This document shows, one piece after another, positions 1 to 64,000 of a stretch of 64,000 nucleotides of DNA (position 1 is its first letter; the number at the start of each line of letters is the position of its first letter). The notes under the pieces were generated by a model, which was given only the letters and a program-made list of their open reading frames with translations, was not told the origin of the DNA and searched no databases. Position numbers and translations under genes: made by a program. Source of the DNA: Acetomicrobium hydrogeniformans ATCC BAA-1850 (GTDB lineage Bacteria > Synergistota > Synergistia > Synergistales > Acetomicrobiaceae); NCBI RefSeq assembly GCF_000160455.2, contig NZ_ACJX03000001.1:1436001-1500000 (forward strand), read 5' to 3'.

Positions 1-1
1 G

Positions 2-1708
<1,707 letters not shown>

Positions 1709-4700
1709 ATGAACAATCGCGAAATTGTAGGCGTTCGAATCAGGTTGGCAAGTCCCGAAAGGATAAGGGAACTGTCAAGCGGCGAGGTAAAACGCCCTGA
1801 GACGATAAATTACAGGACCCTTAGGCCCGAAAAGGACGGTCTCTTTTGCGAGCGCATATTTGGACCTGTAAGGAGTTACGAATGCGCCTGTGGGAAATAC
1901 AAGCGGAACGGCCCTAAATTTAAGGGCATAGTGTGTGACCGCTGTGGAGTCGAAGTTACCGACAGCAAGGTGAGAAGGGAGAGGATGGGCCATATAGAGC
2001 TTGCCTGTCCGGTCGTTCACATCTGGTATCTGCGCGGCATCCCGAGCAGGTTGAGCCTGTTTTTAGGAACGACATCCAAAGATCTGGAGAGAGTGGTGTA
2101 CTTTGCCCCTTTAAGGCGAAGGGAAATCCTCTACAAAGTAGTCATGGAGGGCAAAAGGCCCGATCTAGTCAAAAAAGGCGATCTAATACCTGCCTGCGAA
2201 GAGCGCATACACAGGCACTACGATCCTAAATTCAAAGCTGAGGAAGCGTATCGTATCACTAGAGTAGACGATTTGCCCTTAAAAGAGGGGGATATACTTT
2301 CGGCCCAACAGGTATCTCGCTATCGAACGGAGTACGGCGATGACCTTTTTAAAGTCGAGCCGGCTTACACGATCACCGAGATAGAAGAAGCCAATTTCAG
2401 GGTTGGTGATGTGGTAAGCCAGGGCGACATCGAACGACTCCAAAGACATGGCGTCAAGGTCGAATTCCAGAGGGCGACTATCAAAAACCAGGAGGCTTTT
2501 ATGGTTGTCGCTGCCGTGCGCCTGCCTTTTTCTAAGGACGATGTGGTTTCGACTTCCGAGTTGCAGCTTTATATGAAAAACTATCCGGGCAGATTTACCT
2601 CTCAGCAGGAGACGGTGGCCATTGAGGATCCTTCATATATAGTGATAGACGGAAGCGATTCGCCCTTTGATCAGTGCGACATCATAGTTGAAAGAGAACA
2701 AAGGCTGTGCAAGGCTTACGACAAGGATTTTTCAGCAGGCATCGGGGCGGAAAGCATTTTAGAGTTACTCAAGAACATAGATATAGACGAGTTGGCCATA
2801 TCCCTTAGAGAAGAGATCGCGAATTCGACGGGCCAAAAGAAGCGCAAGCTGATAAAACGTCTTCAAGTTGTGGAAGATTTCAGGAAGGGCGACAGCAAGC
2901 CGGAGTGGATGATCATGAGCGTTCTTCCCGTCATTCCCCCGGATTTGCGCCCCATGGTGCAACTCGACGGCGGCAGATTTGCCACTTCCGATTTGAACGA
3001 CCTGTACAGGAGGGTCATCAACAGGAACAACCGTCTGAAAAAGTTACAGGAACTCCGAGCCCCGGAGATGATCATAAGAAACGAGAAAAGAATGCTTCAG
3101 GAGGCCGTGGATGCCCTAATAGACAATGGACGGGTTGGTAAGGCCGTTTTGGGCGCAGGCAACCGTCCCCTTAAGAGCTTGACCGATTTGCTCAGGGGGA
3201 AGAAGGGACGCTTCCGTCAGAACTTGCTGGGCAAGCGCGTCGACTACTCGGGCAGGTCCGTAATAGTCATTGGTCCGGAACTCAAGCTTTATCAGTGCGG
3301 CCTGCCAAAGGAAATGGCACTGGAGCTGTTTAGACCTTTCGTAATGCACAAGCTTATTGAGAAGGGCATAGCCTCAAACGTAAAGGGCGCAAAGCGCGTT
3401 ATAGAGCGCAGGAGAGATGAGGTATGGGAAGCCCTGGAAGAGATAATCAAAGACCATCCCGTTATGCTCAATCGCGCGCCCACTTTGCACCGTCTGGGAA
3501 TTCAGGCCTTTGAGCCCCTGCTAATGGAAGGCAAGGCTATAAGGCTTCATCCGCTTGTCTGTACCGCCTTTAATGCCGACTTCGACGGAGACCAGATGGC
3601 CGTTCACGTTCCTCTTTCTTTGGAGGCTCAAGCGGAGTCTAGGATATTGATGCTGGCGGGACACAACCTGTTGTCGCCGGCCCACGGTAAACCTATAGTG
3701 ACGCCCACGCAGGATGTCGTTTTGGGGATATATTACTTGACTGCAATGACCGAGGGGCGCAAGGGAGAGGGTATGGTTTTCAGGGATATTGAAGACGTAT
3801 TGACGGCTCTGGATCACGGAATGGTCCACCCCCACGCAAAGGTGAAGATGTTGTGGGACGGGCAGCTGATTGAGACCTCGCCGGGGAGGGCGTTATTTAA
3901 CAGCATGCTTCACTCGTCGTTGAGGTATATCAATAAACAGATTGCCAAAAAAGACCTGGGGGCCCTGCTGGATATGGCCTTCGACCGAGTAGAACACGAA
4001 GACCTGGTCAAGATGTTAGATGACGTTAAACTTCTGGGCTATCGATGGTTTACTAAATCTGGAGTTTCCCTGAACATAGATTCGATCGTCATCCCTCCCG
4101 AGAAACAAGAGATTGTCAGGGAAGTAATGGAAAAGGAGAGCGAGCTCAACAACCAGTACGGCATGGGTATCCTCACCGAGGACGAATATTTGAGGCAAAC
4201 GGAGCTTCTCTGGACGGAGGCCGCAGCCAAAATCGCGGACTGCATTTTGGAGCATATGGATGAATTAAATCCACTTCGCATGATGATAGATTCCGGCGCT
4301 CGCGGCAGCAAGAGCCAGGTCTCCCAGATGGCGGGCATAAGGGGAGTCATGGCCGATCCTTCCGGTAAAGTCATCGACTATCCTATCGTTTCCAACTTTA
4401 GGGAAGGGCTGAACATGTTGGAATACTTCATTTCCACCCATGGCGCCAGGAAGGGGTTGGCCGACACGGCATTGAGGACAGCCAAGTCTGGTTATCTGAC
4501 GAGACGACTTGTCGATGTGTCGCAGGACATCATTGTCCTCGAGGAAGATTGCGGCACAGATCAAGGCGTCTACATCACTCCTCTGCTTCAGGATGACAAG
4601 GTCGTGATCCCTTTGAACGAAAGGATTTACGGCAGGACGGCTCTGGAGGATGTGCGCCATCCTATCGACGGGACTGTTTTAGTTGGGGCGGGCGAGATCA

Positions 4701-6667
4701 TAGATCAGGAAAAGGCAGACGCCATAGAGGCTGCGGGAGTAAAGGGCCTTTGGGTCAGAAGTCCCATGACTTGCGCATTGCGCAATGGCATATGCCAGAA
4801 ATGTTACGGCCTTGATTTGGCCACGAGAAAGCCCGTAGCCATAGGCGAAGCCGTGGGAGTCGTGGCAGCTCAGTCCATCGGTGAACCCGGCACCCAGCTC
4901 ACCATGAGGACGTTCCATACCGGTGGCGTGAGGATTACGGGCGAGGACATCACTCAAGGCCTTCCCAGGGTGGAACAGCTCTTTGAAGCGAGAAAGCCAA
5001 AGAAGACGGCCTTACTATCCGAAGTCGACGGAGTCGTAACTGAAATTCGAGAGATGGAGGGCAAAAGAAAGATCGTCATACAATCCGCCGACAACTCCGA
5101 CGAAAAGATGAGCTTCAACGTCTCCACGGCTCAAATGCTCCTCGTCGAAGAGGGAGACGAGGTCAAGAAGGGCCAAGTGCTGACCGAAGGTTACATCGAC
5201 CCCCAGCAGTTGATGGAGGTCAATGGTATCGAGGCCGTGCACGCCTACATGGTGGACGGCATCCAGGAGGTTTACAAATCTCAAGGCGTCTCCATAAACA
5301 ATAAACATATAGAGGTAATATTGCGCAAGGTTGCGCCTGTCAACAAAGTTCGGATAGCCGATGAAGGAGATACCTCCTACGTGGTTGGTGAAATAGTGTG
5401 GATCGACGAGCTGGAAGGGGAAGTCCGGGAAATCAGAGAGCATAACCAGCGATGCATAGATGATTCCGTAGCCATGTTGAAGGGTAAAATCCTCAAGGAT
5501 GTTATCGGCAAGGGGTCGCTGGACCATGCCGCTCAGTACAAAGGAGAGGCTCTCGACGAAGGGGCCATTAAGATCCTGTTGCAACCAGGAACAGCCCTTA
5601 CTGAATTGATAGTTGAAGATGAGGGAGAATTAGTAAGGGTTATAGTGGGCGAATCCCTTTTCAGACGCGAGCTTGAAGGGTTGGAGCTCGTCGAGGATTA
5701 CGAATCCGGCGATGGCGTGAAGATCGATGCCGGGAGTTCGCTTTCGATGAAACAGCTTACACTTATCACCAAAGACCTGCGAAGGCCCTTGCAGATCCTG
5801 GATACGGACAAGCTCTTCTCCCTTTGTGACGTTACCTACTTAGCCGAGGATGTTGTAAGCGGCGATAGGGTTATAGCTGCCAAGGATGCTCTTTTGACAA
5901 GGGAAGCCGCTTTAAAAATAAAGGAGAGCTTCATTAAAGAAATCAAGGTATGGAAGGCCCCCGAGACGATAGATCTGCCCGATGCCATCCAGGAATACCT
6001 GATCAGCAAGATATGGGGCAGGCCGCTTGGCAAGGTTATTGATGCCAGCGGAAACGAACCCATAGATGTCCCGCCTATAGTGGACGGCAGCATTGTTCGC
6101 GGTATAATTGAAGGCGATATAACGGCTATAGAGGCTGACGGCGAGATATATTCGCGCCAGAAAATACTTCACAGCGTCCTTACCGAAAAAATTTACGGAA
6201 AGGTCCTGCTCGAGCCTGTTAAGGATAAGTTGGGGAACGTTGTCGTACCTGCAGGGACAGAAGTCAATCAGCAGGTTCTAGAACGCCTAACCGAGCTGGA
6301 GCCGACGAAGATCGTCATCAGGCCGATACTGGCGTTGTCTCAAGTCGAAAGGCTTATACAAAAGGTGACCTTCGTGAGAAAACTTCGCCAGGAGCCGATA
6401 TGGAAGCCGGTATTATTGGGCATAACTAAGGCTGCTCTTGCAACGGACAGTTTCCTTTCGGCCGCGTCCTTCCAACAGACGGCTCAAGCGTTGGCATCGG
6501 CTGCCGTTCGCGGCGAAGTCGATTACCTTAAAGGTTTGAAGGAAAACGTCATAATAGGACACTTGATACCTGCTGGAACAGGCGCTACCGTGAATCGCAA
6601 CTTCGAGGTAGTCGAAGTGGAGAGAGAGCCCGCTTTCGAATCCGTTTCGGCGGATCGAGCGGGGTAG
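1709..6667 (+). CDS. rpoC: RNA polymerase beta' subunit, enlarged (1652 aa)
   Basis: This is the catalytic beta' subunit. The N-terminal zinc site reads CACGKY...CDRCG. The catalytic magnesium motif NADFDGDQM is at residues 622-630, and the bridge helix/trigger loop start ([18 protein letters not shown]) is followed directly by [16 protein letters not shown], so the SI3 trigger-loop insert of E. coli is absent. At 1652 aa it is much longer than E. coli (about 1400) or Bacillus (about 1200). Extra sequence lies at about residues 155-335, and another ~300 residues at about 1240-1555, before the conserved [21 protein letters not shown] block. The second insert contains a segment resembling residues 971-1023 of the same protein. 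The ATG follows the rpoB stop with no gap. Confidence 0.98.
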
Positions 6668-6674
6668 GAGCCTC

Positions 6675-6706
6675 GTCAAGTGGGTTCCAAAAAGGGCCCA
6701 CTTGAC
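6675..6706. terminator. Hairpin after rpoC (10-bp stem)
   Basis: A perfect 10-bp inverted repeat (gtcaagtggg / cccacttgac) lies 7 bases after the rpoC stop with a 12-base loop. No T-tract follows, so it is either a weak terminator/attenuator or an RNA processing or stability element. Its 3' arm contains the first bases of the TTGACA box of the next promoter. Confidence 0.5.
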
Positions 6707-6730
6707 ATTGCGCTTCGGCGTTGTTATTAT
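6703..6730 (+). promoter_or_regulatory. Sigma-70-type promoter for the L7Ae-rpsL operon
   Basis: TTGACA at 6703-6708 and TATTAT at 6725-6730 are separated by 16 bp. They lie 36 bp upstream of the GTG of the L7Ae-like gene. This is the only clear promoter seen between rpoC and rpsL, so it may restart transcription of the str-S10-spc-alpha block. Confidence 0.6.
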
Positions 6731-6766
6731 TCCTCGGTGCCTTATGTCACGAGAAGGTGATTTATT

Positions 6767-7027
6767 GTGCCCTTACAGGAGCTGGCTGCAGGCAAACGCG
6801 TAGTTGGTGCCAGAAGCGTCTGTAGGAAGTTGATCAAGTCGGAGATCGTAAAAGTATTCGTCGCGCGTGACGCCGAAAAAAAGGTCATCGAATCAGTGCT
6901 CAAAGAGGCAGAAGCTAGGAGCATCCCGGTGGAATGGGCGGATGACTCTAAGATATTGGGAAGGGCCTGTTTGATCGAGAGGCCGGCGGCAGTAGCCGGC
7001 TTATTAATAGATTCGAAGAACCAATAA
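6767..7027 (+). CDS. L7Ae/L30e-family RNA-binding ribosomal protein
   Basis: This small protein (86 aa) resembles the bacterial L7Ae-like family (YbxF/RplGB of Firmicutes), which binds kink-turn RNA. Visible family features are the N-terminal GKRVVGARSVCRKLIKSEIVKVFVARD stretch (shown here only as a landmark from residue 9) and a conserved-looking C-terminal RACLIERPAAVAG. Its position between rpoC and rpsL is the usual one for this family. The start is GTG with a gaaggtgat Shine-Dalgarno about 9 bases upstream. Its cellular target cannot be told from sequence; in Bacillus the homologue is ribosome-associated and non-essential. Confidence 0.85.
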   Translation: MPLQELAAGKRVVGARSVCRKLIKSEIVKVFVARDAEKKVIESVLKEAEARSIPVEWADDSKILGRACLIERPAAVAGLLIDSKNQ

Positions 7028-7066
7028 TATAAGATAGTTTTTAAGCAGATCGAAGGGGGGACATTT

Positions 7067-7438
7067 GTGGCTACCATCAATCAGCTAATACGCCAAGGGC
7101 GTAAGGAGAAGAAGAAGCGATCCGGTGCTCCGGCATTGCAGGGTAATCCGCAGAAGAGAGGGGTTTGCACGAGGGTCTATACCGTTACACCAAAGAAGCC
7201 AAACTCCGCCTTGAGGAAAGTGGCTCGTGTGAGGTTGACGAACGGCATAGAGGTTACGGCCTATATTCCCGGGATTGGCCATAATTTGCAAGAGCACTCG
7301 GTGGTATTGGTTCGCGGAGGGCGCGTCAAGGACCTTCCCGGCGTTCGTTATCACATTGTGCGCGGGGCTCTTGATTGCGGCGGAGTCGAAAATCGCCGTC
7401 AAGGAAGGTCTAAGTACGGCGTAAGAAAACCTAAATAG
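7067..7438 (+). CDS. rpsL: 30S ribosomal protein S12
   Basis: S12 forms part of the decoding centre of the small subunit. The 123-aa protein has the standard length and the conserved [17 protein letters not shown] block, whose lysine is the classical streptomycin-resistance position; it is wild type here. The second accuracy loop, [15 protein letters not shown], is also intact. The GTG start follows a strong gaagggggg Shine-Dalgarno. It heads the classical str order rpsL-rpsG-fusA-tuf. Confidence 0.98.
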
Positions 7439-7458
7439 AGAACAAGGAGGTTGATGTC

Positions 7459-7929
7459 ATGCCGCGAAAGGGGCATGTGATTAAAAGGAAGGTTCACCCC
7501 GATCCTTTATATAAGAACGAAGCAATAGCCAAGTTTATTCATTGTGTCATGTACGATGGCAAGAAGAGCATTGCCGAACGTATAGTATACGGAGCCTTAG
7601 AAGTGGCTGCAAAGAGGCTAAACGTATCTCCCGATGAGGTTTTCGATAAAGCTTTGGAGAACGTTAAACCCCTCATAGAGGTCAGGCCGCGGAGGGTCGG
7701 AGGAGCTACTTATCAGGTTCCAGTGGAAGTAGACCCCGCCAGAGCTCAGGCCTTGGCGATAAGGTGGATAATAAACAGCGCCAGATCTCGTAAAGGCATT
7801 CCCATGATCGAGCGCCTTGCCAGGGAATTTGTAGATGCTTACAAGGGAGAAGGATCAGCGGTAAAGAAACGTGAAGATACCCATAGAATGGCTGAAGCAA
7901 ACCGAGCTTTTGCCCATTATCGCTGGTAA
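7459..7929 (+). CDS. rpsG: 30S ribosomal protein S7
   Basis: S7 is the primary assembly protein of the 30S head and contacts E-site tRNA. The 156-aa length is typical. It begins [10 protein letters not shown] and contains the conserved [16 protein letters not shown] loop and the C-terminal [22 protein letters not shown] strong aaggagg precedes the ATG. It lies 20 bp after rpsL and 30 bp before fusA. Confidence 0.98.
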
Positions 7930-7959
7930 TATGGTAATTAGGGTGGTGATTTGTAAGGC

Positions 7960-10035
7960 ATGAGCGATGCAGGAATAGATATTCGCAAAATACGCAATAT
8001 TGGCATAGCAGCGCATATAGATGCAGGCAAAACGACGACATCGGAGCGCATTCTTTTTTATACGGGGAAAATACATAGAATAGGCGAGGTGCACGAAGGC
8101 GCCGCTACGATGGACTTCATGGACCAGGAGCGCGAAAGGGGCATTACCATATCCTCGGCAGCTACGACGTGCTACTGGAAGGAATATATGATCAATTTGA
8201 TTGATACGCCCGGGCACGTGGACTTTACTATGGAAGTGGAAAGATCGCTCAGAGTGTTGGATGGAGCGGTCGCCGTCTTTTGCGCTGTAGGAGGAGTTGA
8301 ACCGCAGTCAGAAACGGTTTGGCGCCAGTTGGACAAGTACAGGGTGCCCAGAATTGCTTTCGTGAACAAGATGGACAGGGTGGGCGCAAATTTCTTCGAC
8401 GTTATGAAGCAGATTAAGGAACGGTTAGGGGCAAACCCCGTTCCCATACAGCTGCCAATGGGCGCCGAAGATGCCTTTAAGGGCATCATCGACCTCATAA
8501 CGATGCAGGCAATCGAGTACGCCGACGAGCTTGGAACCCGCTTGGAGTTGGAAGAGATACCTCAGGCTTTTCTGGCAGAGGCCAAAAAATGGCGTGAGCG
8601 CCTGATAGAGGCCTTAGCCGAAGTTGACGACGAAATCATGGAATCCTACCTCGAAGGCCGGGAAATATCGGAGGAGAGCATAAAAAGGGCTCTGCGTTTC
8701 GGTACCATAAGTCTAAAGCTGGTTCCCATGCTTTGCGGATCGGCCCTCAAAAACAAAGGGATTCAATTGCTTTTGGATGCGGTGATCGATTACCTTCCGT
8801 CTCCCTTGGACATTCCCCCTGTAAAGGGAGTCGATCCGCGAACGGGAGAGGAAGTTATCCGCCATACCGATGCGGAGGCGCCCTTTACGGCACTGGCTTT
8901 CAAAGTGTTGGTGGATCCATACGTCGGTCGGGTCGTTTATACGAGGATATATAGCGGAAAGCTGCACACCGGAATGTCGGTGCTCAATACGAACACCGGG
9001 AAGAAGGAGCGTATAGGGAGAATATTGAGGGTGCACGCCAATAAACGTGAGGACATCGAATCGGCCTTGGCCGGCACGATAGTGGCCATTCCCGGCCTTA
9101 AGAACACGAGGACGGGAGATACGCTTTGCGACGAAAAGGGGCCCGTCGTATTGGAGGGGATGAACATACCCGAACCGGTCATTTCTTTGGCCATCGAACC
9201 GGCAAGCAAGGCCGACCAGGTCAAGCTGTCAAAGGGTTTGGCTGCCCTTGCGGAAGAAGACCCGACATTTAGGGTTGCCATAGATCACGAGACGGGGCAA
9301 ACGATCATATCCGGTATGGGCGAGCTTCACCTGGAGATTATAGTAGACAGGCTGCGTAGGGAATTTGGAGTTGACGTCAGGGTTGGCAAGCCTCAAGTTG
9401 CTTACCGTGAAGCCATAAAGAGGCCCGCCAGAGGAGAGGGCAAGTTCATACGCCAATCCGGCGGTCGCGGCCAGTACGGCCACGTGGTGCTTGAAATAGA
9501 AGCCCTCCCGGGACATACGGGATACGAGTTTGAAGACAGGATCGTGGGGGGCGTGATACCCAAAGAATTTATACCTGCCGTACAAAAGGGTGTAGAAGAA
9601 GCCTTAACCAGTGGTGTCGTTGGGGGATACCCCGTCATAGGCATAAAGGTTGCGCTGGTGGACGGGAGCTTCCATGAAGTCGACAGCTCCGAGATGGCCT
9701 TCAAGATAGCTGCGTCTATGGCTTTCAAGGAGGCAATGAAAAAGGCAGATCCTGTTTTGATGGAACCTATTATGGAGGTGGAGGTAGTAACGCCCGAGGA
9801 ATACCTTGGAGATGTTATGGGAGACCTCTCATCGCGCAGAGGGCGGATCGAGGGCATGGCCACTCGATCGGGAGCAAAGGTTGTCAAGGCCTACGTTCCT
9901 CTGTCCGAGATGTTCGGTTATGCCAGTGCACTGAGGAATAAAACCTCGGGAAGGGCTACGTTTACGATGAAATTCAGCCACTACGAAGAAGTTCCTTCCG
10001 AGGTGGCGGAAAAATTATTAGCATCGGCATCTTAG
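7960..10035 (+). CDS. fusA: Elongation factor G
   Basis: EF-G is the GTPase that catalyses ribosomal translocation. The 691-aa protein has the complete five-domain layout: G1 AHIDAGKTT (about residues 17-25), switch [11 protein letters not shown]4 NKMD, and the domain IV and V blocks [11 protein letters not shown] and [24 protein letters not shown]. Length and motifs are those of a canonical EF-G, not a tetracycline-protection or EF-G2 paralogue. The start follows a gggtggtgat Shine-Dalgarno. Confidence 0.98.
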
Positions 10036-10097
10036 ATGCTCTAATACAATACGTTTAAAATTATTGAGGAATAAATTTTTAAGGGAGGCTGACAAGC

Positions 10098-11303
10098 ATG
10101 GCAAAGGCAAAGTTTGAGAGGATGAAACCACATTTAAACATAGGAACCATAGGGCACATCGACCACGGCAAGACAACCTTGACCGCCGCTATAACCAGGA
10201 CCCTTTCTACCCAGGGATTCGCTGACTTCACCCCCTTCGACGAGATAGACAAGGCCCCTGAGGAGAGGGAACGCGGCATAACGATAAGCATATCCCACGT
10301 GGAGTACCAGACCGAACACAGACACTACGCCCACATAGACTGCCCCGGACACGCCGACTACATAAAGAACATGATCACCGGAGCAGCCCAGATGGACGGA
10401 GCCATATTAGTCGTATCCGCTGCCGACGGACCCATGCCGCAAACGAGGGAACACGTCCTTTTGGCAAGGCAGGTCAACGTCCCCTCCATAGTGGTCTTCA
10501 TGAACAAGGTGGACATGGTAGACGATGAGGAATTGCTCGACCTTGTCGAGATGGAAGTGAGAGACCTCCTTTCAAGCTACGACTTCCCGGGAGACGAAGT
10601 CCCCGTGATAAGAGGCTCCGCCCTGAAGGCCCTGGAGTGCGGCTGCGGCAAAAGGGAGTGTCAGTGGTGCGGCAGGATATGGGAGCTCATGGACGCCTGC
10701 GACAGCTACATACCCCTTCCGGAGCGTCCCGTGGACCAGCCCTTCCTCATGCCCATTGAGGACGTCTTCTCCATAACGGGACGCGGTACCGTCGTCACCG
10801 GCAGGGTCGAAAGAGGAAAGATAAACGCAGGCGAGGAAGTGGAGATCGTAGGCATGAGGGAGGACAAGACAAAGACCGTGGCCACCTCCCTTGAGATGTT
10901 CAGAAAGATCTTAGACGAGGCCATAGCGGGAGACAACATAGGAATACTCCTTCGGGGCGTGGGCAAAGACGACGTGGAAAGGGGCCAGGTAGTGGCAAAA
11001 CCCGGCACCATAACTCCCCATAAACACTTCAAAGCTGAGATATACGTACTGAAGAAGGAAGAAGGCGGAAGACATACCCCCTTCTTCAACGGCTACAAAC
11101 CTCAGTTTTACTTCAGGACCACCGACGTAACCGGTGAGATAACCCTGCCCGAGGGTGTAGAGATGGTAATGCCCGGAGACAACGCCAACATAGAAGTGAA
11201 GCTCATAGTTCCCGTAGCCTTGGAGAAGGGCTTGAGGTTTGCCATAAGGGAAGGCGGACGTACAGTAGGTGCCGGCGTAGTAACGGACATACTGGACAAA
11301 TAA
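10098..11303 (+). CDS. tuf: Elongation factor Tu with a four-cysteine insertion
   Basis: EF-Tu delivers aminoacyl-tRNA to the ribosome. The 401-aa protein has G1 [17 protein letters not shown], and [10 protein letters not shown]. Between the G domain and domain 2 it carries C181-x-C183-x4-C188-x2-C191, spacing suited to metal binding; E. coli EF-Tu lacks it. Codon use is extreme: of 31 isoleucine codons I count 26 AUA, and 19 of 24 arginine codons are AGG or AGA. The gene is preceded by a 62-bp AT-rich gap with an aagggagg Shine-Dalgarno. No second tuf copy is in the window. Confidence 0.98.
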
Positions 11304-11333
11304 GTCCCCTTAAAAGTGAAAGGGGGGATATGA

Positions 11334-11639
11334 ATGGCTCAAAATATCAGGATTAAGTTGAAGGCCTTTGATCATAGGGTCCTGGATGCATCGGCGCTGC
11401 AGATTGCCGAAACGGCGAAAAGGACGGGGGCTAAGGTTTCAGGCCCCATACCATTGCCCACGGCGATCAATAAGTACACGGTTTTGAAGTCGCCTCACAA
11501 GGATAAAGATGCACGAGAGCAGTTCGAGGTGCGCACTCATAAGAGGCTTATAGACATAGTCGATCCTACGCAGAAGACCATGGAAGCGCTGATGCAGCTG
11601 AACCTCCCTTCAGGAGTAGATATACAGATACAACTGTAG
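11334..11639 (+). CDS. rpsJ: 30S ribosomal protein S10
   Basis: S10 is a 30S head protein and, as NusE, a transcription antitermination partner. The 101-aa sequence contains [14 protein letters not shown] at the N-terminus, the extended loop GPIPLPT, and [13 protein letters not shown]. It opens the S10 cluster 30 bp after tuf with no clear separate promoter, so str and S10 genes may be co-transcribed. Confidence 0.98.
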
Positions 11640-11670
11640 GGGAGCTCTGAGCTGAAAGGAGAGAAATTTG

Positions 11671-12300
11671 ATGAGTCTAGGGATTTTAGGTGTTAAGGTT
11701 GGAATGACCCAGATTTTCGACGAAGAGGGTCAGGCTGTGCCCGTTACTGTCGTAGAGGCAGGTCCATGTAAGGTGGTTGCTTTAAGAAGGCCCGAAGTAG
11801 AGATGTATTCGGCCATAGTCTTGGGTTTTGGGAAGGTGAAAGCCCATAGATTGAACAAGCCCATGCTAGGCGTATACAAGAAAGCGGGGATCGAACCCAA
11901 ACGATGGTTGCGGGAGTTCCGCCTCGATGACGTTACGGGTTATGAAGTTGGACAGACTATCGACGTAACTATCTTTGAAGTAGGCGAAGTCGTCGATGTT
12001 ACGGGCACCAGCAAAGGCAAAGGTTTTGCCGGTGTCATGAAAAGACACGGCTTTGGAGGTGGCCCAGCAAGTCACGGTGCCTCTCTCTTTCACAGGCGAG
12101 CCGGTTCGTCGGGAGCCAGCAGCTTTCCGAGCCATGTCTTTAAGGGCAAGACGATGCCCGGTCGGATGGGTAACGAACGAGTGACCGTGAAAAACCTCAA
12201 AGTCGTTGCTGTCGATAAAGAAAATAATTTGCTATTGATTAAAGGAGCCATCCCAGGGCCGCGTAACGGCCTTGTTATGGTGCATAAAAAGGAGGGCTAG
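11671..12300 (+). CDS. rplC: 50S ribosomal protein L3
   Basis: L3 is an early assembly protein whose central extension reaches the peptidyl-transferase centre. The 209-aa sequence shows LGVKVGMTQIFDEEG and the hallmark loop GTSKGKGFAGVMKRHGFGGG. I chose the ATG at 11671 rather than the TTG three bases earlier because the ctgaaaggagag Shine-Dalgarno is better spaced for it. Confidence 0.97.
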   Translation: MSLGILGVKVGMTQIFDEEGQAVPVTVVEAGPCKVVALRRPEVEMYSAIVLGFGKVKAHRLNKPMLGVYKKAGIEPKRWLREFRLDDVTGYEVGQTIDVTIFEVGEVVDVTGTSKGKGFAGVMKRHGFGGGPASHGASLFHRRAGSSGASSFPSHVFKGKTMPGRMGNERVTVKNLKVVAVDKENNLLLIKGAIPGPRNGLVMVHKKEG

Positions 12301-12303
12301 TTT

Positions 12304-12930
12304 ATGCCTACTGTCGATGTTATTGGAATCGATGGACAAAAGGTGGGCGAAGTTGCCCTTGCCGATGATGTTTTTGCGGCGAGAATTCACGTTCCCGCTA
12401 TGCATCAGGTCGTCGTAGCCTATTTGGCAGCACAAAGGCAAGGAACGCATTCGACGAAGACTAGAGGAGAGGTGCGCGGCGGCGGAAGGAAGCCCTGGAG
12501 ACAAAAACACACCGGAAGGGCAAGGCATGGAAGCATACGCTCTCCTCTGTGGATAAAGGGTGGAGTTGTCCATGGTCCCAAACCGCGCTCGTACGATCAA
12601 AAGGTCAATAAAAAGGTGAAACAGTTGGCGATTAAGAGCGCTCTGAGCCTTAAGGTTAAGGAAAATAAGCTTATTTTGGTCGAGGGAATCGAAACAATGT
12701 CGCCCAAGACGAAGGATATGTGTGCCTTTTTAGCAAACGCTCAAGCCCAAGCCAAACCGTTGATCGTCATACACGAATCGTTGCCTTCAATCTATATGGC
12801 GGCGAGAAACATACCCGGAACGAGAGTGTTACATGTTGACAGCATTAACGTATACGAAATTTTAAATCATGAACACCTCATATTGACCAAAGGCGCGGCA
12901 CAAAGGCTGGAGGAGGTGTACTCAGCGTGA
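12304..12930 (+). CDS. rplD: 50S ribosomal protein L4
   Basis: L4 lines the peptide exit tunnel. The 208-aa protein has the internal loop [21 protein letters not shown] followed by GRARHGS, where macrolide-resistance changes occur in other species; nothing unusual is seen. In enterobacteria L4 also represses the S10 operon, but I see no leader structure here that would support this. The Shine-Dalgarno is the aaggaggg at the end of rplC. Confidence 0.98.
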
Positions 12931-13226
12931 AATTGACTTCCTATGATATAATTTTGCGGCCGGTAATAACCGAGAAGAGCAGCCGTCATATGATATACAA
13001 CAAGTACACCTTTGAAGTGCATCCGAGCGCCAATAAGGTGGAAATTAAAAAGGCAATAGAGGAGATCTTCGACGTGAAGGTCGAAAAGGTCCATACGGTA
13101 AACGTCAAGCCAAAGCCGAAGCGCCTCGGGCGTTTTTTAGGACGCTCGAGAAGGTGGAAAAAAGCGATAGTAACATTAGCGCCAGGCGAACGCATTGAGT
13201 TCTTTGAAGGCGTACGGACGACTTAA
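12927..13226 (+). CDS. rplW: 50S ribosomal protein L23
   Basis: L23 sits at the tunnel exit, where signal recognition particle and trigger factor dock. The 99-aa protein begins with the family motif [13 protein letters not shown] and has the loop [20 protein letters not shown]. The GTG start overlaps the rplD stop by four bases, implying translational coupling. Confidence 0.97.
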
Positions 13227-13239
13227 AGGAGGAAGTCCA

Positions 13240-14073
13240 ATGGGAATTAGAAAATACAAACCGACGACTCCCGGCAGACGCCAGATGGCCACATCGGACT
13301 TTTCGGAAATTACCAGAGATGAATTTGAAAAGAGCCTGGTAGTTTCGTTAAAAAAGAAGACGGCCGGAAGGAACAATAAGGGAAGGGTCACTGCGAACCA
13401 TCGCGGCGGGGGCCACAAGAGGCTCTATAGAATCGTAGATTTCAAGAGAGATAAATTCGACGTTCCCGGAAAAGTAGCCGCGTTAGAGTACGATCCCAAC
13501 AGATCGGCGAGGATAGCGCTCGTACATTATGCCGACGGTGAGAAGCGCTACATCCTGGCCCCTGTGGGCTTGAGCGTAGGAGATGTGGTAATGTCTGGAG
13601 AAAAGGCTGACATTAAACCTGGCAACGCATTAAAGCTACGGGATATTCCCGTCGGCACCTTCGTCCATAACATTGAGCTGCAGCCGGGGCGAGGCGGTGT
13701 GATGGCCAGATCTGCCGGCGCACAGGTGCAGATAATGGCAAAGGAAGGAAAATACGTTTTGCTGCGCATGCCGAGCGGTGAAATAAGGTATGTTCTGCAG
13801 GAGTGTATGGCTACGGTTGGCCAGGTCGGTAACGTGGAACACGAAAACGAGGTGCATGGCAAGGCCGGCAGGAAGAGGTGGCTTGGCAGGAAGCCAAGGG
13901 TGCGTCCTATGGCCATGAACCCCGTCGATCACCCCCTCGGTGGCGGCGAGGGTAAAACGAAGTCGAACAAACACCCCGTTTCGGCAACGGGCGTTCCGGC
14001 TAAGGGGTATAAAACCCGTAAGCCTAAAAAGGCATCGACCAAATACATCGTTCGTCGCAGGAACGTTCAGTAA
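13240..14073 (+). CDS. rplB: 50S ribosomal protein L2
   Basis: L2 is required for subunit association and peptidyl-transferase activity. From the ATG at 13240 it is 277 aa, the usual length, beginning [14 protein letters not shown]. It contains the conserved [16 protein letters not shown] block and the C-terminal [11 protein letters not shown]-like stretch, here written [17 protein letters not shown]; the histidine important for activity is present. An open frame continues 15 codons upstream, but a taaaggagg Shine-Dalgarno points to 13240. Confidence 0.98.
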
Positions 14074-14089
14074 GGGAGGGAACTGACTT

Positions 14090-14371
14090 ATGCCCCGTTC
14101 GGTAAAAAAAGGTCCCTACGTGGATCAAAAATTGTTGAAACGAATAGAGGAAATGAACGCGTCCGGAAACAAGAGAGTGATCAAGACATGGTCAAGGAGA
14201 TCTACAATAGTGCCAAGCATGATTGGCCATACTGTCGCGGTTCACAACGGACGCACTCACATACCTATTTACATAAGCGAAAATATGGTAGGCCATAAGC
14301 TCGGAGAGTTTGCCCCGACCAGAAAATTTGGCGGGCATGCCGGGCAGGAACGCACCACCAGGGTAAGGTAG
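14090..14371 (+). CDS. rpsS: 30S ribosomal protein S19
   Basis: S19 binds the 30S head and contacts A-site tRNA and the intersubunit bridge. The 93-aa sequence has [16 protein letters not shown], the core [18 protein letters not shown] and the ending [16 protein letters not shown]. The spacing and gene order rplB-rpsS-rplV are standard. Confidence 0.98.
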
Positions 14372-14379
14372 GGTGAGAG

Positions 14380-14730
14380 ATGATGGAAGCAAAAGCTATA
14401 TCCAAACAAATAAGGATTTCACCCTTTAAGGTGCGACAGGTGTTGTCCTTGATCAGAGGCAAGAAAGCCGGGGAAGCTCTTTTAATATTGCGCTATTGCC
14501 CCAAAAAGGCCGCGCGATATATTGAGAAGACTTTGACCAGCGCCATTGCAAACGCTGATCACAACCTGGGCATGAGCGTCGACGAACTTTATGTAGTTAA
14601 GGCCATCGCGGATGAAGGTCCTACTTTGAAAAGATGGAAACCGGTATCCATGGGAAGGGCCCATCCTTTCAATCATCGTACCTGTCATATCACTATAGTA
14701 GTTGGCGAAAGGCAAGGAGGTATTGACTAA
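14380..14730 (+). CDS. rplV: 50S ribosomal protein L22
   Basis: L22 forms part of the nascent-peptide tunnel constriction. The 116-aa protein shows [20 protein letters not shown] and the C-terminal hairpin [21 protein letters not shown]. Two tandem ATG codons are available (14380 and 14383); the Shine-Dalgarno gggtgaga is weak and close, which suggests coupling to rpsS. Confidence 0.96.
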
Positions 14731-14731
14731 G

Positions 14732-15406
14732 ATGGGACAGAAAGTACATCCCGTTGGCTATCGTCTGGGAGTCATCCGTGATTGGGAGTCGAGATGGTAT
14801 GCCGACAAGAAAAATTTTGCCAAGCAATTGCATGAAGACATCAAACTGCGTAAATGGATAAAGGACAGATGGGGACATGCTGGCATCTCCACGGTCGAAA
14901 TAGAGCGGATCGGAAACGTAATCCGGTTCACGATTTGGACCGCCCGCCCCGGTGTCGTAATAGGAAAAGGCGGCAGCGAAATACAGGAAGTCAGGGATGA
15001 GCTGCAGAAGATGACGGGATCCAAGGTAATGATCAATGTCCAGGAGATAAAAAATCCCGACAAAAACGCCCAAATAGTGGCCGAGGGCATAGCATCAGCC
15101 CTGGAGCGGAGGGTGTCCTTCCGAAGAGCGATGAAACAGGCCATATTCCGTGCCATGAAGGCAGGAGCTTTGGGCATCAAGACGCAGTGTTCCGGCAGAT
15201 TGGGCGGCGCCGAAATTGCCAGAAGAGAGTGGTATCTCGAAGGTCGCCTGCCTCTGTCCACGCTAAGGGCAGATATCGATTACGGTTTTGCCGAGGCCAA
15301 GACGATGTACGGCGTTATCGGAGTAAAGGTATGGATATACAACGGCGATGTATTACCCTCGCTCAAGGAGCAGCCTCACGACGAGGTTTCGAGCGAGAGG
15401 AGGTGA
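14732..15406 (+). CDS. rpsC: 30S ribosomal protein S3
   Basis: S3 lies at the mRNA entry site and contributes to helicase activity. From ATG 14732 it is 224 aa and begins [18 protein letters not shown]. The KH domain motif [11 protein letters not shown] is near residues 79-89 and the C-terminal domain ends [11 protein letters not shown]. The upstream in-frame extension overlapping rplV is rejected because caaggagg lies correctly before 14732. Confidence 0.98.
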
Positions 15407-15413
15407 ATAGATT

Positions 15414-15839
15414 ATGTTGATGCCAAAAAGGGTGAAGTATAGAAAACCTTTTCGCAAGCCTCTGCGAGGCAGGACGAAGGGTGGCGCAACTGTAGCCTTC
15501 GGAGATTACGGGTTGCAGGCTCTTGAAAACGTGTGGCTCACTGCAAGGCAGATAGAGGCTGCCCGTATAGCCATCACGCGAAAAATGAAAAAGGGCGGAA
15601 AACTTTGGATAAGAGTCTTCCCCGACGTCGCATATACCAAAAAGCCTTTGGAGACCAGGATGGGCAAAGGTAAGGGCGCTCCTGAGTATTGGGTTGCTCC
15701 CGTTAAACGTGGCCGGGTTATCTTCGAAGTGGCCGGCGTTTCCAGAGAAGTGGTAGAAGAGGCTTTTCGCTCTGCCGCACATAAATTGCCCATCAAGGTT
15801 CGGGTTATCGAAAGGGAAGAAATGGGTGGTGAAGCATAA
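15414..15839 (+). CDS. rplP: 50S ribosomal protein L16
   Basis: L16 organises the A-site tRNA region of the large subunit. The 141-aa protein begins [14 protein letters not shown] and contains the conserved [20 protein letters not shown] and [18 protein letters not shown]. The gagaggaggtga Shine-Dalgarno fits the ATG at 15414; a second ATG at 15420 is less well placed. The stop overlaps the rpmC start by one base. Confidence 0.97.
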
Positions 15840-16054
15840 TGAATCCTAAAGAGTTGCGCGACCTGACCATCGAAGAACTGAAGGAAAAACACAGGGAATA
15901 TAAAAAGGAACTATACAATCTTCGCTTCCAGCATGCCATTGGTCAGCTTTCCAATACGGCAAGAATAGCGGAAGTGAAGAGGACGATCGCCAGGATTCTT
16001 ACTATCATGCGCGAGAAAGAGACCGGGCGAGATCGCTCCTCGGTGTTGAATTAA
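15839..16054 (+). CDS. rpmC: 50S ribosomal protein L29
   Basis: L29 lies next to the exit tunnel. The 71-aa helical protein begins [17 protein letters not shown] and contains the family motif [13 protein letters not shown] and the [15 protein letters not shown] helix. The ATG shares a base with the rplP stop codon, so it is probably translated by coupling. Confidence 0.97.
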
Positions 16055-16067
16055 AGGAGGGAGTTTT

Positions 16068-16361
16068 ATGGAGGAGCGCAAGGCTCAAAAAAAGGTCAGA
16101 AGAGGCATTGTCGTAAGCAATAAAATGGACAAAACGGTAGTGGTCAGAGTAGACAGGATGGCGAAGCACGCGTTATACGACAAACCTGTTCTCAAGAGCA
16201 AGAAATTCATGGCTCACGACGAGGAAAATTCTTGCTCCATAGGAGATAAGGTTTTAATAGAGGAAACTCGACCTCTTTCGCGAAAGAAAAGATGGAAAGT
16301 CGTAAAGATCCTGGAGCGTGCTCCTCTCTTTGAATACACTGGACCAGTCGAGGAGGAATAA
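16068..16361 (+). CDS. rpsQ: 30S ribosomal protein S17
   Basis: S17 is a primary 16S rRNA-binding protein. The 97-aa sequence has the OB-fold core [19 protein letters not shown] and the motif [27 protein letters not shown] (landmark near residues 56-82). It has short N- and C-terminal extensions compared with E. coli. The Shine-Dalgarno is taaaggagg. Confidence 0.97.
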
Positions 16362-16366
16362 AGGCC

Positions 16367-16735
16367 ATGATACAGTTACATACTATGCTTAATGTGGCCG
16401 ATAATTCGGGAGCAAAAAAAATAAGGTGCATTCAGGTGACCGGGGGTAGTTACAGGCGATATGGGACGGTTGGCGACGTAATAGTGGCTTCCGTTAAGGA
16501 AGCCATACCGAACAGCAATATCAAAAAAGGCGATGTAGTCAAAGCCGTAATTGTGCGCGTTCGCAAAGAGGTAAGGCGTCGCGACGGTTCCTACGTTCGC
16601 TTCGACGACAACGCCGCCGTTATAATCGATAACCAGGGAAACCCTCGCGGTACACGCATATTCGGCCCTGTAGCCAGGGAATTGAGGGACAAGGGTTATA
16701 CGCGCATAGTATCGCTTGCTCCTGAGGTCGTATGA
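16367..16735 (+). CDS. rplN: 50S ribosomal protein L14
   Basis: L14 is an intersubunit-bridge protein and the docking site of the silencing factor RsfS. The 122-aa sequence begins [18 protein letters not shown] and contains [19 protein letters not shown]. Its Shine-Dalgarno (gaggagg) is inside the end of rpsQ. Confidence 0.98.
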
Positions 16736-16749
16736 GGAGGCGTGTTTGT

Positions 16750-17076
16750 ATGTCCAAGATGCGAATTAAAAAGGGAGATATGGTCCGCGTTATTTCCGGC
16801 AAAGATAAAGGAAAGGAAGGAAAGGTCCTCCAGCGCATACCCACAAGGAACATGTTGCTGATAGAGGGAGTGAACGTCGTAACCAAGCATTCGCGTCCCT
16901 CTCAGAAAAATCCCCAGGGCGGAATCCTGCGCCAAGAGGCCCCTATCCATGCGGACAAGGTCATGCTGGTCTGTCCTGCCTGTGGTGAGGCGACGAGGGT
17001 ATCTCGCGCCTTTTTGGAGGACGGACGCAAGGTTCGCCTATGCAAGAAGTGCGGCGAAATAGTGGATAAGCTTTAG
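16750..17076 (+). CDS. rplX: 50S ribosomal protein L24
   Basis: L24 initiates large-subunit assembly. From ATG 16750 the protein is 108 aa, with the KOW-type N-terminus [21 protein letters not shown]. The C-terminal part carries a CPACG...CKKCG zinc-ribbon-like pair, usual in many non-enterobacterial L24 proteins. An in-frame ATG six codons upstream overlaps the rplN stop; the tgaggagg Shine-Dalgarno favours 16750. Confidence 0.96.
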
Positions 17077-17095
17077 GTTGAGGAGGAACAGGCAA

Positions 17096-17638
17096 ATGGT
17101 TCCGCGATTACTTGAAAAATACAGAAGTGAAGTAGTTCCGCGAATGATGAAGGCCTTTAATTACAAAAACGTCATGGAGGTTCCACGAATAGAAAAGGTC
17201 GTAGTCAATATCGGCGTAAGCGAAGCGAAACAGGATATAAAATATTTGGACGCTGCTATTAATGAGCTAGCCCTCATCACAGGGCAACGGCCAGTTTTGA
17301 AAAGAGCGAAGAAGTCCGTTGCAGGCTTCAAGGTGAGAAAGGGCATGCCCGTGGCATGCACCGTTACGCTCAGAGGGGCTAAGATGTGGGAGTTTTTGGA
17401 CAGGTTAATCTCTCTGGCTTTGCCCCGCATAAAGGACTTTCAAGGCGTTTCGAGAAAAGGCCTCGACGGGCGCGGAAACTATAACTTGGGGTTGAGGGAA
17501 CAGCTGATATTCCCTGAAATCGAATACGACGATATTATGCGTATCAGGGGTATGAACGTAAGCATTACAACTACGGCGAAAACCGATGAGGAAGCTTACG
17601 GACTGCTAAAAGAGCTGGGTATGCCCTTTAGGCAGTAG
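17096..17638 (+). CDS. rplE: 50S ribosomal protein L5
   Basis: L5 binds 5S rRNA and contacts P-site tRNA. The 180-aa product from ATG 17096 matches the normal length. It shows [15 protein letters not shown], the conserved [21 protein letters not shown] block and the C-terminal [16 protein letters not shown]. The Shine-Dalgarno is gaggaggaa, and an upstream TTG at 17078 is not needed. Confidence 0.97.
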
Positions 17639-17659
17639 CGATGAGGAGGTTAAAATCCG

Positions 17660-17845
17660 ATGTCTAGGAAAGCTCTTGAGATAAAGGCTCAAAGAGAACC
17701 GAAGTATAAGGTGAGAAAATACAACAGATGTCCGCTTTGCGGTCGCCCGAGGGCATTTATGAGGAAGTTTAACATGTGTAGGTGCTGCTTCAGAGATTTG
17801 GCGCGACAGGGCAAGATCCCTGGAGTCGTCAAGTCCAGCTGGTAG
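17660..17845 (+). CDS. rpsN: 30S ribosomal protein S14, zinc type
   Basis: This is the short, zinc-binding (C+) form of S14 at 61 aa. The two CxxC pairs are CPLCGRP and CRCCF, with the family sequence [14 protein letters not shown] and the ending IPGVVKSSW. The zinc form is usual in Gram-positive bacteria and many deep lineages and argues against a proteobacterial origin for the window. Confidence 0.97.
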
Positions 17846-17872
17846 CCCTATGAAACAAAAGGAGGATCGGCG

Positions 17873-18277
17873 ATGTATGTTACAGATCCGATTGCTGATA
17901 TGTTGACGCGAATCCGCAATGCGAACATAGCTTACCACGAAGTAGTGGACATCCCCATGAGCAACATGAAGCATCGTATTGCGCGAGTATTGAAGGACGA
18001 AGGTTATATAAAAAACTATAAAGTGATAAACGACCCCGGCAAGCCCTATCAAATGCTGAGGATATATTTGCACTACGGGCCAAACAAGGAAAGGGTCATA
18101 CAGGGTCTTCGTCGGGTCAGCAAGCCCGGCAGGCGAATATATGTCAACAGCAGAGACTTGCCGAAGGTCATGGGGGGCTTGGGGGTAGCGATAATATCGA
18201 CTTCAAGCGGACTGATGACTGACGCGGAGGCCAGAAAAAAGGGCCTTGGCGGCGAAGTCCTTTGCTACGTGTGGTAA
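17873..18277 (+). CDS. rpsH: 30S ribosomal protein S8
   Basis: S8 organises the central domain of 16S rRNA and in E. coli represses the spc operon. The 134-aa protein shows [14 protein letters not shown] and the C-terminal [21 protein letters not shown]. No S8-binding-site mimic was obvious in the leader of rplE. The Shine-Dalgarno is aaaaggagg. Confidence 0.98.
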
Positions 18278-18290
18278 GGGGGGAAAGACG

Positions 18291-18830
18291 TTGTCGAGGA
18301 TTGGTCGGAAACCGATTTCCATCCCTAAAGGGGTAAATGTGACGTTGAGCGGTCGCACCGTTAGGGTAAAAGGTCCAAAGGGAGAAATGAGTTTTGATTT
18401 GTTGCCCAACATAAACGTTGAGTTGGCCGATGAGCAGATAATGGTCATGAGGAATAGGGAAGACAAAAAAACGAAGGCCTTTCACGGCCTTGTAAGGGCC
18501 ATGTTGAGCAATATCGTCACGGGCGTTACGCAGGGGTTTGAAAAGGAGCTCGAGATAGTGGGAGTGGGATACAGAGCTCAGATGCAAGGGCAGAAACTGG
18601 TCCTGAACCTCGGGTATTCAAATCCCGTTGAATATGTTCCGCCTAAAGGGATAACGATTACTACAGATAGCCCGACCAAGATAAAGATCTCGGGCATAGA
18701 TAAGCAAGAGGTCGGTCAAGTCGCCGCTATAATAAGATCCTTCAGGGCCCCCGAACCTTACAAGGGCAAAGGGATCAGGTATGTTGGCGAAGTTGTCAAG
18801 CGAAAGACCGGTAAAGCTAGTGCGAAATAG
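18291..18830 (+). CDS. rplF: 50S ribosomal protein L6
   Basis: L6 lies near the GTPase-associated centre. From the TTG at 18291 the product is 179 aa and begins SRIGRKPISIPKGV after the initiator, matching the family N-terminus exactly. The C-terminal block EPYKGKGIRYVGEVVKRKTGK is conserved. The frame extends upstream into rpsH, but the aaggggggaaa Shine-Dalgarno supports the TTG start. Confidence 0.96.
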   Translation: MSRIGRKPISIPKGVNVTLSGRTVRVKGPKGEMSFDLLPNINVELADEQIMVMRNREDKKTKAFHGLVRAMLSNIVTGVTQGFEKELEIVGVGYRAQMQGQKLVLNLGYSNPVEYVPPKGITITTDSPTKIKISGIDKQEVGQVAAIIRSFRAPEPYKGKGIRYVGEVVKRKTGKASAK

Positions 18831-18845
18831 TGGAGGTGGACCATT

Positions 18846-19214
18846 TTGATTAAGCGTAAATCGCGTAACGATATGCGCCTTCTTCGGCATCGCAGGATCA
18901 GGAAAAGGCTATTGGGTACACAGGAAAAACCTAGGTTGAGCGTCTTTAGGAGCCTGAAACACATTTATGTCCAAGTCATTGATGATGAGCGTGGGCATAC
19001 CCTGGTTTCCGCGTCCACCTTAGACAAGGAACTTAGGCCTTTTCAGGCAAGCTCCGGCTCCATAGAGGCGGCCAAGGCAGTGGGGCAGCTTGTGGCGAGA
19101 CGAGCGCTGGAGCGTGGCATTGCTGAAGTCGTTTTTGACCGTGGCGGACACGCCTATCACGGGAAGGTCAAGGCGCTTGCCGATGCCGCTCGCGAAGCCG
19201 GCTTGAAGTTATAA
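18846..19214 (+). CDS. rplR: 50S ribosomal protein L18
   Basis: L18 binds 5S rRNA with L5. The 122-aa protein contains [18 protein letters not shown] and the C-terminal [24 protein letters not shown]. The start is a TTG preceded by gtggaggtgg. The basic N-terminus is as in other L18 proteins. Confidence 0.97.
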
Positions 19215-19229
19215 AGGGGGAGTCTTTGC

Positions 19230-19730
19230 ATGGTCAGGATAACGATACCAAAAGGCGTGGAGCTAACCGAGAGGGTTATCGCCATAAACAGGGTCAGCAA
19301 AGTCGTCAAAGGCGGCAAGAGATTTAAATTCAGCGTTCTTGTCGTAGTTGGAGACGGGGAACGATACATAGGAGTAGGCATGGGTAAGGCGAGGGAGATA
19401 CCCGAAGCGGTTCGTAAGGGCATTGAAAGGGCAAAGAAGAACCTTGTAGAGGTAAAGAAAGTAGGAAATACCATTCCCCACCCGATAGTTGCGAACTTTG
19501 GTGCGGCCCAGGTGCTGCTCAGGCCTGCCGCTCCTGGAACGGGAGTTATTGCGGGGGCAGTTGTGCGCGCCATTATGGAGTTGGGCGGCGTAAAGGACGT
19601 GTTGACGAAGGTCATAGGCAGAACGTCTAATCCTATCAACGTCGCTTACGCTACTGTTGAGGCCGTGAAGGCTCTGAGAAGCCCCGACGAGATCATGAAA
19701 TTACGCGGGAAAGACCAACAACAGGCTTAG
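19230..19730 (+). CDS. rpsE: 30S ribosomal protein S5
   Basis: S5 affects decoding accuracy and mRNA unwinding. The 166-aa protein begins directly in the core ([19 protein letters not shown]) without the longer acidic N-terminal region of some species. It contains [17 protein letters not shown] and the C-terminal [11 protein letters not shown]-type motif. The Shine-Dalgarno is aaaggggga. Confidence 0.97.
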
Positions 19731-19747
19731 CGGGGAGGAATGAGGTT

Positions 19748-19930
19748 ATGTCCAAAATTAGAGTTACTTGGAAAAAAAGCACCATAGGACGCCCGGAAAG
19801 ACAGAGAAAATCTATCCGAGCTTTGGGCCTGAAGAAGTTGAACCATAGCGTAACCCATGACGATACGCCTCAAATCCGAGGAATGATAAGAGCCGTCGAG
19901 CATCTCATAGATTGGGAAATCGTCGAATAG
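19748..19930 (+). CDS. rpmD: 50S ribosomal protein L30
   Basis: This is a 60-aa L30 with KIRVTWKKSTIGRPERQRKS and the helix VTHDDTPQIRGMIRAVEHLI. It lies between rpsE and rplO, the standard spc position. Length and sequence are ordinary. Confidence 0.96.
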   Translation: MSKIRVTWKKSTIGRPERQRKSIRALGLKKLNHSVTHDDTPQIRGMIRAVEHLIDWEIVE

Positions 19931-19945
19931 CTGGGAGGGAATAGT

Positions 19946-20392
19946 ATGCGAATTCATGACTTACGCGCCCCTATGGGGGCCCGAAAAAAGCCCAAGAGGG
20001 TTGGTCGGGGCAAGGGAAGCGGCCACGGCGGTACGGCTACGCGAGGGCATAAGGGGCAAAAAGCCCGTGCCGGTGGAAATATATCGCCCAGGTTCGAAGG
20101 CGGGCAGATGCCTCTGGTGAGAAGAATTCCGAAGAGAGGGTTTAATAATGCGAGATTCGCAAGAAAATATCAGTACGTCAATATTGTGACCCTCGACGAG
20201 AAGTTCGGAGAAAATGCAACAGTCACTCCTGAGCAGATGTACGAGGCTGGCATCATAGAAGATCTCCAAACGCCTGTTAAGATATTAGCGAAAGGGGACA
20301 TCACGAAACCGCTTACGGTAAAGGCGCACAAATTCAGTGCCAACGCGAAAAGCAAGATCGAATCGGCCGGCGGCAAGGCAGAGGTGATTTAA
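19946..20392 (+). CDS. rplO: 50S ribosomal protein L15
   Basis: L15 is a late-assembly protein. The 148-aa sequence begins [18 protein letters not shown] and has the glycine-rich [22 protein letters not shown] and [10 protein letters not shown] blocks. Its taa is immediately followed by the GTG of secY. Confidence 0.97.
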
Positions 20393-21685
20393 GTGTTTAG
20401 CGCCTTGCGTGACATGTTTCGCCTTCCCGACCTTAAAAGCAGGATCTTGTTCGTCCTCGGGGTCCTGCTGGTGTTTCGCTTGGGGGCGCACATCCCAACT
20501 CCCGGAGTGGATGCGAAGGCAATGGCAAGTCTCTTTGAACAGGGCGGGGTATTGAGTCTCTTCGATCTCTTTGCGGGAGGTGCTTTGCGGCGATTCAGCA
20601 TATTTGCTCTTGGCGTAACGCCCTACATCAATGCCAGTATCGTCATGCAACTTCTGGCCGTTGTCGTGCCCGCCATAGAAAAGATGCAAAAAGAGGGCGA
20701 AGAGGGAAGGCGCAAGATCGTTCAGTACACGAGGGTGTCTACGATCCTTTTCGCAGGCATCCAGGCGGTAGGAATGGTTTTGTGGCTCAGGAGCATGGAC
20801 ATCATTTATGTAGGTGGCATCTCTATAGTGGTGGCCATAGTAACTCTTATTGCTGGATCAATAGCCGTTATGTGGATGGGTGAAATGATATCTGACCACG
20901 GCATAGGCAACGGAATATCGCTGCTCATATTCGCCGGAATAGTTGCTCGTATACCGGAGGCAATAATGCGAACCTTTACATTGCTTCGTACCGGCGAGAT
21001 GAATTTCTTAACTCTGATAATTGCCATTGCAATAATGATCGTAGTAATTGCCGGATGTATACTCCTTCAGGAGGGCCAAAGGCGATTACCGGTTCAGTAT
21101 GCGAAAAGAGTTGTCGGAACCAGGGTGTACGGAGGACAGTCGACCTTCATTCCTTTGAGGGTTAACAGCGCAGGGGTAATACCTATAATTTTTGCATCCT
21201 CTGTATTACTCTTTCCCACTACCGTGGCCAGGTTTTTTTCGGCTGGATTTGCCCAGACGATTGCAGGGATCTTTTCGCCGAGTAGTCCAATATATATGAT
21301 CCTTTACGTATTGCTGATCATATTTTTCACCTACTTTTATACGGCTGTCGTCTTTAATCCTGTCGATGTGGCCAACAATTTGAAGAAATACGGGGGCTTT
21401 ATACCCGGAATAAGGCCGGGACGTCCTACGGCAGACTACATCGAAAGGGTGTTGTCACGAGTTACGTTGGGAGGGGCGGTATTTTTGGCGGGCATAGCTC
21501 TGCTTCCCTCGCTTTTGACGCAAATGCTGGGCATAACGACTTTCTACTTTGGAGGCACTGCAGTTTTGATCGTCGTCGGCGTTGCCCTTGAGACGGTACA
21601 GCAGATTGAAGCCCAGCTGTTGATGCGCCATTATGAAGGGATTATGAAAAGAAGGAACAAAGCTGGCGGAATACTAAGACTATAG
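20393..21685 (+). CDS. secY: Preprotein translocase subunit SecY
   Basis: SecY is the channel of the Sec translocon in the inner membrane. The 430-aa protein has about ten hydrophobic segments, the plug-region sequence LFDLFAGGALRRFSIFALGVTPYI (landmark near residues 53-76), and the cytosolic loop motif RPGRPTADYIERVL used by SecA and ribosomes. A GTG start directly follows the rplO stop, so it is coupled to the ribosomal genes. SecE and SecG are not in the window. Confidence 0.98.
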   Translation: MFSALRDMFRLPDLKSRILFVLGVLLVFRLGAHIPTPGVDAKAMASLFEQGGVLSLFDLFAGGALRRFSIFALGVTPYINASIVMQLLAVVVPAIEKMQKEGEEGRRKIVQYTRVSTILFAGIQAVGMVLWLRSMDIIYVGGISIVVAIVTLIAGSIAVMWMGEMISDHGIGNGISLLIFAGIVARIPEAIMRTFTLLRTGEMNFLTLIIAIAIMIVVIAGCILLQEGQRRLPVQYAKRVVGTRVYGGQSTFIPLRVNSAGVIPIIFASSVLLFPTTVARFFSAGFAQTIAGIFSPSSPIYMILYVLLIIFFTYFYTAVVFNPVDVANNLKKYGGFIPGIRPGRPTADYIERVLSRVTLGGAVFLAGIALLPSLLTQMLGITTFYFGGTAVLIVVGVALETVQQIEAQLLMRHYEGIMKRRNKAGGILRL

Positions 21686-21718
21686 AACAGCTTTGGGACT
21701 AGTTAGGAGGAAGAGAAG

Positions 21719-22378
21719 TTGCGCATGATATTTCTAGGGCCACCGGGAGCAGGAAAGGGAACGCAGGCGGTAAAATTGGCATCCAAATATGGAATAGCCC
21801 ATATCTCTACCGGTGATATGTTGCGTTATCATGTTAAAAACGGCACCGATCTTGGCGAGAAGGCGAAGGCCTATATGGACTCGGGCCGGTTGGTGCCCGA
21901 TGATTTGATTATAGAGATGGTCAAGGAGAGATTGGAAGAAGAGGACGCAAAGAGGGGCTTTATACTGGACGGATTTCCCAGGACCGTGAATCAGGCGGAA
22001 GCTCTGGAAGTTCTTCTAAAGTCCAAGGACATTACCCTCGATGCCGTTGTTTTATTCGACGTTGACGAAGAAACCTTGGTGCGACGCCTCTCAGGAAGGC
22101 GCATCTGCCCAAACTGTAATGCGATTTACAACGTTCATAACAGCGATTATCCTGAGGATGGTCGTTGTAAAAGGTGCGGTAATGGACTTATACAGCGCGA
22201 TGACGACCGACCTGAAGTGGTAAGGCGGCGCCTCAAGGTTTACGAGGAAGAGACCGCCCCCTTGCTTGATTATTACAGAAATAAGGGCAGCCTGATATCT
22301 GTCGATGCCTCTTCCGAAAGCGACGCCGTATTGTACGCCATAGTGAGTTTGTACGGAGGCAAAGATGATTCGAATTAA
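21719..22378 (+). CDS. adk: Adenylate kinase, zinc-LID type
   Basis: Adenylate kinase interconverts ATP + AMP and 2 ADP. The 219-aa long-form enzyme has the P-loop GPPGAGKGTQ at the N-terminus, the DGFPRTVNQAEAL motif, and a LID with CPNC...CKRC, which fits structural zinc. The TTG at 21719 is best placed after taggaggaa; ATG 21725 is the alternative. The last 14 bases overlap map. Confidence 0.97.
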   Translation: MRMIFLGPPGAGKGTQAVKLASKYGIAHISTGDMLRYHVKNGTDLGEKAKAYMDSGRLVPDDLIIEMVKERLEEEDAKRGFILDGFPRTVNQAEALEVLLKSKDITLDAVVLFDVDEETLVRRLSGRRICPNCNAIYNVHNSDYPEDGRCKRCGNGLIQRDDDRPEVVRRRLKVYEEETAPLLDYYRNKGSLISVDASSESDAVLYAIVSLYGGKDDSN

Positions 22379-23138
22379 GAAAGATTGGGAAATAGAAAAG
22401 ATGAGAAGGGCGGGACTTGTGGTCGCAGACGTCTTAAAACTTATGAGGGATATGGTCAAACCCGGGGTGGACACGAAAAGCCTCGATGCAGAGGCCGAAA
22501 ATATGATATTAAAGAGCGGAGGAATTCCGGCGTTCAAGGGGTATTCCTTTCCTGGGGCACCCTTTCCCTTTCCCGGTAGTATATGCGTCTCCGTCAACGA
22601 TGAGATAGTTCACGGCATTCCCGATAATAAGAGAGTTTTGGTCGAAGGCGATATTGTGAGCATCGACGTGGGAGTCTGCATCGACGGATATTATGGGGAT
22701 GCTGCTTGCACCTTTCCCGTCGGACTCATAAGCGATAGCAGATCGAGGTTGCTTGAAGTTACGAAAAGGGCCCTCTATTTGGCAGTCGATGCGGCTAAAA
22801 ACGGCAATACCGTCGGAGATATAGGGCATACCGTGGAACAGTATGTCATTTCGCAGGGTTACGGTCTGGTCCGCGACTATGCGGGCCACGGGATAGGGAA
22901 GCGCCTCCATGAGGCTCCCCAGGTCCCTAACTTCGGAAGACGGGGGGACGGCATAACCCTTAAAAAGGGGTTTACCCTCGCCATCGAACCAATGGTCATC
23001 GCCAGTAAAAACGAAGATGTGGCGGTATTGGAAAACGGATGGACGGTTGTAACGGCAGATCACTCGGATGCAGCTCACTTTGAACATACGGTGCTCATTT
23101 TCGACGAGAGAGGAATCATACTCACGCCTTGGGAGTGA
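22365..23138 (+). CDS. map: Methionine aminopeptidase, type I
   Basis: This enzyme removes the initiator methionine from nascent proteins. The 257-aa sequence has the metal ligands in their usual setting: DVGVCIDGYYGDAACTF (two Asp), GHGIGKRLHEAP (His), and the Glu residues of TLAIEPMVI and the final AHFEHTVL. Its ATG lies inside the end of adk, so the two are coupled, as in the usual secY-adk-map order. Confidence 0.97.
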   Translation: MIRIKKDWEIEKMRRAGLVVADVLKLMRDMVKPGVDTKSLDAEAENMILKSGGIPAFKGYSFPGAPFPFPGSICVSVNDEIVHGIPDNKRVLVEGDIVSIDVGVCIDGYYGDAACTFPVGLISDSRSRLLEVTKRALYLAVDAAKNGNTVGDIGHTVEQYVISQGYGLVRDYAGHGIGKRLHEAPQVPNFGRRGDGITLKKGFTLAIEPMVIASKNEDVAVLENGWTVVTADHSDAAHFEHTVLIFDERGIILTPWE

Positions 23139-23446
23139 CGATATTGGATTTAGATGACTTTCAAACAGGAAGGGTCGTCATATCCCGCAAGGGAAAGGAT
23201 AAGGGCACTTTTTATGCAGTGATTGGCATGGATCGGTTGAAAAACAGGGTATACGTGGCAGACGGGTGGCGGCACTCAGTCTCTCGTCCCAAGCCCAAAA
23301 ACCCGAAGCATCTTCAGATGACAAATTGGTCTTTGCCAAGATTGGAGGAACGTTTGAGGGACAGCTCGAAAAATAACGATGAGTGGCTACGTCAGCAACT
23401 GCTAAACCTGATTCGAGACAAAGGGGCTCAAATTAAGAGGGGGTAG
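23129..23446 (+). CDS. KOW-domain RNA-binding protein (L14e-like)
   Basis: This small protein (up to 105 aa) overlaps the map stop codon and lies just before infA. The N-terminal half resembles a KOW motif ([22 protein letters not shown] then RVYVADG), as in the KOW-domain proteins found between map and infA in Firmicutes and related phyla. The C-terminal half is charged and helical. No function beyond probable RNA or ribosome binding can be claimed. The start is uncertain: TTG 23129, GTG 23135 and TTG 23144 are all in frame. Confidence 0.75.
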
Positions 23447-23456
23447 GCCAGCGCGC

Positions 23457-23675
23457 ATGGCGAGGGAAGATGTAATAGAGTTACGGGGTACGGTGCTTGA
23501 ACCGTTGCCCAACGCGATGTTCAAAGTGCAGCTTGAAAACGGTCATATTTTGTTAGCCCATGTCTCGGGCAAGATGCGCATGCATTTCATTCGCATATTG
23601 CCCGGGGATAAGGTCTTGGTTCAAGTCTCACCTTACGACTTGACAAGAGGACGAATTGTATATAGATATAAATAG
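23457..23675 (+). CDS. infA: Translation initiation factor IF-1
   Basis: IF-1 occupies the ribosomal A site during initiation. The 72-aa OB-fold protein has the canonical sequence [39 protein letters not shown] and the ending [12 protein letters not shown]. The Shine-Dalgarno, gaggggg, is inside the end of the preceding gene. Confidence 0.98.
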
Positions 23676-23697
23676 CTTTAAAGGGGGAAGTAAAAAG

Positions 23698-23823
23698 ATG
23701 AAAGTCAGACCTTCCGTTAAACCTATTTGCGAACATTGCCAGGTCATTCGGCGTCACGGCAAGGTATGGATAATTTGCAAAAGAGATCCTAAACATAAAC
23801 AAAGACAGGGAGCAAGGAGGTAG
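23698..23823 (+). CDS. rpmJ: 50S ribosomal protein L36, zinc type
   Basis: This 41-residue protein begins [20 protein letters not shown], with a zinc-binding C11-x2-C14...C27-x4-H32 pattern. The usual length is 37-38 aa; here the end is slightly longer (KQRQGARR) because the reading frame runs into the rpsM Shine-Dalgarno. It is positioned between infA and rpsM as in most bacteria, 22 bp after infA with an aaaggggga Shine-Dalgarno. Confidence 0.96.
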
Positions 23824-23829
23824 TCGGGC

Positions 23830-24213
23830 ATGGCTCGAATCGCAGGTATTGATCTGCCCAGGGACAAAAGAGTCGAGATAGCGTTGACTTATATCTACGG
23901 CATAGGTCTTCCTTCGGCGAAGAAGATATTGGCATCTACGGGGATCAGCCCCGATACGCGGGTTAAGGACCTCACCGAAGACGAGATCAACAAGCTCCAA
24001 AGAGAGATTGAAAACAACCATAAGGTAGAAGGCGATTTGAGGCGCGAGGTCAACGCGAACATCAAGCGCCTGATAGACATAGGCTGTTATCGGGGCTTAA
24101 GGCACAGGCTCGGCCTTCCCGTAAGGGGACAGAGGACGCGCACCAACGCAAGGACGCGCAAGGGTCCAAAGAGGACGATAGCCGGCAAGAAGAAAGCCAC
24201 AATGAAAAAGTAA
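23830..24213 (+). CDS. rpsM: 30S ribosomal protein S13
   Basis: S13 in the 30S head forms intersubunit bridges and touches P-site tRNA. The 127-aa protein begins [20 protein letters not shown] and has the C-terminal [22 protein letters not shown] block. The Shine-Dalgarno overlaps the rpmJ stop codon. Confidence 0.98.
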
Positions 24214-24244
24214 CGGAAGCCTATAAATTAAGGAGGGAAATTTA

Positions 24245-24637
24245 GTGGCCAAGAGCACCAAAAGACGGACCAAAAGAAAAGAAAAAAAGAATATAAATTA
24301 TGCCGTTGCCCACATTCACTCTACATTTAATAATACGATCATAAGCATAACAGACAAGCAGGGCGGCGTTGTCGGTTGGGCATCGGGGGGGACAGTAGGT
24401 TTCAAGGGTACCCGTAAATCGACGCCCTATGCTGCTCAGATGGCAGCACAGGTTGTGGCCAAACAGGCACAGGATCACGGCGTCACTGAAATAGACGTAG
24501 TCGTCAAGGGCCCCGGACCGGGAAGGGAGTCGGCCATTAGAAGTTTGCAGGCCGCAGGACTGCAGATCAACATGATAAAAGACGCCACGCCGATTCCTCA
24601 TAACGGATGTCGTCCTCCAAAAAGACGACGTGTATAA
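24245..24637 (+). CDS. rpsK: 30S ribosomal protein S11
   Basis: S11 lies on the 30S platform near the Shine-Dalgarno duplex. The 130-aa protein has [19 protein letters not shown], the loop [19 protein letters not shown] and the invariant ending [18 protein letters not shown]. It starts with GTG after taaggagg. Confidence 0.98.
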
Positions 24638-24676
24638 GCCCAACAGGGGAACATTGAAGGAGGGAAAGATCGCGAT

Positions 24677-25303
24677 ATGAGCAGATATACCGGACCTTCC
24701 TGCAGGCTGTGTCGCAGGGCAGGAACAAAGTTATTTCTAAAGGGAGACAGATGCTATTCTGAGAAGTGTGCCATAGCGAGGAGGAACTCCTTACCGGGTC
24801 AGCACTCGCAGAGGCGAGCGAAATTCAGCGAATATGGCTTGCGGTTGCACGAGAAGCAGAAGCTCAGAAGGTTTTACGGAATGACGGAACGGCAGTTTGA
24901 GAGGTTCTTCGAAAAGGCCAGCAGAATGGCCGGGCAGAAGGGGCACAATTTTCTGCAGTTGTTGGAAAGACGCGTTGACAGCGTGGTCTATCGCTTGGGC
25001 ATTGCCTCGAGCAGAGCTCAAGCCAGACAGCTCGTGACCCACGGTCACATAACCGTCAACGGCAAGAAACTTGACATACCAAGCGCTTTGGTGAAAGTCG
25101 GCGATGTCATAGCCGTTGCTCCCAACAGCAGGGACATTCCTACTATAAGGGAAAACTTGGAAGTCGCTTCGGCCCGGGCCATACCGGAGTGGCTTGAACT
25201 CAATGCCGAGCGGATGGAGGGTAGAGTAGTATCTCTTCCGACGAGGGAGCAGATCGACGTTCCCGTCAACGAACAGCTCATCGTCGAATACTACGCTCGA
25301 TAA
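24677..25303 (+). CDS. rpsD: 30S ribosomal protein S4, zinc type
   Basis: S4 nucleates 30S assembly and in some bacteria represses the alpha operon. The 208-aa protein carries an N-terminal CRLCRRAG...CYSEKC zinc site and the S4 RNA-binding domain ([30 protein letters not shown], near residues 95-125, as a landmark). It ends with [12 protein letters not shown]. The Shine-Dalgarno is aaggaggg. Confidence 0.98.
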
Positions 25304-25323
25304 TTATTAAGGAGAGGATCAGT

Positions 25324-26358
25324 TTGGAACGTGTTGTGCCGGATATCCATATAGAAGAAAGCAGTTCGGGATATGGACGGATTAGAATAGAACCCCTGGA
25401 GAGGGGGTACGGCGTAACGCTTGGGAATGCCATTAGGCGAGTCCTGCTGTCGTCCATCCCGGGAGCTGCCGTCTCCGCCATCAGGATCGATGGCGTATTG
25501 CATGAGTTCAGTACAGTGCCCGGCGTAATGGAGGACGTATTGGAAATAATATTGAACATAAAAAAGCTAGCCGTCGTGTCCCACAGCGATGACGTTCGCA
25601 TGTTGAGGCTGGAGGCAGAGGGGCCCAAGGTCGTGACGGTCGCCGATATAATCCCCGACAGCGAGGTGGAGTTTTCCAACCCCGAGGCTTACATATGTAC
25701 TTTGGAAGAAGGTCATAAATTGGAAATGGACCTTTACGTCGAGCGGGGTGTAGGCTATCTGACAATGGACAGGCCAAGACCTAACTATTTGCCCATAGAT
25801 GTTTTACTAGTCGATGCTGTATTTTCTCCCGTCTTGCGCGTGAACTACAACGTCGGGGCTGCAAGGGTTGGCCAGCGAACCGACTACGAGAGCCTGCTCA
25901 TCGAATTGTGGACAAACGAGACGGTCGAGCCCGCTAAAGCCTTTCTTGAGGCTGTCAAGATATTGAACCAATATTTTGGCCATATAGCTTCCCTGTTGCT
26001 AAAAGAGCCCGTCTCTCCCGTAGCGGCGGAGGTTCCTGAGGCTGTCGTTGAGGCTGTAGCGGAGGAAGACCCCATTCTCTCCAGGCCCATTCGGGATCTG
26101 GAACTATCCATACGAAGCGAAAACTGCCTGCTTCGCGCAGGAGTGCGCACCATAGGGGATTTGGTCCAATACACGAGGGACGATCTTTTGAAGATACGTA
26201 ATCTTGGAAAGATTTCCCTGAAGGAGATAGAGGAAAAGTTGGATATCTTCGGCCTGTCTTTGAGCGCTCCCAAAGCAGGTTCGAAGGCCGGAACAGATTC
26301 CCAGGAAAATGACGCCGAAGGTAACTTGGATGATGAAAACGAAGGCAAGGAGGAATAG
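25324..26358 (+). CDS. rpoA: RNA polymerase alpha subunit
   Basis: Alpha dimerises to nucleate RNA polymerase assembly. The 344-aa protein has the N-terminal domain (GYGVTLGNAIRRVLLSSIPG), a linker rich in Ala, Glu and Val (about residues 235-255), the C-terminal DNA-contacting domain (IRSENCLLRAGVRTIGDLVQ, LRNLGKKS-like motif IRNLGKISLKEIEEKL) and an acidic tail after about residue 320. It is longer than the usual 310-330 aa because of the linker and tail. The start is TTG after aaggagagg. Confidence 0.98.
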   Translation: MERVVPDIHIEESSSGYGRIRIEPLERGYGVTLGNAIRRVLLSSIPGAAVSAIRIDGVLHEFSTVPGVMEDVLEIILNIKKLAVVSHSDDVRMLRLEAEGPKVVTVADIIPDSEVEFSNPEAYICTLEEGHKLEMDLYVERGVGYLTMDRPRPNYLPIDVLLVDAVFSPVLRVNYNVGAARVGQRTDYESLLIELWTNETVEPAKAFLEAVKILNQYFGHIASLLLKEPVSPVAAEVPEAVVEAVAEEDPILSRPIRDLELSIRSENCLLRAGVRTIGDLVQYTRDDLLKIRNLGKISLKEIEEKLDIFGLSLSAPKAGSKAGTDSQENDAEGNLDDENEGKEE

Positions 26359-26361
26359 AGG

Positions 26362-26715
26362 ATGAGGCATAGAATGCGCTCTAGGACGCTTGGGCGATAT
26401 GGAGCACACAGAAGTGCGATGCTCATAAACATGGCTGCAAGCCTTATAATTCACGAGAGCATAGAGACCACGGTTCCGCGGGCGAAAGAGCTTCGCAGGT
26501 ATGTTGAAAAGCTCGTTACTCGCGCCAAGGGCGGGACTTTGCACGACAGAAGGATAGTTATATCGAGATTGCGCAACAAGGAAGCGACGATAAAGCTCTT
26601 CAATGAGCTTGCGCCCCGTTATGCCAATCGCCCGGGAGGCTATACTCGAATAGTGAAACTTGGATACCGCAAGGGAGACGCTGCCCCAACGGCCATAATT
26701 GAATTTGTTCAGTAA
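26362..26715 (+). CDS. rplQ: 50S ribosomal protein L17
   Basis: L17 closes the alpha operon. The 117-aa sequence begins MRHRMRSRTLGRYGAHRSAM and has LITRARKG-like VTRAKGGTLHDRR and GGYTRIVKLGYRKGDAAPTA. It starts 3 bases after the rpoA stop and is followed 6 bases later by ecfA1, so the ECF transporter genes are likely on the same transcript. Confidence 0.97.
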   Translation: MRHRMRSRTLGRYGAHRSAMLINMAASLIIHESIETTVPRAKELRRYVEKLVTRAKGGTLHDRRIVISRLRNKEATIKLFNELAPRYANRPGGYTRIVKLGYRKGDAAPTAIIEFVQ

Positions 26716-26721
26716 TCCGAT

Positions 26722-27558
26722 ATGACTGCAAGGACAATTTTTTCTTTAAGGGATGTGACTTTTTGTTATCCCGGCTCGGACAAACCCGCCATATCGGGCA
26801 TAACGATGGACGTAGAGGAAGGTCGGTGGGTTTCGGTCGTAGGAGACAACGGATCGGGCAAGTCTACCCTGGCAAAGCAATTGAACGCCCTGCTGGTGCC
26901 AACGCGGGGCGTTTGTTTTGTCATGGGCAAGGACACCAAAGACCCATCCCTACAATGGGAAATCAGAAAAGACGTCAGCATGGTCTTTCAAAACCCAGAA
27001 AATCAGATAGTCGCCTCTGTGGTCGAAGAAGAAGTCGCCTTCGGACCCGAAAATTTGGGACTTACGAGCGTGGAAATTGAGGAGCGAGTGAGGTGGGCCT
27101 TGAAGGTTACAGGCCTTTTTGAGTTTGCACATAGGCCAACCTATGCCCTTTCCGGCGGGCAAAAGCAGCGGCTTGCTCTTGCAGGAGCGCTTGCCATGAA
27201 GCCCAGATGTATTGTCCTCGATGAGGCGACCAGCATGTTGGACCCAGAAGGAAGAAAGGATTTGGTCGCAGTTTTAACCAGATTGCACCACGAAGGGATG
27301 ACGGTGGTCATGATTACCCACAGATTGGAGGAGATACTGTTTTCCGATCTCACGGCCGTGCTCTCTCGGGGTAAATTGGCCTTCTACGGAGAGACGAAAG
27401 ACCTTTTGGATAGCACGACCTTTGCCCGATTGGGTATCAAAGAGCCCCCCTTGTTTAAGTTGTGGCGCAACTTGAAGTCCAGGGGGTTGCTCGAAGAATC
27501 TACCTATCCCACTGTTCGGAATATGGTCGAAGAGCTGGTGGAAAGGCTATGTCTATAA
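26722..27558 (+). CDS. ecfA1: ECF transporter ATPase, EcfA1
   Basis: This is one of two ATPases that energise energy-coupling-factor vitamin/metal importers. The 278-aa protein has Walker A GDNGSGKST (41-49), the Q-loop VFQNPENQ (88-95), the ABC signature LSGGQKQR (143-150) and Walker B CIVLDE (163-168). The NPENQ Q-loop is typical of EcfA/CbiO proteins. It is followed by ecfA2 and ecfT, forming a group II shared ECF module; no substrate-binding S component is adjacent. Confidence 0.95.
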   Translation: MTARTIFSLRDVTFCYPGSDKPAISGITMDVEEGRWVSVVGDNGSGKSTLAKQLNALLVPTRGVCFVMGKDTKDPSLQWEIRKDVSMVFQNPENQIVASVVEEEVAFGPENLGLTSVEIEERVRWALKVTGLFEFAHRPTYALSGGQKQRLALAGALAMKPRCIVLDEATSMLDPEGRKDLVAVLTRLHHEGMTVVMITHRLEEILFSDLTAVLSRGKLAFYGETKDLLDSTTFARLGIKEPPLFKLWRNLKSRGLLEESTYPTVRNMVEELVERLCL

Positions 27559-28400
27559 GGGTTTGCAACGTAAGTTATGTATATCATAGGGATACTCCCC
27601 TGGAGACGGTTTCGCTTCGGGATGTCTCGTTCGATGTCGATCCTGGAGAATGGATAGCTGTTGTGGGGCATACGGGGAGTGGAAAGACCACTCTGGCCCA
27701 AATGCTCAACGGGTTGCTTTTCCCCACGTCGGGAGAAGTCGTCGTCGACGGATTAAAGCTCTATCCAAAGGCTCCTCATCTAAAGTCCCTTAGACGAAAG
27801 GTAGGTCTCGTATTTCAATACCCTGAGCATCAACTGTTTGCCGAAACCGTATTGGACGAGATGATGTATGCTCCCAAAAACTTCGACATCCCCGAAGATG
27901 AAGCGAGGAGAAATATCGAAAGGACTCTCGAGCTTTTCGATCTCGACGAAAATGTGCTTTCAAAAAATCCCTTTGAACTGTCGGGAGGACAGAGAAGAAA
28001 GGTCGCTCTTGCTTCGATTATGGTGGTAGAGCCTGACTATCTCGTTTTGGACGAACCGACGGCAGGGTTGGATTGGAAGGGGAGGGAAGCGCTGTTTTCA
28101 ATACTTGAGGACTTCAGGAGTAAAGGAATCGCGATCGTACAGATAACACATGATATCGAGATGGTTTTGGGTCACTGCGACAAGCTGTTGGTGCTCGAGA
28201 ATGGGAGAAAAAAGTTGTGGGGAAGGCCCGCAGAAGTGATAGAAGATCTGGCCGAAAAGCCGGTAAAGGGGCTTGTCCTTCCCGAGGTCCTGGAGTTTGC
28301 CCATTCACTGAGAAATGCTGGACTGAACGTGCCTCTTACGTGGGATGAGAAGTCCTTGCTTGAAGCCATAGAAAGGGAGGTTTCTTCGTGCATTTCCTAG
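27549..28400 (+). CDS. ecfA2: ECF transporter ATPase, EcfA2
   Basis: This is the partner ATPase of the ECF module at 283 aa. Walker A is GHTGSGKTT (40-48), the Q-loop is VFQYPEHQLF, and the signature is LSGGQRRKVA followed by Walker B YLVLDEPTAGLD. The ATG at 27549 lies within the last 10 bases of ecfA1, so the two are translationally coupled; the long in-frame upstream extension inside ecfA1 is rejected. Confidence 0.95.
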   Translation: MSIRVCNVSYVYHRDTPLETVSLRDVSFDVDPGEWIAVVGHTGSGKTTLAQMLNGLLFPTSGEVVVDGLKLYPKAPHLKSLRRKVGLVFQYPEHQLFAETVLDEMMYAPKNFDIPEDEARRNIERTLELFDLDENVLSKNPFELSGGQRRKVALASIMVVEPDYLVLDEPTAGLDWKGREALFSILEDFRSKGIAIVQITHDIEMVLGHCDKLLVLENGRKKLWGRPAEVIEDLAEKPVKGLVLPEVLEFAHSLRNAGLNVPLTWDEKSLLEAIEREVSSCIS

Positions 28401-29200
28401 AGCATCTTTCCTTGGGACAGTACGTCCCCGCTAAATCTTTCATCCATTCGTTGGACCCAAGGAGCAAAGTTCTGGCCGTCATGTTTTTGATCACCTCTGT
28501 TTTTCTGGCGAACACTACTCTGTGGCCTTACGTCATATGGTTTGTCTTGATCGTTATTATCAGCGCCTTGAGTAATATATCTTTTAAGACGGTCGTGACG
28601 TCGACGAGGCCCGTGCTAATATTGATCGTATTTACCTTGGCGATAAACCTGCTTTTCGCCGACGGCAGGGAGTTGTTCAGGATAGCCTTCATTTCAATTA
28701 CCGAGGAAGGTCTCTTGACGGGAATTAAAATGGGCCTAAGGCTTTTTTACCTAGTATTGTTTGCCAATATAACGATGATGACTACAAGCCCAATAGAGCT
28801 TTCCGACGGCATCGAGTCTTTGCTTTCGCCTTTCAAGCGTTACGGGCTTCCTGCCCATGAATTCGCCATGATGATGACGATAGCCCTGCGGTTCATACCG
28901 ACCCTCTTGGACGAAACGGACAGGATAATGAAGGCCCAGCTTGCCCGTGGAGCCGATCTGGACAGCGGCGGAATTATAAAGAGGTTTAAGGCTTTGATCC
29001 CTGTGCTGGTGCCTCTTTTTGTGATCGTATTCCAAAGGGCCGAAGAACTTGCCGTAGCAATGGAGGCCAGATGCTACAGGGGCGACTATGGCAGAAGCAG
29101 GATGAGACCGCTTGTGTGGGGTGCCTGTGACAGCCTTTATTTGAGTGCCATTCTTTTTATCTCAGCAAGCGGGGTGATTTTGGATAGGTGGATACTATAG
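28388..29200 (+). CDS. ecfT: ECF transporter membrane subunit, EcfT
   Basis: EcfT is the transmembrane coupling protein of the ECF module (270 aa). It has about five to six hydrophobic segments and the two cytosolic ARG-type coupling motifs, here AQLARGADLDSGG and MEARCYRGDYGRSR, which bind the ATPase grooves. The GTG start overlaps the end of ecfA2 by 13 bases. The complete A-A-T set suggests a module that serves several unlinked S components. Confidence 0.95.
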   Translation: MHFLEHLSLGQYVPAKSFIHSLDPRSKVLAVMFLITSVFLANTTLWPYVIWFVLIVIISALSNISFKTVVTSTRPVLILIVFTLAINLLFADGRELFRIAFISITEEGLLTGIKMGLRLFYLVLFANITMMTTSPIELSDGIESLLSPFKRYGLPAHEFAMMMTIALRFIPTLLDETDRIMKAQLARGADLDSGGIIKRFKALIPVLVPLFVIVFQRAEELAVAMEARCYRGDYGRSRMRPLVWGACDSLYLSAILFISASGVILDRWIL

Positions 29201-29994
29201 GTCGTTTTGCTGCGCTGCTTTCCTATGATGGTTCTGCCTTTCACGGCTTCCAAAGGCAGAAAGACCTGCCCACCGTGGAATTGGCTCTGGAAGAAGCTTT
29301 AAACCTGCTTGATAAAAAGGGAAGAAGAGTGAAGGTGACGGGAGCCGGAAGAACCGACAGGGGAGTGCATGCCCTGGGGCAGGTAGTTCATTTTGACATC
29401 TCCTGGCCCCACGGCCCTACTGCTTTGAGAAAAGCACTGGAGGCAAATTTGCCTTCCTCTATAGGCGTATATGAAGTAGTTCCTGTGGACTTTGCTTTCC
29501 ACGCCAGAAGGAGCGCCCTTTGGAGAAAGTATGCCTATTTTATCTGGAAAGGCGATTGCAGACTTCCCCATTTAGGCAGATATGTCTGGTGGAACCGAAG
29601 AGGCTGGGACATGGACTTGGCGAAGAAGTTTTTAACGATGATAGAGGGTTTCCACGAGTTTGGAGCCTTTTGCAGAAAAGCCGATCGTCCTTCCGATGCG
29701 AGGCGCACTATAATGGAAGCCAGAATCGAAGAGAAGGGTCCCCTTTTGAAGGTTTCCGTAACGGGGAGGTCTTTCTTGACGAATATGGTAAGGATAATAG
29801 TTGGTACAATGGATGAGATAGCGACGGGGAGAAAAAGCCTGGAGGAGGTCTGTCGTCTCTTGGATGGCGGCTCTCGCGGTGAAGCGGGTCCTACGGCTCC
29901 AGCGAAGGGCTTGTTTTTGTGGGAAGTTCGCTACGATCCCATGCCCTTCGGTTGCGAAGAATACAACGCTGTAACAGGCAATTTTATTCTTTAA
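29188..29994 (+). CDS. truA: tRNA pseudouridine(38-40) synthase
   Basis: TruA isomerises uridines 38-40 in the anticodon stem-loop of tRNAs. The 268-aa protein contains the catalytic motif GAGRTDRGVHALGQ with the nucleophile at Asp57, and the later SFLTNMVRIIVGTM block. It overlaps the ecfT stop, so it belongs to the same operon; ribosomal cluster-ecfAAT-truA is the order familiar from Firmicutes. The start codon is probably the GTG at 29188. Confidence 0.95.
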   Translation: MDTIGRFAALLSYDGSAFHGFQRQKDLPTVELALEEALNLLDKKGRRVKVTGAGRTDRGVHALGQVVHFDISWPHGPTALRKALEANLPSSIGVYEVVPVDFAFHARRSALWRKYAYFIWKGDCRLPHLGRYVWWNRRGWDMDLAKKFLTMIEGFHEFGAFCRKADRPSDARRTIMEARIEEKGPLLKVSVTGRSFLTNMVRIIVGTMDEIATGRKSLEEVCRLLDGGSRGEAGPTAPAKGLFLWEVRYDPMPFGCEEYNAVTGNFIL

Positions 29995-30015
29995 GGCAAA
30001 AGGAGGTTACCTCAA

Positions 30016-31059
30016 GTGTTGGGTTTAGATATAGGCATAGATTTAGGAACGGCGACAATATTGATCTATGTAAAGGGAAAGGGCGTGATTATGAGGGAGC
30101 CGTCGGTGGTGGCAATAGATCAGAACAACAACAAGATCTTGGCCGTTGGCTCGGAGGCCAAGAGAATGCTCGGTAGGACTCCGGGGAACGTCGTAGCCGT
30201 TCGACCGCTTCAAAGCGGGGTCATAGCCAACTATACCATGACAGAGGCCATGATAAGGCACTTCCTGAAAAAAACCATGTCAGGATTGAACAAATTTTTG
30301 CGCCATCGCGTGATGATAGGCGTTCCCTCGGGAGCCACGGACGTGGAAAGAAGGGCCGTTTTGGAGGCTGCCCTCGAAGTGGGCGCCAAGGAGGCCTACC
30401 TCATAGAGGAACCAATGGCTGCAGCTATTGGTGCAGGGCTGGCAGTAGAGGAACCGCGGGGCAACATGGTGGTGGACGTAGGAGGCGGGACTTCGGATAT
30501 AGCCGTAATATCCCTGGGGGGGCTCGTAGTGGCCGAGTCGCTGCGCATGGGCGGAGATGCCATGGATGAGGCGATAATAAGGTACGTCAGAAAGAAATAC
30601 AATTTGGAGATAGGGTCGCAAACGGCCGAGGCATTGAAGATATCGATCGGCAACTGTTGCAACAATATCCCTGAGGAAGAAAAGAAAACGATGGCGGTCA
30701 AGGGTAGGGACGTAGTCCTCGGTCTTCCAAGGCAGGTAGAGTTGACTACAAAGGATGTGAAGGAGGCAATAGAGGACATAGTTTCGTCGATAATCAGGAG
30801 CATAAGGCGCGTATTGGAGCTAACGCCGGCGGAACTTTCTGCCGATATTATTGACAGGGGAATAGTGCTTACGGGGGGAGGAGCCCTCCTTAAGGGGCTT
30901 TCCGAGCTCATACACGACCAGACGGGCATAAAGACCTACGTAGCCGACTCGCCCCTGGAATGCGTAGCCCTGGGAACGGGAAAGGCTTTGGACGAACTGA
31001 ACGCCCTCAAAGAATCGGGCTCGGTGTATTCGGCAATAAAGAAAAGTTCAGGGCGTTAG
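30016..31059 (+). CDS. mreB: Rod shape-determining protein, MreB/Mbl family
   Basis: This is an actin-like cytoskeletal protein directing cell-wall synthesis (347 aa). It shows the phosphate-1 loop GIDLGTATILIYVKG, phosphate-2 DVGGGTSDIAVISLGG and the adenosine motif GIVLTGGGALLKGL. It starts with GTG after aaaaggagg. It is followed by flgF-like and flgG genes, the same order as mbl-flhO-flhP in Bacillus subtilis, and no mreC or mreD is adjacent. That makes it more like Mbl in context, although the sequence alone does not separate the two. Confidence 0.95.
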   Translation: MLGLDIGIDLGTATILIYVKGKGVIMREPSVVAIDQNNNKILAVGSEAKRMLGRTPGNVVAVRPLQSGVIANYTMTEAMIRHFLKKTMSGLNKFLRHRVMIGVPSGATDVERRAVLEAALEVGAKEAYLIEEPMAAAIGAGLAVEEPRGNMVVDVGGGTSDIAVISLGGLVVAESLRMGGDAMDEAIIRYVRKKYNLEIGSQTAEALKISIGNCCNNIPEEEKKTMAVKGRDVVLGLPRQVELTTKDVKEAIEDIVSSIIRSIRRVLELTPAELSADIIDRGIVLTGGGALLKGLSELIHDQTGIKTYVADSPLECVALGTGKALDELNALKESGSVYSAIKKSSGR

Positions 31060-31102
31060 TCTTACAGATTGCATCTAACAATTAAAGAAGGTGGTTATTT
31101 CT

Positions 31103-31873
31103 ATGTTTCGCGGACTTTATGGCGCCTCGTCGGCAATGCTTGTTCAGGAGAAGGTCATAGACGTCGCCTCCAATAACCTCGCAAACGTGGATACTGCAGG
31201 GTTCAAAAGAAGGATTAGTGTCAACAAATCCTTCCCTGAGGTAATGATTGAAAGAAGGGAGGCTGTCGGGCCCTTTGAAAGACAGGTTTATTGGCCCATA
31301 GGTTCAGCAAGCCTCAACGTGGTCTTGTCCGAGACAACCGTGGATCTCTCAGAGGGCCAAGTGGTATCCACCGACAATCCGCTGGATGTAGCCATTTCCG
31401 GTAGGGGCTTCTTTTCCCTTAGGGATGGAGCGGGAAACATCTTTTATTCGAGGGCGGGAAACTTTACTTTAGATGCTAACGGCTTTATCGTGAACCAGGA
31501 AGGCCTCACGCTCCTTGGCGACGGCGGCGTTCCCATAAATGTTGGTGACGTCTCTTCTGTGGCGATTGATGAAAGGGGCACCGTGGTGGCCGACGGCGAA
31601 ATACTGGGTGCGATTCAGCTTTTTGAATTCGCAAATCCAACCTATCTGCGAAACTACGCCAAAAACCTCTTTCAGGCAAACGAAGCCGCTGGCGAACCTG
31701 TTTTGGTCGAAACACCTATGCTAGTGCCGGGAGCCCTAGAGAAATCCAATGTAAACGTCGTGTATGAAATGGTCAGGCTGATAGAAGGGCAGAGGGCTTA
31801 TGAGGCATCGGCCAGGACGCTTACCATGCAGGACGAGCAGACAGGATCTATGATAAATACCTACGGAAGGTAG
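31103..31873 (+). CDS. flgF: Flagellar basal-body rod protein, FlgF-like
   Basis: This is a 256-aa axial flagellar protein of the FlgF/FlgG (FlhO/FlhP) family. The N-terminal rod signature is ASNNLANVDTAGFKRR (about residues 26-41); the centre has DVAISGRGFFSLRDG; and the C-terminal helix carries VVYEMVRLIEGQRAYEASA. Compared with the next gene it is the more divergent of the pair, so FlgF is the better assignment. The ATG at 31103 is chosen over GTG 31091 because of the gaaggtgg Shine-Dalgarno. Confidence 0.88.
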   Translation: MFRGLYGASSAMLVQEKVIDVASNNLANVDTAGFKRRISVNKSFPEVMIERREAVGPFERQVYWPIGSASLNVVLSETTVDLSEGQVVSTDNPLDVAISGRGFFSLRDGAGNIFYSRAGNFTLDANGFIVNQEGLTLLGDGGVPINVGDVSSVAIDERGTVVADGEILGAIQLFEFANPTYLRNYAKNLFQANEAAGEPVLVETPMLVPGALEKSNVNVVYEMVRLIEGQRAYEASARTLTMQDEQTGSMINTYGR

Positions 31874-31904
31874 TCATAATTTTTAAGTTTCAGGGGTGAT
31901 AAAC

Positions 31905-32693
31905 ATGATACGCGCTTTATGGTCGGGAGCAACGGGGATGATTGCACAGCAATCGAACCTCGACGTAATATCTAACAACCTCGCCAATGTAAACACAACA
32001 GGATATAAAAAGATTAGGGCCGAGTTCGAGGACCTGATCTACCAGATAGGGCGAGAGCCGGGAGCTCCCGTCGAGCCGGATTCGATGATACCCACAGGTG
32101 TTCAGGTAGGCCTCGGTACACGGCTTATTGGCACTAGCCGTATAATGAGCCCCGGCAACCTGCAGGTAACGGACAATCCCTTCGATATCGCCATTGAGGG
32201 AGACGGCTTTTTTCAGGTTACGCTTCCCGACGGCACCATGGCCTACACCCGAGACGGAACTTGGCATGTCGACGGTGACGGGCAGATAGTCACTTCCAAC
32301 GGTTATCTCCTGGAGCCTCAGATCGCCATACCCGAGGACACCGTCGAAATCACCGTAAGCCCCACGGGTGAGGTCTATGCAAGACAGGCAGGCGATGTGG
32401 AGCCCGACGAAATAGGACAAATAGAACTTGCCCGATTCGTTAATCCCCAAGGCTTGAGGGCCATGGGCAAAAACCTCTTTTTGGAGACCCCTGCCAGCGG
32501 ATTTCCCATATTGGGACAACCGGGCGAAGAGGGATTCGGGACACTGCGTCAGGGGGCTCTGGAAATGTCAAACGTTCAGGTCGTCGAGGAAATGGTGTCC
32601 ATGATCGTTTCACAGCGAGCCTACGAGGCGAACTCGAAGACCATTCAGACTGCCGACGAACTCCTCCAAATAGCCAATAACCTGAGGCGATAG
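31905..32693 (+). CDS. flgG: Flagellar distal rod protein FlgG
   Basis: FlgG builds the distal rod that spans periplasm to outer membrane. The 262-aa length is the usual one. The N-terminus has [16 protein letters not shown] and [14 protein letters not shown], the centre has [15 protein letters not shown], and the C-terminus has [23 protein letters not shown]. The Shine-Dalgarno caggggtgat is followed by the ATG at 31905. Confidence 0.96.
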
Positions 32694-32696
32694 ATC

Positions 32697-33614
32697 ATGG
32701 CTCGGCAAAGGCCGAGGTACGCTATTTTGGTTTTTCTGGCTGTAGTTTTTTTCAGCATATCTTTTTTTTGTAGAGTCGCTTCGGCCATAGCTCAAGGTGA
32801 TGTAACCGTAAAGATCGATGAAAGGCCCGTATTGCACGCTTTGCCCGATCTGTACCTGGGGGCCATATCGGAGATAACGGGCGACGCTGTCTCTGGCGCC
32901 GCCGTTGCAAGGATAAAGATAGATATGAAGGGCAAGTCGGTCGTAACGAAAGATGTAATCATCGATTCGATAAAGTCTTCGGGGCTAAAGGGCGTGACTT
33001 TCTCCCTTATCATACCCGACAGGATCGAAACCCTCTGTGAAGATCCCTTAAGTGCAGCCATCAGGCGCCAAACGGGTTGGCCGTGGAAACTTAAAGTGAC
33101 GGCACGGGACGATTCGGAAGGGGAATTAATCGAATTCTCCAGGATAAAACCGGGGATGAATAAAGTGACCGCGAAGGTCAGGCTCGAAGACGGGTCCGTG
33201 AGGTACAAGCGCTTCGACGTGAGCTGGGTTGCCCCTCTTTTTACGGCAAGAAGTCGTATTGATTTCGACAGCACCTTGGAGCTTTCTCACATCGCAATTC
33301 AAACGTCCAAATACGAAGGCGGAGATATCCCCCAATACGCCGATGCAATTCTGGGCAAAAAGCTGAAGACCAACTTAGAGGCAGGAAGTCCTATTTATCT
33401 CCATGACGTGGAGCCTTTATACCTGGTCAAAAGGGGCGACAGGGTGCGCCTTTATGTAAACAGTGGAATGATATCCGTAGAGACAGTTGCCAAGGCCCTT
33501 GATTCCGGAGCATTAGGCGATATTATAAGGGTGATTAATTTGGACAGCCGCAGGACCATCTCGGCGAAAGTGGCAGGCAAAGGGGCGGTTGTCGCAAAGG
33601 AGGTAAACCCATGA
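32697..33614 (+). CDS. flgA: P-ring assembly chaperone FlgA
   Basis: FlgA assists FlgI polymerisation into the periplasmic P ring. The 305-aa protein has an N-terminal signal sequence (basic start, hydrophobic residues about 9-30 ending VASAIAQG) and a C-terminal SAF domain (GSPIYLHDVEPLYLVKRGDRVRLYVNSG as a landmark near 225-252). It follows flgG by 3 bases and overlaps flgH by 4, so it is in the same operon. The middle region is poorly recognisable by eye. Confidence 0.9.
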   Translation: MARQRPRYAILVFLAVVFFSISFFCRVASAIAQGDVTVKIDERPVLHALPDLYLGAISEITGDAVSGAAVARIKIDMKGKSVVTKDVIIDSIKSSGLKGVTFSLIIPDRIETLCEDPLSAAIRRQTGWPWKLKVTARDDSEGELIEFSRIKPGMNKVTAKVRLEDGSVRYKRFDVSWVAPLFTARSRIDFDSTLELSHIAIQTSKYEGGDIPQYADAILGKKLKTNLEAGSPIYLHDVEPLYLVKRGDRVRLYVNSGMISVETVAKALDSGALGDIIRVINLDSRRTISAKVAGKGAVVAKEVNP

Positions 33615-34183
33615 AAAAGTTGATATTTACTGCATGTTCTATCTTTCTCTTTTTTTATGCGGGCTCCGCAGGTGCCCAATCCCTCTGGCAGGACGGCGCT
33701 AACCTTTACGCCGACCCGAGACCTTCCCGTGTGGGCGATATAGTCACTGTCATCGTGGATGAAAGTTTGAGCGCCAATGATGAGGCCAATACGGATCTGA
33801 CGAAAGAAATAGATCACGGAGTAGATGATGGAACGGGCATTTTCGATTTTATTCGCAGGTTTGGAGTCAGTGCAAATACTGATATGTCTGGCGACACCAG
33901 CACGGAGAGGGATTATTCCTTGAATACTACCGTAAGCTGCATGGTGACCGAAGTTCAGGAAAACGGCAATCTAGTCATAGAGGGCTACAGGGATTTGAAA
34001 ACCCACGACGAAACGCTAAAGCTTACGTTGCGTGGGGTGATCAGGCCTAAAGATGTGTCCTACGACAACACTATATCGAGCACGAAAATGGCAAACCCAG
34101 AGCTTTTTGTGGAGGGAAAGGGATCCCTTTCCCGGGTACAAAAGCCAGGACTGATCACACAAATCCTGCAGGCGCTTTTTTAG
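33611..34183 (+). CDS. flgH: Flagellar L-ring protein FlgH, without a lipobox
   Basis: FlgH forms the outer-membrane L ring. The 190-aa protein has SLWQDGANLYADPRPSRVGDIVTVIVDE, the family N-terminal signature, and GNLVIEGYRDL and the ending IRPKDVSYDNTISST...PGLITQILQALF. The leader MKKLIFTACSIFLFFYAG continues to a signal-peptidase I-like site near AGA-QS. No cysteine follows a hydrophobic core as a lipobox requires; Cys9 is too close to the N-terminus. Most FlgH proteins are lipoproteins, so this is unusual. Presence of FlgH implies an outer membrane. Confidence 0.94.
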   Translation: MKKLIFTACSIFLFFYAGSAGAQSLWQDGANLYADPRPSRVGDIVTVIVDESLSANDEANTDLTKEIDHGVDDGTGIFDFIRRFGVSANTDMSGDTSTERDYSLNTTVSCMVTEVQENGNLVIEGYRDLKTHDETLKLTLRGVIRPKDVSYDNTISSTKMANPELFVEGKGSLSRVQKPGLITQILQALF

Positions 34184-34220
34184 AGAAAATTGGGAAATTT
34201 AGGAAGAGGGTGCAATTTCC

Positions 34221-35345
34221 ATGTTTCGGCGTTTATATAAAGTTGTTTTTTGTTTTCTCTGTGTTTTCGGTATTTTGGGTGCCATTCTTGTCGAAAGCGA
34301 AGCAAGCGAGCTTGCCCCAAGTGTCAGACTGAAAGACCTTGCAGTGGTCGAAGGCGCCAGGAGCAACCAGTTGACGGGCATAGGTCTCGTCGTCGGTTTG
34401 CCCGGGACGGGCGACAGGAGTGGAATGGCAACGCGTATGATCAGGAATATGGCAGAACAATACGGCCTTTCCCTTGGCACCAGGGAGATACGATCTAGGA
34501 ATGTGGCAGCCGTCACTGTGACGTGCAATCTTCCTCCTTTCACCAGAGAGGGTCAGACGGTAGATGTATTGGTAAGTACCCTTGGTGATGCAAAAAGCCT
34601 CGACGGCGGCGTGTTGCTCCAGACGCCCCTTAAGGCTGCCAATGGCAACGTCTATGCCGTGGCCCAGGGTCCCGTTACGACGGGAGGGTTTGCCGTGGGG
34701 GGAGCTGCCACCCAGGTGTCGAGAAACATCACCACTACGGGAAGAATACCGGGAGGAGCGATTGTAGAGCGGGACGTTCCCATGGAATATGCAAGCGACT
34801 CAAAGCTTTCACTCCTCCTTCGCCAGCCCGATTTCACCACGGCTCAGCGTTTGGCTTTATCTATAAATAACAAATTCGGACAGATTGCGGTACCCCTGGA
34901 TGCTGCGAGGGTGGAAGTGGCCTTTCCGCCGGCCTACGCGCAATACCCAGCCAGTTTTGTCGCCTCCCTTGAACAGCTCGAGGTCAGGCCAGATTCAGTG
35001 GCCAGAGTTGTCGTAAACGAGCGAACGGGAACGGTCGTGATGGGCGGAAACGTGAAGATTAGTGCCGTCGCGGTATCTCACGGAAATCTGACGGTTGCTG
35101 TGGCCGAGGCACCGCAGGTGGTGCAGCCCGAACCCTTTGCGGGAGGACGCACGGCAGTAGTTCCCAGGACGGAAGTCGCCATCGAAGAACAGCAGGGCAG
35201 GGTTATATCCATGCCTACCACGGCAACGGTGACCGAGCTTGTAGATGCTTTAAATTCCATCGGAGCAACCCCCAGAGACGTCATAACCATACTCCAAGCC
35301 ATCAACGAAGCAGGCGCCCTTCACGGCGAACTGGTGGTGATGTGA
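34221..35345 (+). CDS. flgI: Flagellar P-ring protein FlgI
   Basis: FlgI forms the P ring in the peptidoglycan layer. The 374-aa protein has a signal peptide (residues 1-29, ending near SEAS), then VRLKDLAVVEGARSNQLTGIGLVVGLPGTGD, a textbook FlgI start. It ends with the family motif LVDALNSIGATPRDVITILQAINEAGALHGELVVM. It is complete and of normal length, 37 bp downstream of flgH. Confidence 0.97.
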   Translation: MFRRLYKVVFCFLCVFGILGAILVESEASELAPSVRLKDLAVVEGARSNQLTGIGLVVGLPGTGDRSGMATRMIRNMAEQYGLSLGTREIRSRNVAAVTVTCNLPPFTREGQTVDVLVSTLGDAKSLDGGVLLQTPLKAANGNVYAVAQGPVTTGGFAVGGAATQVSRNITTTGRIPGGAIVERDVPMEYASDSKLSLLLRQPDFTTAQRLALSINNKFGQIAVPLDAARVEVAFPPAYAQYPASFVASLEQLEVRPDSVARVVVNERTGTVVMGGNVKISAVAVSHGNLTVAVAEAPQVVQPEPFAGGRTAVVPRTEVAIEEQQGRVISMPTTATVTELVDALNSIGATPRDVITILQAINEAGALHGELVVM

Positions 35346-35347
35346 TA

Positions 35348-35677
35348 ATGGCCGTAGTCGAGGTTTCAAGTCTCCTGAAGAGGGAATATCTGAAGGAACA
35401 CCTCTACGTCAAGGCCTTGGATAAAGTCGAAGCCGGTGGGAGGCATTTGCAGGAAGAGTTGGAAAGCGCCTGCAAGTCCTTCGAAGGGTTACTTCTTGCC
35501 GAGATCGTGAAATCCGAGATGGCTAACGCCAGAGCCCTTGGACCAAACACCAAAAGACCCTTTCGTCAGATGGAGGAGGTTGCCATCGAGATGGTTTGCG
35601 ATGAGATCTCAAACAGCGGTGGCCTGGGATTGTGGAAGTTTCTCTACGAGGAGATGTCAGGGCAAAAGGAACGATGA
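35348..35677 (+). CDS. flgJ: Rod-binding protein (FlgJ N-terminal domain only)
   Basis: The 109-aa protein corresponds to the rod-scaffolding domain of FlgJ: ESACKSFEGLLLAEIVKSEM and FRQMEEVAIEMVCDEISNSGGLGLWKFLYEEM. There is no muramidase domain, so another enzyme must open the cell wall for the rod, as in many non-enteric bacteria; this is not a truncation. The ATG at 35348 lies two bases after the flgI stop, and its own stop overlaps the next ATG. Confidence 0.88.
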   Translation: MAVVEVSSLLKREYLKEHLYVKALDKVEAGGRHLQEELESACKSFEGLLLAEIVKSEMANARALGPNTKRPFRQMEEVAIEMVCDEISNSGGLGLWKFLYEEMSGQKER

Positions 35678-36102
35678 AGGAGTATAAAAATAAACGGTGG
35701 TGGAAGGACGGTTTATATTTTTCCTGCCTTGGATGCGGGCGGTGTTGCGGGGGAGAGCCGGGTTACGTCTGGCTTGATACAAATGAGATTTTTGCTATCG
35801 CCAACTTTCTCGAAATGGACGTTGTCGATACCCTTCGTTCCTTTGCCCGAAGGGTATCGGGCCGCATCAGCCTCATGGAGCTTGAAAACGGAGACTGCGT
35901 GTTCCTGGCCGATGGAAGGTGTCGGATATACCCCGTGAGGCCGCTTCAGTGTCGGACCTATCCCTTTTGGCCTTCGGTGCTTCAAAGCCCACGCTCGTGG
36001 CGCCTAGAGGGACAAAGATGCCCTGGAATCGGGCAGGGAAGCTTTTACCCGCAAGAGACCATTGATCGTCTTCTTTCCCATATTTCCGCTATGGGACTTT
36101 GA
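35674..36102 (+). CDS. YkgJ-type cysteine-cluster protein
   Basis: The 142-aa protein has the CxxCGxCC signature (CLGCGRCC, near residue 20), followed by CVFLADGRCRIYPVRPLQCRTYPFWP. This matches the putative Zn- or Fe-binding CxxCxxCC family (PF03692, YkgJ/FliB-like). Distant relatives include FliB, the flagellin lysine N-methylase, which has a comparable cysteine cluster, but this protein is much shorter and no methylase function can be claimed. The ATG overlaps the flgJ stop, so it is translated with the flagellar genes. Its role is unknown. Confidence 0.75.
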   Translation: MKEYKNKRWWKDGLYFSCLGCGRCCGGEPGYVWLDTNEIFAIANFLEMDVVDTLRSFARRVSGRISLMELENGDCVFLADGRCRIYPVRPLQCRTYPFWPSVLQSPRSWRLEGQRCPGIGQGSFYPQETIDRLLSHISAMGL

Positions 36103-36219
36103 CGATAAGTTAACTGTGCCTAATTTACTTGTATATATTTGCCTTCCGAGCTAGAATGTAAAATGTAAACTGATGCAACATGTGAGTTAAAGATCATTAT
36201 AAAACGGGAGGCGTTAGGC

Positions 36220-37587
36220 ATGGCAAATGTAAAATGGTCGGTTACGCCGGAAGAAGTCTTTCCGACATTGGAAAGGTGGATGTTGCGCGACGGATTCGAC
36301 ATAGTGGTCGATATGGAAAAGTCCCAGGGCAGCTGGATAGTCGATGCCCGAACGGGAGAGAAGTGGCTTGATTTTTATACCTTCTTTGCCTCTGCTCCTT
36401 TCGGCATGAACCATCCTAAACTTACGACAGACGAATTCAAGGAAAAGATCTTCAGGGCAGCCATAAACAAGGTGGCAAATTCCGACATATATACCGTGGA
36501 GATGGCAGAGTTCGTTAAGACCTTTTCCGAGGTGGCCCTGCCGAAAGGTTTTAATCACCTCTTCTTCATCGACTACGGAACTTTGGCCATAGAAAACGCC
36601 TTGAAAGTGGCGATGGACTGGAAAGTAAGAAAGCTTCTTGCCCAGGGCAAGATCACCAAGGGTGCGGCCATGGACGGCAAAAAGGGAACGAAGGTCATTC
36701 ACTTCAGGGAGGCCTTCCATGGAAGGAGCGGCTACACCCTTTCCCTGACCAATACCGCCGATCCCAACAAACATCAGTACTTCGCCAAATACGATTGGCC
36801 GAGGGTGTTAAACCCCAAGATAATTTGGCCTCTCGAGGAGCATATAGATGCCGTGAGATGGGAAGAGGAAGTCTCGGAAAGCCAGATATTAAAGCACCTC
36901 TGGGATGACCCCGACGCCTACTGCGCTATAATACTGGAGACCATCCAGGGCGAGGGGGGAGACAACCACTTCAGGACCGAATTCTTCAAGAAGCTCCGAA
37001 AGATTTGCGATGAATACGACCTCATGCTCATTTTGGACGAAGTCCAGTGCGGCATGGGTATAACGGGTAAGATGTGGGCCTTCGAGCATCACGACATCAC
37101 CCCCGATATAGTGGCCTTCGGAAAGAAGTCCCAGGTCTGTGGCATCATGGTCGGTCCTAAGGTCGACGAGGTGCCCGAAAACTGTTTCACAGTCTCAAGC
37201 CGCATCAACTCCACCTGGGGCGGCAATGTTTGTGACATGGTAAGGTCCACCAGGTACCTGGAGATCTATCGCGACGACAACGTCTTGCACTACGTCGAAA
37301 ACATAGCCGGACCTCAATTGTTTAATGGTCTGAAAGCGCTGGGCGAGGAATTTCCAAAGCTTCTGTCGAATATCAGGGGCAAGGGGCTCATGTGTGCCTT
37401 CGATTTGCCCTGCGCCGACATAAGGTCAAAGTTCTTAAAGAAGATGCAGGAAAAACACGTCCTGATCCTCCCCTGCGGCACTCGTTCTGTGAGGTTCCGT
37501 CCTGCGCTTAACATAACGCCTGAGGAGATAGACAGAGGCCTTTCCCTTGCAAAGGAAGCACTAGCAGAGCTGAACAAAGAAGTTTAA
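36220..37587 (+). CDS. lat: L-lysine 6-transaminase (class III aminotransferase)
   Basis: The 455-aa PLP enzyme closely resembles L-lysine epsilon-aminotransferase, which converts lysine and 2-oxoglutarate to 2-aminoadipate 6-semialdehyde and glutamate. Visible family features are the N-terminal VTPEEVFPTLERWMLRDGFD, SAPFGMNHPKL, EGGDNHF, DEVQCGMGITGKMWAFEHH and the PLP-lysine segment AFGKKSQVCGIM (Lys302 or Lys303). It stands alone with a strong terminator behind and a 117-bp leader in front, so it is a single-gene unit among flagellar genes. A role in lysine catabolism is inferred from the family; no pathway partner (a semialdehyde dehydrogenase) is adjacent. Confidence 0.85.
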   Translation: MANVKWSVTPEEVFPTLERWMLRDGFDIVVDMEKSQGSWIVDARTGEKWLDFYTFFASAPFGMNHPKLTTDEFKEKIFRAAINKVANSDIYTVEMAEFVKTFSEVALPKGFNHLFFIDYGTLAIENALKVAMDWKVRKLLAQGKITKGAAMDGKKGTKVIHFREAFHGRSGYTLSLTNTADPNKHQYFAKYDWPRVLNPKIIWPLEEHIDAVRWEEEVSESQILKHLWDDPDAYCAIILETIQGEGGDNHFRTEFFKKLRKICDEYDLMLILDEVQCGMGITGKMWAFEHHDITPDIVAFGKKSQVCGIMVGPKVDEVPENCFTVSSRINSTWGGNVCDMVRSTRYLEIYRDDNVLHYVENIAGPQLFNGLKALGEEFPKLLSNIRGKGLMCAFDLPCADIRSKFLKKMQEKHVLILPCGTRSVRFRPALNITPEEIDRGLSLAKEALAELNKEV

Positions 37588-37611
37588 CCTCCCGAAAGGC
37601 CTTAGGTTTTT

Positions 37612-37662
37612 GAAATACTAAAAAGAGGCGGATGGGACACATCCGCCTCTTTTTAGTATTTC
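37612..37662. terminator. Strong hairpin terminator, 23-bp perfect stem
   Basis: The arms 37612-37634 and 37640-37662 are exact reverse complements with a 5-base loop (ggaca). The stem has a GC-rich core (gaggcggatg) flanked by A5 and T5 runs, so it can terminate transcription in both directions. It separates lat from the DUF3084 gene. Confidence 0.9.
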
Positions 37663-37723
37663 GCACATTTCGCTTATGGCAAATTCCTATCCTTCGTGGT
37701 ATGTTTCAATGGGAGGTGGATAA

Positions 37724-38920
37724 TTGCGATACGGCTTGAGTGAACTTAACTGGGAGTTGGTCTTTTCCCTCGTCATTGCTAGCGCGATAGTCGCTTACAT
37801 CGGCGATATTTTGGGAATGAAGCTTGGCAAAAAGAGGATAAGCCTCTTTGGCATGAGGCCCAAATATACGTCTCGTTTTATAACTGTCGTGACGGGTGTT
37901 TTCATTGCCCTTGTCACGCTTTTCGTCATGGCCGTAGCATCCGATACGGTGAGGGTGGCTTTGTTTAACATGAAATACATCCAAAGGGAGATATCAAACC
38001 TCACCGTCGAGTTGGGCAAAAGCAGAAGCGAGCTCGAAAACCTTCAGTTGGATTTATTCAAAAGCCAGGCGGAACTTTCCGAGAAGGAAAGGCAGTTGCA
38101 AAAAGTTGAAAAAGACCTCGCCGAAAACCTGGACAAATTGCGTCAGGTGGAAGAAGAGGTTGCGAGGCTTAACGATAAAGCCAGGGAACTTGAGGTCGAT
38201 AAAAGGAAACTGAGCGAGGAGCTTGAGGAAATGAAAAAAGAACGGGACAACCTCGAAGGCCAGATAGCCGAACTTAAGGCCCAAGCTGCGGAGCTTAGAG
38301 AAAACCTGGAAAGGGTCAAGGAAGGAAGGATATTGGTCCTTGCGGGAGAATTGTTGACCCAGATGCCAATTGATCCCGCTTCGGCGGAGGATTTGGAAAT
38401 AGGCGACGCTATAAGCAAATTGAAGGAAAATGCTCGGCTGGTCTTATCACTGCGGACGGGGTTGCGACCTGAAGCTATAGACCTTCGCATAGACGAAGTC
38501 GAGCTTGAGGATGCCTTAAAGCAGATAAGAGAAAGCAAAGGAAGGAAGGTCATCAGGTTGGAAGTTGCCACTAATGCCGTGGTGGGTGAGAAGATCGATT
38601 GCGTGGTGAGCGTTCACGATAGCGTGAAAATTTACGCCTCGGGAGAGGTCCTGGTCAGCGAAGTTTTTCTGAAGCCCTTGAGCGAAGAAGAGGCCGAGAC
38701 CGAGCTTTATAACCTGCTAAGGCAAGTTAACTTGAAGGCTCAAAGGGACGGCATACTTCCCGATCCCATTTCGGGAACGGTGGGCAGCCTTGAGGCCACT
38801 GAGTTCTTCGATGCCGTGGAGAAGTTGAGCAACACGACGCCCCCCTTCAGGGTTAACGTTATCGCCGCCGCCGACACCTACACAGAAGGTCCGGTTCGCG
38901 TTAAAATAGAGGTTGATTAA
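37724..38920 (+). CDS. DUF3084 membrane-anchored coiled-coil protein
   Basis: The 398-aa protein matches the DUF3084 layout: an N-terminal membrane segment (about residues 12-30), a cytosolic loop with KRISLFGMRPKYTSRFITVVTG, a second membrane segment (about 47-70), a long coiled coil rich in Glu, Lys and Leu (about 85-205), and a globular C-terminal domain (about 205-398). The family is widespread in cyanobacteria and anaerobes and has no established function. The start is a TTG after gggaggtgg. A cell-envelope role is a guess from topology only. Confidence 0.8.
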   Translation: MRYGLSELNWELVFSLVIASAIVAYIGDILGMKLGKKRISLFGMRPKYTSRFITVVTGVFIALVTLFVMAVASDTVRVALFNMKYIQREISNLTVELGKSRSELENLQLDLFKSQAELSEKERQLQKVEKDLAENLDKLRQVEEEVARLNDKARELEVDKRKLSEELEEMKKERDNLEGQIAELKAQAAELRENLERVKEGRILVLAGELLTQMPIDPASAEDLEIGDAISKLKENARLVLSLRTGLRPEAIDLRIDEVELEDALKQIRESKGRKVIRLEVATNAVVGEKIDCVVSVHDSVKIYASGEVLVSEVFLKPLSEEEAETELYNLLRQVNLKAQRDGILPDPISGTVGSLEATEFFDAVEKLSNTTPPFRVNVIAAADTYTEGPVRVKIEVD

Positions 38921-38953
38921 ATGTAAATCATGCAAAGAGGAGGCGCTGGATCC

Positions 38954-39184
38954 ATGCTCATAGTGGAATGTCAGGTTTGCGGGGAGGTCAAGGTTTTGGC
39001 CGGTGACCCCGATTACGATGGCATGGCCAGGGCGTCGTGGATATGCGCCAAGTGCGGAACGGGCCAGCTGGTGCAGTTGCCCGTGAGCAGCGATGCCCGA
39101 GGTGTGGATTTGAGAAAAATTTTAAAGGGCATGACCCTTCACGCTTCGTCAGGTGAATACGTCTTTTTGGGCGACCGCGACTAA
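38954..39184 (+). CDS. Small zinc-ribbon-like protein, unknown function
   Basis: This 76-aa protein has two CxxC pairs (CQVCGE at residues 6-11 and CAKCG near 36) separated by about 25 residues, as in a zinc ribbon. I do not recognise the family. The ATG at 38954 is chosen because gaggagg lies about 10 bases upstream; an in-frame ATG at 38930 has no such site. It lies between the DUF3084 gene and a GNAT gene with 3-bp spacing to the latter, so it is part of a small operon. Confidence 0.7.
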   Translation: MLIVECQVCGEVKVLAGDPDYDGMARASWICAKCGTGQLVQLPVSSDARGVDLRKILKGMTLHASSGEYVFLGDRD

Positions 39185-39187
39185 AAT

Positions 39188-39610
39188 ATGGATCTTAGCG
39201 AATACACTTTTTACGATAACAAACTCGCCGTTTCGCCGCAGGAGATAAAAGCCCTCTACAGGTACATATGGTGGGGAAAAAGTCGCACCGATGAAGGCAT
39301 AGTTCGCATGCTCGAAGGCAGCAGTATGTGTTTTTCCGTGCGATATAGGGGTGAACTGGTGGGTTTTTGCCGTATTCTCACGGATTTCGTCTATAGAGCA
39401 TCGCTGTGGGATATAATCATCCATCCCGACCATCAGGGACAGGGATTGGGCACTGCCCTGATGAATTACGTCCTCGAACATCCGGCTATAAAGGATATAC
39501 CGCTGGTAATTACCTATACGAGCGACCTTTACCCCTTCCTGGAGAAGTGGGGCTTCAAGGAGATGCCCGGAGCGGTAATTTTGCTTCGAAGCCCTATAGA
39601 ATATTCTTAA
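39188..39610 (+). CDS. GNAT-family N-acetyltransferase
   Basis: The 140-aa protein has a GNAT fold signature: the acetyl-CoA loop IIIHPDHQGQGLGTALM (residues 76-92) and the later YPFLEKWGFKEMP motif typical of the family C-terminus. The substrate cannot be told. It starts 3 bases after the zinc-ribbon gene and is followed by the metK promoter. It is not close enough to the pse genes to be assigned as the missing PseH. Confidence 0.85.
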   Translation: MDLSEYTFYDNKLAVSPQEIKALYRYIWWGKSRTDEGIVRMLEGSSMCFSVRYRGELVGFCRILTDFVYRASLWDIIIHPDHQGQGLGTALMNYVLEHPAIKDIPLVITYTSDLYPFLEKWGFKEMPGAVILLRSPIEYS

Positions 39611-39617
39611 AATGCAC

Positions 39618-39647
39618 TTGACAGAAAGGCCCGTTGCAGGTTATAAG
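39618..39647 (+). promoter_or_regulatory. Sigma-70-type promoter for metK
   Basis: TTGACA at 39618-39623 and TATAAG at 39642-39647 have an 18-bp spacer. They lie 95 bp upstream of the metK ATG. The leader (about 39655-39741) shows no obvious SAM riboswitch core by eye; it is short for one. Confidence 0.7.
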
Positions 39648-39741
39648 AACTTGCACCCTTATTTTAATGCCCGTTTGGGCCCTGGTGCTCTATTGTGTCG
39701 GCATCGGGGTCCACTATTTTTGATAACCGGAGGTGGAATTG

Positions 39742-40941
39742 ATGCCTAAAGAGCGGCTGTTGCTGACGTCGGAGTCCGTAACCGAGGGTCATCCCGACAA
39801 ATTGGCAGATCAGATATCCGACGGCATTTTGGATGCCATACTCGCCCAAGACCCCATGGGAAGAGTTGCCTGCGAGACCTTGGTCACCACGGGGCTGGTC
39901 ATGGTAGCCGGGGAGATAACTACCAGCTGTTACGTCGATATTCCCCGCCTTGTAAGAAGCATCGTCAAAGATATAGGCTACACCCGTGCAAAGTACGGAT
40001 TCGATGGAGATACCTGCGCCGTCATAACGGCCATTGACGAGCAGTCTCCCGATATAGCCCAGGGAGTCAACAGAGCCCTCGAGGTGAGGGAAACCGATAT
40101 GACCGATGACGAAATAAATTTAATAGGGGCGGGAGATCAGGGCATGATGATAGGCTATGCCTGCGATGAGACGGAAGAGCTTCTTCCTATGCCCGTAGCG
40201 TTGGCGCATAAACTGGCCAGGCGCCTTGCCTACGTCAGAAAGGAAAAGATAATTCCCTATCTCCGTCCTGACGGCAAGACCCAGGTGACTCTTGAGTACG
40301 AGGACGGAAGGCCGGTAAGAGTGGACACGGTCATAGTCTCTGCCCAACATCACCCATCGGTCGAGCAGGAGCAGATCAAAGCCGATATCGTGGAACACGT
40401 CATAGAACCTGTCATGCCTCCCGATCTCATGGAGGATTCCCCTAAAGTGCTCGTCAATCCCACTGGAAGGTTCGTCCTGGGAGGGCCCCTTGCCGATACG
40501 GGGCTAACGGGCAGAAAGATAATCGTCGATACCTACGGCGGTGTTGTGCCCCACGGCGGTGGCTGTTTCTCTGGCAAAGACCCGACGAAGGTCGATCGCT
40601 CCGGGGCTTACATGGCAAGGTACGCCGCCAAAAACGTGGTGGCCGCAGGCCTTGCCCGCAAGTGTCAGATTCAGGTTGCTTATGCCATAGGGGTTGCAAG
40701 ACCTGTCTCCATCTCCGTAGAGACATACGGAACTGGCGTAATTTCCGACGAAAGGATTACGGATCTGGTGAGGGAGCATTTCGACTTCAGGCCCGCGGCC
40801 ATGATAAGAGATCTCGACCTGCGGAAGCCTCAATATATGCCCCTTGCTGCCTACGGCCATATGGGCAGGATCGATTTGAATCCCATTCCCGCCTGGGAGA
40901 GGACGGACAAGGCGGAAGCGATGAAAAAAGCAGCTCAGTAG
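39742..40941 (+). CDS. metK: S-adenosylmethionine synthetase
   Basis: MetK makes S-adenosylmethionine from methionine and ATP. The 399-aa protein has [18 protein letters not shown] at the N-terminus, [12 protein letters not shown], and [22 protein letters not shown], all hallmark motifs of the bacterial enzyme. The ATG at 39742 follows ggaggtgg. The product SAM would serve SpeD, encoded 22 kb downstream, among many other uses. Confidence 0.97.
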
Positions 40942-40954
40942 GCGGCAAACGGTC

Positions 40955-41617
40955 GTGTCGGGGATAGCGGACCTGTTCCTGCATTTGATCTTTCCCGTCA
41001 CATGTCCCATCTGCGGAAAGATCGCGTCTTCCTGTTGCGTTAACTGCGCGGAAGGTTTGCTGTCCCCAAATTTGCCTATATGCATTCAGTGTTTTGGACC
41101 CTATCCCTGCGATAAACACAGCGACTCCTTTCCCCACTATTACGGTGCCGCTCACGAAGGCCAGGCGAGAAAGCTCGTGCATCTTCTCAAATATGGCCAC
41201 GATGGCGCCATAGGCTTTTCCCTGGGGGTCGCACTGTCTTTTCTCCTTGCCGAAACGAGGGCAGACGCTCTGGTTCCCATTCCGCTTCACATGGGAAGCC
41301 CCAGGCTTTTTAATCAATCCAAGAAAATAGTTAAGGGGTTATCCTGTAAACTTAAAATACCGCTACAGGACTGCCTGTCCTGGAACGTCAGGGTGTCCCC
41401 CAGGGCGCCCAAGGCAGCTAAGGACCGAGACCCTCTCCCCGAAAATGCATTTAAGATGAAATATTTTCCCCGTGGTGTAAAAACCGCGATCCTATGTGAT
41501 GACGTCTGCACAACAGGAGCTACTATCTTAAAAGCGGCGTCGGCCCTTCGCGAAGGTAAAATACAAGTGGTGGCCTCCATCAGTTTTACCCTTGGACAAA
41601 AAGGAACATATAATTAA
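40955..41617 (+). CDS. comF: ComF-family phosphoribosyltransferase-like protein
   Basis: The 220-aa protein has an N-terminal cysteine-rich zinc region (CPICG, CCVNC, CIQC) and a C-terminal type I phosphoribosyltransferase fold with the PRPP-loop ILCDDVCTTGAT (about residues 180-191). ComF proteins act in DNA uptake for natural transformation. It sits just upstream of flgM, as in Bacillus, where comF and late flagellar genes are also neighbours. The GTG start has no strong Shine-Dalgarno. No other competence gene is in the window. Confidence 0.85.
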   Translation: MSGIADLFLHLIFPVTCPICGKIASSCCVNCAEGLLSPNLPICIQCFGPYPCDKHSDSFPHYYGAAHEGQARKLVHLLKYGHDGAIGFSLGVALSFLLAETRADALVPIPLHMGSPRLFNQSKKIVKGLSCKLKIPLQDCLSWNVRVSPRAPKAAKDRDPLPENAFKMKYFPRGVKTAILCDDVCTTGATILKAASALREGKIQVVASISFTLGQKGTYN

Positions 41618-41623
41618 TTTGAA

Positions 41624-41651
41624 TCAAGATTTCCCGCAAATGTGCCGATAA
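41624..41651 (+). promoter_or_regulatory. Sigma-28 (FliA/SigD) promoter for flgM-flgN-flgK-flgL
   Basis: TCAAGATT at 41624-41631 (6 of 8 matches to TAAAGTTT) and an exact GCCGATAA at 41644-41651 are separated by 12 bp. They lie 30 bp upstream of the flgM ATG. A sigma-28 promoter in front of its own anti-sigma factor is the known arrangement in flagellar regulation. Confidence 0.8.
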
Positions 41652-41681
41652 AATTAACAGAAAGGAAAAGAGGTGATGGCC

Positions 41682-41960
41682 ATGGTGGAGCCAATTGAAC
41701 CTATAAACAGAGCGCATGAGACGGAACCCGTAAAAAAGGTGCGCCCCAGATACAGGGATGCCAAGGAAAGCGAAGCCGACGGCTTGGAGGTAAGCTTCGT
41801 TGCCAAGACGTTAAAAAGGGCAGTGGAAGAGGCCAAGAAGATTCCCGAAGTAAGGGAAGACAAAGTCGAAATTTTAAGGCAACAGGTACAAAACGGAACC
41901 TACAAGCCCGACCTCGGAGCTTTGGCCAAAATCCTTTACAAGGCCGGTTTCGGGAAATGA
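41682..41960 (+). CDS. flgM: Anti-sigma-28 factor FlgM
   Basis: FlgM binds and inhibits the flagellar sigma factor until the hook is complete, when it is exported. The 92-aa protein has a charged, probably unstructured N-terminal half and the C-terminal sigma-binding helices (VREDKVEILRQQVQNGTY, then LAKILYKAG). The ATG at 41682 is selected because agaggtgat ends 4-5 bases before it; ATG 41676 overlaps that site. It overlaps flgN by 4 bases. Confidence 0.9.
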   Translation: MVEPIEPINRAHETEPVKKVRPRYRDAKESEADGLEVSFVAKTLKRAVEEAKKIPEVREDKVEILRQQVQNGTYKPDLGALAKILYKAGFGK

Positions 41961-42406
41961 AATCCTCGGAAAACCTTGCCCTCGAACTTGCCAGCGTCAT
42001 TGAAGAAATGGCAAGCCGGCTCGAGGGCATAGCCGGGCTTCTCAAAAAAGAGCGGCGCCTCATCGGAGGTGGCGATTACCTCGCGTTGCAGAATGCGATC
42101 AAGGAGCTCGAAAGAAGTGCTTCTGACTTTTTGTCCCTGGAGGGCAACCGCGATCGCCTGGCGCGCGAAATTTCAGCACTTTTGCACTGCGAACCCAAGA
42201 TATCCGCCCTGGCATCTTGCACGGATGAAGCCGAAGCAGCCGCTCTTCTTGAAGCTGCCAAGAAACTACAAAGCTCCATGGCCGTCCTGAAGTCCGAGCT
42301 CGACATAACTTCACGTCTTCTCGACGAGTCCAAAAGGTACGGCGAAATGATCCTGTCCCAGCTTAGCAGCCTTGCAGGAGGGGGCACCTTCAGCATACAA
42401 GGCTAA
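41957..42406 (+). CDS. flgN: FlgN-type flagellar export chaperone
   Basis: FlgN-family chaperones deliver the hook-filament junction proteins FlgK and FlgL to the export gate. The 149-aa protein is predicted almost fully helical, with a FlgN-like ALQNAIKELERSASDFLSLEGNRD segment (near residues 40-63) and a C-terminal helix. Sequence similarity is modest, as is normal for the family; the position between flgM and flgK makes the assignment firm. Confidence 0.85.
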   Translation: MKSSENLALELASVIEEMASRLEGIAGLLKKERRLIGGGDYLALQNAIKELERSASDFLSLEGNRDRLAREISALLHCEPKISALASCTDEAEAAALLEAAKKLQSSMAVLKSELDITSRLLDESKRYGEMILSQLSSLAGGGTFSIQG

Positions 42407-42428
42407 ACTAAAGAGGAGAGTACTTACG

Positions 42429-44906
42429 ATGATAAATTCTTTTTTTGGCTTGGAAATGGGCCGAAGGGCGCTCGATTACTTTAGAAGAGGTATGGAAACG
42501 GCAGGACACAACATATCCAATGCCGACGTCGACGGCTACTCAAGGCAAAGGGTAGAGGCGGGTACCACGATACCTTTCACCGACCCGGCTTTCAATAGGC
42601 CGGCCACGCCGGGACAGATCGGTACAGGCGTTCAGATTGAAGCTATAAGGCGCTTGCGTGATTCCTTCCTGGATGCTCAATACCGCGAGGAGATGTCTAC
42701 TCTCGGTTATTGGGAAGCCCTTGAGGAGGCCATAGGGCATATAGAGCTTTTCGTGAACGAACCTGCAGGCGAGGGGCTGAAGGTCGCCCTGGACGAGTTC
42801 TGGGCTGCTTTGGAGGAGTTGTCGAAAAGGCCCGACAATGCTGCAGCACGTGAAGGGGTTATCCAAAGCACGAAAAATCTCACGGTTTTTTTGGACCAGC
42901 TATCGGGAAACTACGATCAATATCGCCTGTCGTTAAACCAGGATCTGGGATCCCTCGTAACCGAGGTAAACTCTTTGATAGACCAGATAGCGGCCCTGAA
43001 CGAAAAGATAGCACAAGTCAAGGCCGTCGGGGGAAATCCCAACGATCTGCTGGACAGGCGTGACTTGCTTACCGAGAAACTGAGCGAACTTATAGACATA
43101 TCCGTATCCACTCCCCTTCAGGAGCAGGACGGAGATTTTAAAATAGATCTCCACGGCAAGGTCCTGGTGCAGGGTTCGCAGACAAGACATCTAGTGCTGG
43201 TTTCTGTGCCCGGAAACGAAGGTTTTTACGACGTCCAGGTCGAGGACAATCTCTTCGATCACGTGGACAACACCGATGTCCTTCTTGCCGTAATTGAGCA
43301 AAAGGCGCCAACGGCAGTGCATTCGGTGCTGGTGGAGAGGCTGGCAAGCGAAACGAATTGGAAGGTAGGCTCCCCGGGCAGCCTGTCAAACGTCGTAAGT
43401 CCCGACCAGGCGCTCAACCTGCACGGCGACTTTTCCCTTCAGGTGAGTTCAGGAGGTGTGGTCAAGACATCCCATCAGTTCAGTGGCGGCGTTTTGCCTT
43501 CTCCGGCTTCAGATGAATCTAGGGATTACAGCTTTCGCCTTGCCGCGGGCGGATTTGAAAGGGTTATTTCCGTAAATTGGAATGACAGTGCCTCCAAATG
43601 GGAGATAAGAGACAATGCAGGAAACAACGCCCTCTCTGCGTCCTCCACGCTTTCCCTACAGGACTTATCCGACTTTATAAACGCAAACTACTCTTCGTAT
43701 TTGAACGCGTCAGTCACATCCGATAACCGCCTTACCATAGCCTCGTCGGACAGGCATTTGATCTCCCTTGTCGATATCAAAGGCGATTTGACGTCACAAC
43801 TTGGCATTTCCGACAGTGCAAAGACCGTCACCGTAAGCGTAACAGAGGAAGACAGTTTAAATGCTATCGCAAACAAGATAAACGGAGCCTACATGACCGA
43901 GGGCGGTCCCTCCAGTCCCGAGGAGTGGCTTAGAGCTTCCGTCGAACAGGCTCCGGACGGAACGTACTACCTTACACTGGAAAGCCAGGTAATGGGAGAA
44001 GCTCAAAGGATTAACGTCACGGGCGACGAAAACGGAGGCCTTTACGTGGCCCATAATCTGGGGCTTTTAAATTCCGACGGTTCTACCAATTTCATGACCA
44101 CGGCAGAGGATGCTCTCATATCCTTCGACGGGAGAAAGTACCTATCTTCCGTAAACAGGTTTACCGAGGCGAGGCAGATCACTCCTTCAGACGGCTATGC
44201 AGCAAAGAACATGAGCGAGGTCTCTTCGGGCATTACGCTGCAACTGGCGGGAACGGGGATGGCTTCCGTGAGGGTGGAACACCACGTGCAAGGCGGGAAG
44301 ATATACGGCATGCTTGAGGCCAGAGATGACTTGATATTGTCACACCTTTCGACTTTTGACGAGCTGGCCTACAGGCTGGCCCTGGAGATGAATGCCCTTC
44401 ACTATTCGGGCCACGGCATGGGAGAAAACGCAGACGTGACGGGAACGGCCTTTTTCGTGCCACTGCTCAGGCAATATGGTGCCGCCCGATCCTTGACGGT
44501 CAACCCCCTTCTGGAGCAGGATTCAAGCCTTATTGCCGCGGCTGCAGACGATGGTGAAGGAAACAGCCTGGGAAGCGGCGACGGCACAAAGGCCCTGGCT
44601 ATGGCCCGTCTCAAACAGACAAAGGTGCTATCGGGAGGGAGTGCGGACTTCAACGAATTTTACCTGAGCTTCATCGCAGAATTGGGTGCGCAGGGGCGAA
44701 GGACCGTAACCATGGCCGAAAACCAACGGGCCTTGACGGATCAGATCAATGCCCAAAGGCAGTCCGTCATGGGGGTCAATATAGACGAAGAGATGATGGA
44801 CATCGTCAAGTTTCAGCAGGCATTTAATGCTATGGCGCGTTATATTACAACCATAGACGAAATGTTGGACACCATAATAAACCGCATGGGAATAGTAGGC
44901 AGGTAG
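42429..44906 (+). CDS. flgK: Hook-filament junction protein 1, FlgK (enlarged, 825 aa)
   Basis: FlgK is the first junction protein between hook and filament. The N-terminus shows the axial motif FFGLEMGRRALDYFRRGMETAGHNISNADVDGYSRQRV (landmark, residues 4-41), and the C-terminus has NIDEEMMDIVKFQQAFNAMARYITTIDEML. The usual length is about 450-650 aa. The extra sequence is central: at least two beta-rich units with LSLQDLSDFINANY and SLNAIANKINGAY motifs that resemble flagellin IN repeats. The ATG at 42429 is chosen over an upstream frame overlapping flgN because of aaagaggag. Confidence 0.93.
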   Translation: MINSFFGLEMGRRALDYFRRGMETAGHNISNADVDGYSRQRVEAGTTIPFTDPAFNRPATPGQIGTGVQIEAIRRLRDSFLDAQYREEMSTLGYWEALEEAIGHIELFVNEPAGEGLKVALDEFWAALEELSKRPDNAAAREGVIQSTKNLTVFLDQLSGNYDQYRLSLNQDLGSLVTEVNSLIDQIAALNEKIAQVKAVGGNPNDLLDRRDLLTEKLSELIDISVSTPLQEQDGDFKIDLHGKVLVQGSQTRHLVLVSVPGNEGFYDVQVEDNLFDHVDNTDVLLAVIEQKAPTAVHSVLVERLASETNWKVGSPGSLSNVVSPDQALNLHGDFSLQVSSGGVVKTSHQFSGGVLPSPASDESRDYSFRLAAGGFERVISVNWNDSASKWEIRDNAGNNALSASSTLSLQDLSDFINANYSSYLNASVTSDNRLTIASSDRHLISLVDIKGDLTSQLGISDSAKTVTVSVTEEDSLNAIANKINGAYMTEGGPSSPEEWLRASVEQAPDGTYYLTLESQVMGEAQRINVTGDENGGLYVAHNLGLLNSDGSTNFMTTAEDALISFDGRKYLSSVNRFTEARQITPSDGYAAKNMSEVSSGITLQLAGTGMASVRVEHHVQGGKIYGMLEARDDLILSHLSTFDELAYRLALEMNALHYSGHGMGENADVTGTAFFVPLLRQYGAARSLTVNPLLEQDSSLIAAAADDGEGNSLGSGDGTKALAMARLKQTKVLSGGSADFNEFYLSFIAELGAQGRRTVTMAENQRALTDQINAQRQSVMGVNIDEEMMDIVKFQQAFNAMARYITTIDEMLDTIINRMGIVGR

Positions 44907-44929
44907 CCTGCCTTTGGAGGGGATGAGAT

Positions 44930-47599
44930 ATGAACCGTGTGACTAACTCCATGATGAACCAGATCTTTTTGTCGGACATGCACAGCAACTTGGAACGAAT
45001 GCTCAAACTTCAAAGGCAGATGTCGACGGGAAAGCTCCATCAAAAACCTTCGGACGACCCTTTAGCCGTCGGCAGAGAGCTCTCTATATCAACAACCATA
45101 TTTGAAAACGAACAATATTTGAAAAATTTAGACGACGCGATGATGTGGCTTTCCAACACCGATGCAGCATTAAACCAGATAACCGACGTAATGCATCGCA
45201 TTAGGGAGCTGGCCATCTACGCTGGAAACGGGACTTTTGAGGAGGCAGAATATAATGCTATTGCGGATGAAATTTATCAGCTTCAGGAGGAGCTGATAAA
45301 TACGGCTAATTTTTCTGTTGAAGGTAGATATCTGTTTTCCGGATTAAATGCGACCCAGAAGCCTTTCTTGCGGGATGAGCGCGGAAAGGTTGTATATATG
45401 GGAAACGAAATTCACGTCGAATACGAGGTCGAAAGAAAAGTTACTGGGCAAGTTTCATTCCACGGTCGCGAAGTTTTTCCGGAGCATTACGAACAGTATG
45501 TTTTGGAAAGCTACGAGGTTCCCCTGTCCTTTTCGTGGACGGGCAGAAGCGAGATACTCCAGGTCAGAGTAGGCGACAGGACGGCCAAGGTTATGATCCC
45601 CGAAAAATGGGCCGACGATAATAAAAATGGCTTACAAGACGTGTCCGATATGAATGACTTTCGAGACCCGGGAGAACTTACAGGCTACAGCTTAGATGAA
45701 TTGGCAAGCCTCATAAACGAAAGTCTTGCCATGGGAGACGTGGGAAAACTTGTGTCAGTGTCCGTGGAAAAGGACTATGATCGCGGGGTTCAAAGGCTCG
45801 TTATCAAAGGGCATACGGGCGAGCCTTTGTCGATTACCTCATGGCCTTCTCCTGACTTTGAACCATTGCCGAGCGATGAAACCGCGGGTCAGCCCATGGA
45901 TCACAGTCACATAGGATTGGCCTCCTATTTGGGCATCGAGACATCGCTGAAAAGCGTGGAATTTCCGACGGGTCATACCATAGACCCGACAAACAGCCCA
46001 ATTTACTGGAGGCTTGAAAGCGGCGATGACTTTGTCGAGGTGCGTATAGACGGCGGACCTGAGCTTTCCCTTCAGGACCTGGCCGATAGGCTCAATAGCG
46101 CTGCAGGAGATTGGTTACAGGTTGTCGTTCAGACGGACGAGGAAGAAACGTCGTCGGGCGCAGATCTTGAAGAGCCGACTCAAAAACTTGTATTTCGCAC
46201 ACTGGATGGTTCGGCACTTAATATATACGATCTAAATCCGACGGTAAGCGCTTCAGCTGCCGAATTCGGTTTACAAACGGCGTTGGTCATGGATGACGCG
46301 AATGCCGTATTTCCCCTGGACGGACTTGATCCCAATATGCCAGCCTTAGTCAATGTCGAAGTTGGAGGAAAAGGTTACACCGTAAAGCTTTATCGCGACC
46401 AAGTTGGCAGCCTTTCCGGCAGCACCTGGAATGTGGATGCCCTAAAGGTCGCCAAGGCCATACAGTCTCAAGTCGGCGAGGATTTGATCGGCTACCGCGA
46501 GCTTGAGGACGGCCGTGTGGCCCTTTATTCAAAGACGGGCCAGGCGTTAAAGGTCACTGACCTTCCTTTCGGCGATCCGCAGTTTTCCGATTACACGTCA
46601 GGCATCGCCGCAAACTTGAGGGTTCATTCGGGCATTGCAGGAGGCGAAATTAACGGGACGACCGCACCAAGCGGCGGCGTGATCCGTATCCGTTCGGGCG
46701 GCAGCACGGTCGACGTAGCCGTCTTGGCGGGAGAGACTCCCGAGGAGATCGCAAAAAAGATAAAGGGGTTGGCAGGTTCCTGGCTTGACGTGAGCTTATA
46801 CGACGCCGATTTAAGCGGTTCGTCGGGAAGCCAGAGGATTTCGCTGGCGGCAAAGGACGGCTCAGCCCTATCCGTTTACGATGTCCAGGGCAGCATCGCA
46901 CAAAGCTTTCTGCAAATAGACACTGCTTTGCGCAGCGCTTCCGACGTCTCGACATGGAGCGGAAGCGGGACTTTGAGCATTACCGTAAACGGCTATACCC
47001 ATACCATAGACACCGCGGGTATGACCGCAAACGATCTGGCGGACACCGTAAACGCCAGGTTTCAAAGCGGCGACGTAAGGGCGGAGGTCGTAGAAAACGA
47101 CACCGGAGACTTGCGGTTCGTATTATGGTCTCCGAGGGGTTACGCAATCGAAGCGCAAGGAGATGTTCCCGGTTTGTCTAGCCCTGCGCATACTCCTATC
47201 AGGGGAGGCATTTTTCCTTATAATCAGACAATAACGGTTAGGACTTCGGCGAATATAAATTCCACCGACTTTTTCGGGTTGCTGGACGATCTGGTGCAGG
47301 CTTTAAGGCAGGGCGATGTGGAAGGGATATCCGGCAATATCTTGCCAAAAATTGACGATGCAATCGATGATGTCCTTCGCGTTCGGACTCAATCCGGTGC
47401 TCTTCAAAAGAGGTATGAAACGTCAAGTTCTAGATTGAAGCAGATGAACTTAAACTACAACGAGCTTTACAGCAAGGTGTCGGATACCGACCTCGCCGAA
47501 GCGGCAACAAAATTTGCCATGGCACAATCCGTATATCAGGCAAGCCTGGCAACCATAGCCAGGATAATACAGCCCACGCTGGTGGACTTTTTGACTTAA
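44930..47599 (+). CDS. flgL: Hook-filament junction protein 3, FlgL (giant, 889 aa)
   Basis: FlgL joins FlgK to the filament. The helical N-terminus (MNRVTNSMMNQIFLSDMHSN, then QMSTGKLHQKPSDDPLAVGR) and the C-terminal ETSSSRLKQMNLNYNELYSK to LATIARIIQPTLVDFL are classic. The usual size is about 300-500 aa. Residues about 205-750 hold roughly five degenerate units of 70-100 aa (208-306, 358-437, 473-545, 583-652, 681-746), each with a short beta pair, an L-x-[DE]-[LI]-A helix motif, and then a strand ending DGSAL or similar. These resemble surface-exposed flagellin IN-type modules. The frame is continuous, without signs of decay. Confidence 0.93.
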   Translation: MNRVTNSMMNQIFLSDMHSNLERMLKLQRQMSTGKLHQKPSDDPLAVGRELSISTTIFENEQYLKNLDDAMMWLSNTDAALNQITDVMHRIRELAIYAGNGTFEEAEYNAIADEIYQLQEELINTANFSVEGRYLFSGLNATQKPFLRDERGKVVYMGNEIHVEYEVERKVTGQVSFHGREVFPEHYEQYVLESYEVPLSFSWTGRSEILQVRVGDRTAKVMIPEKWADDNKNGLQDVSDMNDFRDPGELTGYSLDELASLINESLAMGDVGKLVSVSVEKDYDRGVQRLVIKGHTGEPLSITSWPSPDFEPLPSDETAGQPMDHSHIGLASYLGIETSLKSVEFPTGHTIDPTNSPIYWRLESGDDFVEVRIDGGPELSLQDLADRLNSAAGDWLQVVVQTDEEETSSGADLEEPTQKLVFRTLDGSALNIYDLNPTVSASAAEFGLQTALVMDDANAVFPLDGLDPNMPALVNVEVGGKGYTVKLYRDQVGSLSGSTWNVDALKVAKAIQSQVGEDLIGYRELEDGRVALYSKTGQALKVTDLPFGDPQFSDYTSGIAANLRVHSGIAGGEINGTTAPSGGVIRIRSGGSTVDVAVLAGETPEEIAKKIKGLAGSWLDVSLYDADLSGSSGSQRISLAAKDGSALSVYDVQGSIAQSFLQIDTALRSASDVSTWSGSGTLSITVNGYTHTIDTAGMTANDLADTVNARFQSGDVRAEVVENDTGDLRFVLWSPRGYAIEAQGDVPGLSSPAHTPIRGGIFPYNQTITVRTSANINSTDFFGLLDDLVQALRQGDVEGISGNILPKIDDAIDDVLRVRTQSGALQKRYETSSSRLKQMNLNYNELYSKVSDTDLAEAATKFAMAQSVYQASLATIARIIQPTLVDFLT

Positions 47600-47616
47600 A
47601 GGAACAGGTGATTTAT

Positions 47617-50325
47617 ATGTCATTAAGCATTTGGCAGGAAAACATCGAGGAGTTGAAGAAACGCCAGCCTAAACTGGCCGCGTTGCTCGAAAAAGAAAGG
47701 AAATCTTATATCGAAAGCAGGACGCGCCTGATCCCGGATATTACACAGACCCCTAGCGGCCTTTGGATTAAAAGCCCTAATCGGCCTTTTTTCGAGCCCT
47801 TTAAGGGCAACAACGCTAAAGATGTCCCGAAAAATGCCTGCCTTTTTGTGGTCGGTGCCGGCAGCCCCAGCTATTTTACGGCCCTCTTTAAGTCCATGAG
47901 CTGGTCGGCCATGGCTGTCATAGTAGTAGAGCCGAACATTGACCTCTTGTTTTGGCTTTTTGAAGAAGTATCGGTATATAAGCTTCTTCCGCCGTTTATT
48001 CGTTTGGGCTTTGCGATAAGCGACGAAGACGATCTCGTTTTGGAGCTTTTGGACACGACCGTTACACCTCTTGGGACCTTTACTGCAGGCGATTTGGGAT
48101 ACGTGATTCATAAAGGCGAATGCGAGGACCCAAAACCTTTTAACGAAATCCTGGCAAAGCTCAAAGAACGCATTTTGATAAACCTTCAAATGATCGGAAA
48201 TTCCGTCGAAGACACTTTGCTTGGCTTAAGACAGATGGCCCTGTCTTCTCCGTGGATCGCCTTCGGTCCCAAGTTAAGGACTTTAAAGGGAGCTTTCAAG
48301 GGAAGGCCTTCCGTCGTGGTCTCTGCGGGGCCCTCTTTGGATAAAAATTTTCATCTCCTCAAGGGCAGAGAAGACAGGTTACTCATAATAGCCACCGATA
48401 CGGTGCTGCGCAAGCTTCTTAAAAACGGCATAAGGCCTCATATCGTATGCGCCCTCGAAAGGGGCCTTGCCGTGCTCGACAAACACTTCCGTGACGTCAT
48501 AAGAGATTACGAAGAAGAGCTCAAAGACGTTTTGCTTATTGTCCAGTCCGTGTGCGTGCCCCAGATAGTCGGCACCTGGCCCGGCCCTAAAATCGTCGTG
48601 GGAAAGGCAGGTTTGCCCCTTGACTACTGGGTGGTCGGCCAGCTTTTGGACGGCGACGTAATTCCTTCGGGAGCTTCCGTTGCCCACATGTGCATGAATA
48701 TAGCCGCCTTGCTTGGATCCGATAAGATTGCCCTTATCGGGCAAGACCTTGCCTACGGAGAGGAAGGTACTACCCACAGCAGCGATACGGCATGGTCCAA
48801 GGAAAAATCGGGCGATGCAATGATCTCCGAAGAAAATCGCATCCCGGTTCCTGGAGCGTTGGGAGGCAGCGTATTCACTCACGGCATATGGCTCATGTTC
48901 CTGCGTATTTTTGAACAGATGATAGGCTCCTTGGCTGAAGGAGGCCTTCGGGTTTATGACTGTACCGAAGGCGGCGCTTTGATCAGGGGCACGGAAGTGA
49001 TGTCATTTAAGGATTTTACAGATGGCTTCGTGGACTCTATTGAGGGTCTTCCTATTTTACCGCAAGAAGTCGTCATTCAAGATACGGATAAGGATTGGCG
49101 TGGGTTGGCGGATAGCCTGCTTAAAAACATCGATGATGGCATTAAGGGCTTTGCATTTTCGCTTGAGCTGCTGCAAAAGCTGGAGGAAGAAAAAAAGCGA
49201 GTTGTCTCCCCCGGCCTTCCGCCGGCAAGAAGGCAAAAGCTTGCCTATGAGACTTCGGCCGTAATAGATGCCTTGCATGCCCAAAACAGGGTCCTGGAGT
49301 TTTTAGGACAAACTTACGCCTACGCTACTTTGCTTGAGATAGTAAAGACCCGCACCCTGGAAAACATGGAGATGATAACCAGATGGGAAAAGGCCCATGA
49401 TGATCTCATTGCCGCCCATCGTGTGGCCGCCAACTTTACGATTCAATGGCTGACCTACATAAAAGACACCATACAGGGCTTTAAAGAGGCAGGAGAAAAA
49501 GGCTTATCCTTTGGCCTTGCCCCTGCAGACGAAGAGGCTGCCCGCGGTTGCCTTGAATCACTGCTTGAAAGCAATACGGATGACGAAGGAGACATGGGGA
49601 GATTTCGCAAACCTCTGATCGACAACCTCCTTGCAAGGTGCGATCCCCTCTCTGCCGATTGGCCTTACAAACTGCTTTGGAAATTGGCACTCCACCTCGA
49701 GAGTGAAGGACGGGCTGAAGAAGGGTGTGCCTACATGCAGAAGATTGCAGGTCTTCTTGAGGACCGCGAAGTGGAAAGAACAGAATCCGCCGGGGTGCTT
49801 AAGACTTGGGCACGGCTTCTGGCAGCCCCCGACCTCTGTCGTTTGCCTCAGTTTGAGATGGCAAGGCTTATTTTAAGCAACGCCCTTCGTTACGCTCCCA
49901 ATGACGAAGAGATACAGAAGATGTGGGTATTTTTGATAGAACAGGAAGGTCAACTCTTCGGGGATCTTAAGGGGTTGGACCCTGAAAATGCAGTCATTAA
50001 GTGGCGTAAAGAAAAGGCAGATGTGGAAAAGTTCGTTATCCGTGGCGAAATGTACGAAGCCTTACATAAAGCATGGCACATGGTCGAAATGTTTCATGAG
50101 GTACTGCCGAATGAAAGCCGAGAAATAGCTCATTGGTGCCTTTCTACGGCGGAAAAGCTCTTGGATATTCGTGCCGAGGCAAGCGCAGAGCTAACATCAC
50201 TCATGCGTCGTGTGCGCAATGGCCTTCCAATTATAGAAGAGCTTAAAGTTCCCGTTACGCCAAAATTGGCTCAAAAAATTTATCCGGGATATGAATTAAA
50301 GTTTTTGCCGACAAAGGCCGAATAA
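47617..50325 (+). CDS. Maf-type motility-associated glycosyltransferase (DUF115)
   Basis: The 902-aa protein belongs to the motility-associated factor family, which transfers nonulosonic acids such as pseudaminic acid to flagellin Ser/Thr. The DUF115 core has SAGPSLDKNFHLL (about residues 235-247), DTVLRKLLKNGIRPHIVCALE and GASVAHMCMNIAALLGSDKIALIGQDLAYGE. An alpha-helical C-terminal part (about 500-902) looks repeat-like. It lies between flgL and flagellin and upstream of the pse genes, exactly the context expected for flagellin O-glycosylation. The acceptor and sugar are inferred from context. Confidence 0.9.
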   Translation: MSLSIWQENIEELKKRQPKLAALLEKERKSYIESRTRLIPDITQTPSGLWIKSPNRPFFEPFKGNNAKDVPKNACLFVVGAGSPSYFTALFKSMSWSAMAVIVVEPNIDLLFWLFEEVSVYKLLPPFIRLGFAISDEDDLVLELLDTTVTPLGTFTAGDLGYVIHKGECEDPKPFNEILAKLKERILINLQMIGNSVEDTLLGLRQMALSSPWIAFGPKLRTLKGAFKGRPSVVVSAGPSLDKNFHLLKGREDRLLIIATDTVLRKLLKNGIRPHIVCALERGLAVLDKHFRDVIRDYEEELKDVLLIVQSVCVPQIVGTWPGPKIVVGKAGLPLDYWVVGQLLDGDVIPSGASVAHMCMNIAALLGSDKIALIGQDLAYGEEGTTHSSDTAWSKEKSGDAMISEENRIPVPGALGGSVFTHGIWLMFLRIFEQMIGSLAEGGLRVYDCTEGGALIRGTEVMSFKDFTDGFVDSIEGLPILPQEVVIQDTDKDWRGLADSLLKNIDDGIKGFAFSLELLQKLEEEKKRVVSPGLPPARRQKLAYETSAVIDALHAQNRVLEFLGQTYAYATLLEIVKTRTLENMEMITRWEKAHDDLIAAHRVAANFTIQWLTYIKDTIQGFKEAGEKGLSFGLAPADEEAARGCLESLLESNTDDEGDMGRFRKPLIDNLLARCDPLSADWPYKLLWKLALHLESEGRAEEGCAYMQKIAGLLEDREVERTESAGVLKTWARLLAAPDLCRLPQFEMARLILSNALRYAPNDEEIQKMWVFLIEQEGQLFGDLKGLDPENAVIKWRKEKADVEKFVIRGEMYEALHKAWHMVEMFHEVLPNESREIAHWCLSTAEKLLDIRAEASAELTSLMRRVRNGLPIIEELKVPVTPKLAQKIYPGYELKFLPTKAE
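50297..50325 (+). promoter_or_regulatory. Sigma-28-type promoter for flagellin
   Basis: An exact TAAAGTTT at 50297-50304 is followed after 12 bp by GCCGAATAA at 50317-50325, the consensus GCCGATAA with one inserted A. It lies within the last codons of the Maf gene and predicts a flagellin 5' leader of about 130 bases. The 12-bp spacer equals that of the flgM promoter. Confidence 0.7.
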
Positions 50326-50463
50326 TTTGTAAGAGGAGGTGATGCGCGTCTGAGATGTATTAATTTTAACTTCAAATGCGGGATAGATTAGGCTTATGGG
50401 GTATTTGTATGGGTGGGGTAAGGATGCCCTGCTCGAAAAACTATCAAGGAGGGTGAAGCGATT

Positions 50464-52782
50464 ATGAGAGTTTACCACAATATTCCTGCTTTATTTACCT
50501 ACAATGCTTTAAACGGCACCAATGAATCCCTGCAGAAATCCATTAACAAGCTATCTACAGGTTTAAGGATCAACACGGCCGCTGACGATGCCGCTGGTCT
50601 TGCCATAAGCGAGAAGATGCGGGCTCAGGTGAGAGGCCTCGACATGGCCGTAAGGAATGCCCAGGACGGCATATCCATGATCCAGACGGCAGAAGGCGCC
50701 TTAAACGAGACCCACTCGATCCTTCAAAGGATGAGGGAACTGGCTGTCCAGGCTGCAAACGACACGTTAACGGCAAACGACCGCCAGGTCATCCAGCTTG
50801 AAATCGATCAGCTGAAAGAAGAGGTGGACCGTATCGCCTCCACAACGCAGTTCAACAAAAAGAAACTGCTCGACGGCACGGCTTCCGTCCTTTGGTCTGC
50901 GGATAAGTTAGAAACCAAGGCCTTTGTGCGAGGCAGTCTGCGCCAGGTCGACCAGTTCGGCCAAAAGGCGGCCGCCGAGGGCAACTTCAAGATTTCCATC
51001 AACGCCACCCCTGGCCAGGGGCAGATCCAGAAGAGCGACGTCTTCAAGATCAAGCACGAAAACGTCATGATGAACGTGAGCGTGAATACCCTCGAAGGCG
51101 TAAACGATGTCAGCATTGACGGCTTGCCTGCCGGGGATTACAAGCTTAACCTCGAAAGGATGACCACTGCAACTGCAATAACTGCAGCTGCGAACCGGGT
51201 GAGCTGGTATGGCTTCAATGGTCTTAAGGCCTTGGGAAGCGGCGCTAGCGCAAACGCCAACATCCTTTTTGAGGTCGTCAATGTTGATACCGAAGCGAAA
51301 CAGGTAACGTTCCGCGGCGTTTCTTACGTATTGGACAAAAACGGTAATTTAACGAACTACGTCGATGAGAATATCGTTGTAGGAATCGAAGGCTTGTCGT
51401 CGTATACTGGCTTAGGAGTTACACTTGTTCTATCGGGAATTAGCGATTCTAATATCGTAAATGCCAATGAAGGTGACAAGCTCGTCTATCAAGTCAATGC
51501 TGATGTAGCAAAAGATGATATCGTAGCAACATGGTCCGCAACTATTAATTCCGACTGGCCTCTCGGCTGGGCCGGGACAAATAAGTTCGAATTTGCATTT
51601 AACAAGGCAGGTGTCGACAACAAGACCGTCCACTTCAGGACGTTCTACCTCAATACCGCAAACGGCGTCACTTACGAGGGCGATATCAGCGCCCGCTTCG
51701 GTGACTTGACAAATATTGCATCAGGCGAGACTGTGACGGGCGCGAGCTTCACCGCGGCTTACGTCGGGCAAGTCGCAGCTAACGACGTCATGCTGCGCGA
51801 CCTCGACCGCTTCTGGGATCCCAACGGGCGCTTCTTGCTTGAAGACCCTCAAACCATAACGCTTATACAGGGTGACGGAACAAAGGCTTCCGTTACGCTA
51901 TACGCCACGGACACGATCAGAAACGTCCAGGAAAAGCTCAATGACGCTATTCGTGACCAGTTGGGCCAAGGTCAATACGTGTCGAGCAATGCCGACAAGT
52001 TTGTGACCTACGTGTCCGAAGACGACGAGGCGTCCAATACGCCCGAGGCCGTCGCCGGGACCTTCGTTATCCGAAGCGTAATTGCCGGCACCAACGGCGA
52101 AATATCCTTCGCCGGCGACGAAGATGTCATAAAAGCTTTGAGCTTGAGCGTAATTCAAGAATCGAAGGAAAACGAGTTCCGCGTGTCCGCCCAGGATGCC
52201 CATAGCGGTGCCACCGTCGCCTCAAACGTAAAGGTGACGGGAAACCTGCTCATCGGCATAGTGCACCCCAACGTTGATGTCGAGTTCGACCCAATGGCTG
52301 ACATTGGTGTGTCGTGGAATGCCAACACGAGGCAATTTGAGCTCGCTGCCGAAAGCGGCACTTACGAGACTTCCTTGCACTTGGCGGACAACTCCACGGT
52401 ATTCCAGATCGGCGCCAACGAGAGCGAAGACATGGGTGTTGACATAGGCGACATGTCTGCGCGCTCGCTCGGTATCCATAGGGTGCTTGTGACCGACCGC
52501 GATTCAGCGGCCCGTTCCATCACGATCATAGACTCCGCCTTGGACCGCGTCTCAAGCCAACGGGCAAAGCTCGGCGCTTACCAAAACAGGTTGGAGCACA
52601 CCATAAATAACCTTAACACCGCTTCTCAGAACCTGACCGCTGCCGAAAGTCGCATCCGCGACCTCGACATGGCAAAGGAAATGATGAACTTCACGAAGCT
52701 GCAGATCTTGATGCAGGCCGGCAACGCTATGCTCGCCCAGGCAAACACCCTGCCTCAGGCCGTGTTGCAGTTGCTGCGGTAG
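50464..52782 (+). CDS. fliC: Flagellin with a large central domain (772 aa)
   Basis: This is the filament protein. The N-terminal D0/D1 region (residues 1-140) has LQKSINKLSTGLRINTAADDAAGLAISEKMR and the LQRMRELAVQAANDT motif that TLR5 recognises in other flagellins. The C-terminal D1/D0 region (about 690-772) ends NTLPQAVLQLLR. Between them are about 550 residues of beta-rich, Ser/Thr/Asn-rich, hypervariable surface domain, far above the roughly 200 of a typical 500-aa flagellin. No signal peptide is present, as expected for export through the flagellar channel. It is the likely target of the adjacent Maf and pse system. Confidence 0.95.
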   Translation: MRVYHNIPALFTYNALNGTNESLQKSINKLSTGLRINTAADDAAGLAISEKMRAQVRGLDMAVRNAQDGISMIQTAEGALNETHSILQRMRELAVQAANDTLTANDRQVIQLEIDQLKEEVDRIASTTQFNKKKLLDGTASVLWSADKLETKAFVRGSLRQVDQFGQKAAAEGNFKISINATPGQGQIQKSDVFKIKHENVMMNVSVNTLEGVNDVSIDGLPAGDYKLNLERMTTATAITAAANRVSWYGFNGLKALGSGASANANILFEVVNVDTEAKQVTFRGVSYVLDKNGNLTNYVDENIVVGIEGLSSYTGLGVTLVLSGISDSNIVNANEGDKLVYQVNADVAKDDIVATWSATINSDWPLGWAGTNKFEFAFNKAGVDNKTVHFRTFYLNTANGVTYEGDISARFGDLTNIASGETVTGASFTAAYVGQVAANDVMLRDLDRFWDPNGRFLLEDPQTITLIQGDGTKASVTLYATDTIRNVQEKLNDAIRDQLGQGQYVSSNADKFVTYVSEDDEASNTPEAVAGTFVIRSVIAGTNGEISFAGDEDVIKALSLSVIQESKENEFRVSAQDAHSGATVASNVKVTGNLLIGIVHPNVDVEFDPMADIGVSWNANTRQFELAAESGTYETSLHLADNSTVFQIGANESEDMGVDIGDMSARSLGIHRVLVTDRDSAARSITIIDSALDRVSSQRAKLGAYQNRLEHTINNLNTASQNLTAAESRIRDLDMAKEMMNFTKLQILMQAGNAMLAQANTLPQAVLQLLR

Positions 52783-52826
52783 TCGGTGAAAGCGCTTATT
52801 AATCTCAATTAAGCAGTTAATTTAAG

Positions 52827-52864
52827 TTTTGCAAGGGAGGAAAGAACTTTCCTCCCTTGCAAAA
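52827..52864. terminator. Perfect 18-bp palindrome after flagellin
   Basis: Arms 52827-52844 and 52847-52864 are exact reverse complements (core gcaagggaggaaag). The stem begins with TTTT and ends with AAAA, and no T-tract follows, so it is not a canonical intrinsic terminator. It may be a 3'-end stability element for the abundant flagellin mRNA or a factor-assisted terminator. Confidence 0.6.
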
Positions 52865-52896
52865 TAGTTAAGATCGACTTCGAGGAGGGGGCTTGC

Positions 52897-53283
52897 ATGA
52901 GCGTAGACAGCATCGGCAGGTCAGGTTTTTTCCCTCAGGAAAACAGCATGCCAAAGGCAGCTGAAGCTGGCCTGGGGAGCGTTGTTTACAAAGAAAGCAT
53001 CAATTTGGAAAAGTTGCAAGCGAAAGCAAATGACGAAACAAATTTGCGGGAATACTCCAAAGAGGACATCAAATCCGCCATCCGCAAGGCTGAACAGATG
53101 GCGATGATCTTCGACCGAAGCCTTAAATTCAAATACGTCGAAGAAGCCGACATCTACCAAGTCCACGTCATCGACCACGCCCACGACGACAAGGTCATCC
53201 GAAAAATCCCTCCCGACGAACTGGTACATTTCATCGCCGCCGTCAACCAAATGCTCGGTGCTCTGTTCGACACCGAAATTTAA
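52897..53283 (+). CDS. flaG: FlaG-family flagellar protein
   Basis: The 128-aa protein shows the FlaG core: LKFKYVEEADIYQVHVIDHAHDDKVIRKIPPDELVHFIAAVNQMLGALFD (landmark, about residues 74-123). FlaG homologues lie next to flagellin genes and influence filament length in some species. The poorly conserved N-terminal half is typical. A strong gaggaggggg precedes the ATG. Confidence 0.92.
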   Translation: MSVDSIGRSGFFPQENSMPKAAEAGLGSVVYKESINLEKLQAKANDETNLREYSKEDIKSAIRKAEQMAMIFDRSLKFKYVEEADIYQVHVIDHAHDDKVIRKIPPDELVHFIAAVNQMLGALFDTEI

Positions 53284-53287
53284 AATT

Positions 53288-53316
53288 CCGGGGTCGGATC
53301 TTTAATCTTGAATTTT
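53288..53316 (+). repeat. 29-bp direct repeat, copy 1
   Basis: This sequence, starting ccggggtcggatctttaatc, recurs identically at 59946-59974 in the same orientation, 6,658 bp away. It starts 5 bases after the flaG stop. Similar GGGGTC-type sequences are known as parts of REP-like or RAYT-associated elements in other genomes; that link is from memory and is not proven here. Confidence 0.8.
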
Positions 53317-53448
53317 CATTTAATCGGTTAAACCACATACACTTTTTGCTATTCAGGGCGAAAGTTTGTGTGTTTTAGTATTCAATGGTTACAGAGAAGT
53401 TTCTAAATTACTTGGATGCCAGCGGTAATTTTATAAGCTCAAAAGAGC

Positions 53449-53482
53449 GGCATCGTTGCTTATGAAAAATTGCAACGGTGCC
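53449..53482. terminator. Hairpin in the pseB leader
   Basis: The arms ggcatcgttgc (53449-53459) and gcaacggtgcc (53472-53482) pair over 11 bp with one G-U pair and a 12-base loop, followed by gataattt. It could be a weak terminator behind flaG. Its 3' arm ends in GCCGATAA (53480-53487), identical to the sigma-28 -10 box, but no matching -35 box is seen, so a promoter role is doubtful. Confidence 0.45.
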
Positions 53483-53536
53483 GATAATTTATGTAGTATT
53501 TATATGCACTCGTCGTAACCCAGGAGGATAGTTGCA

Positions 53537-54541
53537 ATGAATATAGATGGCAAAGTTGTTTTACTTACCGGCGGGACCGGGTCGTTTGGAAAAAAATTTA
53601 CCCGCACACTCCTTGAAACCCAAAAGCCCAAGGCTGTAAGGATTTTTTCTAGAGGAGAATATTTGCAGTACCAGATGCGCCAAGAATTCGATGATGATCC
53701 TAGGCTAAGGTTTTTCATAGGAGACGTCAGGGACAGGGAGCGCGTATACCGTGCGATGAACGGCGTAGATATAGTCGTTCATGCCGCTGCCTTAAAGCAG
53801 GTCCCGACCTGCGAGTATAACCCCATCGAAGCCGTAAAGACCAATATCGACGGGTCGGCAAACGTCATAGATGCTGCAATAGATAACGGCGTTGAAAGGG
53901 TCATGGCCATCAGCACGGACAAGGCCGTGCAGCCCGTCAACCTCTACGGAGCTACAAAGCTTGTCGCGGAAAAGCTCTTCGTTCAGGCCAATGCCTACAC
54001 TGGGAGCAGAAAGACTAAATTCAGCGTCGTTCGCTACGGAAACGTCGTGGGAAGCAGAGGAAGCGTGGTGCCTTTGTTTTTAACCCAGCGGGAAAAGGGC
54101 AGGATAACGCTTACCGACGAACGGATGACCAGGTTTTGGATCACCCTGGAGCAGGGGGTGTGTTTTGTCATCGACTGCATCGGCAGGATGCAGGGCGGTG
54201 AGATTTTTGTGCCCAAAATTCCAAGCATGCGCTTAGTTGACCTTGCTGACGTCTTGGCTCCGGGGATATGCAAGGAGACCATAGGCATACGTCCGGGCGA
54301 AAAACTTCACGAATGCCTGATTACGGCAGAAGAGGCAAGACACGCCAGAGAATATGATGGCTTTTACGTCATCGAACCGGAGCATTCCTTTTGGAAGAAG
54401 GATGACGACGACGGCGGTACGCCTTTGCCAGACGGTTTTTGCTATACCAGCGATAGCAACGGCTGGTGGCTTACGGGAGAAGAACTTAAAAACATGGTCG
54501 AAAGCCTGGACGACTACGCAAAACAAGGCAAGGTGGATTGA
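53537..54541 (+). CDS. pseB: UDP-GlcNAc 4,6-dehydratase (inverting)
   Basis: PseB catalyses the first step of pseudaminic acid synthesis: UDP-GlcNAc to UDP-2-acetamido-2,6-dideoxy-L-arabino-hexos-4-ulose. The 334-aa SDR enzyme has the NADP motif TGGTGSFG, the catalytic STDKAVQPVNLYGATK (Asp128, Lys129, Tyr137, Lys141) and the family signature HAAALKQVPTCEYNP. The C-terminal TSDSNGWWLTGEEL is also typical. It starts a compact operon through pseI after a 253-bp gap. Confidence 0.95.
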   Translation: MNIDGKVVLLTGGTGSFGKKFTRTLLETQKPKAVRIFSRGEYLQYQMRQEFDDDPRLRFFIGDVRDRERVYRAMNGVDIVVHAAALKQVPTCEYNPIEAVKTNIDGSANVIDAAIDNGVERVMAISTDKAVQPVNLYGATKLVAEKLFVQANAYTGSRKTKFSVVRYGNVVGSRGSVVPLFLTQREKGRITLTDERMTRFWITLEQGVCFVIDCIGRMQGGEIFVPKIPSMRLVDLADVLAPGICKETIGIRPGEKLHECLITAEEARHAREYDGFYVIEPEHSFWKKDDDDGGTPLPDGFCYTSDSNGWWLTGEELKNMVESLDDYAKQGKVD

Positions 54542-54543
54542 GC

Positions 54544-55737
54544 TTGGACGATAAAAATATTTTAGCTGTAGAGGGAGGTAGTCCCGTAAGAGTTACTCTC
54601 TTGCCTTACGGGCGTCAGTATATAGACGAGGACGATATAAAAGCGGTCGTCGACGTGCTGCGATCGGATTGGCTGACCACGGGGCCCAAAGTGGCGGAGT
54701 TTGAAAAGCGCTTTGCCGAAACGGTCGGGACTAAATATGCCGTCGCCGTAAACAGCGGCACGGCAGCCCTTCATGCCGCAGCCTTTGCTGCAGGCATAAC
54801 TTCGGGAGACGAGGTCATAACGACGCCCATGACATTTGCTGCAAGCGCAAACTGTGTGCTTTACTGTGGGGGACGCCCCGTCTTTGCCGATGTTGAAGCT
54901 GACACGCTGCTTTTGGACCCTTCTTGTGTGGAGTCAAAGATATCGCCCAAAACTAAGGCGATAATTGCAGTAGATTACGCCGGTCAACCCTGCGATTACG
55001 ATGCCTTAAAAAAACTTTCCGATGAACACGGTCTTATCCTCATAGCCGATGCCTGCCATGCGCTGGGTGCTACGTACAAAGACCGTAAGGTCGGAACGCT
55101 TGCCGATATGACCGTCTTCAGCTTTCATCCCGTAAAGCACATAACTACAGGCGAAGGCGGCATGGTAGTAACAGATAATCCTGATTTTGCCGTAAAATTG
55201 CGTGCCTTTAGAAACCACGGCATTACCACGGACCACAGAGAGCGTGAGGTAAGTGGCTCATGGTTTTACGAGATGGCCGAACTGGGCTACAACTACAGGT
55301 TGCCCGACATAAACTGCGCCTTGGGATTAAGCCAGTTAAAGAAGCTCGATAAATTCGTGGCAAGAAGAAGGCAAATAGCTGCCCTTTACGATTCGGCCTT
55401 TGTTGATATGCCCGCACTTTCTCCATTAGCCCAACGGGACGACAGAAAGTCTTCGTATCATCTTTACGTAGTTAGGCTTAATTTAAGCAAGCTTAACGCG
55501 AGTCGCCTTCAGGTGTTTGGCGCCCTGCGGGCCGAAAACATCGGCGTTAACGTGCACTATATTCCCCTTTATTGGCATCCTTATTACAATAAGTTGGGTT
55601 ACAGAAAAGGTTTGTGTCCTGTGGCGGAGAAGGCTTACGAAGAAATCGTTACGCTTCCCTTGTTTCCTGCGATGAGTGACAGTGACGCCGAGGATGTTAT
55701 AAAAGCAGTTAAAAAAGTGCTTAAGCATGTACGCTGA
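54544..55737 (+). CDS. pseC: UDP-4-keto-6-deoxy sugar aminotransferase
   Basis: PseC transaminates the PseB product to UDP-4-amino-4,6-dideoxy-N-acetyl-beta-L-altrosamine. The 397-aa PLP enzyme of the DegT/DnrJ/EryC1 family has AVNSGTAALHAA, ADACHALGATY, the PLP lysine in FHPVKHITTGEGG (Lys198) and NYRLPDINCALGLSQL. The TTG at 54544 is chosen because aaggtgg lies 7 bases upstream; TTG 54538 overlaps the pseB stop and is too close to that site. Confidence 0.93.
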   Translation: MDDKNILAVEGGSPVRVTLLPYGRQYIDEDDIKAVVDVLRSDWLTTGPKVAEFEKRFAETVGTKYAVAVNSGTAALHAAAFAAGITSGDEVITTPMTFAASANCVLYCGGRPVFADVEADTLLLDPSCVESKISPKTKAIIAVDYAGQPCDYDALKKLSDEHGLILIADACHALGATYKDRKVGTLADMTVFSFHPVKHITTGEGGMVVTDNPDFAVKLRAFRNHGITTDHREREVSGSWFYEMAELGYNYRLPDINCALGLSQLKKLDKFVARRRQIAALYDSAFVDMPALSPLAQRDDRKSSYHLYVVRLNLSKLNASRLQVFGALRAENIGVNVHYIPLYWHPYYNKLGYRKGLCPVAEKAYEEIVTLPLFPAMSDSDAEDVIKAVKKVLKHVR

Positions 55738-55767
55738 ATAAATTAAAGCCTTTTGGGGTGAATGAAC

Positions 55768-56484
55768 ATGACTCGCATAGTAGCTATAATTCAAGCCCAC
55801 ATGGGAAGCACGCGCCTACCGGGTAAAGTGTTAAAGGGTTTGGCAGGAAAACCTGTGCTTACCAGAGTCGTAAACCGCGTGCGAAGGGCTAACTTGCTGG
55901 ACGAGGTCGTCGTGGCAACCACGACAAAGCCCGGAGACGATGTCCTGGTAGACATGTGCAAAAGCGAAGGCTGGTCTTGGTTTCGCGGAAGCGAAGAGGA
56001 TGTGTTGGACCGTTATTACAAGGCGGCAAAACAGTTTTCTGCCGATGTGGTCGTTCGTATCACATCGGACTGTCCTTTGATAGAGCCTGAAGTTACTAAT
56101 TTGGTGATTAAAGAATTCATCGAGACAAAACCGGATTATGCACATACCCGTAATTATCCGCGCGGACTTGATACAGAGGTCTTTGGCTTTGGCGTTTTGG
56201 AACGAATATGGCATGAGGACAAAAACCCCGCTTGGCGCGAGCATGTTACGCCTTATATTTACCGCCATCCAGAAAAATTTAGCATAAAGGACGTTTGCTA
56301 CGATGAAGATCTGTCTTTCATGCGCTGGACGGTGGACACCCAGGAAGATCTGGAATTCGTCCGCCGCATTTACGACCATTTTGGGCACGATTTGTTCTCC
56401 TGGCGCGAGGTGCTAGATTTGTTAAAAGAACACCCCGAATGGCTTGAGATTAATAAACACATTGTGCAAAAGACACTGCCATGA
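55768..56484 (+). CDS. Cytidylyltransferase-like sugar nucleotidyltransferase (SpsF/PseF type)
   Basis: The 238-aa protein starts with a nucleotidyltransferase motif (IIQAHMGSTRLPGKVL) and contains RITSDCPLIEP, features shared by CMP-nonulosonate synthetases and SpsF proteins. In this operon it most likely activates the nonulosonic acid with CTP, the PseF role. The sequence reads more like SpsF than like Campylobacter PseF, so substrate identity is uncertain and I leave the symbol empty. The ATG at 55768 fits ggggtga; it overlaps pseG by 4 bases. Confidence 0.8.
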   Translation: MTRIVAIIQAHMGSTRLPGKVLKGLAGKPVLTRVVNRVRRANLLDEVVVATTTKPGDDVLVDMCKSEGWSWFRGSEEDVLDRYYKAAKQFSADVVVRITSDCPLIEPEVTNLVIKEFIETKPDYAHTRNYPRGLDTEVFGFGVLERIWHEDKNPAWREHVTPYIYRHPEKFSIKDVCYDEDLSFMRWTVDTQEDLEFVRRIYDHFGHDLFSWREVLDLLKEHPEWLEINKHIVQKTLP

Positions 56485-57548
56485 GTTTGGTAGACAATCA
56501 CGTTTTATTGGTACGCGTCGACTCCGGCATAAATATAGGTAGCGGCCATGTAATGCGCTGTCTTGCCCTGGCTCAGGCTTGGCAGGATGGCGGTGGAGAT
56601 GTGGTGTTTGTCTTAGCACCGAAATCACCTAACGCAGAAGCAAGACTCACTGCCGAAGGGTTTGAGGTCCTTTATATAAACGCGAAGCCAGGCAGTGCGG
56701 AGGATGCGCGTTTGACGACGAAACTGGCGCATAAATATGGGGCATCATGGGTCGTTGTTGACGGATATCACTTTGGCGGAGATTATCAAAAGATCATAAA
56801 AGAAGCAGGCTTAAATCTTTTGTTCATCGACGACTACGGACATGCAGACTATTACCCGGCCGACATAGTCTTAAACCAAAACATACATGCCGACGAAAAT
56901 CTTTACTTAAACAGGGCTTCTTATACGAAACTTTTGCTTGGAACCCGCTACGTGCTCTTAAGGCGTGAGTTTTTAAGCTGGCAAGGTTACAAGCGGGAAA
57001 TACCAAAGATTGCCCATAAGATGCTTGTCACGATGGGGGGAAGCGACCCGCAAAACGTTACGCTAAAGGTGCTTCAGGCGTTAAAAAATATCGACATAGA
57101 CGGCTTTGAAGCACTTTGCGTAGTTGGCGGCAGCAATCCTCACTACGGTGCCTTAATAGATTTTGTTGAAACTGCAAATTTGCCTGTTCGCATCGAAAGA
57201 GACGTTAAAGATATGTCTCAGCTGATGGCCTGGGCTGATGTGGCTATAACGGCAGGCGGCACAACCTGTTGGGAACTGGCGTTTATGGGGGTACCGTTCA
57301 TTATTGTGGTTCTTGCAGAAAATCAACGATTGGCAGCTGAATATCTTGACAATCTTGGTTATGCCGTGAACTTAGGATGGTATTGTAACCTATCGCTGTC
57401 AGATTTAAATGAAGTTATCATGAGTTTATTGCTAGATAAAAAACGTAGGATTGATATGTCTTGGCTTGGACAGGTATCAATCGATGGTAGCGGTGACAAA
57501 AGAATAGTAAATCTTTTAACCAGAAGTTTAGCGAATTATGAATGTTAA
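56481..57548 (+). CDS. pseG: UDP-2,4-diacetamido-2,4,6-trideoxy-altropyranose hydrolase
   Basis: PseG removes UDP to release the free 2,4-diacetamido sugar. The 355-aa GT-B-type protein has GSGHVMRCLALAQAW with the catalytic His23, VVDGYHFGGDYQ, GGSDPQNVTLKVL and the nucleotide-binding end AGGTTCWELAFMGVP. It follows the cytidylyltransferase with an ATGA overlap. No PseH acetyltransferase domain is fused to it, although PseG-PseH fusions exist elsewhere. Confidence 0.92.
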   Translation: MSLVDNHVLLVRVDSGINIGSGHVMRCLALAQAWQDGGGDVVFVLAPKSPNAEARLTAEGFEVLYINAKPGSAEDARLTTKLAHKYGASWVVVDGYHFGGDYQKIIKEAGLNLLFIDDYGHADYYPADIVLNQNIHADENLYLNRASYTKLLLGTRYVLLRREFLSWQGYKREIPKIAHKMLVTMGGSDPQNVTLKVLQALKNIDIDGFEALCVVGGSNPHYGALIDFVETANLPVRIERDVKDMSQLMAWADVAITAGGTTCWELAFMGVPFIIVVLAENQRLAAEYLDNLGYAVNLGWYCNLSLSDLNEVIMSLLLDKKRRIDMSWLGQVSIDGSGDKRIVNLLTRSLANYEC

Positions 57549-57564
57549 GTGAGGACAACGCTCG

Positions 57565-58539
57565 ATGAACGTCCTAATCACCAGCGTTTCCCGTAAGGTA
57601 TCGCTCGTAAAAGCCTTTCGCCGGGCTTTAAGCGAAGAAGGCGGGGGAAAAGTAATAGCAATAGACGCAAGCCCAAAGTCCGCAGCGCTGTATTTTGCGG
57701 ATATGGCATACATTGTCCCGACAGGTTTGGGTGAAAACTTTCGTGAGATAGTGCAGAATATTTGCGTTAGGCACGAGATTAAACTTCTCATACCTACGAG
57801 GGACGAAGAGCTGCCCTTCTTTGCCCGGGAGCTGGGAAGGCTGAAAGATATAGGTGTATGCGTGATGGTTTCAAGCTCGCATACTATTAAAGTATGTCAG
57901 GACAAAGGTCTGTTCGTTGAATTTTGTTTGAAACACGGCTTTTCAGCGCCTAAAACTTATAAAGAAACGGATATAGATTTAGATTTCCCCCTTTTCGTCA
58001 AGGACAGGTTTGGCAAGGGAAGCAAAGGCGCGTTTCGCGTGAATTCAAAACCTGAACTGGATTACTTTTTAAGCCGTCTAAAGGACCCGATCGTTCAGGA
58101 ATATGTTGAGGCACCGGAATATACCGTTGATCTGTTTGCGGATTTCGCGGGTAATATATTGAGCGTAGTTCCCCGTCAGCGATTGTCGGTATTTGGAGGT
58201 GAGTCGTTCATAGGCAGGACGTGCAAAAATTGGGATATAATTAACGAATCGATGCGCTTGGCCAAAGCCTTAAATTTAATCGGCCATAACACTATTCAAT
58301 GTTTCTTGCATAACGGAGAAGTAAAGTTCATAGAAGTCAATCCCCGCTACGGAGGGGCAGCAAACCTTGGCTTCGCTGCCGGTACGTTTACGCCTCGAAT
58401 GCTTGTGCGCCTTGTTTTAGGCAGAGAAGTCAAACCATGTGTCGGAGATTTTAAGGATAATCTGTATATGCTTCGTTACACCGACGATATCTTTGTTGAT
58501 GAAGATAAAATGAAACAAATTGCGCATTTTATCGAATAG
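57565..58539 (+). CDS. ATP-grasp ligase of unknown substrate in the pse operon
   Basis: The 324-aa protein has an N-terminal Rossmann-like domain (LITSVSRKVSLVKAFRRAL), and an ATP-grasp domain with KDRFGKGSKGAF (about residues 149-160), QEYVEAPEYTVDLF and the metal-binding FIEVNPRYGGAANLGFAAG (Glu257, Asn259). It resembles carbamoyl-phosphate-synthase-like ATP-grasp proteins that occur in sugar and nonulosonate clusters. ATP-grasp enzymes ligate a carboxylate to an amine or thiol, so it could acylate the sugar amine; this is inference. It lies 16 bp after pseG and 26 bp before pseI. Confidence 0.82.
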   Translation: MNVLITSVSRKVSLVKAFRRALSEEGGGKVIAIDASPKSAALYFADMAYIVPTGLGENFREIVQNICVRHEIKLLIPTRDEELPFFARELGRLKDIGVCVMVSSSHTIKVCQDKGLFVEFCLKHGFSAPKTYKETDIDLDFPLFVKDRFGKGSKGAFRVNSKPELDYFLSRLKDPIVQEYVEAPEYTVDLFADFAGNILSVVPRQRLSVFGGESFIGRTCKNWDIINESMRLAKALNLIGHNTIQCFLHNGEVKFIEVNPRYGGAANLGFAAGTFTPRMLVRLVLGREVKPCVGDFKDNLYMLRYTDDIFVDEDKMKQIAHFIE

Positions 58540-58565
58540 ATGGAATGTGAAAGGAGCCGGGGTAA

Positions 58566-59618
58566 ATGGGTACAACTTTTGCAATTAATAATCGTGATAT
58601 AGGACCTGGTTATCCTACCTACATAATTGCCGAGATGTCGGCTAACCACAGTCAGTCTTTCGAGCAGGCCGCGGAAACCGTACACGCTGCCAAGGCGGGA
58701 GGGGCTGACGCTATAAAGCTTCAAACATATACCCCCGATACCATGACCGTTAAATCGGATTCTCCCCTTTTTTGTCATAAATCCGGTAGCCTTTGGGAGG
58801 GCAAATCTCTTTACGACCTTTATTCCGAAGCCTATATGCCCTGGGAATGGCAGCCCAGACTAAAGGAGATAGCAAACGATATGGGACTTGACCTGTTTTC
58901 TACCGCCTTCGATCCGACGGCCGTTGATTTTTTGGAGGAAATGAACGTCCCTGTTCACAAGGTGGCTTCCTTTGAGATCGTCGATATCCCATTGATCGAA
59001 AAGATGGCCAAAACGGGAAAGCCTTTGATAATTTCCACCGGCATGGCAACTTTGGCTGAAATAGATGAAGCCGTAACCGCGGCCAAAAGGGCAGGAGCTA
59101 CACAAATTGCTCTGCTTAAGTGCAACAGCGCATATCCGGCGCCCCCTGAGGAGATGAATTTGCGCACGATACCTCACATGGCCGAGGGCTTTGGCGTACC
59201 CGTAGGGCTGTCCGACCATACCCTGGGCATAGAAGTGCCCATTGCTGCCGTTGCTATAGGAGCCTGCATAATAGAAAAACACTTCACATTGTCACGCGAT
59301 ATCCCAAGCCCTGACAGGGCATTTTCCATAGAACCTCACGAGCTTAAGGCTTTGGTCGATGCCGTAAGGAGGGCCGAAAAGGCCTTAGGCAGGGTTTACT
59401 ACGGCGTCAGCGAAAAGGAAACGCAAAGCAGGGTCTTTAGGCGATCCTTGTTTGTGGTAAAGGACATGAAAGCCGGCGAAACCTTTACCGAAGAAAACGT
59501 ACGTTCCATCCGCCCCGGCTACGGCCTCCCTCCCAAATTTTTAAAGGAAGTTTTAGGCCGAAAATCCGCACGGGACATAAAATGCGGGACACCGCTTTCG
59601 TGGGATTGCATATCGTAA
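58566..59618 (+). CDS. pseI: Pseudaminic acid synthase
   Basis: PseI condenses the 2,4-diacetamido sugar with phosphoenolpyruvate to form pseudaminic acid. The 350-aa protein has the NeuB-family barrel (residues about 10-275) with YIIAEMSANHSQ, GADAIKLQTYTPDTMT, STAFDPTAVDFLEEM, and SDHTLGIEVPIAAVAIGACIIEKH (landmark). A C-terminal SAF antifreeze-like domain follows (about 290-350). The EMSANH motif favours PseI over NeuB (EIGxNH). It closes the operon. Confidence 0.94.
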   Translation: MGTTFAINNRDIGPGYPTYIIAEMSANHSQSFEQAAETVHAAKAGGADAIKLQTYTPDTMTVKSDSPLFCHKSGSLWEGKSLYDLYSEAYMPWEWQPRLKEIANDMGLDLFSTAFDPTAVDFLEEMNVPVHKVASFEIVDIPLIEKMAKTGKPLIISTGMATLAEIDEAVTAAKRAGATQIALLKCNSAYPAPPEEMNLRTIPHMAEGFGVPVGLSDHTLGIEVPIAAVAIGACIIEKHFTLSRDIPSPDRAFSIEPHELKALVDAVRRAEKALGRVYYGVSEKETQSRVFRRSLFVVKDMKAGETFTEENVRSIRPGYGLPPKFLKEVLGRKSARDIKCGTPLSWDCIS

Positions 59619-60180
59619 ACCCCAAATATTTTCACTCGACCACTTCTTCATAGGGAGGATGCTTCATCTCCCGCTCTAAGGGGGCCGTATTTTGATTATA
59701 AAAAGAAGGTGAAGGGGGTTCGCTGGCTTTTCCTGGATAAAGGGCAGCTTTCCAGGAGTCCTGGGGTTTTTCTGCGACTCGATGGCACTGCGGAAGTTCC
59801 CCTGAATCTTGTTCTTTAGATCTAGTTATATTGGATATAGTTATGTGGCCGTCCTGCGACCCGGGGTGGGTTTTTTGGCGACCCCCCTCTGCGCTTGAGG
59901 AAACCCGGGTGCGGTTTTCTCGCGGCAGGAGGGTGTGCGTGAACCCCGGGGTCGGATCTTTAATCTTGAATTTTAGTATAACAGCTTGACGATGCTGCCA
60001 AAATGCTTAATTGTTTCTTTTGTATATAAATGCCCAAGGCTTAATTTAGAGTAAAGATCAAGTTACCTTCGATGTTTTTTGTGATATCATTAGCAAATAA
60101 TACAACATATGTCAGCTTTTAGCATTTTCATGCCTTGATTGCTGTATTAAAATCATCTTCAACCAAAGGAGGTTTCTCTA
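59619..60180. other. Gene-free stretch of 562 bp with repeat and palindromes
   Basis: No convincing reading frame or RNA gene is seen. The first half (to about 59975) is G/C-rich and contains a CCAGGAGTCCTGG palindrome near 59751 followed by T5, and three CCCGGG-centred palindromes (near 59860, 59903 and 59945). It ends at the second 29-bp repeat. The second half is AT-rich. It looks like the residue of a mobile or repetitive element, but no transposase remnant could be read. Confidence 0.5.
59946..59974 (+). repeat. 29-bp direct repeat, copy 2
   Basis: This copy is identical to 53288-53316 and in the same orientation. Flanking bases differ on both sides, apart from short A/T similarity. The two copies bracket the pse operon, with the pseB leader on one side and the pseI 3' region on the other. 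Confidence 0.8.
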
Positions 60181-61134
60181 GTGCCAAAAGACGACCTAAG
60201 GCCCAAAGACCCCCACGACAGGCTATTTAAAAGGGTAATGTCAGAGGAAGCAAACGTAAGACAATTTATAAAGGAGTTTCTTCCAAAAGACATTTCAAGC
60301 CAGATAGATTTAAAGGAAATGAAACTAATTCCCACAGAAAAGATCAAAGGCTATAACAAATACTACATGGACATAGCTGTTGAATGCTATATATCAGACA
60401 CAAAAGGACAGCTTTACTTCGTATTTGAACATAAGTCATATCCTGACTCCGGAGTTTTACTTCAAATATTAAGCTATATGACCGTAACGTGGGATGAACA
60501 GAGAAAGAAAAACGTACCACTTACACCTGTAATTCCCGTAGTCATCTATCACGGCTTTTCAAGCTGGAACATAACGACTCATTTTCAAGGACAGTTTCAA
60601 AATATAGGTGAATCCATAAAACCTTACATCCCTGAATTCAATTATGTACTAGTAGACTTAACTCAAATTCCTAACGACGAGATAGAACAAAAGGCAAAGT
60701 CCACCCCCTTTTTGATGGGAAGTTTACTCTTGATGAAGCTTGTAGCCTTACATGACATAGAGGGAATCATAAGGATAGCTGTTATAATAAAGCTGTCTGA
60801 AGAAGAAAGGATAATACTGATCCTATATTTATTTTACACACTCGACGTAGACCAAGACACCATGCAACGGATAGTAAAAGAACTTGGAGGTGAAAAAGTT
60901 ATGCCGTCTTTTGCAGAAAAGCTGATAAAACAAGGGGAAGAAAGAGGCGAGATTAGAGGTACAATCAAAGGCAAACAAGATGTGCTTATAAAACTGTTGC
61001 GCCGAAAATTCGGTCTGTCGTCTTCTGACGAAAAGATAATCCACTCCGTTACCGACGAAGTTAAACTCGACGCTGCGATCGAAGCCATATTTGACGCCAA
61101 ATCCAAGGAGGAAGTGCTTAAAATATTAGGTTAA
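60181..61134 (+). CDS. Rpn/YhgA-type PD-(D/E)XK nuclease family protein
   Basis: The 317-aa protein begins with the family start DPHDRLFKRVMSEEANVRQFIKEFLP and has the nuclease-like D64...E83-x-K85 core (YYMDIAVECY, then FVFEHKS), followed by HGFSSWNITTHF. Such proteins were once called transposases (PF04754); E. coli RpnA-E are DNA endonucleases that promote RecA-independent recombination. The C-terminus (KQGEERGEIRGTIKGKQDVLIKLLRRKFG) is also typical. It starts with GTG after aaaggagg. It belongs to a commonly mobile or multicopy family, though no transposon ends were found. Confidence 0.85.
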   Translation: MPKDDLRPKDPHDRLFKRVMSEEANVRQFIKEFLPKDISSQIDLKEMKLIPTEKIKGYNKYYMDIAVECYISDTKGQLYFVFEHKSYPDSGVLLQILSYMTVTWDEQRKKNVPLTPVIPVVIYHGFSSWNITTHFQGQFQNIGESIKPYIPEFNYVLVDLTQIPNDEIEQKAKSTPFLMGSLLLMKLVALHDIEGIIRIAVIIKLSEEERIILILYLFYTLDVDQDTMQRIVKELGGEKVMPSFAEKLIKQGEERGEIRGTIKGKQDVLIKLLRRKFGLSSSDEKIIHSVTDEVKLDAAIEAIFDAKSKEEVLKILG

Positions 61135-61224
61135 AAATTTTGGGTTCGCATCTTGAATATTAATATTAAGCACTGCTTTCTATGAGAATGCAATAAGTCA
61201 GTATAAAAAATTTCAAAATTCCCG

Positions 61225-61254
61225 TTGACAAAAGCCCGGTCCATTCCCTATAAT
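61225..61254 (+). promoter_or_regulatory. Consensus sigma-70 promoter for tRNA-Ala
   Basis: TTGACA (61225-61230) and TATAAT (61249-61254) are both perfect, with an 18-bp spacer. The -10 box ends 12 bases before the tRNA 5' end. Confidence 0.9.
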
Positions 61255-61266
61255 GGGCACTGTTCT

Positions 61267-61341
<75 letters not shown>

Positions 61342-61350
61342 GTGAAAATT

Positions 61351-61390
61351 AAGCCTCTTTTTCGCAGGCAAAGGCGAGAAAGAGGCTTTT
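61351..61390 (+). terminator. Intrinsic terminator of tRNA-Ala
   Basis: The arms aagcctctttttcgc (61351-61365) and gcgagaaagaggctt (61374-61388) pair over 15 bp with one G-U, followed by a short TT. The A/T content at both ends would also allow it to stop transcription of hicA coming from the other side. Confidence 0.8.
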
Positions 61391-61413
61391 CCTTATGTAA
61401 AGAATGTCAGAAT

Positions 61414-61638
61414 CTATTTATCATTTTCCAACCATTCTTCCCTTGTGATTCCGGCTTGTTTCAAAATTCGAGTCAACAGATCGACGCTTATTTCCTTTCT
61501 ATGTGGATTGGGGATAGTTAAAACTAAATCTCCTTTGATCATATACGGATGTTTTCCACCAGTATATGGACCGTCGAAACCAAATTTTCGTAGCATTCCC
61601 ACCAAGTCATGCCACGCAATCGGCACAAGTTTAGCCAT
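61414..61638 (-). CDS. hicA: HicA-family mRNA interferase toxin
   Basis: The 74-aa protein resembles HicA, a double-stranded-RNA-binding-fold toxin that cleaves mRNA. It has the catalytic-histidine region FGFDGPYTGGKHPYM (His30) and the closing NPHRKEISVDLLTRILKQAGIT, close to the family pattern for HicA. The minus-strand ATG at 61638 follows aaagga. It lies downstream of and overlaps hicB by 8 bases, which couples toxin to antitoxin translation. Confidence 0.88.
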   Translation of the reverse strand: MAKLVPIAWHDLVGMLRKFGFDGPYTGGKHPYMIKGDLVLTIPNPHRKEISVDLLTRILKQAGITREEWLENDK

Positions 61639-61885
61639 TAGCTGCAAATCCTTTCGGCTCAGTTATGCAATACTGTCCTATTGGAGGGATTGCAAGTCCT
61701 CGTTGCAGCCTTATAATTATCCAGCCCTCGAGAGCTTCCTTTAAGTTGCGCCTGCATTCTTCTAAGGTCTTTCCCGTGGCCCAGACACCTTTTAACTGAG
61801 GAATGGCGCCATAGTATGGCTCGTCGTCCTCGATAATCTCGTATTCAGCTCTTTCTAATGCTGCATCGATATATTCTGTAAGCAT
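61631..61885 (-). CDS. hicB: HicB-family antitoxin, short form
   Basis: The 84-aa protein carries the HicB partial RNase H fold: YYGAIPQLKGVWATGKTLEECRRNLKEALEGW (landmark, about residues 23-54). It ends soon afterwards, so a C-terminal ribbon-helix-helix or HTH DNA-binding domain, common in HicB, is not evident. The start ATG at 61885 has a perfect ggaggtgaaa Shine-Dalgarno; the longer upstream frame is rejected. Antitoxin-first order is the reverse of many hicAB loci. Confidence 0.85.
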   Translation of the reverse strand: MLTEYIDAALERAEYEIIEDDEPYYGAIPQLKGVWATGKTLEECRRNLKEALEGWIIIRLQRGLAIPPIGQYCITEPKGFAANG

Positions 61886-61924
61886 CCCTTTCACCTCCAA
61901 GGCTGGAAACATCTTTACTTTTTT

Positions 61925-61930
61925 ATTATA
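61925..61930 (-). promoter_or_regulatory. Probable -10 box of hicB-hicA
   Basis: On the minus strand TATAAT lies 40 bases upstream of the hicB ATG. The -35 position (61948-61953, AGTCTG on that strand) is poor, so activity may be weak or regulated. Confidence 0.4.
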
Positions 61931-62061
61931 CAATGAGCTTTGTTACGCAGACTTTCCTGTGTTTAATTTAAATCGAACATGCGAAAAGTCTTTTTATATC
62001 CGCTCCTTTGTATTAAACTTAAAACCGATTCGTGAACAATAAACAAAGGGGGGTGTTTTGC

Positions 62062-62517
62062 ATGAATCCGAGGGGACATCACTATATCGTTGAAGCCTCC
62101 GGCTGTGCGGAAGTTATTGGGGAAGTCGACAAGATGCAGGAAATCCTCGTCGAAGCGGCGCGCCGTGCGAACGCTCAGGTATGGGCCGTTTCCTTTCACC
62201 GCTTTCCACCGAACGGGGTAAGCGGCGTGGTGGTGATAAGCGAGTCTCATCTGTCCTTACACACATGGCCTGAGCTTGAATATATGGCCTTGGACATATA
62301 CACCTGCGGAAGCGATACCCGACCCGACGTGGCAGTGGACTATGTATTGGAGAAAGTGAAGGCAAAACACACCCACGTTACGGAAATAACTCGAGGTCTT
62401 GATGACGGAGATCGGGAATTTTATCACTCTCTCATAACCTGGGAGGAACAACTTCGTCAAAACGACGATGGGCAGAAGGATAAGAAGCCCAAGTCCAAGG
62501 ATCAGGAAATTCTTTAG
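62062..62517 (+). CDS. speD: S-adenosylmethionine decarboxylase proenzyme, prokaryotic class 1B
   Basis: SpeD makes decarboxylated SAM, the aminopropyl donor for spermidine. The 151-aa proenzyme has the self-cleavage site at Glu61-Ser62 in VISESHLSLHTWPE, where Ser62 becomes the pyruvoyl group, with His67 and Cys82 in the expected positions. The C-terminal 20 residues are Lys/Asp-rich and extend past the usual end. The ATG at 62062 follows aaaggggggtg. No spermidine synthase gene is adjacent. Confidence 0.93.
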   Translation: MNPRGHHYIVEASGCAEVIGEVDKMQEILVEAARRANAQVWAVSFHRFPPNGVSGVVVISESHLSLHTWPELEYMALDIYTCGSDTRPDVAVDYVLEKVKAKHTHVTEITRGLDDGDREFYHSLITWEEQLRQNDDGQKDKKPKSKDQEIL

Positions 62518-62541
62518 CCTTTACCAAAGGAGGTCATGTCG

Positions 62542-63633
62542 ATGGATACTATTATTTGGGGCAACAGCGTGGGGGCATGGATAGTTGCCCTTGTTGTTGG
62601 TGTTGTTTCTTTTTTCTTATTTTACTACTTGAAAAAGATAGCCGATAAATATATCTCTTTTCTCTTTTCTCGACGGCCAACTACGGCCATTAGCCTGGTT
62701 TTGGACCTTGTAAGACAGATAAACGTATACTTTTTGATCCTCCTTGCCATACTCGCGGGTTCTTCCTTTCTTTCCCTGCCACTGAGGCTATCCAGGGCCA
62801 TCTCCATGTTGGTGGTTCTTTTTTTGCTCTTACAGGTTGGGCTCTGGGGTAATAAGGCGATCAACTTTTGGCTGACGTCGAATATAAAAAGAAAGGTCGA
62901 AAAGGACCCCTCGGCGGCAACCATGCTTTCGGCCCTTGGCTTCATGGGAAGGCTCCTTTTTTGGGGGATAATAATTTTAATCGCTCTGCAGAATATGGGC
63001 ATAGAAGTATCGGCTCTGGTTGCAGGCTTAGGGATAGGCGGTATCGCCGTAGCTTTGGCGGCCCAGAACATATTGGGCGACCTTTTCGCTTCCTGGTCGA
63101 TAGTGTTGGACAAGCCCTTTTTGGTGGGCGACTTCATAATCATAGACGGCTATTTGGGAACGGTGGAGCACATTGGCCTTAAGACGACGAGATTGCGCAG
63201 CCTGACCGGGGAACAGCTCATATTTTCCAACTCCGACTTGTTGAAGTGCAGAATACGAAACTACAAGCGCATGCAAGAGAGGCGCATCGTCTTCTCCTTT
63301 GGAGTGCTCTACGAAACCCCCCTTGAAAAGCTTAAAGAAATCCCCGACATAGTCAAAAATATAATCACTTCGATAGAAAACGCCCGCTTTGACAGGGCGC
63401 ACTTTGCAAGCTACGGCAACTTTTCGCTGAACTTCGAGGTGGTTTACTACGTTCTCTCTCCCGATTACACTGTCTACATGGACATCCAGCAGAGGATAAA
63501 CTTTGCCCTTTTTGAGGAGTTTAAAAAGAGGGATATAGTCTTTGCCTACCCGACTCAGACGATCTACGTCTCCGGAGCCGAGCCGATAAGCGTATCCCTG
63601 AAAGGTCAACCTGCTTCAGAGGGATCGGAATAG
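62542..63633 (+). CDS. MscS-family mechanosensitive ion channel
   Basis: The 363-aa membrane protein has about four hydrophobic N-terminal segments followed by the MscS pore and beta domain: GLGIGGIAVALAAQNILGDLFASW, then GDFIIIDGYLGTVEHIGLKTTRLRSLTGEQLIFSNSDLL (landmarks about residues 158-235). Such channels release solutes on osmotic downshock. Extra helices beyond the three of E. coli MscS place it among the YbdG/YnaI-like forms. The ATG at 62542 suits aaaggaggt better than ATG 62536. Confidence 0.9.
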   Translation: MDTIIWGNSVGAWIVALVVGVVSFFLFYYLKKIADKYISFLFSRRPTTAISLVLDLVRQINVYFLILLAILAGSSFLSLPLRLSRAISMLVVLFLLLQVGLWGNKAINFWLTSNIKRKVEKDPSAATMLSALGFMGRLLFWGIIILIALQNMGIEVSALVAGLGIGGIAVALAAQNILGDLFASWSIVLDKPFLVGDFIIIDGYLGTVEHIGLKTTRLRSLTGEQLIFSNSDLLKCRIRNYKRMQERRIVFSFGVLYETPLEKLKEIPDIVKNIITSIENARFDRAHFASYGNFSLNFEVVYYVLSPDYTVYMDIQQRINFALFEEFKKRDIVFAYPTQTIYVSGAEPISVSLKGQPASEGSE

Positions 63634-63643
63634 GAGGAGCGAT

Positions 63644-64000
63644 ATGGAGGAAATAATTCGCTCCATCGCAGAAATGATAAGACGTAAGTTCAACCCTCTT
63701 AAAATCATTCTTTACGGCTCCTACGCCAGGGGCACCCAGACTTGGGACAGCGACGTCGATTTTCTCATCGTAGTCGAAAAGGAAGTGAACAAGCGGGATG
63801 TGGCGGTGGCCATGCGCGCTGCCTTGAGCGATTTTCCTTGCGGGAAAGATGTGGTAATCGCCACACCTGAAGAGTTGGCCGTTAAAGGCAGCATTCCCGG
63901 AACCCTGCTTTATTCTATGTTAAAGGAGGGTAAGGTCCTGTATGAAGATATGACTCCTTATATCGAAGAAGCCCGTATCTGGCTGGGCTGTGCCTCCGAC
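63644..64000 (+). CDS. Minimal nucleotidyltransferase, probable MNT-HEPN fusion (cut by window edge)
   Basis: The visible 119 residues contain the MNT signature GSYARGTQTWDSDVDFLIV (residues 25-43), with the GS and the catalytic DxD (Asp39, Asp41). After the nucleotidyltransferase domain the sequence enters TPYIEEARIWLGCASD, which looks like the first helix of a HEPN domain (ExARxWL). If so this is a one-gene MNT-HEPN protein, the fused form of a toxin-antitoxin-like pair. The stop lies beyond the window. The start follows taggagg, 10 bases after mscS. Confidence 0.8.
   Translation, partial: MEEIIRSIAEMIRRKFNPLKIILYGSYARGTQTWDSDVDFLIVVEKEVNKRDVAVAMRAALSDFPCGKDVVIATPEELAVKGSIPGTLLYSMLKEGKVLYEDMTPYIEEARIWLGCASD

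Follow-up and report, generated by a model that had tools for sequence, protein, structure and literature searches.

We propose that an ATP-grasp ligase takes the place of the acetyltransferase PseH in a pseudaminic acid (Pse) operon of Acetomicrobium hydrogeniformans ATCC BAA-1850, located in the 64,000-nucleotide stretch of DNA analyzed here (the window). The enzyme would acylate the PseC product at its 4-amino group and so lead to a pseudaminic acid whose N-acyl group at C7 is not acetyl and is most probably glyceroyl, a reading to which we assign a probability of roughly 70%. The gene content of the operon, the absence of PseH, the homology of the ligase, its placement, and its separation from PseH across loci are read directly from the sequences. 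The case for PseH replacement is built on four lines taken together: the slot occupied by the gene, the mutual exclusion with PseH, the clade to which the protein belongs, and the precedent of a related enzyme.

The six pse genes (53537-59618, forward strand) form a compact operon, in which adjoining ORFs overlap slightly or sit less than 30 nt apart, in the order PseB, PseC, SpsF-like cytidylyltransferase, PseG, ATP-grasp protein, and PseI (Table 1). PseB, PseC, PseG, and PseI all score above their NCBIfam equivalog cut-offs, in agreement with the initial annotation, and the CMP-transferase listed there is the SpsF-like protein, which falls far below the PseF cut-off (TIGR03584) and which we propose to be a CMP-Pse synthetase replacing PseF. 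The ATP-grasp ORF indeed lies between pseG and pseI, and the operon is without PseH as had been claimed: no GNAT domain is present in the ATP-grasp protein, and a domain-model search of the PseG protein found none fused to it. Upstream of the operon lie a Maf/PseD-like transferase and a flagellin, judged from their sequences to be the probable user and the probable acceptor of the sugar, respectively. Immediately downstream is a YhgA-like putative transposase (PF04754; 60181-61134).

Table 1. Pseudaminic acid operon and upstream flagellin genes in the window.
Feature	Position	Strand	Evidence
Maf/PseD-like flagellin glycosyltransferase	47608..50325	+	MptE-like 130.1 bits; PseD domain model 137.3, cut-off 670 not reached
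Flagellin	50464..52782	+	flagellin models match both ends
PseB, UDP-GlcNAc 4,6-dehydratase (inverting)	53537..54541	+	TIGR03589 499.6 bits, cut-off 407.75
PseC aminotransferase, source of the 4-amino sugar	54538..55737	+	TIGR03588 499.2 bits, cut-off 423.5
SpsF-like cytidylyltransferase	55762..56484	+	PF02348 (CTP_transf_3) 125.2 bits; TIGR03584 28.6 bits, cut-off 205.7
PseG, UDP-sugar hydrolase	56481..57548	+	TIGR03590 236.6 bits, cut-off 153.55
ATP-grasp ligase, PylC-like_N + ATP-grasp_3, 324 aa, ATG start	57565..58539	+	Pfam matches
PseI, pseudaminic acid synthase	58566..59618	+	TIGR03586 488.8 bits, cut-off 340.25; cut-off of the NeuB model not reached

A same-genus genome (L032) carries an ortholog of the ATP-grasp protein that is 92% identical and in the same operon position, and in this same-genus comparison the dN/dS of the gene is 0.15, against 0.07-0.18 for the other operon genes. 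The ORF at 57565-58539 is therefore a real gene and not a chance ORF, and it is under selection comparable to that on its operon neighbors. The protein scores 71.0 bits with PylC-like_N (PF21360; cut-off 27), 56.8 bits with ATP-grasp_3 (PF02655; cut-off 23.2), and 56.5 bits with ATPgrasp_Ter (cut-off 29.1). Residues K114, K146, E185, Q245, E257, N259, and R261, which we take to be the ATP- and Mg2+-binding and catalytic residues of the ATP-grasp fold, are all present and are kept in 100 to 104 of the 104 rows compared. The predicted structure (pLDDT 94.1) has 2pn1 from Exiguobacterium, itself of no known function, as its top PDB match (E=9.6e-31, TM 0.85-0.90), followed by biotin carboxylases, PurK, PurT, and an L-amino acid ligase. 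Domain scores, conserved residues, and the modeled fold all agree in indicating membership of the ATP-grasp superfamily. The best family model was NF009405 (PRK12767) at 294.7 bits, below the curated cut-off of 390, and assignment to these carbamoyl phosphate synthase-like proteins (PRK12767.1-4) was rejected; the Neisseria-type relative in L264, described below, reached 389.4 bits against the same cut-off. A PylC identity was likewise rejected (TIGR03909, 31.6 bits against 248.3), carbamoyl-phosphate synthase and RimK identities were ruled out by score, and a PHROGs search with the protein gave no match.

The reaction, its acceptor, and the order of steps are inferred. PseB and PseC would form UDP-4-amino-4,6-dideoxy-beta-L-AltNAc; the ligase, taking PseH's step in the pathway, would spend ATP on converting a small carboxylic acid to its acyl phosphate and attach the acyl group at the 4-amino position; PseG would then remove UDP from the acylated sugar, PseI would carry out the condensation with phosphoenolpyruvate, the SpsF-like enzyme would make the CMP sugar, and Maf would transfer the sugar onto flagellin. 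The acylated 4-amino group of the hexose would become N-7 of the nonulosonate, and in the predicted pseudaminic acid C5 would bear N-acetyl and C7 some other N-acyl group. The ligase would thus share with PseH (TIGR03585) an operon slot and a pathway step, although PseH has a GNAT fold and uses acetyl-CoA and the ligase has no sequence or fold relation to it.

The slot itself could be compared across loci. In two pse operons of the window's phylum, PseG bears a C-terminal fusion to a PseH-like GNAT; one of them (L034; PseB, PseC, cytidylyltransferase (CT), PseG-GNAT, PseI) has otherwise the order of the window, and the other (L031), whose operon holds additional genes, encodes a flagellin 85% identical to that of the window. 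Further pse loci of this phylum have a separate PseH adjoining PseG. As the GNATs of these loci are fused to PseG or lie next to it, the position filled here by the ATP-grasp gene is that of PseH. In some loci, the interval between PseG and PseI contains a formyltransferase-like gene, in many cases accompanied by a PIG-L deacetylase, and no separate PseH (L031 at 7796-9180, L176, L187, L197, L198, L200, and L202, some of them read from sequence starts only); in L031, these genes coexist with the GNAT-fused PseG. Judging from these arrangements, the acylating enzyme of pse operons looks exchangeable. A methyltransferase-like protein, mostly starting with an LGFxxLDPxP-like motif, was also seen in pse loci L175, L080, L082, L201, L071, and L210, and the Nitrospirota loci and L079 have an epimerase in its place.

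Relatives of the ligase are widespread, a scan of named genomes having found at least 80 of them at 31-57% identity. The nearest among the matches listed come from Nitrospirota, Methanobacteriaceae, Chitinilyticum, and other proteobacteria and typically lie in the order PseG, epimerase or methyltransferase, ligase, HAD protein, PseI. Remoter relatives share their loci with a bacterial sugar transferase (phosphoglycosyltransferase), a DegT aminotransferase, and a member of this HAD family, and L095, L097, and L106 each encode a single protein that combines sugar transferase and ligase. A tree built by a quick method placed the window protein, with a support of 100, in a clade of 21 rows spanning bacteria and archaea, 20 of which are in pse loci, with the remaining one on a 3.9 kb contig. 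Residues K11, R79, F117, C121, S214, and L238 are fixed or nearly fixed in this pse clade and are not found in the sugar-transferase-linked group, which has I79 and T117 at two of these positions, a pattern that would fit a changed acceptor.

A precedent for the proposed reaction came from five genomes of the order of Chitinilyticum (L264-L268), in which a 205-aa sugar transferase, an ATP-grasp protein, and an HAD protein are encoded in that order, the ATP-grasp proteins being 32-33% identical to that of the window over the whole length. This layout is the one described for Neisseria pglB2-ORF8; the genomes would thus be Neisseria and ORF8 the HAD gene. In Neisseria, PglB2 (ATP grasp/phosphoglycosyltransferase) gives a glyceramido-acetamido trideoxyhexose (GATDH) and PglB, with an acetyltransferase, gives diNAcBac (PMC11130364), so that the homologous ATP-grasp protein acts where the sister pathway has an acetyltransferase. 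The C-terminal domain of PglB2 was proposed to transfer a glycerol moiety instead of acetyl (PMC6959607), and the acceptor used by PglB2 corresponds, in the D-gluco series, to the PseC product. A known but unrelated function of the ATP-grasp family had been held in advance to speak against acylation of the 4-amino group; the function found, formation of a 4-glyceramido sugar by PglB2 (PMC11130364, PMC6959607), is a related one. The window ligase differs from PglB2 in standing alone within a pse operon, in its own signature residues, and in its predicted L-altro rather than D-gluco acceptor. No PglB2-like phosphoglycosyltransferase (PF02397) is fused or adjacent to it, its neighbors being PseG and PseI, and the HAD partner is absent from the window genome, where a model search with positive controls gave a best score of 38.5 bits against 244-316 in the controls.

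Glycerate is our leading guess for the acid, by analogy with PglB2. The initial annotation had suggested "an amino acid or other acid"; the precedent would favor the second part of this wording, as a hydroxy acid (glycerate), over the first. Since the HAD partner is missing from the window genome, the acid may be a different one or may be drawn from general metabolism, and the same absence lends some weight to a tentative alternative in which the ligase works at the PseH step but adds an acid that is not glycerate, either an amino acid such as alanine or glycine or an acid of another kind. The modeled structure is similar both to biotin carboxylases and to L-amino acid ligases, and the wider family scores weakly with the PylC and MfnD ligases, both of which are consistent with this alternative. 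Glycerate is nevertheless favored by PglB2, the only characterized relative as recognized by layout, which is linked to glycerate (PMC11130364), and by the position of the window protein within a clade in which most of the other proteins are accompanied by the HAD gene.

The relation between ligase and PseH was then scored across pse loci. In the window's phylum these were sampled through PseG, and in two other phyla, that of Magnetobacterium (296 genomes) and that of Chitinilyticum (398 genomes), through PseI. A segment of up to 20 kb surrounding each match was scored with a ligase HMM and a PseH-derived GNAT HMM, a strong GNAT being one above 70 bits, and the 85 loci with both PseI and PseG were counted. 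The ligase was not used for sampling; L221, where it was known beforehand, was excluded, and the same-genus operon L032 is one of the six ligase loci. The expected co-occurrence of ligase homologs with pse operons lacking PseH was found: a strong PseH-like GNAT was present in 53 of the 79 ligase-free loci and in none of the six with the ligase (Fisher p=0.002), in a sample where ligase loci are few and related loci are not independent. The direction was the same in all three phyla, none being significant singly (p 0.13-0.15), and a laxer GNAT threshold (25 bits) in the two outer phyla gave p=0.11, owing to one weak match in L201. Nine additional complete pse loci found via the ligase had no GNAT, and in none of the 19 genomes or records with the ligase, most of them with a pse locus, did PseH reach its cut-off. 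As around one third of the ligase-free pse loci are also without a strong GNAT, the absence of PseH alone is weak evidence. Together with the PglB2 precedent, the absence of PseH and this co-occurrence support the earlier proposal that the ligase acylates the 4-amino group.

One exception, a methanogen MAG (L081) found outside the 85-locus sample, has the ligase, the HAD gene, and a GNAT-fused PseG. It would suit a different model, which we consider unlikely, where the ligase modifies the finished nonulosonate, for example as an ester or amide at C8 or on another amine, and N-4 is free or acetylated by an unrecognized enzyme. The position of the gene after pseG and before pseI is also in keeping with such a late step, as are the acylated Pse derivatives that Campylobacter flagellin carries on top of N-acetylation (PMC3068675). 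However, the neighborhood of the PglB2-type relatives, with its phosphoglycosyltransferase and UDP-sugar enzymes, points to action while the sugar is still UDP-linked, ligase and PseH occurred together in none of the 85 sampled loci, and the only candidate acetyltransferases of the genome are four unrelated GNATs.

These four proteins emerged from a search of the whole genome (2.12 Mb in 8 contigs, 99.9% complete), in which the best PseH (TIGR03585) score was 17.2 bits against a cut-off of 93.1, Acetyltransf_3 had no match, and Acetyltransf_1 matched the four only, one of them above the RimI cut-off and the remaining three generic. None is near the operon and none matches the PseH model at E≤0.001. 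The suggestion that PseH is encoded elsewhere in the genome was thus not borne out by profile searches. That one of the four acetylates the PseC product, so that the flagellin sugar is Pse5Ac7Ac and the ligase serves some other purpose, is the least probable reading, even if three of them have no assigned role and divergent PseH-like domains in other loci also fall far under the TIGR03585 cut-off, since those divergent domains, unlike the four, do match at E≤0.001.

The predicted C7 N-glyceroyl class of pseudaminic acid exists in nature, as Tannerella forsythia makes a 7-N-glyceroyl Pse (Pse5Am7Gra; PMC6388019), for which the candidate gene of the glyceroyl step was called elusive (PMC6120980); the T. 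forsythia cluster, likened here by description only, was reported with pseH, unlike the window operon (PMC6120980). Campylobacter flagellin carries di-O-methylglyceric acid derivatives of Pse (PMC3068675). ATP-grasp proteins are also found in the flagellin modification loci of Shewanella (SfmE) and C. difficile (CDR20291_0245), but their descriptions, with an ATP-grasp_4 domain and other pathways, set them apart from the window ligase (PMC3765264, PMC5207246).

PglB2 is already a known case of an ATP-grasp enzyme that acts on a UDP-4-amino sugar in an acetyltransferase's stead, whereas the use of such an enzyme in the pseudaminic acid pathway, as a separate clade, appears to be new: in the literature covered, mostly outside subscription journals, no paper was found linking an ATP-grasp enzyme to pse operons without PseH. 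We are inclined to go somewhat further and suggest that a cross-phylum subfamily, marked by K11, R79, F117, C121, and S214 and with members in methanogenic archaea as well as bacteria, substitutes for PseH and thereby defines a class of Pse with a C7 N-acyl group derived from a free acid. The N-acyl groups of pseudaminic acids help set how hosts, phages, and lectins see flagella and capsules, and annotation usually presumes acetyl. If the clade does replace PseH, operons now read as Pse5Ac7Ac producers would make other products, and the product class would be predictable from the signature residues. The proposal would also supply a candidate family for the enzyme of the 7-N-glyceroyl Pse step and place the exchange of acetyltransferase for ATP-grasp enzyme, as between Neisseria PglB and PglB2, in a second pathway.

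The distribution of the ligase offered a few more observations. G016, a genome of the window's own species with 99% completeness, gave no match for PseG, the ligase, or flagellin, and either the island is variable or there may be an assembly gap. In another family of the window's phylum (L053, L057, L058, and L059), the ligase adjoins a cytidylyltransferase; no PseG match was found in these genomes, and a NeuB-like ORF, read from the sequence, lies beside the ligase in L053 and L059. Two Methanobacteriaceae MAGs (L079 and L081) carry a bacterial-type pse operon that includes both the ligase and the HAD gene.
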